NCBI RefSeq assembly: GCF_024713975.1
Contig: NC_091098.1
Span: 23,224,316 to 23,288,315, forward strand
Length of the DNA: 64,000 nt
Reading direction: 5' to 3'
Source: Paralichthys olivaceus
Lineage: Eukaryota; Chordata; Actinopteri; Pleuronectiformes; Paralichthyidae
This document shows, in pieces, positions 1-64,000 of the stretch. The notes below the pieces were generated by a model that was given only the letters and a program-made list of their open reading frames with translations, was not told the DNA's origin and searched no databases. The position numbers were made by a program, and so were the translations under genes. Every line of letters begins with the position of its first letter. The stretch's first letter is position 1.

Positions 1-1760
1 ACTCCTCTTTCCTTACTCCTGTTTCTCTACGGAGGTAACGTGTAATGCCCCAAAATATTTTACCTCATTTATATGCAAATATCTGCAGCAAGGCAAATTT
101 ATCAGATCAACTCTTTCTGATGTGGTAAATGTGGAGTGTGCATGAAGTTTCTGCTTGTCCGTGAGTAAATGTGTTCACAAGAGAAATCTATTTCCTCCTA
201 ATTAATCCAATCGACTCATTTATCAGCAAAGGGTTTTCGTGCCAACCTGTTTCTCTCTGTGTGCTACATGATATCAATAATTAGCTGAAAGTGTTAACAA
301 GGTACAACAGCTTCAGGGAAATCTGTGTTCCTGCATCCATATGCAAATTTATGTAGCCAGGTGCTCGAAAAAATCTAATCAGATCATCTCCCCTGTGTGA
401 CGTGCCTGGAGTGTAAATATGAAGTTTAGTGTCGGGAGAAAGATTAAAGAGTCACAGACAAAAGCTTAACGATTGAGAAATGCTCCGAAGTGAATCATAA
501 CAAACCAAAACAAGACGTTAGCTTTAAATGGTAGTGTCTGTGTCTTTTTTCACTATGTTACTAATGACATTAACAATGTCGGTTGTTTTGTTACTGACAA
601 ATTAGGTTTTAGGTTTTGGTGAAAGGATTTTGGTTTAGGTGTTATGGAATCCATTAAACTTTTGAGGCAGATCAAGGAATTTATCTTCACGTTCTTCATT
701 ATTGAGAGATGCAGCATTCTTCAATATTTTCTCCTTATATTGCATGAAATCATTTTTAAGTGATTCCCTCAACTTTCTCACATTTCTGCCCTTGAGGCCT
801 CAGAGGGGGTAAAATGATTAAACTCTTCAAACTAAACTGACCTCAACATAATTGTTCTGTGAAGTTTCAGTATTTTAACCTCTCAGAGTTGGAAGGTGTC
901 CTGTGTTGTTTGTTCGAGCAGTAATCAGCCTGTTTTCTAATCGCACCAGCACATCTGGACATCAGCAGCAGAAGCCGTTAAATCTGTTGTTGTTGTTCTC
1001 GTGCTTGTGGAAACAGAAGCTGGTGTGACGTTATTTGTGTGTCTGTCTTTATCTTCACGCTGCAAACTCAACAGAGCTCTGCCTCTCCCGAGTCCGCCAC
1101 GGTAAGACACGTCTGTTCGTAACGACGCTAAATCCAACTTGAAGCTGAGCCGTCTGAAGTGTGTGTGTGTGTGAACCAGAAAATAAAACATGGAGCAGGA
1201 TAAAGAGAATCTGAAGTGAATCTTTTCTCTGAACAACTTCAGTTTGTGTTGTCATACAGTTGTGTTAATAAATGTACAGTAGTCAGAAAGAAGAGCTGAA
1301 ATAATAAGTGAGTGAAAGAAAACTAAGGTAAAGAACTTTGATAACTGATTTCTTTTATCAATTCCAGACATTTACACATTTTTTTCAAATAATGTATTGA
1401 AGAGTTATAAGTTCCAGCTTTTAACCTTAAATTATGATTATTATTATGATTATTATTATTATTATTGTCTATGTACATCTATTCAAGCCCTGAAGATATT
1501 ATTATATTTGAGTATATCAGATATTATTATGATTGTTATTGTTCAACAAACAATGCACAAATACAAACAATACATAATATTAAAAACAATCAAACACCTT
1601 CCGAGGAAATTAAAAATCACCTTAACAGCACCAGCTACATTCATAATTATGAAAGTTGTCTGTTGAGCTCAAATCACTGGTTCTGTATTGTTTATAGAGT
1701 CTCACTTTTTTTAATTGTTGATTGTCAACCTTGTTTTTCCTTCTCTCTTCTTTCACGTAG
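1..1760. other. Upstream/intronic DNA of the tpd52l2-like gene
   Basis: No coding exon is supported here. The stretch is probably an intron of the tpd52l2-like gene, because the exon at 1761 begins with a split codon. Bases 60-155 and 335-430 look like a diverged direct duplication: both have an ATATGCAAAT core, then ATCAGATCA, then GGAGTGT and ATGAAGTTT in the same order. Around 1430-1530 there is an ATT-rich low-complexity stretch. Confidence 0.5.
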
Positions 1761-2104
1761 AAACCTGAGCCACACCATCAGTGTCCCGACCATGAGGTAA
1801 AACACTGTGACTGCTTGTCCCCGCGTTTCCTTTCATTACTGTTACATGCTGTCAAACCATCAAGAAGTGTACTGTCTAATTGGTCTTTATATATTTCTCT
1901 GCAGACACTCTTCTACTTTCAAGTCCTTCGAGGAAATGGTCGGCAGTGTGAAGGTGAGTTTAATTAAAGCAGCAGCAGGCAACAAAGTTTTCTTTCCGTG
2001 TGAGTATTGATGTGTTGTTTTGTGTCTGAATCCCACAGGACAAGGTGACGAATAACGGAGACAATTCCGGGTTTGAAAGAAGATCCTCACGCCACAGCAC
2101 ATGA
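1761..2104 (+). CDS. tpd52l2: Tumor protein D52-like 2 (TPD52 family), C-terminal exons only
   Basis: This is the 3' end of a TPD52-family gene, which encodes small coiled-coil adaptor proteins linked to vesicle trafficking. Three exons join in frame: 1761-1796, 1905-1953 and 2039-2104 (stop TGA 2102-2104), each bounded by AG/GT. The first encodes a SHTISVPTMR segment, matching the family's alternatively spliced exon whose usual form ends in SISMPAMR. The second encodes HSSTFKSFEEMVGSVK, the family hallmark (N/H)SxTFKSFEE, followed by a family-like SxK. The last exon gives a short hydrophilic tail ending in RRSSRHST. The N-terminal coiled coil lies outside the window or was not recognised. 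The family call is firm. The choice of L2 over its paralogues rests on the tail and on linkage to ppdpf, since both human genes lie on 20q13.33. Confidence 0.8.
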
Positions 2105-2880
2105 GAAACACACCACAGTTCATTATTTTTCATACCTTCAAGAAAACATTTTATTTTACCTTCTCGTCCGTGTTTAAATTGTCTGCTGTTATTTCTCAGT
2201 CTGGATTAACACACAATGACAGATAGAATGGATTAAATTTGTAATGTCACCTTGTTTTAACCTCAAACATCAAAATAATATTTGAATAGGTTTTTAATAG
2301 GTTTCAAAAATGCATTTTTGTGTATTTTGAGATTTGAGTACAGCAAACCAATATTCTGAAGTATCTGCAATATGCACCCACTGACATCAGTTGACATGTA
2401 ATTAAATACAAGTATTTTTGTACTTGATTTTTAGTTAAAGTACATTGGATGGTATATGTGTGTGTGTGTTTTTTTTGTATTGAATGGTCTTAAGTATAAT
2501 TTATGAATTGTATTATTATTCCTGAATTCCTCCAGGGGACCCAATGAAGTGATGAGCCTGACTGTCGTTCAATGCTTCGTGAAGTTTCATCACCACTGAC
2601 GAGAAGTCAGGTTCAATAACAGGTTCATCACTTTTTTTGATGTCCCCTGGAACAGATGAAGTTGTTTTCTTAATTTGCAGTGAGTTGAGCTCGGACACAG
2701 AACGTTAGGGGGCGCTAGCGACGTCTTGATGAATCTGGACTGGTTTTGACTGTGTCATGAATCAAACCCAGAGATCATGTTTCTACCATAGACTTTACAT
2801 AAAGAGGTTTCTACATGAGAGAAGGTGAAGTTCTGATCCTAAACCTGAAAACATAAAGAACTAAAGGAGAAAAAACAGAG
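2105..2880. other. 3' flank of tpd52l2-like gene
   Basis: This holds the probable 3' UTR and intergenic DNA. A minus-strand frame at 2516-2698 (60 codons, ATG at 2698) is open, but I recognise no protein family in it. A short (TG)n run lies at 2456-2470. Nothing else is supported. Confidence 0.4.
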
Positions 2881-2952
2881 TTCCCTGACCGGGAATCGAA
2901 CCCGGGCCGCGGCGGTGAGAGCGCCGAATCCTAACCACTAGACCACCAAGGA
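2881..2952 (-). tRNA. tRNA-Glu (anticodon CTC)
   Basis: The reverse complement folds as a 72-nt cloverleaf with no intron. It has a TGGTCTAGTGG A-box region, an anticodon stem GGCGC/GCGCC-type loop presenting CTC, and a GGTTCGATTCC B box with T arm CCCGG/CCGGG. The acceptor stem TCCTTGG pairs with TCAGGGA and includes one T-G wobble where most vertebrate copies have C-G. CCA is not encoded, as expected in eukaryotes. It stands alone between two protein genes. Confidence 0.95.
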
Positions 2953-3638
2953 AGGATGCGCAAAGAGAAATCTGAGTGTACAAAATGTCCCTTGTACGTC
3001 TTCTGCACAATTAAGTCACCAACCATGTAAAAACGAACTTGTCAGTAATAAAACATTGTGAAAAGAGATCATGTCTGATTGTTCCTCTTTCATTCAGTGT
3101 TTCATGAAGAAGCTAAAGATTTAACAGACACTAACAAGCTAATGGCTCTTTTTGGTTTTACACATGATGAACGTTCGCTCTCAAGTTTAACAACACAGTG
3201 TAAAAGAGAAATCGTCATCGTGGACCATCATGTGAAATACAGGGGAGAGAGGAAATGTGTGTGTGGCCCCGGGGCCCCGTGAGATGAGAGGAGTTCATGT
3301 CCACTAAGTGACTTTGTTGAAGGACAGTGTCTCTGTGTCCTCCTCGTCTCTGACACACTCATCAGTTGTCAGGACCTGATCGGGACATGAAGTAACTTGG
3401 TGTTTGTTTGATTCCAGAGTTTATGAAGCTGCGTTTAAACCTGATTCAAAGTGAATACTGATTTTGTGAACTGGCTCAGCACTGGACTGTAGAATGTAGG
3501 TGACAGGTCAACGTGACTCATGTTGTTACCAAAATAACCTGAATCTAAACTCTGACCTGAAACGTGGGTCTCCAATAATACTGCCACGTGATGGTGGTGT
3601 TCTTCAGAGGGTGAGCTAAAGCCTTCTTTTTATCAACA
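2953..3638. other. Intergenic DNA between tRNA-Glu and the minisatellite
   Basis: No gene or recognisable repeat is seen here. The open frame at 3079-3282 shows no family motif and is probably chance. Confidence 0.5.
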
Positions 3639-3897
3639 TGTTCTATGTCTGTTCTATATGTTGTCTATGTGTGTTCTATGTCTGTTCTGTCTGTTCTATA
3701 TGTGTTATATGTGTGTTCTATCTGTTCTATACGTGTTCTATACATGTTCTATGTCTATTCTACCTGTGAGCTATGTGTTCTATGTGTGTTCTGTCTGTTC
3801 TATATGTGTTCTATATGTTGTCTATCTCTGTTCTGTGTGTTCAATGTGTTCTATACATGTTCTATGTCTGTTCTACGTGTTCTATGTGTGTTCTGTT
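3639..3897 (+). repeat. TGTTCTATGT minisatellite
   Basis: About 260 bp of imperfect tandem units of 10-11 bp built on TGTTCTATGT or TGTTCTATATG, with T/C and G/A variants and some CTGTC units. It ends about 60 bp before the putative ppdpf core promoter. The unit length is not a multiple of three and all three forward frames stay open, so the Cys/Val/Leu/Tyr-rich translations are artefacts of the repeat. Confidence 0.9.
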
Positions 3898-3960
3898 CAG
3901 TACACCACAGCACGTTCTGATTCCTAGGGCTGCCACAGGCCACACCCCCTGTTCAGTTGC

Positions 3961-3967
3961 TATTAAA
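3961..3967 (+). promoter_or_regulatory. Possible TATA-like element of ppdpf
   Basis: TATTAAA lies about 170 bp upstream of the first splice donor (4136), in a GC-richer stretch that follows the minisatellite. The start site would then fall near 3990. This rests on position and motif only. Confidence 0.35.
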
Positions 3968-3989
3968 GCGTCTCCGCAGTCTGAGCTGA

Positions 3990-4135
3990 GTCAGTGACAC
4001 CAGCAGCTTGTTGACCAGCAGCTTGTTGACGGCTCCTCTCACAGAATTCATCCACAGATGAGACTCAGCCACGACCTGCAGCTTTTTCTTCATTCAAGCT
4101 CCCGAGAACCTGGTTCCATCAGCAGCATCTCACAG
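3990..4135 (+). other. ppdpf: Putative non-coding first exon of ppdpf
   Basis: The stretch ends at a strong CACAG|GTAAG donor, with GT at 4136. The next acceptor is at 5119/5120, just before the coding start. The leader contains a perfect 15-bp tandem duplication, CAGCAGCTTGTTGAC, at 4001-4015 and 4016-4030. The 5' boundary is inferred from the TATA-like element. Confidence 0.45.
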
Positions 4136-5166
4136 GTAAGAGAGAAACACTGTCACACACTCATTTCAACTCTCTGGTCTCGTTCGCCCTCGTCTGTTCT
4201 GCCTGTGGGTTGAATATGACAACTTCACTGGAAACACTTCAGTGCCTCAGGTTCATGTTCCTCACATTGGTGTCACAGCAGCTGAACGCAGAGGAAGTGT
4301 CTGCATCAGTGTTGTTTGTGTGTCAGTTACAGAATATCTGAAAGGTCACACATTCAGCTCATACATTTTATTCTAAGGTCTAATTCTCCTTCTGGCCACA
4401 GTGTGAGATGTTTGTGTTTATCTGGGCTGTGAAGTGCTTCTTGAAATCCTCTAACCCATCTGCTGTTCACCTGGAGTTAAGCTTTACAGCCTCCGACTGG
4501 TTCTCAGGCTCCGAACACACTCCACTTTCAAGTGGCTGATATGAAACCTGCACAAACACCAATCAGAAATTCGATTTGCTGCACTTTCAGTACAATTTCT
4601 TAGAATTTCAGAACTTATTTTTGGAAGACATGTGGAATATGAAATGCTGCACAAACACAAATACTATTTTTTTTGCGTTTGGCTCTGAACTCTGCCGTCT
4701 ACAGTTTCCACCTGTTTGTCCCCCTGTTTGACTCTGTCACGGAGCCAACTCATGCACCATCTTATCTGAGTTTAGCTGGACAAGTGGTCACGTTCCCACA
4801 CACGCACACTCGCACACACACACGGTCCAGTTATTTGAGCCATGGGAAACGAGATTCCCAGAGGCAGCTGTCTCCACTTTGTCACTCCGCTGAAGGAATG
4901 GAGGCAGCTTCCCTGAAATGCACCCTGAGTGACATGTACTTCTGTCAGTGCAGATGTGCTTCCTCATGTCTCAACAGGCCAAACACAGGGTGCATGCAAC
5001 TCCTTTTGAAATAACATGGAAAAGAAAGGAAATGGAATAACATCATCCTTTTTCCTTCTCTTTTAGATCCATTCAAATAATCTACCTCTGCCATTTATTT
5101 CCCCTTGTCTCTTGTGCAGGTCACCATTTTCCAACTTTGAGCGGTTTCCACCTGAGGTCGGAGAAA

Positions 5167-5833
5167 ATGGCAGCAATTCCATCAACCGGCTCTCTCATCG
5201 CCACCCATGATTACTACAGAAGTGAGTCAGACCTGTCTGCATTTATATTGTATTCATTTGAGTGGATGGTAAAAATACCAGATGCCTTGTTTGGGTGGTT
5301 GTGTTCTTTTCCTGTTTATGTCTTTGATAAGATTTCCTTGAGTTTATCATCTATTGTGTTGTCGCAGGACGGATCGGCTCCACGTCCAGCAACAGCTCCT
5401 GTGGCAGTGCTGAGCACACGGGAGAGGTCATCCCACACCACCCAGGTACGGGAGAGGAGGACGTTTCATTTTAAGTGTGAAAACGTGGCGAAAAACAACA
5501 TCCTAAAATAAAGCTATGTTGTTCCCTTCAGGACTTCCAAGGCAAGACTCTGGCCACTGGTGGACTTCGTTTTTCTTTGCAAAGCAGAACCAGCCCGGCA
5601 TGCAGAACGGACCTGAGAGTCAAAAGTGAGTGAACGACCACACTTTCTGTCTTTCTGTTTGTTTTGGTTTTGTGGGTTAAACTTTGAATCTTTCTCCGTG
5701 TTGCAGGAACAGAACCTACACAGTGGCTGACGGTCAGGTGACCTGCATCGCCAGGGAGATGGTTCTGAACAGACAACTCAGCGAAAGCAGTGAAAACGGA
5801 AAGTCTGAGTCAACGACTCCAACTTCCTCCTAG
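5167..5833 (+). CDS. ppdpf: Pancreatic progenitor cell differentiation and proliferation factor
   Basis: This small protein was first described in zebrafish as exdpf, needed for exocrine pancreas growth and differentiation downstream of Ptf1a. Coding exons are 5167-5221, 5368-5445, 5532-5625 and 5707-5833; they join in frame to 117 codons plus TAG. Human PPDPF is 114 aa, so the model is complete. Family landmarks are the start MAAIPSTGSL, ATHDYYRRR, GSTSSNSSCGS, GEVIPHHPG, PRQDSGHWW-SFFF, and a C-terminal Ser-rich tail after VLNRQLSESS. The ATG is the first in the coding exon and matches the conserved N-terminus. No signal peptide, membrane segment or enzymatic motif is visible. Teleosts often carry a and b copies; I cannot tell which this is. 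Confidence 0.96.
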
Positions 5834-6087
5834 ACTCCATTTTCCCACCCTGTGACCTCCGACCCCTCGTTTCCTTCACCCTCAGCGTTCCACCACATAG
5901 TCCAGAGCTGGAGATGATGCTGGCGATGATGAGGGTGTTTTTTTCTCTATTAAATAGAACTTATTTTTGCTTTTTGCCTCCGTATAGTATGTCTATGTTT
6001 TAATATGACCAAAAAAACAACTAAAGTGTATAAAAAGTTTATATTTCATTTTATTCCTCTCGTATCTTGACACTGTTGACAATGATA

Positions 6088-6093
6088 AATAAA
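6088..6093 (+). terminator. ppdpf: Polyadenylation signal of ppdpf
   Basis: AATAAA lies 255 bases after the ppdpf stop, followed by GT/T-rich sequence (GTGTTGGGTTTTATTGTTT) typical of a downstream element. Confidence 0.75.
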
Positions 6094-9000
6094 ATGCTTG
6101 ACGTCAGGACTCGTGTTGGGTTTTATTGTTTCTTTATAACCGTAATAAACTTTACACACTGACTGTTTATGTAACAGCAGAGCAGCTGTTTCTTAACTAT
6201 GAGAGCACATCCACCTTACTTAGGAAACACACCTAAGCTGATTAGCTGTGATATGATCAGCAGTGATTCATTCGGTTGACACATCACCTTCTCTCCAATG
6301 TGGGTCAACAGCTCCTGGAAAATAATCTGACTCATCCATATGGTTATTCGGTTCGTGGTTGTAGCCAAATGTCTCGTTCTACAAATTTAGAAACAACCGC
6401 CACAGTTAGCTGACCTTAACATGCCTTCCAAAAATAGTTTAGCACGGACCTGCTGCCAGTATATATGTGCACAGCATAAAAAAGAACCTGGACACTCCTT
6501 GCTATAAATCTTATCTATAAAAATATGTTTTGCAGCAGATTGTTTTCAAAGATTCAAGTTGTGCAAAGTCAACTTTTAAAGCTTCCCTGGAGTCTCTGGG
6601 TTTTTACTTCAGATGCAACATGGTGTGTTCACAGTTGTTGGACTGACAGAGAATTCTTACTACTTGTTTTTTCTAATGAAAATTGGAATCTTAGGTCTAA
6701 GGCCCTGGTTTGTTGTTTGAAAATAATAATTATATATATATCATTTCATATTGTATAATTTGATTTTACATTACTTTAATCATAATGTTCAGTTCAAAAA
6801 TGTGCACATAACAAGTGCTTCAGAGTTTAAAGCTCTCCCCTGGAATCTGGGTGTTTTTCTTTATATGCAAAATGTTGTTTTCACAGTTTTTGGGCTGAAC
6901 ACTGTGCTAAGAATAACATTAATATACACGATAAACATATATGAATTTCAAGCATTGAATTATATTACATTCCAGGAATACATTTCTTATGTTGCTGCCC
7001 AGTATACACATAAAAAAATGTACTTTCACAGTAAATCAAAATGTCAGTGAGTAGAATAACTACTAATCCACTCACATGCATGCTCATTCAAGGACTGTTG
7101 ATGTTTCATGTGTAAATATGGAAAAAATAATGTCACAGTGGTAGAACTGGGACAGATTTCCTGTAGAACTGCATTTCTTGGATCATTTTCATTCTTGAGC
7201 TTAAAATATCCAGATCTTTCTGCAGTAACTGTCAGAAAGATCACTGAACTCACTGATTATCTAATTCGACTGTTCTGTGAAATAACCTGCAGGGAACATT
7301 TTGTAATGTGCAAACACTGACATCTAAGAATAGACCGAACAAAGTCTGCGTTCAGTTCAGTCCGGCTGTAAAAGTCAGTGGGACAAAAGTCAAACCTCTC
7401 CAGTCTTCTGTGCTTGGAAAACATTCAGTGCCAAATACTGGGACAGATATTTTGGTGCTTACGGGGCCAGATTCAAGGTTTGTATTTCCCTAATACCTTC
7501 GGCTTCTCTATTTGAAAAATGTCAGCTCTGTCCTCCCCGTCCTCCAGAGCTGCACTATTTCTGGCAACGTATTTGAGAGGCGCTAGGGTCTAAAAATGTC
7601 CTGTGATCCCGGCCAAGTACCAATGATCCGACACTGACACGGGAGTTTCCCTTCATGCAGATCATGAGGGGCCCTCAGGTTGTCTCAGTGCAAACTTGTC
7701 AGGATGCAATCGAGGACATGAGAACGCATTTTTGCAAGAAACTGTTTTCTTTATATATGCTTTTGTGCTTCACGTGGTTTTTTTTGGTTTTATTGGACGT
7801 GTTTTGACGTTTTGAATCATCGGTTGGTTTATTAATATGAAGCCCAGTGAAAACAGTAACAGCAGTAGTGCAGGGATCATTGTGGGTGATGATGAGATGC
7901 CTCCTCTCACCTCCTCATTTAAACTGCTCCCATCTGGACAACGACTATCTCCCTCTGTTAACAAAGAACAAATTGTCCAGTTTGTGTTAGTTATGTCTAC
8001 TTATGTGTGTTGTTATGTTTGTGTGTGAAAAAATGTCCATGAAGGTTTCCCTTCATGGACAAATTTAAAAAAAATCGATCAATCCCTAGAATATTTATTT
8101 TTGAAACAATCCAGCCTGGATGGAAATGAAAACGAACAAAAACATGAATGAGCTCTGAAGTCAAATTCCAACATATTGGTGCTATTTTCCAAAAATTAAA
8201 ATATGTATTTTAAAAAAGGCAACTAAGATCTACTGCAGAGAAAGATCTTCAACCTGCTGCAGCTCAGGTCAACACGGTGCACCAAGTGTTCATGCTGTTT
8301 GCAGGCGGTCGGATGTTGTCTGGTTTTAGTTCTGTATTTGATCAGCAGCATGAGCAGACGTGGAACCCTGAGCTTGTGTGGGCCCACGTGACACCGAGCG
8401 ACTCTCAGTGTCAACACACAGTCCCTGCGTGATCTATTGCAAACAGGACACTGTTGTTTACGAGGTGTTCTGTGTGAGTCATGTTGGAGTTTCACAAAGA
8501 AATACCCGGAAAAGAGATTTCCAATGAATCTGAACTGAATGTTTGCATGGGTGATTGTGTGAGTGGTTTTATCACATGGTGCAGATTTCGATTCATATTC
8601 ATATTTCAGGGAATGTGCAAAGAGAATCTATCTCATGTAAAAAGTTGCATAAAATCAGGTTAAACTAATTTACAGCTGCAGGTTAGTAAGAAATCAGGAG
8701 AAAAACATGTAGAGAACAGTAGAGAACTCTGATGAAAAGTAATAAACTAGAATTAATTCTATGTATTAAAATAAAACAGGAATTATTCATTTAAACGTAA
8801 TTATTACATTTACTGTAGAACCGGACCCCTCAAACAACCAAAGACGGTGGAAAGTACCAAATCACATTGACTCGAGTGCTGTAAGTATAAATCTGAGGTA
8901 CTTATATATTTTATTTCCTTTTCAGGCTCCTTTCCGAGAAAAATATTTCACTTCACTCCACTACATTTTCCTGAAGGCTGTAGTTACTCACATACTTCTA

Positions 9001-9299
9001 AAGTCAATCAGCTTGTTTCAACATTTTTCTAAATTACTCACTGCAATAAAAACCTGTTTAAAATATCCTGATGTCTAAACTTTTAATGGCTTAATATGTA
9101 TAAATATAGAGTAAACTCCTTTGGACTATTGTTCAGGTTATGAACTAACCCTAACTCTGCTCTGTAGCTCTGCTGCTCTCTTGTGGACACTAAAGATACA
9201 GTAAAAATGTGAGGATCCGCATGTGTTTGACTGATGTTTGCAGACGTGGAAACAATGACAGCACACAGGAAGTTTGAGTCTGATAGCTCATCGCACTAT
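6094..9299. other. Intergenic DNA, ppdpf to nol4l
   Basis: No exons are recognised on either strand. The region is AT-rich. Two stretches at about 6590-6640 and 6825-6880 share a diverged phrase (CTCT/GGGTxTTT...ATGCAA.ATG), suggesting an old local duplication. Short open frames throughout lack family motifs. Confidence 0.5.
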
Positions 9300-10248
9300 T
9301 TTATTCATTGACTGACATCTCAGGAGAAGAGGAGAGCCTTGAAACTCTGCTGTTGGTAAACCACTGGTGTATTTTTTTGTCATAGCGTCGATGCAACACT
9401 GAAAAAAGCGTCATTTCCAAACAAACACGAGTCCCTCATTAGTGATATGTAAGAGGCAGAGAGTCTCACCTCGACAGGTTTGCATGAAACATACAAATGA
9501 AACAGGTTCAACCTTTTCTTTTGTCTTTTTGTAGTTTCACATATAATAATAAATATTCATACCTATAAACACTCCAAAAGAAAAATCAAAAATCAAAATA
9601 TTAAGTCACAGGTACTGGAAAAAGCTCCACTTTTAAATCACAATGATAAATGTACAAAACAATAGACATCTCATATAAATGTTAATGGTTTTCGTGAGAG
9701 ACTTAAATCTCATTTCAGAAGAAATCAGAGGATAAAAACTAAACTTGGAGATTCAGTATTTCCTGAGGTTTATGGGTTCCCCTTAAAAGGCCAGAAGAGG
9801 GGAATGGCTTTCATGTTATCAAGGAGATCTTACAACAGGTCAAAGTGTACCTATCAGGGTATCAGGTTAAGGACAAGGAGTTTCCCCGACAACTCGGCCA
9901 GGATATTAAAAGATTACGAGCACTTAATGTAGAATAATAAATGAACCTACACCCACCGCTCTCCGCCTAGGCCACGATAGTATTTTAAAACAGCTGATTT
10001 AAGTCCTCTTGATCCTTAATAAATCATTTCTGGTCCACTTTGAGAAGTTGTGACGTTCCCTTTGTTTTTTTTTTCTTTACTTAAGATTAAAATGCTGGAA
10101 GCCACCACAACAGCGAGCCGACCACGTCACGGCACACAGACCGTGTGACCAAGTCCTCAAAGAGGTCACGTCTGCACTTGATGCAATGAAACAACAGAAA
10201 AAAGGAAAATATCTGGGCAAATGTACACAGATTAGGGGAATAGGTGAA

Positions 10249-10272
10249 GGGAGGGAGGGGGAGGGAGGGGGA
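10249..10272 (+). repeat. G-run cluster with G-quadruplex potential
   Basis: Five runs of three or more G separated by single A residues on the + strand. In the minus-strand nol4l transcript the same stretch would be C-rich. It lies inside the probable 3' UTR. Confidence 0.6.
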
Positions 10273-12210
10273 GACAGCCTGAATAAGACGCAAAAAAGAA
10301 AAGTATTTTTAAAAACTGTACATGTAAACATCACACTTTCACTGAGTCCAAAACCAGAGGGGAAAATACAAAGCTTCACACAGGTTTACAGTACGACCCC
10401 CTGCACAGAGCTACAGTCTCTCATCAGTGCACGAAGGGCAACAATTCAAATGATATAAATAACAATAGAAGAAATACAGACCACCACCAAATTAAAAGTT
10501 AAAACAGGCAAGGGCTAAAACCACTTTGAAATTTTTTTAAACAGTGCTGTACCCACAGAGAAAAGAAAGGTTTAAAACATCTGTTATCACTCTTTGTACA
10601 GCTATACAGTACATTTATCTGACCACTTTAGCAATCCACAAGCTACCAGGGCATTTTAATCAACACCAATAGATTACATTGTCCAGTCAATACAAAGAGA
10701 AAATCCATTGGGCATTTATTAGAAGAAGAAGAAGAAGAAACGAAAAAACAACGACAACAACAACGTGACAACGAGCGTTTGTTGTTGATCACAGTAACTC
10801 CACCAAACAGCTAAAATGTTGCTCAGCGTTGACTTTTAAGACGGAATACGAATCTGCAAGCAAATTTCAGTTTGTGAACGAATGGGACGAGATTCAGTGG
10901 CATCACTGAAAAGTGAAGTGAAGCGGATCTGCGGCGGCTACGGTCACGAACGAGCAGGTTGGAGGAGACGAGGAAGACGTGACGTGTGAGGACTCGGGTC
11001 CCACGAACATCTATGATTACGTCCGTTTGAGTCCGGAGGTGGGGTGTTTCGTAAAAATCTGATTCGGTGATATTCTGCTTCATAAAGGAGGTTTTAAATC
11101 AGTCTGACCAGGAGCTTCAGGTTCTCTGTGTTTACAGGACTGAAACAAGGGTTCTCTATGATGTTCTGGACACATCAAGTCTTCAGCATGGGATGCACTT
11201 GAATGCATAGTTTAAAACCTGAGCTCACATCCTGCAACTAAAGTAAAGTTGATGAATAACTCTCGTCTCAGAGGAAGAAACTTTTTTTACTCAATAAAAT
11301 TAAACCTGCAATTAGAAATACAGACTCTCTAATTGGAAGGACGTGATGTGGCTCAGGGAAGAACCCAGATCTTTAACACTGAGTCAGAGAATAATTTGTT
11401 TAAGGGACTAATATTTATTTTAGTTTGGTGCAGATGCAATAAATAAATCCAGATCTAGATTTTAAATCATGACTTCATGACAGCCGTCTTCTGAGTGACC
11501 TTCTCGTTTCTTGACGGCTAAGATCTGTGTTTAGACCTTTTGCGTTTGCTCCAACCAGCTTCATGAAACAGATTCAATCCTGGTTCCAGATTCCAGACAA
11601 ACCCTGATTCTCCGGTGAGCCTCCTTTATGAAACATCCCTCACCACGCAAACCGATGACTTCAAACCGAGCAGTTTGTTTTAATCCATCAACGAAGCGGA
11701 ATGAAAACCGCCTCTGTAAAATCCTCCTCTTTGATCTGAAGATGATTTTCCAAACGAGGCAAAGACACACTCACATCACTAAGTTATGTTTCCTTAATCC
11801 TGAGCTATAAAGTGCTTCCAAACTTGCAATAGATAATAGAATTTCAACGTAAATGTGATGTAGCCCGATCGTGAAGTGAGAGTAAAAACGTGTGTGAATC
11901 CAGCTCTGATGTAAGACCAGTCTGATGCATGATGCTGAAATAAACCGACTCGTGATAAATACGATAGATTTGTGATAAATACAGAAAAATATCTCTCTAA
12001 ACTTTGACAAATCAATAAGTTGTGAGCCACGTGTGGCTGCTTGAAGAGTCATTGTCTTTGAGATGGAATGTTTCGGCCGACTGAATTAAATCGTCACAGA
12101 TAGATGTTGTACAAACTGTGTCACTCCACTTATACACAAACAGAAGATTGACACCCTGACAACAACAACGCTTACATCAACGCAAAAAGAAAGGATTGAA
12201 AATGAGGAAA

Positions 12211-12219
12211 AACACACAC

Positions 12220-12258
<39 letters not shown>
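12211..12258. repeat. (AC)n microsatellite
   Basis: A nearly pure AC dinucleotide run of about 48 bp with one interruption. Confidence 0.95.
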
Positions 12259-12260
<2 letters not shown>

Positions 12261-12358
12261 ACACAAGTGTTTTTGTGCCGAGTGACTCACCATTAAAAGT
12301 GTCTGTTGTGAGACTGTGCTCTAGATCTGCTCTGAGTACTCTTTGTGTGCCCTCAGAC

Positions 12359-12376
12359 CACACACACACACATGCA

Positions 12377-12408
<32 letters not shown>

Positions 12409-12411
12409 CAA
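12359..12411. repeat. Compound (CA)n/(GCAC)n microsatellite
   Basis: CA repeats flank five to six GCAC units. Confidence 0.9.
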
Positions 12412-14174
12412 TAGCAGAAAGCTGGGAGAGTAAACTGTGATGCGATTACATCTTTTTCAAAGATTGTCTCTTGCTTCTTTTCTTTTTTTTGAAACAGTAT
12501 GTTATCAGTATCGATGAGAACTGAAGAGATGGGTTTGAAACAGCTGAGGTCAGAGGGGATGATTCAGACGGACGGACAGAGGAGTTTCTTTTGTCTGAGC
12601 AGCCTCCCCCCCCCACACACACACAAACACACACACTCTCTCACTCTCTCTCACTGCACCCAGTAAAGCCATATGGTCGTTATGGCGGGTTTTACCACTG
12701 CCTTCATCTGACTGTCAGTAACGGTGTGAGCTCTATGTGCACTTTTAACTTGAGAACACCCACATAACGATTTCCTTCACACAAAAAACGACCCCGAATC
12801 ACTTGAAAGTAAAAAAAAAAAAGAAAGACGTGCAACATCAAGTCTTATTTTTCTGCCAGGTCCCGTTTCCTTTTTCATCACTATACGGAGGACTGATCCC
12901 AACACATGAAAGTGCCTCAGTAACGAGGTCAGCGATAAACGATTGGTGTTTCACGACAAACGACAACATTGAAAGTGGCTACAATGCTGCATGGGATACC
13001 GCTTCTTTTTTTTTTTCTCCTTTTTTTTTTTCCACAACGTGACAGTTACAGCAGGCAGGGGCTGTGGTTAAGTTCTCCCCCTCTTAACAACGCCTCAGCA
13101 TTTCAGCGTTTCAGTAAACTCACCATTGCTGATTATCATCAATATTGCACCTTTTTCCACTTTTCCCGAAGCACTGGTTATAAACCAAGAGTCTAAACAA
13201 TATATTCATTCTCCTCTTTGTCCCTGACAGGTGTCTGTGACCTCAATTTGCATACCAAGGCATCTCAAAAGCCTCCTACCTTTTAAGCTCAGAGAAATTG
13301 TCTGCCATAGAAATATTTATCATAAAATCACTGCAAATCAAGTCACGTGGGGTAATGAGTGTTTGCCTCTCAGTGACCACAAGCTTAAAAAATCTGGAAA
13401 CTACTCCAGGACCGAGGTAAAGATTTGACCGAACCACTCGACTGATTTGTCGGTCAAAACTTACAGTTGTTTCTTTTCCTTTCTCTAAAGTTTTTTTTTT
13501 TTTTTGCACGTCATACAGAAGCTGTTGAGGTTCACAGGTCAGTGGATTTAGCAGCGATTAATCTACGGACTTCAACTAAGCAATGCTCCAAATTTTTCCA
13601 TGAAACAAAGATGAATTTGTGTTGTTATCGTTAAGAAAAGACTCGACCCGACCAAATCATGCCACTGCACAGCATATGTTACTTCCGTGTAAAAATAGAG
13701 ACAAAGTACTGACACTAACTCACTGATATTTAACTATTCATTTCAAAAAAATCTACACAAACGAGCCAATGTGGCGTCATGGTCACAGCTAGTTTAACAC
13801 CTCTGGTACTCACTGTGTACCAATGCAGATTTTTTATTTTTTCACATAGATCATCGCTTCCTGAGACAAATGGAGGTTGAGGTGGTAAAAGGAACTGAAT
13901 GGGATGGATGGCTACAGATAAGAGGGCACTAAGGTCAAAGTGAACCAAATGCATAAATAAACATTTTTCAGCCTGTGATATGTTCTGGCCTGTCCGAATA
14001 CAGAGACGTGTGGGAGAAAAGTAAAGGTGCCATACCTACAGGACCCACCGTGTGCTGCAGCATCACTCGTCTACATTTGTGTCTTTGTATATGAAAGTCT
14101 GCCCAAACATGTGAGACTCAGAGCGGCGGAGATGGACAGGCGAGGGGAGGGTCTTGGCACGGTTTGGCTCATAC

Positions 14175-17100
14175 TCAGTTCTGCTGCAGGATCAGGTTTT
14201 CCAGCTCGTCTGCTGAGCGGAGGAGGAAGGCTGCGGACTCCCGGTAGCCGGCGATGAGCTGCCTCACCGCCGTGACCTCCGGAGGGCTGAGCTGGGCCGA
14301 AGCTCCGCCTCCGCCACCACCCTGACCATGACTGTTGGAGCTGGAGGAGGAGTTTGGGCCGACGGACTTCATACTCAGATCTGTGGGACCTGTGGACACA
14401 AAACACAAGTCGTTTTCAGACATGAACAAGTTGACATCTTCATCTTCTACGTGTATGGATGACTCCTCTTTCTCATCTGGAGATATTTGTATTCTTTTTA
14501 TTTCAGTTTTGTGTCTGTCGTGTGTTAGAAAAGTCTGGACGTGTACAAGCTCCTCACCATTGGTCTGTGCAGCTCCAGAGTTCTGCTGGTTGCTGCCGAC
14601 CGTCCCGTATCCTCGCAGGTTGTAGTTGAGGCCTCCGTTGGTGTAGAGCTGGTCCTGGGCGAAAGCTGCGCTGGAAATGGAAAACGCTGTCGGGGCCACA
14701 GGGGCCGAGTCCCTCGAGTTGGACTTGTCACCGGAGGCTGGCTCATCCTACGAGACATTAGATAGTTTGAATGCCGAGCAGAATATTGGGGTTTATGTTG
14801 TGCAGTTGCAAACTCAATGATATGTTTCCATCTGTGTTTGTGTGTTAGTCAGAAGGTTTACGCTTTGTGGAGGGGTGGAGGATAACCCAAGGAACAACCC
14901 GTTAAATTTTAGACTGGATCCGGATAAATGGGCAGATCCAGGATTGTTTTCTACTTTCTTTAACATGGCGAGATGGGCTTTATCCTTGGTGGAGGCATGT
15001 TCTCTCTGAGTGCCCTTCTAGTTTTAAAAAATCATGTTGGAAAAGGCTCAACCAACCTGTTATAAAATCCTTTCTCTGAAACTTGATTTTTATATTTTAT
15101 TGAGTCTCATCATACACCCTATTTTTTGCTGCCACTCTATTTGTATTTTCAATTTGCCAATGCCGCCACTGGACTCAATCTTTTCCCTCAGACCTTCGTG
15201 TGGCTCAGAAATGGCTGCTGATGGTCCCTCGATAGCAACGTTTGCAATCTCTATTTTTCACAGATCACCACCTCGGTTCAGAAAGCTCCATCTTTGGAGC
15301 TTCTCTGGGACTGTGGCCGGCGGGTCAGATTGATATGGCTCAGGACCACGATGGTGCTCCACCACACTAATGAAGGCTTCAGGGGATTCTGGAGAGCTCC
15401 ACCTCTACACAGCCCTCTGGCAGAGGTGCCTTGTGATTCTGTGCTGCTCCAGATTTCTCTCTGGTCTGAGAATATAACCGAGCAACTCCCGCCTCACATT
15501 TCCATCCCCCTCTCTCAGCTCCCTGCCCAATTCTGTTTTGTTTTTTTAGCATTTTTCAAAATTATGAACTGGGCGGAGTAGAGCTCGGAGCTGGGGGGGG
15601 GGGGGTGAAGTTATGCTTTAATGATCCATGGCCATTCCAGTGCATTCCCAAATCCCTGCTGGGCAGATTCACAAACACCAACTGCCAAGACATTTACCGT
15701 CGCCTGGTAGACATCGAGCCGCATCCTCTTGGCAGCATTTCGGGTTTCGCTCTCACAGGCAGCGGCGAGGATGTTCTCAGCCATGGCAGAGGTGAGGTGA
15801 GGAGGTGTTGGTCGGATCTGGCAGCAGGAGGCAGTGAGATTTTTGCACTTTATAAATGTCACTGATTTCAGAGTGTGTTTTTCATTCATACAGACAATAT
15901 TTTATATGGGGGGGGGGGTTTGTACCTCAAAACCGCCTTTTTTCATTCGGCGACAGGATTTGAGGTAGGTGCGGATGCGCTTGCGGGAGCGCTCCTGGAA
16001 CTCTGGGAACTGGCGGCTACAGGATTCGATGATGGCCTGGATCTTCTCCTTGGGCTGTTTGGAGATGGGCACCATGCGGTCCAGATTCTCGTCCACGAAC
16101 AGACGCACAAACATCTGACAGAGACAGAGAGTGGGGGGGAGGGGGAAGAGGAGAGGATGTAGAGCAGAAAAATGGAGTGGGGGTGCAGGGTGGGGAGAGA
16201 GGGGTGTGAGAGTTGAAAACAAAAGAGAGGAAAGGAAAGGCAGGGGATGGGGGAGCATTAGAGGTAGAGAGGATAAAGAGGGAGGGGGAGGTGATGAAAA
16301 CAGGAGCCGTGAAAATGGAGTCACTGCTCATACGCAGGACGATATTTCTACTCCCAGCTTATTCACTCATGGCTGCATTTTTTAAACTCACATGCTCCTA
16401 TATTTCCATTAGACTGAAAAAAAAATATTTGTTTTCAGAGAATAAACTGAATATTTGACGACACTGACTTTGGATGAGAGTTTTTTTTTTCTCATCTTTA
16501 ATATTTATATGTATAATATCTCCACATAAACACTGTAATTCAAGAAGAGGGCAGAGCCACAGAGATCAGACAAGTACTGAGTTGTAGTCACTGTGTATAA
16601 ATGTAATTATACTACATCAGTGAGACAGGATACTTACATTGAAAGCTTTAAGTCTCTCAGGGTCCATACCCTCAGCATCATTAATCTTGTCGCTGTCATC
16701 GTGGTCGTCATGATCATCGTCGTCATCATCGATTATCTGTGCCCGGCCAGAGGTCAAGTCCTCAGCACTCATGCTCAGTTCAGTCTTCACGGAGTCATAG
16801 CTTCCTGAGCTGTACGGAGGAGACTGGAAAGACCCAGAGTCAAACAAAAATATTCTTATTATACAGACCATTTGCTTTTAGACGAGCAACAAGGAAATCT
16901 GTGTATTTGCGATCATCAATTATCAGATCAAGTTTGTGCACTCACCTTGTTGGTGTACTCTGTTTTGACGGGGTACTTCCTGTTGGGGTCTGCGGAGTAG
17001 GGGTTTGTCGGCGAGCACCCCACAGGCAGCAGGCTGTCGCTCAGATTGACCGGCTGCTGATCCTCTGAGGAGGAAGAGGACGAGGTGGTGCTGAAGTCAA

Positions 17101-20100
17101 GGGGAGCGCTCAGACCGTTCTCCGTCACCTCCCCATAAGGGGCCCCACCATCTGGGGGGTTCCCACCCGCAGCCAGCACCTCCGGGGAGGTCAGGGCCGG
17201 CAGCCCGTTGGCACTGCCGCTCTCCGAGGAGTCGTCATCTGGCAGAGGGGAGGGAACAGGAGGACGGGGTGCAGACGCAGATATGCGGATGAGTGGATGT
17301 TTGTCATGAGCAGCATTTAGCATTAATGTGGGTTTGTTTACTACAAACAGCACTATTTCTACCGTGGGTGGTGACTGAGTGGGTGTGTTCCCACAGGGGG
17401 AGGAAACTTAGAGCCTCGTGTTGTGCTTTATGGAACTGTAATGGAAGTGGGTATTGGGGTCAACTGTCAGGATAAATAAAAGTTGGAGTAAAAAGAGGAG
17501 AATCTGAGGAGTTCTAAAGGCAAACAGAGAAAGAAATGGGGGTGAGGAGGGACTGGTGGGGGGAAGGGAGCCTTCACTCCCTGGTGTGTGCAAATTATAG
17601 CTTTTTAACCCAGTTTATTACCATGCACTGATTTCACATGATCATCTCTACGTGTGTCATGTGCACACCTCCGTTCACTGAAACACAGTAATTCGCTTTT
17701 AACGATTTGCCCCATTTCCCGTTTTTTCCATCGTGGTGTGTAATCTGTGAAGGTTAATATCGGCCTTTGTCCTACTTCTCTAAGCCCAGAACCCTGAGAG
17801 AGAGGGGTGCACAAAGGATTGGGGCTGCGGTGGTGTCCCACCCCCTGTAAGAGTGGATTTATTTGGATTAGTCCACTAAGAACAAGGCAAGCTGTTTACT
17901 GCCCCACGTTATACCTGTTTTAACGAGGATACCTTCAGGTTCCAGATGTAGATAAAATGTTGAAATAAAGCTAACACAAATTGTGCAGTTACTCAAGTCT
18001 TACCATCCTCCTCTTTAATGGTGGCTGCTGGGTTGCTGACTCGCTCTCCATTGGGGGGACTGGGCTCAGGCACTGGGGGCTGCTCCGCTGCGACCCATGC
18101 AGACTCAGTGCCGTTCATGTCCTCGCTGCTCACCGAACTGTCATCCTGAGGAGAGACGGGGAAAGAGGAGCAGAGCAATTGAAGTTTGTGCTCCGGTGAG
18201 TGTCATTCTAGTTCCTGTTGTGATGACTGAAAAATAAATCCCTTACTTCAGCAATTTCAGTGTAAGTGATGAGAGGAAACACACATTTATTTGAAATTCA
18301 TGGATTTTGTGGACATATATGTCTACATATTGAAATTCCTTTAGAGTCTGACACAGTATTTTTTTATTTGGCTCTTAATAAAACATGCTGAACTCCGGCA
18401 GCAGCCTTTTCTTGGAGCACTTCTATTTATAACAGTGTTACGTAGAGACCTTAAAGATGCTTGCTGTAGCGTAACACAAATATGAGTGAACCACGGGGGT
18501 AAGGATTAGCAAAGGAGAGCGGAATAATCTCACAAACTATTCAGAGGCCGTGCTAAGCTTCACAGAGACCCGATGTATACGTTAAGCTAACATATATGGC
18601 GACTTCTCTTTGGCCTCCGTGCCGCACGCCGTCATGTGTCAGCTGGCATCTTAGTCACAGGAGGCAAGACTACGAGTATGTGACGGAGCAGAGCAGAATT
18701 ACATCTCATTCCTCCACACACGAGCACACAAATAGGCCTAAACTCCTGGGAATATGCATCCGTCCCTCTGTAAGGGGTTTGAGGAAGACCAAAATGCTCA
18801 GTGACAGCTCTATTAGGTACCAAGTGAGCCATGTTGCATTAAAGAGGGAGAGAGAGACACACACATATGTGAGTCTCTAATTACAGTTTGTAAGTAGGTG
18901 GAAATGTCTACACTTCAAGAAGAGAACTAATTGATGGAATAGACACAATAGGAAGATATACTTTTAAAACCGAGACCTTAATGTGTACACAGTTTACCAA
19001 GAATTAAGGCGAAGATTAAAATCAAATTTAGTGTCTGACTATGAAGGCGATAATAATAATAAACTTATTTGAATAGCACCTTTCACACAAGAAATGCAGG
19101 TCGAAGTGATTTACATCTTATATAAACACAAATAAAACCATGTAAAAATGTAATTCAAATTAGACGAGGTTTTAAGAGACATAAGAAACCTAAACGTGTC
19201 ACTTTGGACTGTAGGAAATACTTTAACACTGTTCGATGATACTGTGTGGACTGAGGATCATTAGTTTCAGTCCAGTCATGGTGGTGTTTCTACATCTGTG
19301 CCTGTATCCAACCTAAGGGACCAAAATAATAGTAAAAAAAAGTTCAGCAAAACAATATGCAAACAGATTTCATGTGCTTTTGTAAACAGAGCGAACGTGC
19401 GACACTGATGAACCAACTGCTGCTTTGAACTATAACAAGGAGCAGCTCAGATATGGAACAAATCACGACAACGTTGAACTAACCCCAGCTCACGGTTCAT
19501 TATTAAATTATTGGTACTTTCATTCTCAGCCTGCACCCACACACACACACAGAGAGACACACACACACCCAACCACACACGGATGCGACAAACTGAGGAG
19601 CATTTGTTAATTTGTACTCACCCGCGAATCACAGCCTGGGTCATTGTTCCGGATAATCCTAATTATGCGTCAGTGAAGTCTACATTATCATCATCGAGCA
19701 GCGCTCCCTGCACTTTAGTGACAGGGGTTTCTGAGTGTTTGTGTCACAGCTACACATGGGAGTGGTCTCACACATGACGTCACTACATCTACTGAAGCTT
19801 CACTAATACACATTGGACACTGATCTCCTCCTACCCAGCAGGAGGACTGGTTAAAAAAGTTAAGGACAGGGCAACCCTCCCTACAGCCTCAAGGATACAA
19901 CTTAAAGGACGATAAGAAGAAGACTTGTGCAGCTAACACAGTCAAAGTGAATAAGGAGAGATCAACAGGGGAAGACTCAAGACCTCGACTGATAAAGGGG
20001 CCGATGTGATACTGGTGCTAGGGAGTAATGCTTTTTCAATACTGACATATCAACCAATGTACACATTTAAAAAAAAAAAAAAAGTTTTTGTCATGATTTC

Positions 20101-23100
20101 TATTATCAAACACTTATGATAAAGTTATTTAATTGAAGTTTGATCATTTATGGTTTAACCATAAACTTTATTATAAATAACAATAAATTTAAAGAAAACA
20201 CAAATTCAACCAAATATATAAAGTGAAAATAAACATGTTATGGAGAGGGGGTTTTGTGTTTTGTTTCTTTTCTTGTTATGTGTAATGCTGTGATTGTTAT
20301 CCCGTCGTGGACACACTGAGGCAAACTCCAAACAACTGAGTTGTGTGGCAATCTTGAATTTTGAATCTCGTCAGCATTTTTTATCATGTAAAAATAATAG
20401 TTTTCATATCAGCGCATATCAACAAACATCAACGCAGGTCGACCAAACGACAGGTTGGACTGGGTTTAGCAGATTCTTCAAATTAATCCATCAGGACACT
20501 TTGTCTTTATGCTCATGCTTCATAAACATTCATTGTCCACTTGCAGAAAAAGACACTCACCCTTTCAGTGGCAGTCATGCACTGCAGTTTCATTTGTTTC
20601 AGGTAGGTGGCAGTAAGAGGCATGTTGTAATCAATGAGGTCCGGGACCAGTGAGGCTGGTCTGTCATTTTCTGACAAAAGGAAAAACACAGAAAACCCAC
20701 AGAGATTATAAAAACAGTCCTCTGAGACACAAATGTATGAAAAATTAAGATGGTTTCAAATCAAATCAAGTTAAAAAATCTTTTAGATACTTATTGTGAC
20801 CAGCTATTACCACTTAATCATACATAATAATGAACCATTAATATTATACTGAAACAATGCTGAGGGCCATAATTCATAATTGGACGTTTTAACTTTCATA
20901 TTTCAAGTATAATTTGTTGCTGCTACTTTTAATGAAGTGTTTAATGCAGGGCTTCTACTTGGAATTGTATATTTATTATACATTTAATTGAGTCAATTAT
21001 TTGATGAACGCAATGTTAAAAACTGTAAGACTATATTTGTGAATTTGTGAGAAAAAATATCAAACTCTTTTCACATTATACACCTGAAGCATATTCTCAA
21101 AAACTAACTGTGTCACATTAATGTCAACAGAAACTGAACATGAATAATTAACATAGCTTTATGGTTATGGCAGTTTCATTTGCACAGTATTAAACTGTAC
21201 AGGTTTCGCTACACAGTTGACCCCAACACTCCCCTGAGACGAAATCAACACAACTGTGCCACCCCCTCACTTCTAAACCTTTAATTAGCTCCAGTACAAC
21301 TATGCTAAATGAGCTATTATCAATCCCTGTTTGCAGTGCACCCATGGATGTGTACTCACATCACGGGAATACTTTAAAACTGACAAAAACTAAAACAAAT
21401 GAAGAATCTCAAGCGAGTTCTGCAGTTTCTGTGAGAAGTGTCTTTTTTATATTCACAATAGACATCAGTGATAATTTGATCCTTTGAAAGTCACATCAAA
21501 TCAAAAAATGTGTCGTGTGTGTGTGTTCTGATATGAAAGACATGGCTGTCCCTCAGCTCTCACAGTTTGAAAATCTCTGCTCTTCACTAACTCTAAAAAG
21601 ATTTGGAATCAAACTGGAGACTTTCTATCTTTTTTTGTGGCTTTCCATCTTCACTGAACCCGTCTGTAAGGAAATTCTGAGCTATTGGCGTAAACAAACC
21701 CTTTGAGCGGTGCAGACTTTGCTGCAACATCCTGCAAAAACACTGAAATCCAGGTTGAAACACACATGGATTTGAACAATGTGGTTGAAAGCTGAATGCA
21801 GTCTCCACACCAGGCACTAGAGGGACTCTGTGATCATTTAGCAGATCTGAACAATCCCAGAGATCCTGGTCCTCTTGAGTCTTTGTTACATCATGTGGGT
21901 GATGGATACACACAATATGGTTTATTAATGATGGTTTGATTCAGAAAAAAAAAGTTCACATTCAATGTTTGATGGAGAATTCACCATGTTTGTCCTTCAG
22001 CTGCCAACAAACGGAACATCTCTAACAATTCTATGAATCTTTAATAATTTACAACACAGAATAATGTATTAAATAGGCTTATTAAATCTCAGCATGCATC
22101 TCAACACAGTAATTAACCCTTTTCCGTGTCAGTGTGTCAAACGGATCTGAGCACTAGCTGCTCTTAAAGGTTGATCTCAAAAATAGCATGCCGGTTAATG
22201 ATGTCTGCGGAGCGAGCGAGATATCCACAGGTCAGATGTGTGCCATTACCTTTGAACTCTGCAGTGCTGGGGTTGATGTGCATCCTCTTCTGACACTCTC
22301 CACAGCTCATTAGGAACCGAGTCACCGCCTCTCTGGGCAGGAAGGCGTAGGTCTCTGCGATCTGTGCCAGGGGAGCGAACACATGACACTGAGTTACGGG
22401 AAAATAAAACATGGCTCAGGCTGTGGCCGAGCTCAAACTGTGTGGAGGTGTTTTTTTTTTTATTGCGCCACATGCACGTGTGAAAGTTAGGGGTCAGTGA
22501 TTTTGTGTTGTCTTGACGTGGCATGAGGAGGAATCCTGCCTCTGGGCGATCGCTCTTGCTTCGGGATGGCCTCATTCTAGTTCCAGACCTCTGCACATTT
22601 CTGCTTTGGTGCTTTAAAACACAAGTGGTGTTCATCTTTTCCGTTTTCATTTCCCTCCATGCTCTCTCAGGTGCAGTTGACTCATATCTACACCTCTTTC
22701 TCTCCCTCTCTCATGCTCAGCCTTCCTTCTCTGTTTGTCTCCGCTGATATGCCACCCTCCCATCCTCACCCCCTCTGGCGTTTCCCTGTAAAATGCGACC
22801 TTCACGTGACCATGGAGAGGCAGCAGGGGTGCCCACCCCCACCGGCCCACCACCGCCACTGCCACTGCCACAGCTCCCCCATCCCCTTTGCCCCCACCCC
22901 TCACGGCCCCTTGAGGCAGCTGAGAGGGAAAGGCCACCCAGAGGAGCGTGCACCTCCCAGAAGGCCACAGTGACAGTTCCATATTATGCCCTGCCCCAGT
23001 GATGCTGCCTCCTCAAAAGGGTACACACTATGAGACGTGACAGGACCTCTCTACAGGGCAGGAGGAATTGGCTCTATGACTATTTTTCAATTCTGGGGGG

Positions 23101-26100
23101 AGGGAGGAGAAGAGGAGTACCAATGTCCTGCTAAACCCCCCTCAACACTGCCACCCTACATAGACACACACAAAGCCTCTCAGTTTGTCAGGACACCACA
23201 CCCGACCCGAGAACACACCTCGGTTTCCCTCATTAACTAACAGACTGTGTTTCCTCAACAAACATCAATAGACTCCAAACTAAATCTGTGGTTTAAGTGC
23301 TTTGTTTTCCTGGTAGATGTGGTTAATTGTTCCAGAGTCCTGATGCTAAGAAGTAAACATTATTTTATCAGAGATGTCTTTTACAAAGTTGGTTTAAGTT
23401 TAGACCCCGGGACTTTACTCTGGTTCAAATGTTTTCAAATAACTGGGTTTCTTTAAAACCTCTTTTTCCGATGTTGTCTTCAGCAAACTGTAGTAAACTG
23501 TAGTAAATCTGCAAGCTCCCTCAATAATGTTTTTACTGATCATCAGGTAAATGTCACATAAATAATACCTGCTAATCATACAGAAAGATGAGATGGATTC
23601 TGAATCGCCACCTGGTGGCTGGCTGCAGTATAGGTCATAAGTTCCACACCTTGTATGTAAATGGTTGGGGAGATGGACCAAACAAAAAAGTAAAAGTACA
23701 TGTTAAATGTATGTTCATGTCGTTATATGGTTTTAATTAGTTTATTTATGCTATAAAAATTGGGTTAACATCATGATTGACAGGTGAGACTGGCTTGTGA
23801 CTGATCGCTACCGTGCAGACTCTAGCACCAAGAGTGCAAGATGGCAGAGTTAAATATTCCTGTTTTACATCATCCATCCTGCTAATCATCAACAATGGCA
23901 TTGGTACTATGGGCATATTAGTTGTCTGGTGTAAGCATGTAGGCCAGAGCAGCTTGCATGGAGCAGTGTTAATGTTGTGTACAGTACATCAGTGAAGTGT
24001 ACTCTGTTTTTATTCACATCCATCTTTTCCTGACAAAAAAAGGAGCTTTTGGGAGCTTTACATGTTTCATGTGCAGCCCTCTCCTCCTCCTTCCTCAGCA
24101 CATGTGGGATTTGGATGTGCACAACATCCACCTGCTTTGCTTTTGCCACTTTTTCCCACTAGCTGCCCGTGGTGTTGATGTGGACAGAGGCAGGAACAAG
24201 AGGGAATACAATGTGTTTTCTGTTAGCATCACTGTCAGTGAGGAGCTACACTGGGAGCTACCTGGTTGTGTTTACTCACCGCTTTGTAGGTTTTCTTCTG
24301 GCCCGCGTGTTTGGGTGCTCTGCCAGGGTCAGCACCCATCTCCACATGCATGGCATAGATGATGTCAAAGAAGTCTTCAACAACAGCCACACGCTTCAGG
24401 GAGGAGTTGTCTTGGGCTGAATTACCGTCCGAACACTGAAACATAACAAAGAGTTAGGTTTAGCTCTATGTCCCACCTCAGGATTACAGAACTGACGTGT
24501 GTGTACCATCTACAGTGTTTGATATTACTGGTGCAAACACAGATTCCTGCATTCACGTGACATGAGCTGGATCTTTAAGGCAAATGAGTCATGGGGGTCA
24601 TGTGGTAACAGAGAGCAGTGAAAACGACATGAAACTACCTGTTCTGTCCCGCTGTTGTTCAGTCTTTAAATTAGAATTGGAGTCTCGGCCCCGTCTGGGT
24701 CGGCAACCATCACCTAATCTCTGCCATGTTTAAAAATAACATCAACGACACTGTACAAGACCAACAGTCCCTCCTACCACCACCTCTGGCAGCCATTCTG
24801 CCTCCCGTACTGCTGACCCTGTCACCATAGAAACTACTGCTGATTTCTCTCGGGCAGGTGTGCTGGGCAAAGGGTCATGTGACACACCATAGAAGTGGGA
24901 TCGCCAGGACAACAGCCTCCATCCGCTACACCACAAGGGGCTTCCCTCTCCTTTCTACCATCATCTCCTTCTCTAACTAACTCTTCCCTGCACCTGCTGA
25001 TATGTTTTAACAGAAAATGCCCCAGCAAGCATGAAATGGAAGAAAAGGATTTGAGATCTTAATAAGGTTTTTATTTCCCAGTTTCCAAGTCCACCTCCTC
25101 CACGCAGATATGAGACACACTTTGACATTTTCTGGAGATTGGGTTCTAGGTGCGGAGTGATCTTTTAATGTTTGTGTGAGAGGAGGGTCCCGAGTTCAAA
25201 AAGTTGTCCCCCTGGCATTGAGGAATCACACTTTTTTCCCTGATCTCTCCTTGACATTTCTGCACAGTTCCTGATATCTGACATTTCATTTTTTCGTTTT
25301 TTCCCCCAATTGCGTCCTCTCTCCTGCTTCCATGTCTCCATCCCCTTCCTCCGTCCCTTCTTTCTTTCTTTCTCCCCCCCCCCCCCTCCTCCTCTTCCTT
25401 CTCCTTGCTCCTGCTCTCCCAAGTGCGAGGTAATGATCGTTGCCATGGCAACTAAAACCAGCTCACAGAGCGGGTTTGTTTTAATCCGGCCCTCTCTCTC
25501 TCCCTCACTCTCTCCAGCCACTCTCCCCTGTCAACATGGGCTAAATGTAATGATAATAAATGAAATAATAGCGATCCTCCACCTCATCATCACAGCTGTA
25601 ATCTATCGCAGTATCATCATCATTCCCCGGCTGACATCACCACCGCCGCCGCCGCCACCGCCGCTGCTGCTTGGGACAATGGTGTCAGGTCCATTCACAC
25701 TGGATTTAGATAATCTCATACAACTGTGGGGTGTGCAGTGCACCCACACGGCTGCTGCATCCTCCGCTGAATTCTACCCCAACAAAACCTCCAACATACA
25801 CTGTGAGTATTCTGCAGAGGATTTTTTCTCTGACCTGGAATCCCACCGCCCAAAAAAAATAAACATATAAATTACAACACAAACTTGGCAGAATCAAAAC
25901 TTGTAATGTTTTTGTCCAGGGTTGCAACTTTACATAATTTTCTCAATTAACTGATCAATCATTTGGTCCAAGAAATTTCAATCAATAGATTTTAGTTATT
26001 TAAACAGCCTAATATCACAAATCTGCTGCAGGGGACTTTATTCTGATAAAGTAAAACTCCCCTAAAAATATAATACGTAACAATTCTTCATTAAAATGTC

Positions 26101-27271
26101 TAAAATGTTTTAGACTTTGTTTACTTAGGTACTTATATTATCTATGTATTATCATCATAATGATTCCAACAATGTGACACTAACTTACATACTGAGCGAA
26201 CAAGGGGCCGAATAAAATGATCATGAGGAGTTGAGTGAACTTTGACCCTCGATATTTGCTTTGTGATGATACTGCTTGTTGTAGGTTAAAGGTTTAGTGC
26301 GTAAGATTTAGTGAAATCCTGTAATAAAGTTGTATATTGCATCTCACTGAATACCTTTTGTCTCACACTCCATTTGCGAGCACGTAGGAGAATCTATTGT
26401 GGCCTTCCGGAAACGTAAGAAGGCAGAAGGCCTCCTCTGAATCCAGTGTTTGCTCTGTGTTGTGAGCTACTGTAGAAACATGGATTCTGTGGAAGAGGAA
26501 ACGCTCCTGATGTAGATATAAAAGGCTCAAAACGACTCTTGGTTTCAGCTGATTACACGCTTAAGAAAACATAATTCTAAATATTACATTCACAAATAGT
26601 TTCTTCTAAATCCTACATACTGGACTTTGCAGACCCTGCAGAGCATGACTGTGTTTCTTCCATTAGCCACACATCAGTCCTGCTACCTAAAGGCCTCCTC
26701 GGGCTCCCCTGCAAAGATAAGCTCTAGTTTCCAAACACAAGCCGACGGGGAGTTAAACATTCACCTCTAAACACAACGCGCTGTGTGTTTGCGTGTGCAT
26801 GTGTGTTTAAGTACGGTACATGTCTACCGGGCGGAGTTTGTAGATGAAGCATCTCAGAGGAGAACAGCTGTTGAATAGTGCTGTTGATATTCGGTCTCAT
26901 CAGCAGCATGCCGTTTTAAAGAGCAAAGGAGACATGTCAGCATCACTAATCGCCAACAACACTGCAAAACTCTCGCTCTCCGTCTCCTCCTTTCCTCCTT
27001 CTCTCCATCTTTCTAATCCTGTAGGACTTTGCTCTCCCCAGCCACTGTACAACCAGCCCCCATCCCCTCTGCGCACTCTCCCTGTCCCGCACCAAACCGC
27101 TCTGTTGCTAGGAGACTGGAGGGGTTGAGTCGACTGCCCCCACCCCCGCTGGCAGTCATACACAGACACACACACACAGACACACACACACACACAGACA
27201 CACACACACACACACACAGGGAGTCGCTAAAGGGGAGAGAGGAGCCGTCCTGCACACAGGCAGGTCAGGAG

Positions 27272-27303
<32 letters not shown>

Positions 27304-27514
27304 GGAGGAGGAGGAGGAGGAAGATGAGGGGATGGGTGGGGGTTCACAGGAAGCAGCTGGGTCACAAAGACAGGCCGGCAAAGACAGAGGAAGAGATGCA
27401 GCACACAAGAAATTAGATCCATGGATGAACGGATAAACATGAGTGGGACGTGCAAAAATCTAAAACATATATATGTTAAATATGGGTCTGAACTTGTACA
27501 ATCAAACATAGGTA

Positions 27515-27552
<38 letters not shown>

Positions 27553-28244
27553 CAAGATGGCTGTGTCAACAGTACTCATGACTCAGATTATCTCACTGCA
27601 GATGTGACAACAGGTCATCTTTTAAAGCCCCATCTTCCCCCGTAAATCTATCAACTGGCTAATGGACACATAAATAGGACAACCCTTGTTTGTGTGTGTG
27701 TGTGCATGTGTGTGTTTGTCTGTGTGCACCAAGGGGACGACAGTGCAGACGACAGTACTGAAGATTTAAAAAACTGTGATTAAAAGAGGTTTTTTTGTTC
27801 TGCTACACCCGTCCCCTTACATTTCTTTTCCTTTCTCCATCATCTTTTCTTCTCTGCCTCAATTCATATAAAGCCCCATCATTAAATCCACATTAGGTGC
27901 ACCTAGCTCTACCCCTCTGTCCGACATCTGTGTGCTTCTCTATCTGCTGCCCCCATGATGAACATTATTTGATAGAGTGTGTGACATCCACAATATCCCA
28001 CAGAGCCGGAGACACAGACGGTCCCACTGGCCCTGCAGACTGACACTGTTGACGTTCCAGTCACTGACTAAAGTGGTATGTAAATGACTTGCACATACAT
28101 CATCACATCCCAGGGTCCATTTTGTCAATTTTAGGCTATTAACTCACTGTCCCAGTTTGTAAAATGTTGGCCTTGCAAAGGTATTAAAAGTGACAGTAGC
28201 GGTGTGGTAGGATGATTATTGCCTTCTTAAAGACTCCCTCTCTC

Positions 28245-28291
<47 letters not shown>

Positions 28292-31200
28292 ACGTGTGGA
28301 GCAGAACTCAGACTATCTCCCACACAGGGGGGAGGCCCCCGGGCCAGTTAAAAATGGTGTTAATTTCTCCTCCTATGGGAAAGCAAAGAACGGTCTCTCC
28401 ATGGCAACAGAGAGGGTGCTGAAGGGAGGAAACACAGAGCATGCGATCAGCAACCCCCTCTTTGTACCAGCACACATCCTCGTCCAAACTACCACATATG
28501 TGCACCATGGATTTCGTCACCCCACATCTGAAATGAACGCATATTGGCATAAACTCAGTGCATCTCAGTTTGTCTCTCGTCTAACAAAGAAATGTCCTGC
28601 GCACTCAAGCCAACACCTCTCCACCTTTAGCAGCTCAAATAAAAAAAAACCCCTGATGAAACCAAGTCACTCGGCATCACACATGAACAGGTAATTTCTC
28701 CGTTGCTCTGGTGACGGATGTGATAAGAAGGGGCCGGTGATTCCTGTCCGGGATGGTGATCGTTTGCTGTTTGAACCTGTGAGCACGAGTCCATGTGTTG
28801 CCCCTCATAAGCAGAGCCAGAGAGAGAGAGAGAGACGAAACAACAAAAGGACTGACAAAAGCACTGGAGATTCACTATGCAGAAATAGCATTAATGCAAA
28901 TGCTGTTGAATAATAGGGGATAGTATTCTTTTGACTCTGTGGCCCCTCCACAAAAGATGAGCTCTCTGGGGAAATGTGGACTAATTAATCAGATAATAAT
29001 GATGATGTTCCTCTTCCTAGTCGACGGTGAGGCAAGAAATAACATTTAGGGCCCATTTTACAAAATGCAGATTAGAAGGTGTCTATGATTTCTACATGAG
29101 GGGAGGACGTCCCAAGAAAGACCTTTGATAGCATTATTGAATCCTCTGAGGCTAACCCTGAAAAACCTTTTTCTGTGACACTAATGTCCAAATCTATCTT
29201 GTCCCGTCAGTGCAAAGGCTTCAAATCCTTCAATTAATTCGCCATTTATTTCCTGATTAATGAATTTACCACTTTTGTTTATAAAATTCCAGAAAATATT
29301 CAGAAAAATGCTGAATATTAACTCCAATCCCAATGACGTCTTTAAATTGATACAAATCTTACTAAGACAAAGAAAAACAGCTAAATCAGAGAATGTTTAA
29401 ATTATTGTTGAGAAAATGGTAAATTTATTGATTAACTGATCAGAAAATATTTTTTTAAGACTTAATCTATGGTTCAATAACATCTCAGACTGTACAGTTC
29501 ATATTTTCTTACGCGCCTAGTCTATAAAAAGTCTTGACTGGAATGTCGGACAAGTCTTGAGAAACTGTGATGGACATTTTCATTGTTTCCTGGCATTTTA
29601 TTTGACAGATTAATCAATGGACAGTTGTAAGGTGCAGCCCTCCTTGCCAATTAATTTAATCTTCTCAGTTTTAGGACACTTCTCTGGCCGTTTTGGACTA
29701 ATTGTACAAGTTAGGTGATAAAGGTGACACTGATGTCTGGGTTGATAATTTGTGGCAGCGCATTCAGAGAACATGATGTGTGCACACAAACATTTTCTGT
29801 GTGTGTGTTTGTAGCATGTCTATATACTGTGTGAGTGTGAATGAGAGACCATGTCCACCAAATCCTAGTTGAGATAAATGTACAGAGATATTTACAGATT
29901 TCTGTTGGCATGGCAACTAAGAGCAACAGCACGCAGTATTTCAAAATTTCCAGTTTAAGCATCTCTTTTGAAACTGGCTGCACTCTGACTCTCTCTGTCT
30001 CGGGAAGTGCTCCTGCTTATGTGGTGCTCAATTCTGTGGTGCATCTCCGTGTCTGTTTCTGGTCCTGTACCCCTCCTCCTCTGTAGCGTCCTCTAATCAG
30101 GACATAATGAGAGCCAAACGAGGTTGTATCTCCACTCGTAGGGCTGCTGGATTCTCTGAGCAAGGCGAGGGCCCTGAGTCGTGCGGAAAGAGGGCGAGAT
30201 GACATGGGAAGGAGGGACAGAGACGGAAAGAAAACACAGAAAGGAAATCATTCTGTGCACGGCTTGAAAAGAGGCATCGACACTGAGTCTGTGCTACTGT
30301 GCCCGCTCCCTCTGTCCTGCCACATGACTGAAGCCTCCTTGTCTGCTTCACTGACACACAGAAGAGACCTTCTCTGTCTGCACATCAGCCACCATCCATC
30401 CCTACCCCCACCCAGCCTGCCCCCGTACAGAAACTTGGCACACCCTGGGAGCAGCTGCAGCGGGGGCTTCCAATGCTCAAGCTCCAGAGACACGCCCCCG
30501 GCCCTGCAGCCGTAGGAGGAGGCAGTGACCATTGTGTGTATGTGCGTCTGTGTGTTTATACGTCTGATTGTGTGCGCGTCACTTTTCCACCGGCCCAGGA
30601 CGGCCTATTTATAAAACCCAGGAACGCACGCCGAATCAAGAATCATGCTTTCTAATCCAGTCACATGCATATAAATTGGTTGATTTGTGGCGTCTGACTC
30701 ATCATTAGAAGCTGCTTGTGTTGGCTGATGTTTTGTTTGTTGTCTAAATTTCCCTGGTGGAGCTGAGTCAAGGGGAGGTTTCCCCCCCTGCCTCACGATA
30801 TTAGCGACAAAGCATGTTCTCTCAGTGAGCTACACTTCCACTTTCTCTGCCTCTCCAGTGCGTTTTAACTTCAGGGAAAGATCTCAGCTCAGCAGATCTT
30901 CGGCCTCGTGGAGAAATACACTTGAAATTTTTCATATGGCAAAACTCACTCAGGTGCCGGTTTATTAGGTACACCTAGCTCAAGCGAATGCAGTCTTAAC
31001 CAACATCCAACATCCATTTCAGTAATTTTACAGGTTATACTTCATGGATCATAATGGAAAAGAAATCTGACATAGATTGGGCATTGACATTTATAAGTGC
31101 AATTTGGTGCAGCTGAAATAAAGAAAAGTGTTGGGCCTTGGCAGGACGGATCACAACGAACCTTGGTGGAAGGATGTTGTATATAGATCAGAGAAGAACC

Positions 31201-32999
31201 CATTGAATTTCCGGATCCAGGAGTTTTCTTCTTCTCACTGTCTTTAACATTCTGAAATAGGGCATTTTATTGTGTTGTTGTTTTTTATGTTTTCTTTGAT
31301 TTGTCAGAGGAAAACAAGAAAAATAAAATATTTCTGGATTTGATATCTATGAGCAATTTGGTGTGAATCTAGTGAATGTAAATGTGGTTTCATTGGGGGA
31401 CTGTGGGGCCTTGGCGGGGGTATGCGATTTACTGAGTGACCCTCTACTAAAAAATGTTTTGATTCAAAAATACGGTCATTTTTGGAGGCTCCAGTTCGTG
31501 GTGTTGTTGAATTGTCATGTGTTACGTGAACAGGTGGTTTTATTATTTTGTCCACCTTGTTTATATATCGCCTAAAATGACCATGAGTCAGAATCTGAGC
31601 CTCTAAAAAACATTCACAGAACATCTGACCCTCCATGAAGGAAGGATTTATTGCAGGACAGTTATTACTATATAAACTACATTTGTTTTATCTAGGTCTA
31701 ATAAATTGCAGAAGAGGACATCAAAGAATTTATGTGAACAAGGAATGACAAGAACCACAGACAAAAGCTAATCACCAACACATTTCAGTCAGCGCCTGCA
31801 CCTGCGGACACAGATCACACCTGCCCTCTTGCCCAGAGGGAAACATAATATTGAGGAGAGATTACAGGATTTTGAAAAGGTATTTGGCCTAAATCTAAAT
31901 ACTCTCTCACACAGGTTTAACACCTGTGGAGGGCTCCGTGCTATTCATCTGAAATCAAAGGATTTAGTGTCTGATTGGTGCCAATATCTCCTGCAGTTTG
32001 CTCACAGAAAACGTGTTTTTGCTCTTTGTGGTCCAGAGAGACTCTGTCCCAGCAGGTCAGGTGTGGATGTGTGTGTGTGTGTGGGGAGGGGGCATCGTTC
32101 CCTGGAGACTCTTATTTTTAAAATGGTGGTTGTCTCCTTGCTGGCACAGCAGGCCCTAACATCACCATACACGGACATGGGCGCGGAGGGAGCCGCTGGG
32201 CCACTGCCTGACACTTCACCGTGCGCATGTTGATCTCCCGTTACAAAAGAGGAGCGTGCGGTTTAACCCTCCGTGCACCTGCAGCCCCGCTCGTGCACGG
32301 TGACACGCGACTTCTGCACATCACCCGCAGACATGTGCAGGTGAAGTGTGAGCGCTCACTCCGGGGCGTGTGTCGACATCAGTCCCCTTTTGTTTCCGCC
32401 ACAACCCCTCACGTGGTCTCCAATTACGCACAGCCGCCTCCCTCTATCACATGCAGAAATTACTATATATAAAAAAAATTTTTAACAGTTGACAAAAATC
32501 CGAATGTGTTTCTCTCACAATGACATTCGTCTCGCAGAGCTTCGTGTGGGGATGCACACAAAAGGCTCAGATGCAGCAGAGACAGACTATCCTGGACTAC
32601 ACAGGTGTTGCCAGAGCAACGAGTGCCTGCGATCCGCATCCTGCCCAGGACAATGAGAAGTGCGGTGCAAACACTCACACTGACTGCCATCATGTTTCTC
32701 TGGAAAAGAAAACCCCTCATGTGCTGTTTGAGTATTTAGAAAACGCATATTTGCTATTCCTCAAAAGAGGGGGTGGGGGGCAATAAATGTTGGCGACGCA
32801 CGGACACGGTTCGTTTTGCTCGGTTTAGATGGGACAGTGCGGGTGCGCGCGGTTCACTGACAATCACAAGCTGCTGATGTTCAGAAATGTTGGATCTGTC
32901 ATGTGCTGAGTGGTTCGTCCCTCCATCAGGGGGCACACCGGACTGGAGGCTGTACCCTGACATACCAGACCCGTGCACAGACATGCCGTTGCATCCACG

Positions 33000-33037
<38 letters not shown>

Positions 33038-33841
33038 TACATACAGCATCGCCACACCGGACAACACGAGACCGTATAACGGCACGGTGTCTCAAACACA
33101 CAAAATAATACCCTGTTATCTACATGCTTTACACCCTGACAGGACTTCACCCTCACCGGGGACACATGCGATGATGCAGCCCATACCTTTTACCATTTGC
33201 GATAGCCAGGAGGCACCGGCGTTGCTATGGCAGCAAGGGATGAGACGTAGGGGCTGTTCTGGTTGGGATGTGGACAAAGTGAATCTTTATCTGGGGAAGA
33301 CGAGGGCGAGCCGGGACGATAAAACACCACAAGTTTGTCATTTTATTCACATGACAGGCGCATGTGTGTGTATGTGTGTGTGCAGCCTGAAATAATGACA
33401 ACTTATATAGGCGGCAACGGGACATCTCGTGCACACACATACACACACACACAGAGAGACACACACATGCACACACACACACACACACACACACTTTACC
33501 GTTGACTTGACCGGCACATATAGGACGGGTTTCCCTGGAGCCCCTTTCTTGTTGTGCTCTCCCAGGACGTTGGTCCCGACCTGAAATCCTTTCGACTTCA
33601 CCCAAAATTTGAATTTGGCGTTGATGTGGCTGTTGTCGACGTACACGCCGTCCGACTCGTCGCTCTGCAACAGTGTCTGCATGATTTTGTTGTATTTTCG
33701 CCGGGTGACGGTCTTTGTTTTACCGGAGTCCCCATAAGTCCGGAGACACCAGTCCTGAAATTCACTGAACATCTCCGCCTCCAACACGACCGGACTCCGG
33801 CTCCTCTTGGGCGCATCCACGCACGCCTTTTTCGTTGCCAT
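14175..33841 (-). CDS. nol4l: Nucleolar protein 4-like (long isoform)
   Basis: Eleven coding exons on the minus strand: 33841-33500, 24435-24280, 22361-22250, 20670-20561, 18145-18004, 17238-16946, 16823-16638, 16114-15926, 15817-15698, 14747-14558 and 14389-14175. All have GT-AG borders and join in frame to 684 aa; human NOL4L long form is about 680. Exon 1 starts [13 protein letters not shown] and holds the conserved N-terminal fold. Exon 2 has [16 protein letters not shown] and exon 3 has [19 protein letters not shown], both family signatures. Then come Ser/Pro-rich linkers, an acidic run (six consecutive D, then HDDHDD) and a basic [18 protein letters not shown] segment that may act as a nuclear signal. 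[24 protein letters not shown] follows, and the C-terminus is [23 protein letters not shown]. The biochemical role is poorly known; the human gene is a leukaemia fusion partner (RUNX1, PAX5). Assignment to the a or b copy is not possible here. Confidence 0.96.
14748..15697 (-). other. nol4l: nol4l intron between coding exons 9 and 10
   Basis: Intron bounded by GT at 15697 and AG at 14748 on the minus strand. It contains repeat family A copy 1 and a 12-base or longer poly-G run near 15594-15606. No exon is seen inside it. Confidence 0.8.
14836..15012 (+). mobile_element. Dispersed repeat family A, copy 1 (fragment)
   Basis: Within a nol4l intron. It shares phrases with copies at 31075, 38308, 42290 (inverted) and 52888 (inverted): AGAACCCATTAAATTTT-like, CGGATCCAG/ATTTCTTTCACTTTCTTTAACATTG-like, then GAGTGCCxTTxTAG. 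I recognise the family as very common in percomorph genomes but cannot give it a reliable class name. Confidence 0.7.
18146..20560 (-). other. nol4l: nol4l intron between coding exons 4 and 5
   Basis: About 2.4 kb with no recognised coding sequence. It contains short CA-rich stretches (19540-19575) and AT-rich DNA. The short open frames here lack family motifs. Confidence 0.7.
23480..23700 (-). mobile_element. Dispersed teleost repeat (fragment)
   Basis: It contains ATCGCCACCTGGTGGCTGG followed by CTGCAGTATAGGTCATAAGT. I recall this phrase as widespread in percomorph genomes, usually written in the opposite orientation. It lies in the nol4l intron between coding exons 2 and 3. The ends are approximate and there is no second copy in the window, so the call rests on memory of the motif. 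Confidence 0.4.
25917..26040 (+). mobile_element. Partial copy of the GGGCTGCAAC-type MITE
   Basis: It starts AGGGTTGCAACTTTACATAATTTTCTCAATTAACTGATCAATCATTTGGTCC-like, matching in order the 5' end of the fuller copy at 60358-61212: gggctgcaac, then ATTA/ATTAAT-rich sequence, then a TTTGGTC-type phrase. The other end is missing. Confidence 0.5.
26288..26626. mobile_element. Teleost MITE with about 28-bp imperfect terminal inverted repeats
   Basis: The left end (AAGGTTTAGTGCGTAAGATT...) and the inverted right end (AAGTCCAGTATGTAGGATTT...) align over about 28 bp with a few mismatches. The length is about 340 bp, with internal phrases on a lethal-sounding CDS-free backbone (GAGGAAACGCTCCTGATGTA, TATAAAAGGCTC). 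It carries no transposase. I recall the same element as common in many fish genomes. Confidence 0.75.
27161..27218. repeat. (CA)n microsatellite with CAGA interruptions
   Basis: A CACACA run broken three times by CAGACA. Confidence 0.9.
27267..27327 (+). repeat. (GGA)n microsatellite
   Basis: About 60 bp of GGA units with a few AGA substitutions. In one frame it would encode poly-Glu, but there is no exon context. Confidence 0.95.
27520..27550. repeat. (TG)n microsatellite
   Basis: An uninterrupted TG run of about 30 bp in nol4l intron 1. Confidence 0.95.
28251..28290. repeat. (TG)n microsatellite
   Basis: A pure TG run of 40 bp preceded by a CT-rich stretch. Confidence 0.95.
29225..29645 (-). 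mobile_element. GGGCTGCAAC-type MITE, degraded copy
   Basis: It ends with GGTGCAGCCCTCC, the inverted terminal signature shared with the copy that ends at 61212. Inside are ATTAAT/GATTAA-rich blocks, CCAGAAAATATTC and CAGAGAATGTTTAAATTATT-like phrases typical of this element. The other terminus is eroded. Confidence 0.6.
31075..31445 (+). mobile_element. Dispersed repeat family A, copy 2 (two fragments in tandem)
   Basis: A 3' fragment (GACATTTATAAGTGCAATTTGGTGCAG) is followed by a 5'-to-3' copy: CTTGGTGGAAGGATG, AGAGAAGAACCCATT, CACTGTCTTTAACATT, GATATCTATGAG, AATGTGGTTTCATTGGGGGAC, then GGCGGGGGTATGCG. The order matches the copy at 38308. Confidence 0.75.
33001..33045. repeat. (CA)n/(CATA)n microsatellite
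   Basis: A CA run of about 32 bp followed by ACATACATACATACA. Confidence 0.95.
33430..33495. repeat. (CA)n microsatellite next to the nol4l exon 1 donor
   Basis: A CA-rich run that ends four bases from the GT of the nol4l exon 1 donor (33499-33498 on the minus strand). The intron therefore opens GTAAAGTGTGTGTGTG. Confidence 0.9.
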
Positions 33842-34260
33842 CGCTCCCCCTCTCGCGCTCTCTCTCTCTCTCTCTTTCTGTGTGTGTGTGTGTGAGCCCG
33901 TTCAAACAGCCCTGGCTAATAAAGAAACACACTTGAACGGGTCGGTTTTTTCCTCCTCTGGTCCCCGCTCTGTCCCGCGTCCTGAAGGCTTGGATGTGGT
34001 GGTGGTGGTGGTGTTTTTTGGGGGGGGACGGCGCAGCCTCCCGGTGGTTTCCCGGCAGCAGAAGTGACCCGGACAGCAGCACACCTGTTTGCAGAGGAGG
34101 AGCAGTGCTGTCCCGACCCGCAGCGGTGAAAAAATGTCACTTCCTCACATCATCCGCTGAGGAGCAGAGAGAGGGGGGCTGTCCTATGCTGAGCGGGTAT
34201 CTCCCACCTGTGCGTAAAACCCTCTCCACCGACAGAAAGAAAACCACAGTCCTCGCTTAA
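33842..34260 (-). promoter_or_regulatory. nol4l: Putative 5' UTR/promoter of nol4l
   Basis: GC-rich with several CpGs upstream of the nol4l ATG, including CT-rich and CA runs (33856-33895) that would lie in the 5' UTR. No TATA box is clear. The start site cannot be placed. Confidence 0.4.
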
Positions 34261-37200
34261 CAACAAAGAACACAGACAAAAGCGTGAAAACAAACGTCGC
34301 CTTCAGTTCCTATCGACCTACTTTCTAACAGTCGACACTATTTTCGGATGCTGGGTTGCTCAACCCTTAAAAAAAAAAAAAAAAAAGCGCAAAGATGCTA
34401 TCAATGTGCTCCTGTTTTGGCCACGTATCCGATCAACATGCGCCACCTGGGATTCTCCCTGCTCCTCACACCTGTTTGAATGGGATTTGCGCCGCTGGCA
34501 CACTGCTCCTTCTATCCCATACAACACACTCACATCTGCATTTCACTGGAAACTGATCCATCTGCAGCAGAGCCCGAGGTGTATAAGTGAAGTGAGAGAT
34601 GGTAAATGTAGAATTTATTCACAGGGTGTGATGGAAAAACTAAAAACAATTGTTTGCATTTACAGGTGGACTGCAGAAAAATAAAGATATATATTAAATA
34701 GTCTGATAAAAAGATAATATCCTCATATAATGAATATATTCAGACTTCATTGTTTCAAATATAGAGCTTGGATTTTTGTGCTTAAGTCAAGTCACCTCAG
34801 CAGATTGTGAAACTTTATTGTCTTAATGCAAATATGGATAAAATGTAGTTTGGCAAATAAACCACATGTGTTAAAACTAAATATAAAGGCTGTTAAAAGG
34901 CTTAATATTTACAAGTAATACAAATCATATAAACTGCATTTTTGAGCGAAGAACAATGTGAATCATTCTGTTCCATCACTTTCATGTTAAGAGATGAGAA
35001 AAGTTACATCCGTTGAACACTGAAATTAGTATTGAACAACCTAAATGTGTTTTGTTTTAGGAGGAAGCAACAGCACATATTAAGTAGCTGTATTAACTCT
35101 GAATGTGTATATTTGTGCCCGAGTGGTGTCTTTGTGTGTCTGTGAGTGCCTGCAGCCTGTGTGTGTGTGTATGTGTGTGTGTGTGACTCCTCCTGGCCTG
35201 TGCATTGTAGGCCCATGCCGGTGGTGGCTGCTGTTGCCATGACAGCAGCTCAGCAGTGTCTCCGGCCGTGCAGAGGGTGAGTGGGATGCCCCGTCCTCAT
35301 CCTCTCCATCCTGACTCAAAGAACGGTACGCCGGACACAACCCCCCACTCCCTTAACTGAATGACAAACAGCCTAACACTTGGTCAAAAAAAGAAAAACT
35401 GAGTGCACGTGTGTTGTTTTTGCGTGTGTGAGCGTGTGCTGATGGCCGAGGCCTTGGCAAGCTATTTCATTTCATTTCATTTCATCATTTGGTCTCGTGT
35501 TGTGTCTCAGGACTGGACAGGAGGAGCTGCAGGGCTCCACGTGCATCCCTCAGGGGAGGAAACATGTCAGCACTTCTCTTATTTTGAAAGGTTTGGTTCC
35601 AGACACATGTTTCGTTATAACCTGTGTTCAGACGGCTGCCGATGGGATTCTTCTAGTTCAGGGGTAGAAGGACTTTTACGCATTGCACTTTTTGAGGATG
35701 TTGTGATGAATTGGAAGATCCTTGTATATGAAGAAAGAAATGAATTTTGAAGGCTCTTCATTAAACAGTTTAATAGATCTTGATAATAATTATCAGAGAC
35801 ATTTCAGAAAATCTAGGAAACGTGATTAACTTTAGTCTATGTTTATTCCATATAAAGGAAAAGCGCAATATCTTTCTATCAAACACTTCTTCTGCTTTCT
35901 TGTTCATTTGCAGTTTTTTCTAACGTGTTTTCAAGTTCTTGTGAATTTTTAATGCTGTTTTTTTTCTTTGGTATTATATATATATATATTTTACAGTAAA
36001 GTTAAACATCAAAAAGTCCGACTCTGGTCGAACCATGACTAAAAATGAAGTTGCATTTTGTCTTCACAGACCAGTATTGTGATTTTATTATACTTCACAA
36101 GGCAGCACCTAAAAATTACTTTTATTATTGATTATTCTGACATTTATGTTCATTACTGATCTATTTAAAATGCTCATTCACCTCTCTCTACACAATACTC
36201 CATTCAGTAACACAGAAATTAATCATTTTCTTTAAAGTAAACAATCGTATTACTATAAGTTGTTAACTGTATTTAATTTGTGTGTTTTTTTATGTTTGTA
36301 CAACAGTTTTCTTTTCTCAGTGTAGATAACATCTTTAGATATGTTGCTTTGTCCAACCCAGACTCCAACATATAAGATATTTAGTTTTCTGTCATGTAAA
36401 GTTCTTACATTTGAGAACACAAAGCTTCAAGGAATTTGCCACTTTACCATAGAATTTTTGAATGATCAAATCATTGCGCTAGGGACCAAATCCAGTATCT
36501 CACTTAAAAAAACAATATTATAGAGAAAAGAGAGAAAAAGTAAATAAGACTCTTTTTTTTTTCTTCTTACAGTTTATCATCATAACGGTCAGATTTATGT
36601 TGGGGGCGTATAAAATTCATTAAACATTAATGATCCTTAATAATATTCTCACATTAGATATATCATTATAAAATTATATTAGATTTTTATCTTCAAATAT
36701 TAGAAAATACTGCAGGGCACACACACACACCAAGAACAGATCATTTCTCAGCACCAGCAGGACCCGAGTGGTTCAGACCTGTAGGCAGGGTCACCCCCCC
36801 CCCCATCAGTCCTAATGAGGCAAAACCGCTGTAATTACGCTCCCAATCCCCCACTGAGCACTTTCCTTTCACCGTGAGGTGGACAACTCCTGTCCTAGAG
36901 GGCCACAGCGAGGGTCGTCTCACACTGAAATATCCCACATTCAAAAATAAAACTCTTCATATTAATAGCACAAGCCTTGTGGCAGCATTTACACCTGCAC
37001 CTCACACCTGCACCTGACTAACCTCTGTGTCCAAATACGGTGTCATTTCCATCCCATAAATGAAATCTGTCTCTTCACAAAGAGAAAACATGCTCTAGTG
37101 CCTCATATCCAGTGGAAGTGTATATTTAGAGCATTTAATTCAGGGGATCAGTCAACACGTCTTGGTTCGTATTGATCAGCCACAGATAAACTGTTGGCAT

Positions 37201-38307
37201 CTCTTTTGTGACACTAAAGGGAACTTTTTCGAGTCAGAGAAAACTTCACTGACATAGTGAGAGGAGTTCTTCGGACCTGGACTTCCTGCTGAAGTAAAAA
37301 TACACATGGATTTTTATTAAAGTATGCTCAAAGTAAGTAATTTTCCCCTCAGGGGTATTTACACATGAGGATGTTTGCAGATCTTGTTATGGAGATAATG
37401 CTGTGGTGTAAACAAACAACGTGAACCTGAACAGGGTGTATTACAACCTGGTGAGAGGTTAAAGAAGGACGAGCAGGGGAGGCCTCGGGGTCAACTGAGT
37501 CAGACAAACTATGGGGGAGTGACGGTGAATCGGCCTTAGACAGGGTGACAAGTTTCTCCTGCTCGGCTGGTGTTGATCTCACTGTGTGATAAAGTCCCTG
37601 TGACAATTTGATAACTACTGCCTCCTAATGGTGGAGCTGAAAACTGCACCTCCTTTGTCTCACCTGTCCTGAACCGGACCGGTCCGATACAGGGACACAG
37701 CCGGTTAAGATCTATTGTGTGTGAATCAGCTGCATGATATTTGTATGTGCTGTAATGTTTTTATTTTAAGTTGAAATATTCTTACACATGTGAAGTACAT
37801 AGACAGGTTATAACGTGTCCTTGTATCATAAAGGGTAATTTCACTCAGATTTTAAAACTTTAATTACTGAGGTTCTTGCTGCCACATAAGCATGATTTCT
37901 GATGAGTAGCTGCTTTTCAAATGTCATTTTGGGATGTTTTCCATTCACATCCATTATAATTAATCAATTAATCAATCAATTGAATTGTTATCATTTTATC
38001 AGCCTACCATTACCACTACTCTAAAGAGGTAGTTAAAATCCCACAGGGCTTTTTTTGATCAGGGATAAACGGGAAACATGTTGGTAATCAGGATTCAGCG
38101 ACATACGTTTTGGAGATAAAGTAGAAGCAACTTTTTGCACCACTCTTCCAGAATATGATGTAACATACATGGGATGGATAACTTTTTAAATGTACTGAAA
38201 CTAGCATCAAAAAACAAAACAAGACATCTTATTGCTTTTAGATTTAATGATGATGTGATACTTAAGAGATCAATTCCTAATATGTTTTGCCTTTAGAGCA
38301 GATCCCT

Positions 38308-38668
38308 TTACCACCACCCAAGGAGGTTATGTTTTTATCTGCATTTGTTTGTCTGTTAACAGGATTACACACCAACTACTGAACAGATTACCATATCACT
38401 TGGTGGAAGGATGTGTTATGGGTCAGAGAAGAATCCATTAACTTTGGGTGCAGATCCATGGATTTCTTTCACTTTCTTTAATATTGTGAGATAGATCCCC
38501 CCCTCAAAAAACACAAATCAGGCACATTTAATGGACTGACATTTATAAGTGTGTGCAATTTGATGCAGATCCAAATAAAACTATGAGTCCAGTGAATTTA
38601 AATGTGGTTTCATAAGGGGACTGTTGGGCCTTGCTGGAGTTATGTGCCCTCTGAGTGCCATTGTAGCT
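38308..38668 (+). mobile_element. Dispersed repeat family A, copy 3 (most complete)
   Basis: The fullest copy in the window. It has ACCCAAGGAGGTTATGTTTT, TGTTTGTCTGTTAACAGGA, CACTTGGTGGAAGGATG, TTTCACTTTCTTTAATATTG, GGACTGACATTTATAAG, TGCAATTTGATGCAG and AAATGTGGTTTCATAAG, and ends CTGAGTGCCATTGTAG. There is no coding capacity. The other four copies align to parts of it. Confidence 0.8.
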
Positions 38669-39897
38669 TTTGTTTTGAAAATTACTTTTCTGCTGGAAAA
38701 CCCATGAACATGAAAAACTGATTATTTTGAAAAACAACAGTCCTGCAATACTGTACTGTTAGTGAGACTCTGACTCATAAAACATATAAAACTGACACAT
38801 GGTGAAATTCAACTGTATTTTTATCTTGTTCAAACTTTGTAGACAATCCAATATGTATATATGTAGACATATTGGAATATACTATACACTATAGTGCCTC
38901 ATGGCAGTTTATGTATATCCAAACATTCAGAGGGTCAACAGTTGAACCTTGAAACTACAGTCCTGGTTACTGGGTATACAACTGTACTCCTGGTGAATAT
39001 TAAGATGATAAATCTTGAGATTTGATTTGGTGTAAAAATTGTTAAAACATGGTTGACTGGCTTTTTCCTGGGAGTTGGATCTGAGTTGAATAAGGTGAAG
39101 TTTATGTGGCGATTCTTGGAAACATGCTGAAAATGACCTCATGTAGACAAAATCAAGTAGCTCACGGTCTCTATTTGTAAAGAGCTGCGTAGGTTTCAGC
39201 CCCGATACCCAGTGTGTAGAAAATATGAACTGTGATCGAAAGCATTGCCAAACATCTCTTCATACACTGATGCTGTGTTTGATGTGTGACAAGCCGTGTA
39301 GAGGAGAGGGGGAGCATGCATTTTAGAGTCTATTATATCATATCTCTCATTGTCTGCTTGGTCGGCTACAGCACGGACCAGCCAGGAGTTGCATTACCAG
39401 TCTGGCGTGGTGAGGGGCTGCGGTGCGACGTGAACGCACACTGACAGCCTTATGGGACCATGAGGCAGGGACGCAGAGAGCTGTGGGTCAGGGCCCGGGG
39501 TGACTACAGGCCATCGGGACAGCACAGCCAAGAGGCAGCCAGGAGATGACAGAATGGGCACAGTCGCCATGGAAACACAGGCGGCCCAGGCAAATCGTGG
39601 CAACTGGTAACTAAGTAACAGGAAACGACGGACCATAGAAGGCGATGAGTCTGGTTAATCATGAAGAGAGGGGGTAGCAGAGAGAGGGAGGGACAATGAC
39701 AGGGAGATAAGGGCCACACCGTTCTGGCTCAACGAAGACCCCTCTCCTTCACTCCACTCCCCACGTGCACTGGATTAGTGTGAGCTGGAGAGGCGGCCTA
39801 CACCCTTCTTTCACCATCATTTCTTTTGTAAATCCATGAGGGGGTGTAAATGAGCACACACTGCCAGAGGAGGGGAAACAAGCTGGAGTACTGCCAT

Positions 39898-39921
39898 TGT
39901 GTGTGTGTGTGTGTGTGTGTG
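39898..39921. repeat. (TG)n microsatellite
   Basis: A short pure TG run of 24 bp. Confidence 0.9.
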
Positions 39922-42289
39922 TTGTGTGAGGGGGGAGGGTGCTCCAGGTATTATACATGTTGTAGGGACCTTAATCTGTTTGCCAAGTCACATTATGGGA
40001 ACTTGTGTTCCTCATGAGGACATGAACAAACTCCCATTAATATAAAGGCTTACATTTTAAAGTGACATGTTTAAAAGTTGATGTTATGGTAAATGTACCT
40101 ATAGTTTTTATTGTTGATCTGAGTAAAAACAGTAAATAAATAATGAACAATATTTGTGGTGGTGAATTAGAAAAAGCATAAAGTTGAAGAAAAAGAAAAT
40201 ACTCCAACATGAGTTCCTCAAATTTGTTTTTAAGTACAGTACTTTACTTTCCATCGTATATGTGATGTTTTATGGTTATTGTGCGTTTTGCATTTGTGTG
40301 TCTTTGTGGCCCAGGAGGTGGGTTGGCCAGAGCCTCGCTTCAAAGAGGAAGTTACTGTTAGAGCCCCGGAGGCAGAGTTTCCTTCCTCAGGTGTAGCAGC
40401 ACATGTTTTTCCACAACTGTAACCACCTGCTGTTCAAAAAAATGCTTTCGTTGAGAAACACTTGTATTCTGATAATTTGCATGAATGAAGTAATCTGATC
40501 CTGTCACAAAATACCAGTACAACAATCAAAAAATAGTCCTGCTTTCCAAAATTCCACTTAGATATCATCAGCAAAATTTGGTTAGAATTTAAAAAAATGA
40601 AAGTATTTGATCTACAGAGAATTATCACGTGAAACTGCAGCTCCCCCTGTCTTTACAGAGGTTTCACTGTCTCACTGCTTTCATGGCATCATTTTCAGTC
40701 ATAGCAACCAACCACTGTACCCTGACAGCTCAGCACCAAACTACAGGAGGACACAATCAATTCCTTCATGGTGAACATTGTGACGGATGAAGTTGCTCAG
40801 GAGCCAGATCATTCGTACAGGAGCTGGTAGAGACCAAAAGCAGAGCGAATAGTAGAATGAATATTGGATTTAAATCCATAAGGTGAAAATGAAATGACTA
40901 ACAACTAATCATAATTTTACTTTGTACTTGCTAGCTGTTTGCTCACTATCTAACACTATCTAATCATTCCCCAAATCCTAATCTGTCTGTTTGCATATCT
41001 CGAGAACATTATCGAATTCCCATTTCTATTGTTAGGGGCCCAAGGAAGTGCAGTGTTGAATCTGGTGTGATTTAGACAATGAAAACAACTATAACAGGTT
41101 TTTCAGTTCGTGGTTCCACTTACCAAGTAGAGCTTCACTGAACAGATGAACAGCTCTTTGTGCAGCAGCACTGGTGCAGTTTCAGGGTTCTGCGGGCTCA
41201 GTCCAGAAGCAGGTCTTTACTCGCTGCAAGCCGCATCACCACAAGCCAAACAAACAGGCAGGTTTGGAAAGTGTACTGCTCTAGATATTGATAAGTCATT
41301 TCAAATTACATGTGATAAAAGCAAAAAAGTAAAAGGACCCCAACATTATTATAATCAACTTCATCACAACTACAGTGTCTGGGAGAAGTTGCATATCTCA
41401 CAGTACAGCCCTCTTGAACGCTCCTCTGTGGTCTGAGGGGCTGCGAGGGGCCCAGAGGAAGCCTGTTACCGCCACACAAAGGCAGATTGTGTGTGTGACC
41501 CCAGCGACCCAACCACTCAACATGACTAAAGCTTTATCTTTGACACAGCATCTGTTTATTGGAGTGGCAGGCATGGACAAGTTAAGTGGCTTTGAATTCT
41601 GCGAGTCAAGTCAAACAAGAACAAGTCAACGGCTTCCATCGGTGAAACCTTAACACGATCGATTATCTGATCTGACTAGTCACAAACAGCTGATTTGTGG
41701 GCTAATGCCCCTAATCAAATACTCGCTCGCACAAGCTCGAGATCCGACAGTGCCACCTGTGTTTATGGCCTCGATCATGCCAATAGCACTTGGCCTCGAC
41801 AGCTGTAATGGGCTCACCGTGGTGATACACAAACACTCCTTACTCTCCCTGAACACTCTACAGCTCTTATTCTACCTTCATGATTGGCTGTGACATGCTT
41901 ATAGCGGCCCCCTGCAGCCGCACTGACATCCACTTTGCCATGGCTGTGTGATACATGATTGCACCTGTCAGGTTCTGTCCTCTAAGACTTATCCTCTAAA
42001 TACTCCCACTGACCTTTGCCTCTGTTTTCTTCCCCCTTTTAAGATGTTTTTCCCAGTTTCAGACCACTTGTTGCAACGGACTTCTCTGCCCACACAACAT
42101 GACACTACAAGACACTAAGTGGTCGAGTTAACTTATTTTTAGCCTCTCAATATCACATAGGTTTATATGAAATGATTGAAATTGTATTGACTGTTGATTT
42201 CATTGTTTTGTTCAATAAATGAACAGTGCTTTAGTCCCTTAATCTGTGATTATTAATACTTAACTAGAATGGTACACAACACACATTGC

Positions 42290-42535
42290 CCCCCAGTCCC
42301 CTTAAAATTTACTAGATCTGGATATTTATTTGGATTCACACCAAATTGCACCAACTCATACATATCAGTTCACTTCATGAAAAATTCTAAATCATTAAAA
42401 ATCCATTCTAGCAATGTTGAATGACAATAATAACATTTAATGTGGTTTTCCAAACTGCATCCTTCCACCAAGTTTCATGGTCATTTTTTAAACATACAAA
42501 CAAAAACATGTCCCTCTTGGCGGAAGTAATTAAAG
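42290..42535 (-). mobile_element. Dispersed repeat family A, copy 4 (inverted)
   Basis: The reverse complement has the family phrases in order: GAACTTGGTGGAAGGATGC-like, CATTAAATGTT, then TGCAATTTGGTG and AAATAAATATCC, near a conserved end that carries GGGGACTG. It is inverted relative to copies 1-3. Confidence 0.6.
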
Positions 42536-45341
42536 GTTCAATGTGAATCATTTAATGTGATTTATTAGAAGAAATTGAATTTAATATCCATGATTATATT
42601 TTAATTAGTGTGTAATTACAACCATAAACCACTTTTTGTTACTTGAGAAAGTTGACTTATCTTTTTCATTGTAAAATCTGGACTTAAATAGTCAGTTAAA
42701 TACACTGTTGCTCCATAACTGCAAAATGTATAGATAAGCTACTGTTTCCTAACAAATTCACACTTTAAGGTGGTTATAATATTGTTGTACTTGCAGTTTC
42801 TCTCTGTTGGTCGCAAGTGGCTAAAAGAAAATATGTTATTACAGATTTAAAGTCAGGTAGATTGTTTAGTTTGTTTGTAATTAAAGCTAAATTATTTAAT
42901 GAAACACCTGAACACTCACAGTAGGTTTAAGCAAACAAGGACAAATAGTGGATCTGGGGAGTATTTTCAGAAGTGTATTTAGCGGGTGATTCCATTACAA
43001 ATCCATATCTTTGTGTATAAAAATAAAGAATACATCTAACTACAAGGCTGGTTTCATTGTAAGATCCAAGTGTTTAACAGTTTATTATAACACATCACTA
43101 CGATGATAACATTGTATCGTACATGAAAGTCAAAGATTAAAATGTCCTTCCCTACTCCTATCATTCAACTTAAAGTACAGTGACCACCATCTCAACTCTG
43201 TATAACGGGTCATCCCCCTTCAACCATCCAACCAGAAGTCCTGCATCAGTCGTCCAAACGTTCACCACCAACACTATCTAAAGGCTGCGGGGAAAAGTCC
43301 CCTTCTGTCCAAAGTGCCATATTCATGTGACTCTGTGATGTTCTACTTTCCACTGGGGTCTAAGCACGAGTATTCCAGGAGTATTAATTATTTTTTCTTA
43401 TAATTATTCAAGAGTATTCCTCTGTTCACAATATTTGTTACTCTAGAAGTCTCTCCTGATTGAAATCGCATAGTAGGATTGTGTTGTGTCAAAAGCTGAG
43501 CCAGGTCAAACATTTTTTTCAGAGGACAACACTTTACACTGGCGCCCCTGCTGTGTCAGTGCAGCAGCTGCACCAAAAATAATGAGCGGCCTGCATTTTT
43601 TCACATGGTCAGTCTGACCACGTCCTCATACACGTGGTGCTTAAGTGAGAAATAACCGCAGCAGAAATACGTATGTGGGATTGACGGAAAAAACTATATG
43701 GCCCGTGTAAATAAAGGCACATATCGCCCAGTGCAGTGGTCAATGTCTTTAGTGCAGAGAATAAATACAGATAGGACAGAGTAAAATTGATTGGTGACTT
43801 TTGTATTTTCATTGGATTTCTGACAATTGAAATAGAAAAACCTGTATTGCATTTGCTAAGTCAATCAAACTATCTCATTATTCTCTTTTCTCTTTACTTT
43901 TCTTCTTCACTCTTTGACTCTTCCCTCTCTGCACATCACAAGATTTCTCTTCATACACGTTTCGTATCACATGATTAATGTATCTGTGTTTCTCATTTAG
44001 TTTCCATCACAGGGCTCACACCAGCAGTACATTTTTACAAGGCCAATATAAACTAGCGAGTGAATCATGTCTTCAAACATTCACACAGGATCAAATGGCA
44101 TACGCAAATGAAAGCGCTATAATGTTTTGAGTTGGAGGAGATATGTTAATGATTTATACAAATGGCTAAACTGTGTCTGTCTTAATCCAATCACTGAACC
44201 CTGAGAACCTGCAATCCTAGACTAATACCCGTGTATTATTTAGAGAAGGGCTGCTAGATTGAATATTAGTTACATGCATTACAACAGGCAAGCAAATGTA
44301 TCCACTAAAGCCATTTTTTCCACTTGAACAACTGTTTTCTTGTCGTATATTAGACTTCGTTAGACCGATTCTTCAAGCTTTCAACTAATGGAATTTATGG
44401 TGGGTTTTTCTCTCCTTTTGTAAGCGAAGCATTGTTATCATTAAGACTCCTGAATTCCTTTCTCTGACCCGTTAACCCAAGAAATCATTAAGATTGGTCC
44501 AAATTATGAATTTATTTTGTGGTGTTTTAACTCTAAACAGAACGCTCACATATTTTCCCTCATTTTGACGTCAGCCACATGAGTGAAAGTGAACATCCAA
44601 CGTCTTTCTTTCTTCTCTAATTTGAAGACCCAGTCCTTTGGGAGGATGGGCTGCTTTGAGAGGTGGCTGGACAAACAAAGCCCACCCTGACCCCTGTGAC
44701 CCCGCTGCAGGCTACCACTGGTGTGGCTCCACTCTTTTGCCCTCAGATGGCGTCACAAATGCCTGAAGTTACCCTCATAATGACATCATAAAGAGACTTT
44801 TCAGTATTAAAGCAATATTTCACAATGTGAGAGCATTTTCACATCAAGGGTTGCACACCCCTGCATCAGTCCATAAATACTGTGCCATGTGACATAAACA
44901 TCAGCACCCCTGAGGACGGTGAGCCGTCAGTGGTCAGCCATTGTAGTCCCATCTCTACATTGATCCCACAGCTGAGTTTGGACATAAATTCAGATGCACA
45001 CATTAACCCCTTGACCCACCCGGTTTCCTTATTTCTACAGCACATGTATGACATACTATAAAAATGGCCTAAATCATGTTAGTCATACAAACCAATTTCC
45101 AAGGCACACAGTGTCACTTGGACCCTTGACAGTCATACAACAACATTTGACTTATGTTTAATATTTTATTATGTTACATGCAAATGTTGTAATTGATTTA
45201 AATTTGAATATCTCCAAAAGACACTATAACATCTCACCTGACCCATCGCTAACACAGCTGTGATATTCTAGTAGCCAGTAGAGGCATTCTCAGTAATTAC
45301 GTGTGTAAGATGTGTGCTCATGCAATGCATTAGCGTGTAAC

Positions 45342-45377
45342 GCATTAGCAATCACAAACTAATGTGATTGCTAATGC
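45342..45377. repeat. Perfect 15-bp inverted repeat with 6-base loop
   Basis: Left arm 45342-45356 (GCATTAGCAATCACA) and right arm 45363-45377 (its exact reverse complement) flank AACTAA. A further GCATTAGCG copy lies just upstream (45328-45336), giving three GCATTAG/CTAATGC motifs within 50 bp. It may be a folded non-coding element or the scar of a small inverted-repeat element. Confidence 0.9.
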
Positions 45378-46119
45378 AATACAGAAGCTTAAAGGGATAA
45401 TAGCAGCCAATTTAGGCTAAAAACTTTTAGTGTTACTGTAACTCGACTCATACAATTAATGTTTTGTCTGACTGCAAATGCAATAAAGACGTTATCCACA
45501 CTAAACAAACACTGAGGTCATGCAGTGATTCGTCACTGTAGATAAAGGTGTATTTCAATGTCTGAGATTCAGTTATTACATTTGTTGTGACACGTTTCTT
45601 GTGATTCACACAGGCCTGTTATTTAGTTTGGCTCTTCCCCAGGTTAGATAGTAATGGCTTTACCAGTGTTGTCATGATTTCACAAGATAGTGAGAGTACA
45701 GGCTTGATATTAACGGAGGTTGTGAAGCTGTCAGTCGTTTCCTCTGTCGGTTTACGTGTAATCTACCTTTTACCGTGTGCAGTCATCTCTCTGGCGGGTT
45801 GTTCAGAGTCTGGATACTGGCACCTGCTGAGCCGCCTTTACACAGTGGATACTCTGGAGGAAACAGGCCTGAAAGCAGCAGAGAGCAGCCGCCATTTTGA
45901 ACCATGAAGGCTGAATTTAGCTTTTCGATGTTTTAATTACTGCAATCCACCAAAACAAAGCTGAAACTCATTGGGTGTTGTCACAACTAAGTTTACCCGT
46001 CGAATGCTGCTTCACAAATGAACGCTTGACATCCATCTTCCACTCAATCAATAGCCAATACACGATATAAGTGAGGTTCTGAGTTATCGCTTTGATCGAT
46101 ATTTACTGACGTCACAAAA

Positions 46120-46874
46120 TGTGATCAATTAGTGCATTCTTTTGTGAGGGCTAAGCTAACGTCATGCTAGCAGCTGTGCTAGCTGGAGAAGGGTGACACA
46201 CGGGGATTAGCTCGCGACGCGGCGCTAGCTTGTTAAGCTAGTTCTAGAAGCGGTCGTCACGGCTTTACCTTGGCAGGTGTAACTCGAGACCGACCCGGGT
46301 TAGCGGTGCGGCTGCCATATTTGTTAGCCGAGCGTTAGCCTAGTCTGTTAACTCGTGCTTTTAACGAAGTTAGCTTCACTCTTAATTGATTTTTAGAGGA
46401 CGCGTCGTGGCGGCTAGCAGCCCACACACTTCGTTGGTTTTCTTGAGTGGGTTTCGCAGCCATGTTTGCTATTATGCTAATGATACGGCCTTTTATACTA
46501 GCGAACATGCTAGTGTCGCGCTAGCTTCTGGGCTACTTATTTAAAGGGGTATTCGTGGATCGGTCTGTTTTGAGATCGACCTACACACTGGTTCGTTTTC
46601 ACACATTAAAAGTAGATAAGGTGACGGATACAGCCAGCTGAAAATCGCTAGCCATTTCTGCTCTTTGCACGTGCTAGCCGTATAAACTGATTATACGCGG
46701 TTCATTAGCTAGCAGTGCTACTACTGGACAGCCTCCCCGCACCGGTCGTCCAATGGACCGTTCCCGGTGAAGCAGACGTCACATGGGCCGGGCTGCCTGC
46801 GGGGAACTGAGCTCAGTGCTGAAGCTAAAGAGTCGAGGGGGGGTGTTGATCTGTGTCCACAGGGGAACGACAGA
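46120..46874 (+). promoter_or_regulatory. dnmt3bb: dnmt3b promoter region, CpG-rich with GCTAGC cluster
   Basis: CpG density rises sharply here compared with the flanks. Eight perfect GCTAGC palindromes occur at 46166, 46178, 46224, 46413, 46520, 46647, 46673 and 46708, with many near-variants (GTTAGC, GCTAAC). The region leads into a strong donor, CAGAG|GTAAG at 46875/46876, that fits a non-coding first exon. The exact transcription start is not determinable. Confidence 0.6.
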
Positions 46875-46875
46875 G
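46740..46875 (+). other. dnmt3bb: Putative non-coding exon 1 of dnmt3b
   Basis: It ends at CGACAGAG|GTAAGTC. The next acceptor is at 48721-48723, 11 bases before the coding ATG. The 5' limit is arbitrary. Confidence 0.45.
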
Positions 46876-47454
46876 GTAAGTCACCCACAATGGAGCCTCG
46901 TGGAAAACCTGTCGCTTTCACGTCCCGTCTGAACTTTCTCTTGTCGCTTTCCGGTATGAAGCAGCGCGTGGTTTATTGTCCGGGTTGGTTTGTTTCTCCG
47001 GTTTCCTGCAGCCTCGCAACACAAAGACCGGCTCGTACGCGGACCCACAGACTGGATCCTAATAGAAATGGCAGCAAACCTCATTTAGTTTCACGTCGCC
47101 CCTTTGCAGTAATAACGTGCATATGCGCGGGTGAGCAGCTGTTGTTACATGTGTGCCTCGGTGCTACTCGCTCCAGCGTGTAAACAGAACAGATGTGAAG
47201 CCTCCATCATAAAAAAAAAACCAGGCTGTCGCCGCAGCACCGTGCATGTGTTACGTTGAAGGCTGACTACAGATGTGTGTTTTGCCGGTCGACGTGTTCG
47301 TCGCTCCACCACGTTTGTGACCGTGCGAAGCGAAGCAACGCGGTCGAGAGCGAAAGCTCAAGTTTCGTTGTCAGCGAAAGTTGTGCAATAGGGACGTTCG
47401 CGGCAAAACGAAAAATGGGACAACGCGAGATTTCATTGACTCTTCCTATACATC

Positions 47455-47478
47455 GAGGAGGGAGGGAGGGAGGGAGGT
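47455..47478 (+). repeat. (GGGA)n run with G-quadruplex potential
   Basis: Five GGGAGG-type units in dnmt3b intron 1 close to the promoter, on the transcribed-gene sense strand. Confidence 0.6.
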
Positions 47479-47869
47479 GCAGGAGCGTGTGTGGCTCATG
47501 TGTTCAGCAGCTAACTCGGTTTCAGCAACATGCAAAACCATCACACACACAAACAAAACAGATGCAAATGCAAGAGTGTGGTGACACGAACCTCCAGGCT
47601 TCATTCTCCACCGTCAGACAAACAATAGAGGATTAGGCAGCCCACCCATTGGCCCTGTCTCACCCACCACCCCCATCCCTAGAAGTCAGCCATGGGATGG
47701 GGGCACACACAAGCCTGAACGCAAACAGATAGGCTTTTTGAAGGAGTAACAATGTGATGATACTCTAATAGGAAATAGATTTATGTGGGGGTGCATGTGA
47801 GAAATACTAAGCTGTAGATGGGAGCATGTAGTGTATGTAAGGCCCAACAAAGCTGTGTCACAAATGACT

Positions 47870-48150
47870 GCGTTTTAAACTTAAACTTCCTTTATTGATC
47901 CCACAAGGGGAAATTCTTTTCAAACTCATGTTTTTTCATTTTATACATGCATTAACCCACAATCCCACACACACAGAGGGCTCAAAGACATGCACATTTT
48001 TGGAGAGAGATGGTAGAGTGATGGGCAGCCCCAGGAAAAGCGCCCTATGAGCAATTGGGGGGTACGGTGCCTTGCTCAAGGGCACCTCAGCAGTGCCCAG
48101 GAGGTGAACTGACATATCCAAGTGCTAAAAACAGGTGAACTGGACTCGGT
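47870..48150 (-). mobile_element. Dispersed teleost retroposon-like repeat
   Basis: It starts near TTCCTTTATTGATCCCAC with GGGGAAATTCTTTT. Further on it contains GGGCAGCCCCAGG, GAGCAATTGGGGGGTACGGTGCCTTGCTCAAGGGCACCTCAGCAGTGCCC-like sequence. I recall this block as one of the commonest repeats in fish genomes. Its class is uncertain. It lies in dnmt3b intron 1. A shorter related phrase (TCTTTCCCAAGGACAC) occurs at 48540. Confidence 0.6.
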
Positions 48151-48734
48151 TGAGAAGCATACACATGTTACGACAGTTTAGAAAAACAGAGGAAAGGACG
48201 TGCTGTTGCTCGTGTCTGATGGTACTGACTGAGAGAATTGCACTGAGCTGAGCTTTGAGCAGTCAGGTCCAGTTAGCCTGTTTTCAAACCATCTCCACAG
48301 ACAATACATTTTAATACAATAAATTAAAACACCTGCTGTGAATAAATGATTCAATTAGTAAACAAGGACAAGAATCCCCTCTTTACATCACTACATCCAT
48401 CAGGCCCAATTCAATTAAATAAATGCAACACAGAACAATTAATTAAACACAATACAATGACAGGACGGGTAGGGAGGTAAAACAAAAGAAAGGCACCTGT
48501 GATTTAATGTCACCAAATCACCAAGAGGTTTTTCAGTGTCTTTCCCAAGGACACGTGAACTGGACGGTCAAAAACTGTTTACAACATATTTAGATTTTAT
48601 GTTTGATATAGATGTAAATTGTAATTTAAAATATATTTAGATGTGAACAGGGATTATCTGTGATGTTTTTGATGAGGTAATCTGAATTCATAAAAATTTG
48701 ATTATTGTTGTTTTCTTTCTTAGAGAGCTGCAAG

Positions 48735-49782
48735 ATGGCAACGGCACTGATTTTGACTCCAAGCTACTCCCATGATAAATCCAGCCGCTTTCAGTTGGTG
48801 TCATGGTTCAACCACCTGCTCAAAACAGACTTCAAAGATGTGCGAGAGATGGGTTCAGGTGATGCATCAGTATGAACTAATGGAATTCTTTCTATATGCC
48901 TGCGTTAGTACACTTTAATCATGCACAGCTGCTACAAGCCATAAGTACATGGGTTTTGGGACCTGGACTTTTTTGTGGAAAGTTATGATGCCAGCAGAAA
49001 AGAGCCAGTGTGAGCTGTTAAGATCAGGTGTTGTGCGCCATGTCTCTGTTTTAACACTTTCTGAACCGTCGTCATATGTGTACGTTTCTACAGGAGCATG
49101 CCACTGTCAGATGCTGGACTGGGTTATTCGTGGCTCTGTTGACATGAAGAAGGTGAAGTTTGATGCACAGGGTGAGGATGAATATCAGCACAACTTCAGT
49201 CTGCTTCATGAGGCATTCAGAAAGAGCGGTATCACCAAGGTATGCACATTTTCTCAAGTTAAATAGCATTACAGTTTCTTTTTTTCTTCAACCTGTTATG
49301 TAACTTTTGTCAACACAGAAATGAGAAGCTTCAAAATGTGAACATATGTTTTTGCATGTGTTTGTGTATTATACTGTGTATTAGCCGTGATATTATTTTA
49401 TACAATGAAAATGTAGTCAGGTGCAGAGACCTCCTGGAGTCTCAATTGGTCTGGTAACCAAACAGTGACCTGTGTATATGACCTAGTGAACTATGACCCT
49501 AGAAAGTCACTGTTCCTTTATTAAACTAGCTCAGTGAAGACAATGATTTGTTGTTATATTGTATTATATACAAGTTTTTTAAATGTTTACAAGTCTTCTT
49601 TGTCCTGTTTTAGCTCGTTCCAGTTATGGATCTCATAAAAGGGGATCTTAAAGGCAACATTGAGATCCTGAAGTGGTTCAAAGCTCTTTACACAGCAAAT
49701 GTAAATATATGTAAAGAATACGACCCTGTGAAAGCCCGGGACAGCCAGGATATCAGCCCAATTGTTGCATCTCGACCCTCAC
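48735..49782 (+). other. dnmt3bb: Exons encoding an EB1/MAPRE-type calponin-homology domain
   Basis: Three exons encode residues 1-146. The fold resembles microtubule end-binding proteins rather than actinin-type CH domains. Markers are [76 protein letters not shown] and [11 protein letters not shown], which parallel the EB1 series CSGAAYCQ, KKVKF, EYxxNF, WFKKF and YDPVAAR. The splice junctions fall inside GSG|AC (phase 1) and after ITK (phase 0). I believe EB1 genes are interrupted at the same two places, which would mean the exons were captured intact. Zebrafish Dnmt3 proteins with an N-terminal CH domain are known. Confidence 0.88.
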
Positions 49783-52700
49783 GTAAATAAAACTTTTAAT
49801 TTTTTTTCACTGTGTCAATGAAATATGGTAAAGTTTTGATTATAGAATTTACAGCGCTTGTGTAATAATGATGTTTCTCTTACTTTGTCAGTGAGCCTTG
49901 GATTGGAATCAGACAAAGAAGAGAAAGACACTGACATATATAAGAAGTTCCCATACAAAGAAGAGTGGAAGACCATGTTTGACTGGGCTGAACTGAGTAG
50001 TCTTGGAGAGCAATATACCTACTGCAGCACATGTGCTAGAAACCTCAAAACATTTACTAAAGGCTATTTAGAACTTCGGCGTCACATGGAGACAAGCACA
50101 CACAAGAAACGGGAAGGAATTTCCAAGAGTGCCTGCCGGCAAAGCCAGCACTCTGAACTGCTGCCCTGCAGTGATGCAGCGATCCGCTTTATTCACAGAC
50201 ACTGTTATAATGGCTCAGCCAAAGGTGAACAGGCATCTATACGCTTTGCACGCAGCAAGCTGGGGCTGCAGTACCCCAAAGATATTACATCTGTTTGCCA
50301 GCACACTCCTTACTGTGTGTACATTTACGGAGGGGTAACAGCTGGAAAGGATGAAACCGCCTCTGTGGTCCTTGTTGGATTCTTTGACGTAGAAGCCTCC
50401 AGGCACTGCATCCGGTTTCTGGATGCTCTTCAGCCAGAGAATGGTGCAAAAGATCAAACAGCCGCAGCAGTGGGGGAGACCTTAAAGAAATTTATGTTAC
50501 CCACAGATAACCTTGTTGCTGTTTACCTCGATGGTAATGGTGTGGCCTCAGAGCAGATCTGCTCACAGCTAAGGGAACTCAACCCGAACATAGCGGTCTT
50601 TGGAGGGCTGTACAGCATCAGTGATGCTGCTTGCCAGGCTGGAGTTAAGCAGCTCTCCAATCAGACTCAAGAGCTGATGGCAGACATTTATGCCCACTAC
50701 TCCTCCTCTTCTAAGAAAGAGGATAACCTCAAGGCTCTCTTTGGCTCTATCTCCGTGGACTCTCCATCATTTTATATCAACGACTGCTGCCTTAACTTTT
50801 GCCTTTTAGTCACGAAAATGTTGGAAAAATGGACAGATCTTATATCGTACTTTAGCTCTTGTGACAAGGATGATGAGAAAGCCAAGTTAATCTGCTCCCG
50901 GCTGCAGGATCACAAAGTGAGGGCAACATTTATGTTTCTGGAACAGGCCTTAAAGCCGCTGCACAATTTCCAAATGCATCTGCAGACATCGGAAGGAGCT
51001 GCTCGGGCTGATTTGCTGCTCATTCTAGAAGAAGCCAGTAACCTGCTGAGCACCTACACCTCCTACTTCCTTCACCCTCAAGCTGCTGCTCGCTTCCTCA
51101 AGGAGCATGATGACCAAATCCTCAAGAAGAAGACATTCCACCTGTCAAGCCCTGAACTCAGTCTGGGTGGAAAAGCTGTTGAAGATTTCCTAAATGAGTC
51201 TGAGTCTGTAGAGGCACTCACACTGTTAACAGAAGAGGCGTTGTCTTTCTACATCGCACTGACTGGCTGTATTGCGGAGAAGCTGCCTCTAAATGATGGG
51301 TTTCTAAGGAGCATAGCTCAGCTGTTGAATCCCCAGAGCAGGCAGAAAGTGACACGAACAGCAGTCAGGGAGCTTGGGACCAAGCTGGGAATCTGCAGTT
51401 CCCCTGAAGAGGTCAACCAGCTCACGAGTGAATTCCTTCACTATCAGCTGGCTGAGGAGGGAGAGGAGAACCACTCAGCAGAGGTTTCACTGGAGAAACA
51501 CTGGGCCGGGATACTGGGGGACAGCAAGCAGACAGTTTTCAGGAGGCTTGTTTTGACCCTATTGTCTCTTCCCTGTCCACCACTGGATGCTCAGTGTGTT
51601 TTTACTCAGGTAAGTAAATGCTACAGCTCCATCATCATCTTTGGTCTGTGTTAAGTTTTTGCTTGTTTAGCAAATTTTGTGCATGTGCTGTATTTCCTGT
51701 CGCAGGCCTTAGATAATGGAGACACTGCTCGGATCTCCGAGAACGAAGTCTCAACAGAAAGCAAGTGTGAGGCGAAATCCGACAGCACCGTGAAAAAATA
51801 CAGTAAAGGTAAGAAGAACAACAGTTCATCGATCTTAACAAGTTAAATTTGTACCTAACTTAATCAAATAATCTGATAAATAACAAACCTTGCATTAGAT
51901 GTTGACAATGATTTATATGATGTGCACATTAATGAGGAAAATACTTGTATAAGAAGCCACTGCATTTGATGATTTGATGTTATTTAATCTTTTATTTTAT
52001 TTTATAGAAGTGAATGGTCATATTATTGGAGTGAAGCAATGTGAAGTCCGCCTCACAAAGATAAATAGTAAGATTTTCTTTTAAATTTTGTAATCTTTTT
52101 GTTTTGTGGCTTGGTGGCTGTCGTTCCCCACATTTTTAGTTCCAACCTGTCATAACATAATAATCACCTGTCTAAAGCAAAGCACTTTCTGCTTCCTTCC
52201 AAAGATCTAAACGAAGAATGTGATGATAAACCTGGAGAGAATGGCATCTTGAAAGAGGTGACAGGATTTTATCTCTGCCCTTCTTTTGCATTTCAGTCTC
52301 ATACATTTACGTTGAAAAGAAGCAACTTGTTGCTAAGTTGCTTTTGTAAAGTGAATTCACCACTTTTCAGTCACTCTCATCTTCTCCATTCTTTCATTGG
52401 TATGATTAAGATGAAGGTGTGTGTGAGTGTTTTGGGGTATATCTGCATGTGCATGAGATTTGAGTGTGTAATGAGAGTGTGTTGTCTCTCAGGGGGCCGG
52501 TAGGGGAAGTTTTGGCTGTGGGAGCAGCTTGCGCCAGAAGCCACAGGCCCGTGCAGTGTTTCAAGCTGGTGCTAGCACCTGGTCCAAACCTGTAGATCTT
52601 GATAAGGACAGCAAAAATGGTCTGGAGTCCCAAGATGAGGTGGTAGGTATACTGAAGTATACTACCAGAGCACCTTTAACGGGTCTCTTTACCCTCTGAA

Positions 52701-55700
52701 ATAATGATAGATTTGACAAAATAAATATTTGCTGGTTTACCCAACATATGACCATCCTGCACAAAGAGAAATAAAGGCATCTGACTACATGGTGGCAGAC
52801 AGGGCTAAAGCTAATATTATATCTAATCTGTCGAGATTCAGCTTCAACAATTTCAGATAACAAACACTACCAGAGTGGACCTCTGGCATGAAACCACATT
52901 TGAATTCCCCCGATTTTTATTTAGATCTGCACCAACTGTCAGGTAGTCAGAAATATCAGTCCCTCAAACAAGCCTGATTTTTAAAATCAAGATCCATGAA
53001 TTATTCTCTGAGATATCAACTAAAATATCTCACAAATTTCATTCCACCGTTTCGTGTTAATCAGTTTTCGCGTAACCTGATAACCTTGGCAGAGGTAGTA
53101 AATAGCAACAGTAAAGTCCAAATAAAATCCAAAGAATAATAAAATTGGCACATACATGTAAAAGAATTTGAAAATTATCTTTTACTGCAAATCCACATGT
53201 GCAGCACATACGTGTTGCTGAAGCATCCATCTGTTTATCAGGTAACTTGAAAAGACTTGAAAAACGCATTGAATTTATTTTCCACTTAAAGGTTGTGGAA
53301 GAGAATTCAGTCCTACATCTAACAAACCTCCATCTCATTGTTTGCTTTGTTCAGTTGGTGCTAAGTCTCTTTTTAAACTCATCCTCACAAGCACAATGCT
53401 GCACTGAAGTCCGTTCAAAGTAGAGCATTTGAAACTACAGTGAAGTTTTTTGTTTGTTTTGAACAAAGTAAATTTTGAAATCTTAACCCAAATGAATGCC
53501 CCCCCCTCGCATCTTCGTTTTAACAAATTAACTCCTCCACGTCATCTGAAATTACATATCAACAACAACAATAGCAATGTTTTTAATCCCTTTTTACCTT
53601 TGACAGCTGTTTATTCTAAATGTGGTTTACTTTCAGCCAAAAGAGTCACCGCCATCCAGTAAATCCACGCCAAGAGGACGAAGGAAGCACGTTTACCAGG
53701 TAAAAAACTGTTACAGGAAAAAGTTGGCTCTAACATCATGTCATAGAAAATATCTTTTTTTATCTTCCTTTATCTTCCTTTAAGAGGAAGATGCAATTTT
53801 AAATAATGTCTGTTTTTCCTTTTGTTTTTGACATCTGCAGGATGGGAAAGGGTTTCTGGCAGGAGAGCTGGTGTGGGGGAAAGTGAAGGGGTTTTCCTGG
53901 TGGCCTGGGTTGGTGACACCCTGGAAAACCAAGTCCGCTCCCTCTGGCATGCGGAGGGTGGAGTGGTTTGGAGACGGGATGTTCTCAGAGGTTAGAAATA
54001 CAGTGCATGTGTCGTAGCTGGAGAAACATGCGTGGAGTTGGATTCTTAAGTCTTCATTGCTTTCTGTTGCAGATCTACACAGAGGGTCTACTGGCATTCA
54101 ATAATTTCACTAAGTGCTTCTGTAAAAATTCCTTCGCCAGCTTGCCCCTCTACAAAGCAGCCATCTTCCAAATCATAGAGGTAGGAGAGCAAAACATTTT
54201 GTCCCACATGCTGTTCTTCAGATTTGATTTCCTCCCCCTGCACATCTTCATTTGATTTTTTTTTTTCTTGCTCACCAATTGAATTACCCCTCATGACACT
54301 GATTCTGTAGTTTGTTCTTCAAACGATTGTTTCATCAACTCAGAGTAGAAGATGAAGTCAGTTCTCATCAATACACACATCATTAGTCAGAGTGATTATT
54401 TCTACCATTTCTTTCATATTTGTGGTGAAAATGATTCCATCTCTTTTCTCTCTGCGGGGATTTTTAATCAGTCGACTGTGAAGAGGTTTGACGTGGATGT
54501 TTGTTATAATGATGTTCTGAACATTTAAAGGTGCTGTACATGTTTTGGCTATTGCAACATTAGCATCAACAGCTGTTTACTTAGCAAATTAGCAAGAAAA
54601 TTAAGCACTGACCTTCGCTCCTTAATTCACCTAGAGCCGTCTCCATCAGTAAAAACCAATATGCCAACAATAGCTCTCTAGTTTAAGTTTCTATATATTT
54701 TTACTTTATTGAAATTAGCATGCTAACAAAGCAGCCTGACTCTCCATGTCACTTTCCGATTGATAGATTCACCACCACCAGCAAGAAACCACAGAGAATA
54801 CTTAAATATAAAATATTCAATTCAATATCATCCCCCTTTTTTCCATTATTCTATCTGTTTCCATAAATTCAATCCAACATATATTTGACTTATTTTACTG
54901 TTCGCGTCAGCAGCCATTTGATTATTTAATGGTTTTAACCAGGATGAAATCAGAAGGTTTTCCGAAGACGACCAAATGATTAATAACTGTTTCACCAGCA
55001 TTTCAGAGTCTGTTCACATCTGTATTCTGCAGTTGGCAGGTGAGCGATGTGGGAAGTCTTTTGCTGAGGCTGAAGGAGATAAAGACAAAGAGCTGAAGTT
55101 GATGCTGAACTGGGCTTTTGAAGGATTTCTGCCTTCGGGACCAGACGGATTCTTACCTCCTGGTATGAACACATTATAAACCCATCAACAAAAAAAACAT
55201 TGTCCTCTAAAGAAATGATGCTTCATAAAATATTTTTAATCTTAAATTCATCAGGGAGGGGAGATTTGAAAGAAGACAGTACATAATATATCTTGCCAAG
55301 TTCTCTTCATGATGAGTTTTACAGTTTTGTAAGAAACGAAAGAAACAAGGCTGGTTAAGTGTTGCTGGTTAAGTGTTGCTGTAAAAAGATGCGTCTTTAA
55401 AACTTGTTTCCTTTTTTTTCTTTAAGATTCTGCTGCACATGCTGAGACTTCTGACTCTGCCCAGTCCGACTTCCAGCCCCCAGCAAAAAGGAAATACGTT
55501 TTTAAAAATAAGGCGAATGCAGTCGCCATCACTTATAACAGAGGTACGTATTATACGTGTCCACAAACAGAACAGAAAGTGTGAGGACACATTTAGTGAA
55601 TCCAGGTGATTCAGATATTCTCATGTTATTATCATCATCATTTGTTTCCTATGTGTGATGTTGTTATATATTACTTTACAGAACTGATAACAGAAAAGGT

Positions 55701-58691
55701 CAAGGAAAAGGGAATAACCATTGAAGGTACGTTTTGAGTGAGAGTGCGGAAGAAGTTTGTGATTCTCTGATGCTTAGTTAAATCTCTCAATTCTAAAGGA
55801 ACTGGCTTGTTATTTCAGATCTTTGTTTGTCTTGTGGATCATCTGACATTGAAGTTTCTCACCCACTGTTTCAAGGTGGTCTTTGTCATAAATGCAAGGT
55901 AATCTAACAACCCCAACGCTCTATTTCTGTCTACCTCGGTGTGGTTTGCTTTACTCCATTCCAGCCCAGTTTGTAAATGTGTAACCTCCATCCAAAAACA
56001 CGGCTGCCATTAACATCCCAAATGCTGCAAAACAACATTGTCGCTGTTTGTAGGAGAACTTCACAGAGACACTGTATCGCTACGATGAAGATGGCTACCA
56101 GTCGTACTGCACCGTGTGCTGTGCTGGGCTCGAGGTCATTTTGTGTGGGATTGCCAGCTGCTGCAGGTAAGACAACTCTTGTCGCTGCTGTGAGCAATTT
56201 ACATTTACAGAGAAGGGATCCATATGCTCCACGGTCTCTGGACTAAATGTGTAAATGTGGGAGGGGACTACTAATATTCATTAATTTCTTATTCTCATGT
56301 TTGTTATCTGTTGTTTTCTGTGTCTCCCAGATGTTTCTGTAAGGACTGTCTTGAAATCCTGGTGGGCCCGGGAACTTTTGACAAGCTGAAAGATGTCGAT
56401 CCCTGGAGCTGCTTCATGTGTCAGCCGTCACAGTGCAAAGGAAACCTCAAGCTCAGGCCAGACTGGAGCGTTAAGGTTCAAGACTTCTTTGCCAACAACA
56501 GCGCCATGGAGTTTGTACGTGCCGCACTCGCTCCACACTACAGTTCACATGATGCACAGTTCAGCATAACATCTACACAATATGTACTGCCAGCACTGAC
56601 TGAAATACTTGCAGTGTGATCATCCATGAGTTATCTGTATATTGGATACACCTATCAGCATTTAGGTCACATCTGGGTTCTTGTTCTTTGTGCTGCTGTT
56701 TAATTGCTTTTCATGATTTACTGTTTTAAAATAAAAAAACAAACACATGGACTGCTCAGTTACAAAGCTTTACTACTCTAAATATTCTACTATTGAAAAG
56801 GACAAATAATTATAGGTGTGTAGTGTTTCTTGCTGTGTATGCTGTTAAAAACCTAATTGTCGTAGTGGTGCTGAAAGTTGTTCACTTTTTAATCACAGGA
56901 GCCTCACAGAGTGTATCCCTCCATCCCTGCTGATCAGCGCAGACCAATCAAGGTGCTCTCACTGTTTGACGGCATTGCAACAGGTTGGTTCATCATGTTG
57001 TACTTTACTTTAAAATAAAAGATACAGTCTTTGTAGTGTTTTGTTCATACGTACTACTGAAGAGTGCTGGAGTTAATGTTTAATTTGAAAAAAGTAGTGA
57101 AGTTTATTGTGCATAAAATGTGTTAATTCTTTTACCATGTGACCTGGTTTTAACGTCTGCGGCATCGTGACAGGTTACCTGGTGCTCAGAGATCTGGGCG
57201 TCAAGATGGAGCGCTACATTGCTGCAGAGATTTGTGAGGATTCAATCGCTGTGGGGATGATCAAGCATCAGGGAAAGATCGAATATGTCAATGATGTTCG
57301 CACCATCACAAGGAAACATGTGAGTACAAACTCCAGTAAGATAACTTGTGTAGTTTGTGTAATCAAACTTCTCACCAAGAGGCTAAACAACATAGAGAAA
57401 TATGAACTGAAGCTCTGGGGTTGTGTGTTGCAGCTGGCTGAATGGGGTCCATTTGATCTTCTGATTGGAGGCAGTCCATGTAACGACCTGTCAATGGTTA
57501 ACCCTCTTCGAAAAGGATTATTTGGTATGAAGCTTCCACACTTCTCAAATCAGAGTCACGATAAAATACTGGAGAACATAATGTCACTGTAGGTTTCAGC
57601 CTCTACACGCGTGCACTCTTCATCTTTACTAACACTCTCTGTTTATATCTGTTTGTCCTGCAGAGGGCACTGGACGGCTCTTCTTTGAGTTTTACCGCAT
57701 TCTGACCATGTTGAAGCCGAAGGAAGGCGACGACCGTCCGTTCTTCTGGTTGTTTGAGAATGTGGTTTTCATGAGTGCCAACGACAAATCAGACATTTGC
57801 AGATTCCTCGAGGTTAGCTCATATCTGATTGTTAGTTGTTGATTCAATGACAGGAATTAGGCTACATTGAATTTTACTGATCATTGTTTGAGGGCTTCCT
57901 TTTGTTTTTGCAGTGTAATCCCATTCTCATCGATGCAGTGAAAGTCAGTCCTGCTCACAGAGCACGCTACTTCTGGGGAAACCTCCCTGGCATGAACAGG
58001 TACAAACTGAGTCATATTCCTTTTTCATGCGGGTTCTCACTCTGAAAAGAAAAACTCCTTCCTTAAAAAATTGTGTCGGCTTTACATACCCGTTTGCATT
58101 TGTCTTCAGGCCTCTCGCTACATCTCTAGATCACAAAGTGGCTCTCCAGGATTGTTTGGAAATGGGACGCACGGCAAAGGTAGGAGCATAACGTTTGCTG
58201 TGTTGCTGACAGATGAGAACGTGAGGTTCTGTAGCAAACACGGTCATGAAAGGGCTTTAAAAAAGTATTTCATTTAAAATGAACTGGTCGTCTCTTCCTG
58301 CAGTTCGACAAAGTCCGCACTATCACCACAAAGTCTAACTCCATAAGGCAGGGGAAGATGGGACCGCTTCCTGTCAGCATGAATGGAAAAGAGGACTACC
58401 TGTGGTGCACTGAAATGGAACAGTACGTACTTTTCAAATCAGCATGCTGTTGTAAATATATTGTTTCTCGATGATGAATAGAGAACAAAATCGGTGGAGT
58501 TATTTTTCTACACATAACATTTAATAATTTGATGTTTTGTAAATTTCAGGATCTTTGGATTCCCCAAACATTACACGGATGTGAACAACATGGGTCGGAT
58601 GCAGAGGCAGAAAGTCCTGGGTCGCTCCTGGAGTGTCCCCGTCATCCGCCACCTGTTCGCTCCACTGAAGGATTATTTTGAATGTGAATAA
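48735..58691 (+). CDS. dnmt3bb: DNA (cytosine-5)-methyltransferase 3B-type with CH domain and hAT-like module
   Basis: De novo CpG methyltransferase acting on chromatin in the nucleus. Coding exons: 48735-48858, 49094-49239, 49614-49782, 49892-51609, 51706-51808, 52008-52067, 52205-52257, 52493-52642, 53637-53699, 53841-53990, 54073-54180, 55033-55162, 55427-55543, 55682-55726, 55819-55898, 56054-56166, 56331-56514, 56899-56983, 57174-57319, 57434-57524, 57664-57812, 57914-57999, 58110-58179, 58304-58422, 58550-58691. All are GT-AG and sum to 4401 nt, 1466 aa. Domains: EB1-type CH about 1-135; hAT-derived exon 147-719; a DNMT3B-like [14 protein letters not shown] linker about 806; PWWP 863-948; ADD about 1031-1171; methyltransferase 1172-1466 with FDGIATG, PCN (Cys1264) and FENV (Glu1310). 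The C-terminus is DYFECE. Human DNMT3B is about 853 aa, so roughly 600 residues are extra. No frame break is seen. The gene is dnmt3b-like; which teleost paralogue number applies is uncertain. Confidence 0.96.
49892..51609 (+). other. dnmt3bb: Giant exon encoding a domesticated hAT-transposase-like module
   Basis: One 1,718-bp exon codes for residues 147-719 without introns or stops, unlike the 45-190-bp exons of the rest of the gene. Residues 172-220 form a finger (Cys191, Cys194, His211, His217) after [10 protein letters not shown], as in the WLxxFPWL-C..C-H..H finger of KIAA1586/ZNF862-type hAT proteins. Residues about 287-397 follow the hAT RNase-H-like order: a beta strand (YIYGGVT where an active enzyme has a D-E-S-T motif), [10 protein letters not shown] (GxGTDGA position, Asp360 kept), then [18 protein letters not shown] where CxxH-LAL is expected. 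Residues 684-719 (W, then [15 protein letters not shown], then FTQ) match the C-terminal hAT dimerisation segment. Two key catalytic positions seem lost, so transposition activity is unlikely. The family assignment is by eye and needs a profile search. Confidence 0.75.
52888..53103 (-). mobile_element. Dispersed repeat family A, copy 5 (inverted, intronic)
   Basis: In the dnmt3b intron before the exon at 53637. The reverse complement gives CCTCTGCCAAGG, AAACGGTGGAATGAAATTTG, GAATAATTCATGGATCTTGAT, GCAGATCTAAATAAAAATC and AAATGTGGTTTCATG in the family order. Confidence 0.65.
53841..54180 (+). other. dnmt3bb: PWWP domain exons of dnmt3b
   Basis: Two exons encode residues 863-948: [16 protein letters not shown], then [13 protein letters not shown] and a Cys-containing helix region ([22 protein letters not shown]). 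In DNMT3 enzymes this domain reads H3K36 methylation and contacts DNA. The aromatic core SWWPG and the WFGDG strand are intact, so function is expected. Confidence 0.93.
55682..56514 (+). other. dnmt3bb: ADD (ATRX-DNMT3-DNMT3L) zinc-finger exons of dnmt3b
   Basis: Four exons encode residues about 1031-1171. They supply the GATA-like and PHD-like Cys pairs: [50 protein letters not shown] and [11 protein letters not shown]. The order matches DNMT3 ADD domains that read unmodified H3K4. All expected Cys pairs are present. Confidence 0.93.
56899..58691 (+). other. dnmt3bb: Cytosine-C5 methyltransferase catalytic exons of dnmt3b
   Basis: Eight exons encode residues 1172-1466. Motif I is FDGIATG (1194-1200, cofactor loop) and motif II region is [12 protein letters not shown]. 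Motif IV is GGSPCNDLS with nucleophile Cys1264, motif VI is FENVV with Glu1310, and [14 protein letters not shown] follows. The target-recognition part [15 protein letters not shown] and the terminal [20 protein letters not shown] are typical of DNMT3. All catalytic residues visible to me are present, so the enzyme should be active. Confidence 0.96.
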
Positions 58692-61600
58692 CAACCCTGA
58701 AGTGAATCTTCATGTCAGAGCAGCAGCGGTAAACCTTACTGCCTTATCCTGCCCCACGTTTCTGGGTTCACACTTTTCAAACTCTCCAAACTTTTTTCTT
58801 TATTCTGAAAGACCTAATCTAGTGTTTACTATTTTAAATCTTAGAAACTCTTTTGATCCTGTGACTCTTCCAACATCCACTCTCACCAGCAGCCTCTGAC
58901 ACTTCCCGGTTCAGGTTCACTTTGATAAATGACGGTGCTGTGATCAAACAGTAATGATGCTGAACGTGGATCTGTATCATGAAGTGACATCAGACAGATA
59001 GCTGGTTATGTTTGGGCTTAAATCTGGTCGACCATTACTAGAGGCTGGCTCACTTTTAATCAGGGTAATTTATCAGAGTGACCTGACTTGAATTATTGAG
59101 AATCCTCAATAATGTGAATATTCACTGACCACTGTTTGTAGTTAGCCCAAATCATGAGTACAACTTTTTGCTCGGATGGACCCAAAAGTAACTATAATCA
59201 GTATTTTTACATGATCAGTGTATTGGAATAATATTTATAATATGTGGTTGCTTTTAGTGTTGAATCTGTAGTTGACTTGAACTGCACACTCCTTCAGCTG
59301 CTTTAGAATCTCTTAGCTGATTGTTTTGGTAACTTGCTAATGTTTTGGTTCTCTGTCGCCCCTCATTAAGAAAAAGCTCTAAAAACCCACTGTACTCTAC
59401 CCATCCATCACTAAATGACAGACATGGTTAGACGTGAGCTGCTGATTAATGCGGAGGATTGTGCACCTAAGAGCCAGATGTTTCATTCAAAACTAATTAG
59501 AGCAAAAAGAAAGTGAACATTGGACTTAAACTTGTCACACTCAAAGTGCCAAAATATTACTATTTCAAACTGCTTAAAGGTCGATAAGTGTCATTAACAC
59601 GTCATACACTTGAAAATATGGCCTTACTTTTAATTTGGGGATATTATTTCTAAAGTGATAACCAGCCTCATGATAATGTTACTGAGGATCATCAATTTTC
59701 GACTCTTTGAAGCCAGGTAACCCGACCGCTGATCTCGCTTCGTGATACAGGTCTCAGGTCTCTACCTCAACACGGATTTACTGCAGTTACACTTTTTATC
59801 TTTAATTATTTATGAAAAATGTTAGCTTGGTTTTCTGTGTGTATTTTATTTTGTTTTATCTTACAGAATCTTACCAGAGACTTTAGGTCTAATCCGGCCA
59901 GTTTTTATACAGTTTTAACCAAAGTACACGTCACATCCAGTGACGATGTGCTAACGTTTTATTTGATCTTTTTTAAGGACTGTTATTTATACTAGACCAA
60001 AAATATTTTGTGGCTAATCATTGAGAACAAACTGACAATTAATTTAACTGTATTCCAACTACAGTGTCTTTGAATATCCTAGTACTGCAGAGGGCTAACA
60101 TCATGTTAACTGTCCTCTTATGGAAGATACTTGTACTTTAAAGGACAATAACATTGTTTTTGCACGTTTGATCCCTTTAATAACAAAATGTCTTTGTTAA
60201 GTACAAAAGCTTGAAAGCGTTTTTTTAGTTATTGTGGTTAAAACATTTTAAAACATCTTCCTCAGGATGAAACACAACGTTGAAATATACATGTGCTACA
60301 CATAGGGATTTTATTGTTTGTTCTGTTTTGGAGTTTTAGTTCAATCAATGTAAATACCAGGGCTGCAACTACAACTATTTCCATTATCACTAGATCGTTT
60401 GATTCTTTTTCAATTAATTGTTTTGTCTTAATTGCCAGAAAACTGTGAAAATGGTCTGAAAATCTAAATCTTCTAAATCTAAACTAAATCTAGTCACATC
60501 CTCGCAAATAACAAACTGGAATATTTGACTTTCATACTTGAATTTACTTTATTGACTATCAACATAGTCGGCTGTTAATTTCCTCGGAACTTTCCTTTTG
60601 CAAAGCAATTTGACAAAAGCACTTCATTTGCTCTGTTTCTGATTATCAGTGTAGATGAATATTCATACCACCTCTGATGATGTCAGTCATTTGCAAATCG
60701 TTAAAGTAATTTATCAGTGAAAAATTGTTTCAGCTTCTTAAATGTAAGAAATTTTAGATTTTCATATAGGTAACACATATCGGTAATTTTAATATTTATC
60801 AGAGCTGAAATCCTCAATTGATCAAAAGATTATTCGCCTCAAAGTTAAATAATCAGTAAGTAAATCAATAAATGTTTCATTCAAGCAAATATTGTAAGAT
60901 AAAAAGATATAATTTGAATTTAAATGACGTCACATACACTCATCCAAAGAAGACGTCACCTCAGATTATTTTTCAGTATATTTCACATTTCAAAAATAAA
61001 TTAAATCATCAATTACTGTAAAAAAAACAACTGCAACAATAATTCACTGTTAAATTAATTCTAAACCCTGATTCAATTTCCAACATTAGTCTTTTATGAT
61101 TGAGGACTTTGTCATGAGCGTCTTTCACTTTATTCTGATATGTTACTGGCATCGATTAATCGATAAATGATGTTAATCAGTGATGACAAAATAAGAGTTC
61201 GGTGCAGCCCTGCTATAACGTGAAAGAAAGAAGTTTTGGTTGTTAACTTTATTGTCAGCAGTAAAGTTTACTGTAACTCTGATCTCAGTCAGACATTAAT
61301 ATGCATCAGTGTAATATCTTCATTTTTCTTGATGTTTAGTTTTTAATTCTCATACAACATTGTCATGTGACCTTGAATTTTCAGATGAGGGATTTTTTAC
61401 TTTTCTGAAAGTTACGACTGTGGTGCTGCCTCACGTGTGAATCACTGTTAGTTTTCCTGTGGTTGACCATTTATTTCTTTTCACTGTGTGTAATGTTCTC
61501 ATCTGTGAATGCTGGACAGACCTGCAGTGAAAACAGACTGTTCAGACGTGGTCGACACTTTTACCTCATCGATCTTTCGGTTCATTCGGTTTCCTGATGG

Positions 61601-62985
61601 TGCTACGCTAACGGTGCTAACTCCACATGTACAGTTTTACTTCTTACCTGTGCCCTGATTGGCTCCTTATAAAAGTGAATGTTTGTTAGGTTTTTGTGAT
61701 GCTGTGTGTTGGCTCTTCAATCGGGTGTTTAGTTTTATGTTAGTGACTTGTGGAAGTACTAACATTATATATTTCAAATTCCTCGCTGAGAGGAACAAGT
61801 GGCAAGTCAGGAAGTAATGATTAAATGTCTGTGGGATTTTTACTCTGGGCATCATTGAACAAGTGGGACTTGTTTTTTATGGCCAGACATGTTGTTTTTG
61901 TTTGTTTGCTTTTGTTTTGTTAGTTTCTTTTAATATTTTAATTAGATTTGAACTAATATTGTCCAAAAATGCCATTTCATGGACCAAAACATGTATATTT
62001 TCTTTTTGATTACCCTTGACTAATAAATAGATTTGGCCTTTTCGAAAATCAGTATTTAAATGTGGTGGACTCAAACCTTCTTGCTAATTATGGAAATAGT
62101 GCTGCAAAGCCAGTTGAGCTCAGTGTCGTAACATCTGCTGATTGAACTAAATCTATGTGTATATGTCTCTTGCTTTGTATAAATCCTTGTGATATTGAAC
62201 ATCTTTGAACTTTTACTGTGGAAATGACACGTTTCTCCACCAGAGGTCAAAAGTGTTCAAAGCTCCACTGCAGTAAATCATTTGGGACGTGCAGAGAGAG
62301 AATATCAGCAGTTTTATTTCATTGAGCTCATCAGCCTCCTGGGAGTCTGCGTCCTGTCACGGCTACAGCTGTTTAACATGAATCAGACTTTATTTTACTT
62401 CATTGGTTTAAATCCACACAGTTTCATTCTATGGAGCTCTGGGTTAATAAATACAAAATAAAGAAGATAAAACTAAAACGTCAAACATTTGCTACAGTCA
62501 AACAATCAAATGTACTGGTGTCTAGGATCCTGATGTGAAACTGATTCCACAAAGTGTCATAATGGCACTACTGGCTGATCTGGAATGGAGTGTTTTTTTA
62601 GATCTCCAGGAGACGTGGGTCCCACCAGTAGAACATATCACATCAGTCTATGGTTCCATTTCTATAACTTCAGACCTTGTGTGACCATTAAGTGTTGGTG
62701 GTGACAAATCACCCAATGAAAGATTGAGATGGGGGGGGGTAAGGCCACCAATTATATATTTTTAAAAAACATACATTGACTCATGTTCCTTCTAGACTCT
62801 AGAAAAATGGTAGAAGATTGATGGATACATTACCAATTTAAAATATAAATTAACTGGTTAATCACAATGACTGAATGAACTTCTGTGTCTCAACAGCTCA
62901 AAGTTATCACCAATGTTGTAAACTACAGCCATGTTCCATGTTTAGATTACAGACAACATGTCAGCATGTCATTTAGTTTAAAGTT
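58692..62985. other. dnmt3b 3' UTR and intergenic flank
   Basis: No coding exon is recognised. A + strand AATAAA lies near 62021 and another near 62446, both far downstream of the dnmt3b stop; neither can be assigned confidently. The region includes a MITE at 60358-61212. Confidence 0.5.
60358..61212 (+). mobile_element. GGGCTGCAAC-type MITE cluster (fullest copy)
   Basis: It begins AGGGCTGCAACTACAACTA and ends GGTGCAGCCCTG, giving matching terminal inverted repeats of about 10 bp. Inside are several ATTAAT/ATCGATTAATCG blocks, and a repeated internal phrase suggests two nested or tandem copies. There is no coding capacity. I recall this repeat as one of the most abundant teleost MITEs. The parts at 25917 and 29225 are related. 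Confidence 0.7.
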
Positions 62986-62991
62986 TTTATT
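62986..62991 (-). terminator. Polyadenylation signal of the C6orf226-like gene
   Basis: The minus-strand AATAAA (TTTATT on +) lies 42 bases beyond the stop codon at 63034. The 3' UTR would be very short, so this is a plausible but unproven signal. Confidence 0.5.
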
Positions 62992-63033
62992 AGAAAATAT
63001 TCTTGAATGCACAGTTCTGTAAAGGGGTGAGGG

Positions 63034-64000
63034 TCATTCGGAGGCTGAAGCTGTTTCCCAGGGTTTCCGTCTCCTCTCCATCTGAGAAGGACTTGGACTC
63101 TGGTTACTTGGTTTTATGTCCAGGTTTTTTGCTCCTGGCACCTCCTTCCCCTCCTGAACCAGTCGCATCACCTCAGCAAAAGAAAGCTGCTTCACCTCCA
63201 ACTCTGCGGACGTTTGAACGACCTGGTTTTTTCTGAGATCAGAGTCTGAATCTGAAGGCGTCCGCTGCTCTGTCTGTGTCACATGAGGAGAAGCAGAGCT
63301 CCACTGTTTGTAGCTCGTTCGGTCTATGGGCTCAACAAACCTGGTGACAACCGAGAGGAAGAGTTGGTGGGATAAACATGTAGCAGATCGACAAACAGTG
63401 TAGAACGTGAAAACATTGTTTAACACTTGATACTTTCGGCTCTGATGGCTCTGAAACAGGCAAACCTTTATTTATATTCTGCTTATTAATCTTTTTATTT
63501 GTTTATATGTGTAATACATGGAATAAACTTGTACATTATATCATAATATATTTAACTGTACATGTATAATACAATACATGTACAGTTTAATATACATACA
63601 ATATAATATAACACATGTACAATACAACATAAGTGTATAATTGTATACAATATCATACATGTATAATATTATACATCTATGTATGATACACATACTATAA
63701 AGTACATGTATAATATAAAGACTCTGTATAACATATTGTCTCTTCTTTATAATACATGTATAATATAACACAATATCTCTATGTATAATATATGTACACT
63801 ATAATATAGTACATTTATAATATAGTTCCTCTATGTGTATAACACCATATAGTATCTCTATAATACAAGTATTATGTAATATAATACATGTCTAATAAAA
63901 CATAATGTGATGTAACAGCAGCAGCGACCTGTTGTAGAAGAAGAGTTTCATGTCTTGCAGTTGACTTTTCTGTCTCTCGTTGTTGGACTCGGGTAAAACC
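63034..64000 (-). CDS. C6orf226/PEX39-like protein, 3' exons (partial)
   Basis: Two minus-strand exons join in frame: 64000-63929 (continuing beyond the window, donor AACAG|GTCGC) and 63340-63034 (stop TGA). The visible product reads ...DMKLFFYN-RFVEPIDRTSY..., then an acidic/Ser linker, then LSFAEVMRLVQEGKEVPG, KPSNQSPSPSQMERRRKPWE and a short tail. The pairing of an F-x-E-V-x-x-L-V-Q-x-G-x-x-x-P-G helix with a C-terminal KPWE motif is what I recall of the C6orf226 family. That family was recently linked to peroxisomal import through PEX7 (named PEX39). The visible part has no signal peptide or membrane segment. The N-terminus is off-window. The assignment is from memory of the motifs and could be wrong. 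Confidence 0.55.
63530..63902. repeat. AT-rich TACATGTA/TATAATA tandem repeat
   Basis: About 370 bp of variable units around the palindrome TACATGTATAATA and its inverse. It lies in the intron of the C6orf226-like gene. The minus-strand open frame at 63541-63771 is repeat translation, not a gene. Confidence 0.85.

Follow-up and report, generated by a model that had tools for sequence, protein, structure and literature searches.

The window analysed here is a 64,000-nucleotide stretch of the Paralichthys olivaceus genome (contig NC_091098.1), and all coordinates below refer to it. Its plus strand carries a dnmt3b gene; many of the relatives' genes bear the name dnmt3b 'duplicate a' (dnmt3ba). 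Joining 25 exons, with boundaries that were picked by eye and afterwards checked by script, produced a frame of 4,401 nt encoding 1,466 residues with a single, terminal stop. Exons 1-3 (48735..49782, comprising 48735-48858, 49094-49239 and 49614-49782) encode an EB1-type CH domain (residues 1-146), and exon 4 (49892..51609) encodes residues 147-719. The PWWP domain occupies approximately exons 10-11 (53841..54180) and the ADD domain approximately exons 14-17 (55682..56514). The methyltransferase domain, with the motifs SPCNDLS and ENVV and the terminal stop, is encoded by exons 18-25 (56899..58691). In the precomputed Pfam assignments of the public P. olivaceus protein P0002 (1,468 aa) these three domains correspond to PF00855, PF17980 with PF21255, and PF00145, respectively. 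This set of PWWP, ADD and methyltransferase domains, the last with its PCN and ENV motifs, is that of the DNMT3 family.

A phmmer search with the CH domain of the window matched EB3 and EB1 chains, the best being an EB3 chain at E 2.8e-31, which bears out the EB1-like CH domain of the initial annotation. The fold model of the homologous protein P0164 likewise gave an EB1-type (MAPRE) match. According to earlier papers, a CH domain is already known from teleost Dnmt3b copies (PMC6976628, PMC5320511, PMC5513168) and mapre1b adjoins dnmt3b genes (PMC6976628). Since the domain is of the EB1/MAPRE type and mapre1b is reported beside dnmt3b genes, the CH part may have arisen by fusion with a neighbouring gene.

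Elsewhere in the window, the minus strand has open frames at 14175-14747 and 33347-33901, which we take to resemble nol4-like exons. This would be in keeping with the gene order nol4la-dnmt3bba given in PMC6976628.

Exon 4 within the dnmt3b gene

Exon 4 is 1,718 bp long, is preceded by TGTCAG and is followed by GTAAGT. Its frame (49894-51609) translates into 572 residues without a stop, or 573 when the codon split at the acceptor is counted. Translation, splice sites, the 25-exon model and P0002 all agree with the single intronless exon of 573 stop-free codons that had been proposed, and C191, C194, H211, H217, D360 and W684-Q719 lie where the initial annotation had placed them. Its location between the CH and PWWP domains holds as regards the reading frame and the CH side; on the other side, however, five linker exons (exons 5-9, 51706..53699) precede the PWWP exons. 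Exon 4 begins in phase 1, exon 5 begins in phase 0, and the length of exon 4 is 2 mod 3; dropping exon 4 from a transcript that has the CH start would therefore break the frame.

In the match listing the exon 4 region of P0002 scored 100%; full-length comparison of P0002 with the window model revealed T296R, inside exon 4, and two additional residues, MK, after residue 791. A candidate 6-nt microexon, ATGAAG, with AG/GT flanks is present at 52411-52416 and would supply this MK. A motif search among 244 protein records recovered the microexon motif in P0002 only. As a gene predictor would hardly invent a 6-nt microexon, P0002 probably rests on cDNA. The model and P0002 place the transposase part and the host part in one spliced frame. 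Two further proteins resemble assembled transcripts: P0103 (1,465 aa) is encoded by a 6,528-nt contig, and P0164 (797 aa), encoded by a 2,857-nt contig, has the CH domain and the exon 4 equivalent in a single frame. Being transcript-like, they lend further, indirect backing to the view that exon 4 would be spliced into dnmt3b mRNA.

Fold, conserved motifs and catalytic positions of the exon 4 product

The predicted models of exon 4 and of P0164 contain an RNase-H-like core, an all-helical insertion and a C-terminal helix, the arrangement found in hAT transposases. The RNase-H-like N-terminal half (approximately 50311..50613) consists of three strands, a helix, a strand followed by D360, a helix and a short strand; it is mostly below pLDDT 50 in the flounder exon model and mostly above 85 per 10-residue block in the P0164 model. 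The all-helical insertion domain (approximately 50614..51489) falls inside the structural alignment of the P0164 model with the hAT transposase Hermes. For both models the Hermes match (PDB 4d1q, 6dww, 6dwz, 8edg, 8sjd and 2bw3) spans the core, the helical insertion and the C-terminal segment.

The C-terminal segment (residues 694-719, 51532..51609) was delimited by comparison with Hermes 552-583, PKLSKLALSLLSIPASSAASERTFSLAGNIIT, in which residue 572 is Glu; the corresponding position here, 714, is Gln. The likeness is apparent when Hermes LSLLSIPASSAASERTFS is set beside P0164 LTLLALPCPPLSAERVFA, and an LSxPxSSAxxERxFS-type segment is present in the family, in degenerate form in flounder; a profile search of the PDB did not pick it up. 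The best ungapped placement of Hermes 552-583 was the exon C-terminus in all 16 family members tested, and the score of the Hermes segment against the family profile was reached by none of 20,000 column shuffles. The score of the flounder's own segment was attained by 21 of 2,000 shuffles. This shuffle test is post hoc, the Hermes fragment having been picked for its likeness.

Profile and sequence searches gave a different picture. No hAT family of Pfam was found in the exon, 11 members, 11 further proteins, or the consensus and two pieces, and none of NCBIfam in three proteins; PDB sequence searches with the exon or its profiles returned no rows or chance rows only, with no hAT protein among them. 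The check for hAT relatedness envisaged in the initial annotation succeeded at the level of the modelled fold, but not of the Pfam and NCBIfam profiles. Together, the modelled fold and the C-terminal motif support derivation from a hAT transposase, and on these models we have little doubt that exon 4 is of hAT origin. hAT transposons have terminal inverted repeats and produce an 8-bp target duplication, neither of which is expected to survive around exon 4 at such an age.

Upstream of the core, a CCHH zinc finger (C191, C194, H211 and H217; 50023..50103) was delineated by alignment conservation. C191, C194 and H211 are present in 45 of 46 sequences; the exception is a gap in the Lampris prediction, which is without most of the finger. 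H217 is present in all 46. Among aligned records the conservation is 224/224 for C191 and for C194, 229/230 for H211 and 233/235 for H217, the remainder of the 244 records falling outside the alignment. Pfam zf-BED was matched in only one of 11 members, at E 0.022; the CCHH ligands are kept.

The catalytic triad of Hermes consists of D180, D248 and E572. The equivalent positions were located by alignment range and motif rather than residue by residue, and the place of D180 may be a few residues off. Position 292, near Asp180, is acidic in none of 242 aligned records; at residue 360, which probably corresponds to the second Asp, 143 of 244 records have Asp, 30 have Ser and 30 have Glu; and at residue 714, the Glu572 position, 190 of 240 aligned records have Gln and 10 have Glu (all three counts include isoforms and fragments). 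This survival of Glu at 714 in a minority, on which the initial annotation had not remarked, is seen for example in milkfish, characins, electric eel and P0164. At the CxxH site (FGGLY, 383-387), Cys occurs at 384 in one of 46 sequences and His at 384-387 in none. Loss of the first acidic motif and of catalysis, as well as of CxxH, had been anticipated, and these counts support each point. The hAT catalytic triad was not recovered, and, judged from the aligned sequences, exon 4 is without a complete one. Because the catalytic positions are lost, we refer to a hAT-derived domain rather than to a hAT transposase.

Distribution and conservation across fishes

Among the best 120 of 165 matches to the exon, those with names come from teleosts, and most of them carry the annotation DNA methyltransferase. 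A P0164-based query (best 120 of 235 matches listed) added Osmerus, the nearest named match at 72%, together with Salvelinus, Coregonus, Oncorhynchus, Hucho, Salmo, Esox and Lampris, and also Chanos, Salminus, Electrophorus, Prochilodus and Astyanax. Since the exon is present in both Otomorpha and Euteleostei, it is older than their split, in support of the proposal that it was exonised and kept. Zebrafish is grouped with milkfish and characins in accepted relationships; as these carry the exon, zebrafish is expected to carry it too unless it was lost. The matches listed included none from zebrafish or gar and none to the paralogue dnmt3bb.2.

Trees of the exon, the PWWP-to-end region and the CH part, rooted on Otomorpha and built from 24 of the 46 aligned sequences, are concordant in their main groups. 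The clade of salmonids and pike has support of 0.996 (exon), 1.0 (PWWP-to-end) and 0.998 (CH). In the catalytic-half tree some deep acanthomorph branches and the killifishes take other positions, and the killifishes, unlike in the exon tree, do not come out as monophyletic.

Mean identity to the window was calculated for ten P0164-query proteins (nine for the finger and methyltransferase) in an alignment of 45 homologues hand-picked from 243 records. It is 0.43 for CH, 0.74 for PWWP, 0.76 for ADD and 0.89 for the methyltransferase, and 0.29, 0.37 and 0.57 for linkers 1-3. Within exon 4 the three segments other than the finger reach 0.52, 0.57 (the insertion) and 0.60 (the C-terminal segment), against 0.30 for the finger. 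This difference would suit a domain that serves multimerisation or protein contacts only and has lost hAT-type DNA binding, a possibility to which we give limited weight; against it, all four ligands of the finger hardly vary while the residues around them change.

It is fairly unlikely that dnmt3b received a copy of a hAT-like host gene domesticated earlier, and not a mobile element. No free hAT relative, mobile or host gene, was recognised in 80 profile-search proteins, all at E <=3e-124 and only four of them named (P0004 and P0199, DNA methyltransferases; P0073, hypothetical, with CH and PWWP; and P0156, uncharacterised). With the other 76 unnamed, not all of the 80 need lie in a dnmt3b gene. 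The missing mobile relative favours a host-gene donor, as would the likeness to KIAA1586/ZNF862 proposed in the initial annotation. The missing host-gene relative counts against it, and so does the fact that one intronless exon holds the entire transposase-like region, as expected if a transposon reading frame was the source.

That exon 4 is a decaying, functionless passenger we regard as very unlikely. The exon does evolve faster than the catalytic half, its catalytic positions are lost, and only 11 columns are invariant in an 81-row alignment. Against this, 42 columns are invariant in 37 mostly acanthomorph rows, skipping the exon causes a frameshift, and its frame is intact in proteins predicted for Otomorpha and Euteleostei, although predictions are open by construction and this last point is therefore favourably biased. 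That the Hermes likeness reflects only the common RNase-H fold, with an origin in another nuclease or ATPase family, is scarcely credible.

Two predicted isoforms are unusual. The P0004 isoform (Xyrichtys novacula, 982 aa) repeats part of the exon's helical region about six times in tandem, either a repeat expansion or an assembly or prediction error. One predicted isoform, P0237 (Salmo trutta), has an additional PF13358 domain, which belongs to a DDE endonuclease family, and this is possibly a read-in transposon copy.

Proposed role and comparison with known systems

We propose that, before the Otomorpha/Euteleostei split, a near full-length hAT reading frame was captured as a single exon between the EB1-type CH and PWWP domains of a dnmt3b copy and was thereafter retained. 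This frame included the finger, the RNase-H-like core, the helical insertion and the C-terminal segment. Its product would no longer cut DNA; fold and conservation suggest a DNA-binding, probably multimerising module, which might steer the methyltransferase to particular repeats. We consider a hAT origin combined with some retained non-catalytic role probable, while the case for a targeting role is evenly poised. The zebrafish orthologue, Dnmt3ba, has been reported to methylate TGCT within mosaic satellite repeats (PMC7978034, citing Ross et al. 2020), and a DNA-binding domain taken over from a transposase could account for this choice of target. In a bolder and less likely reading, the exon may act as an address label of Dnmt3ba: it would recognise particular repeat sequences, which may originally have been the termini of its own transposon family, and would in this way give rise to the unusual TGCT methylation of satellites.

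How de novo DNA methyltransferases choose repeats is an open question, to which a built-in, transposon-derived and probably DNA-binding domain offers a testable answer. Zebrafish is suited to this, as a Dnmt3ba-dependent, sequence-specific satellite mark is already reported there (PMC7978034). If the proposal is true, a transposase has been turned into a targeting part of a vertebrate DNA methyltransferase, and a genome-defence enzyme would carry a weapon taken from the same sort of parasite that it may be keeping in check. In the freely accessible literature that was searched, we found no prior description of a hAT-dnmt3b fusion; a 2026 review gives the dnmt3ba domains as PWWP, ADD and MTase only (PMC13205079).

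Hermes, of the hAT superfamily, shares with exon 4 the modelled core, the helical insertion and the C-terminal segment, whereas in the exon the first Asp position is never acidic, the Glu is mostly Gln, and the whole is embedded in a methyltransferase. Tetrapod Dnmt3b has the PWWP, ADD and methyltransferase domains in common with the fish protein, and to our knowledge is without such a transposase exon. Mammalian Dnmt3b is also described as being without CH (PMC5320511).

The SETMAR transposase chain 3f2k was among the structure matches of the P0164 model. SETMAR is a primate-specific fusion of a histone methyltransferase with a mariner transposase. It resembles the fish gene in joining a chromatin methyltransferase to a transposase, but the transposase is of another superfamily, the methyltransferase acts on histones and not DNA, and the fusion is confined to primates. 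Genes that join a transposase to host domains are thus known already, SETMAR and the tetrapod host-transposase fusion factors among them. The tetrapod factors, and the CGGBP-type hAT domestications (PMC8097297), likewise reuse hAT DNA-binding parts in the host; in the fish exon, by contrast, nearly the whole transposase is present, and its partner is a DNA methyltransferase.
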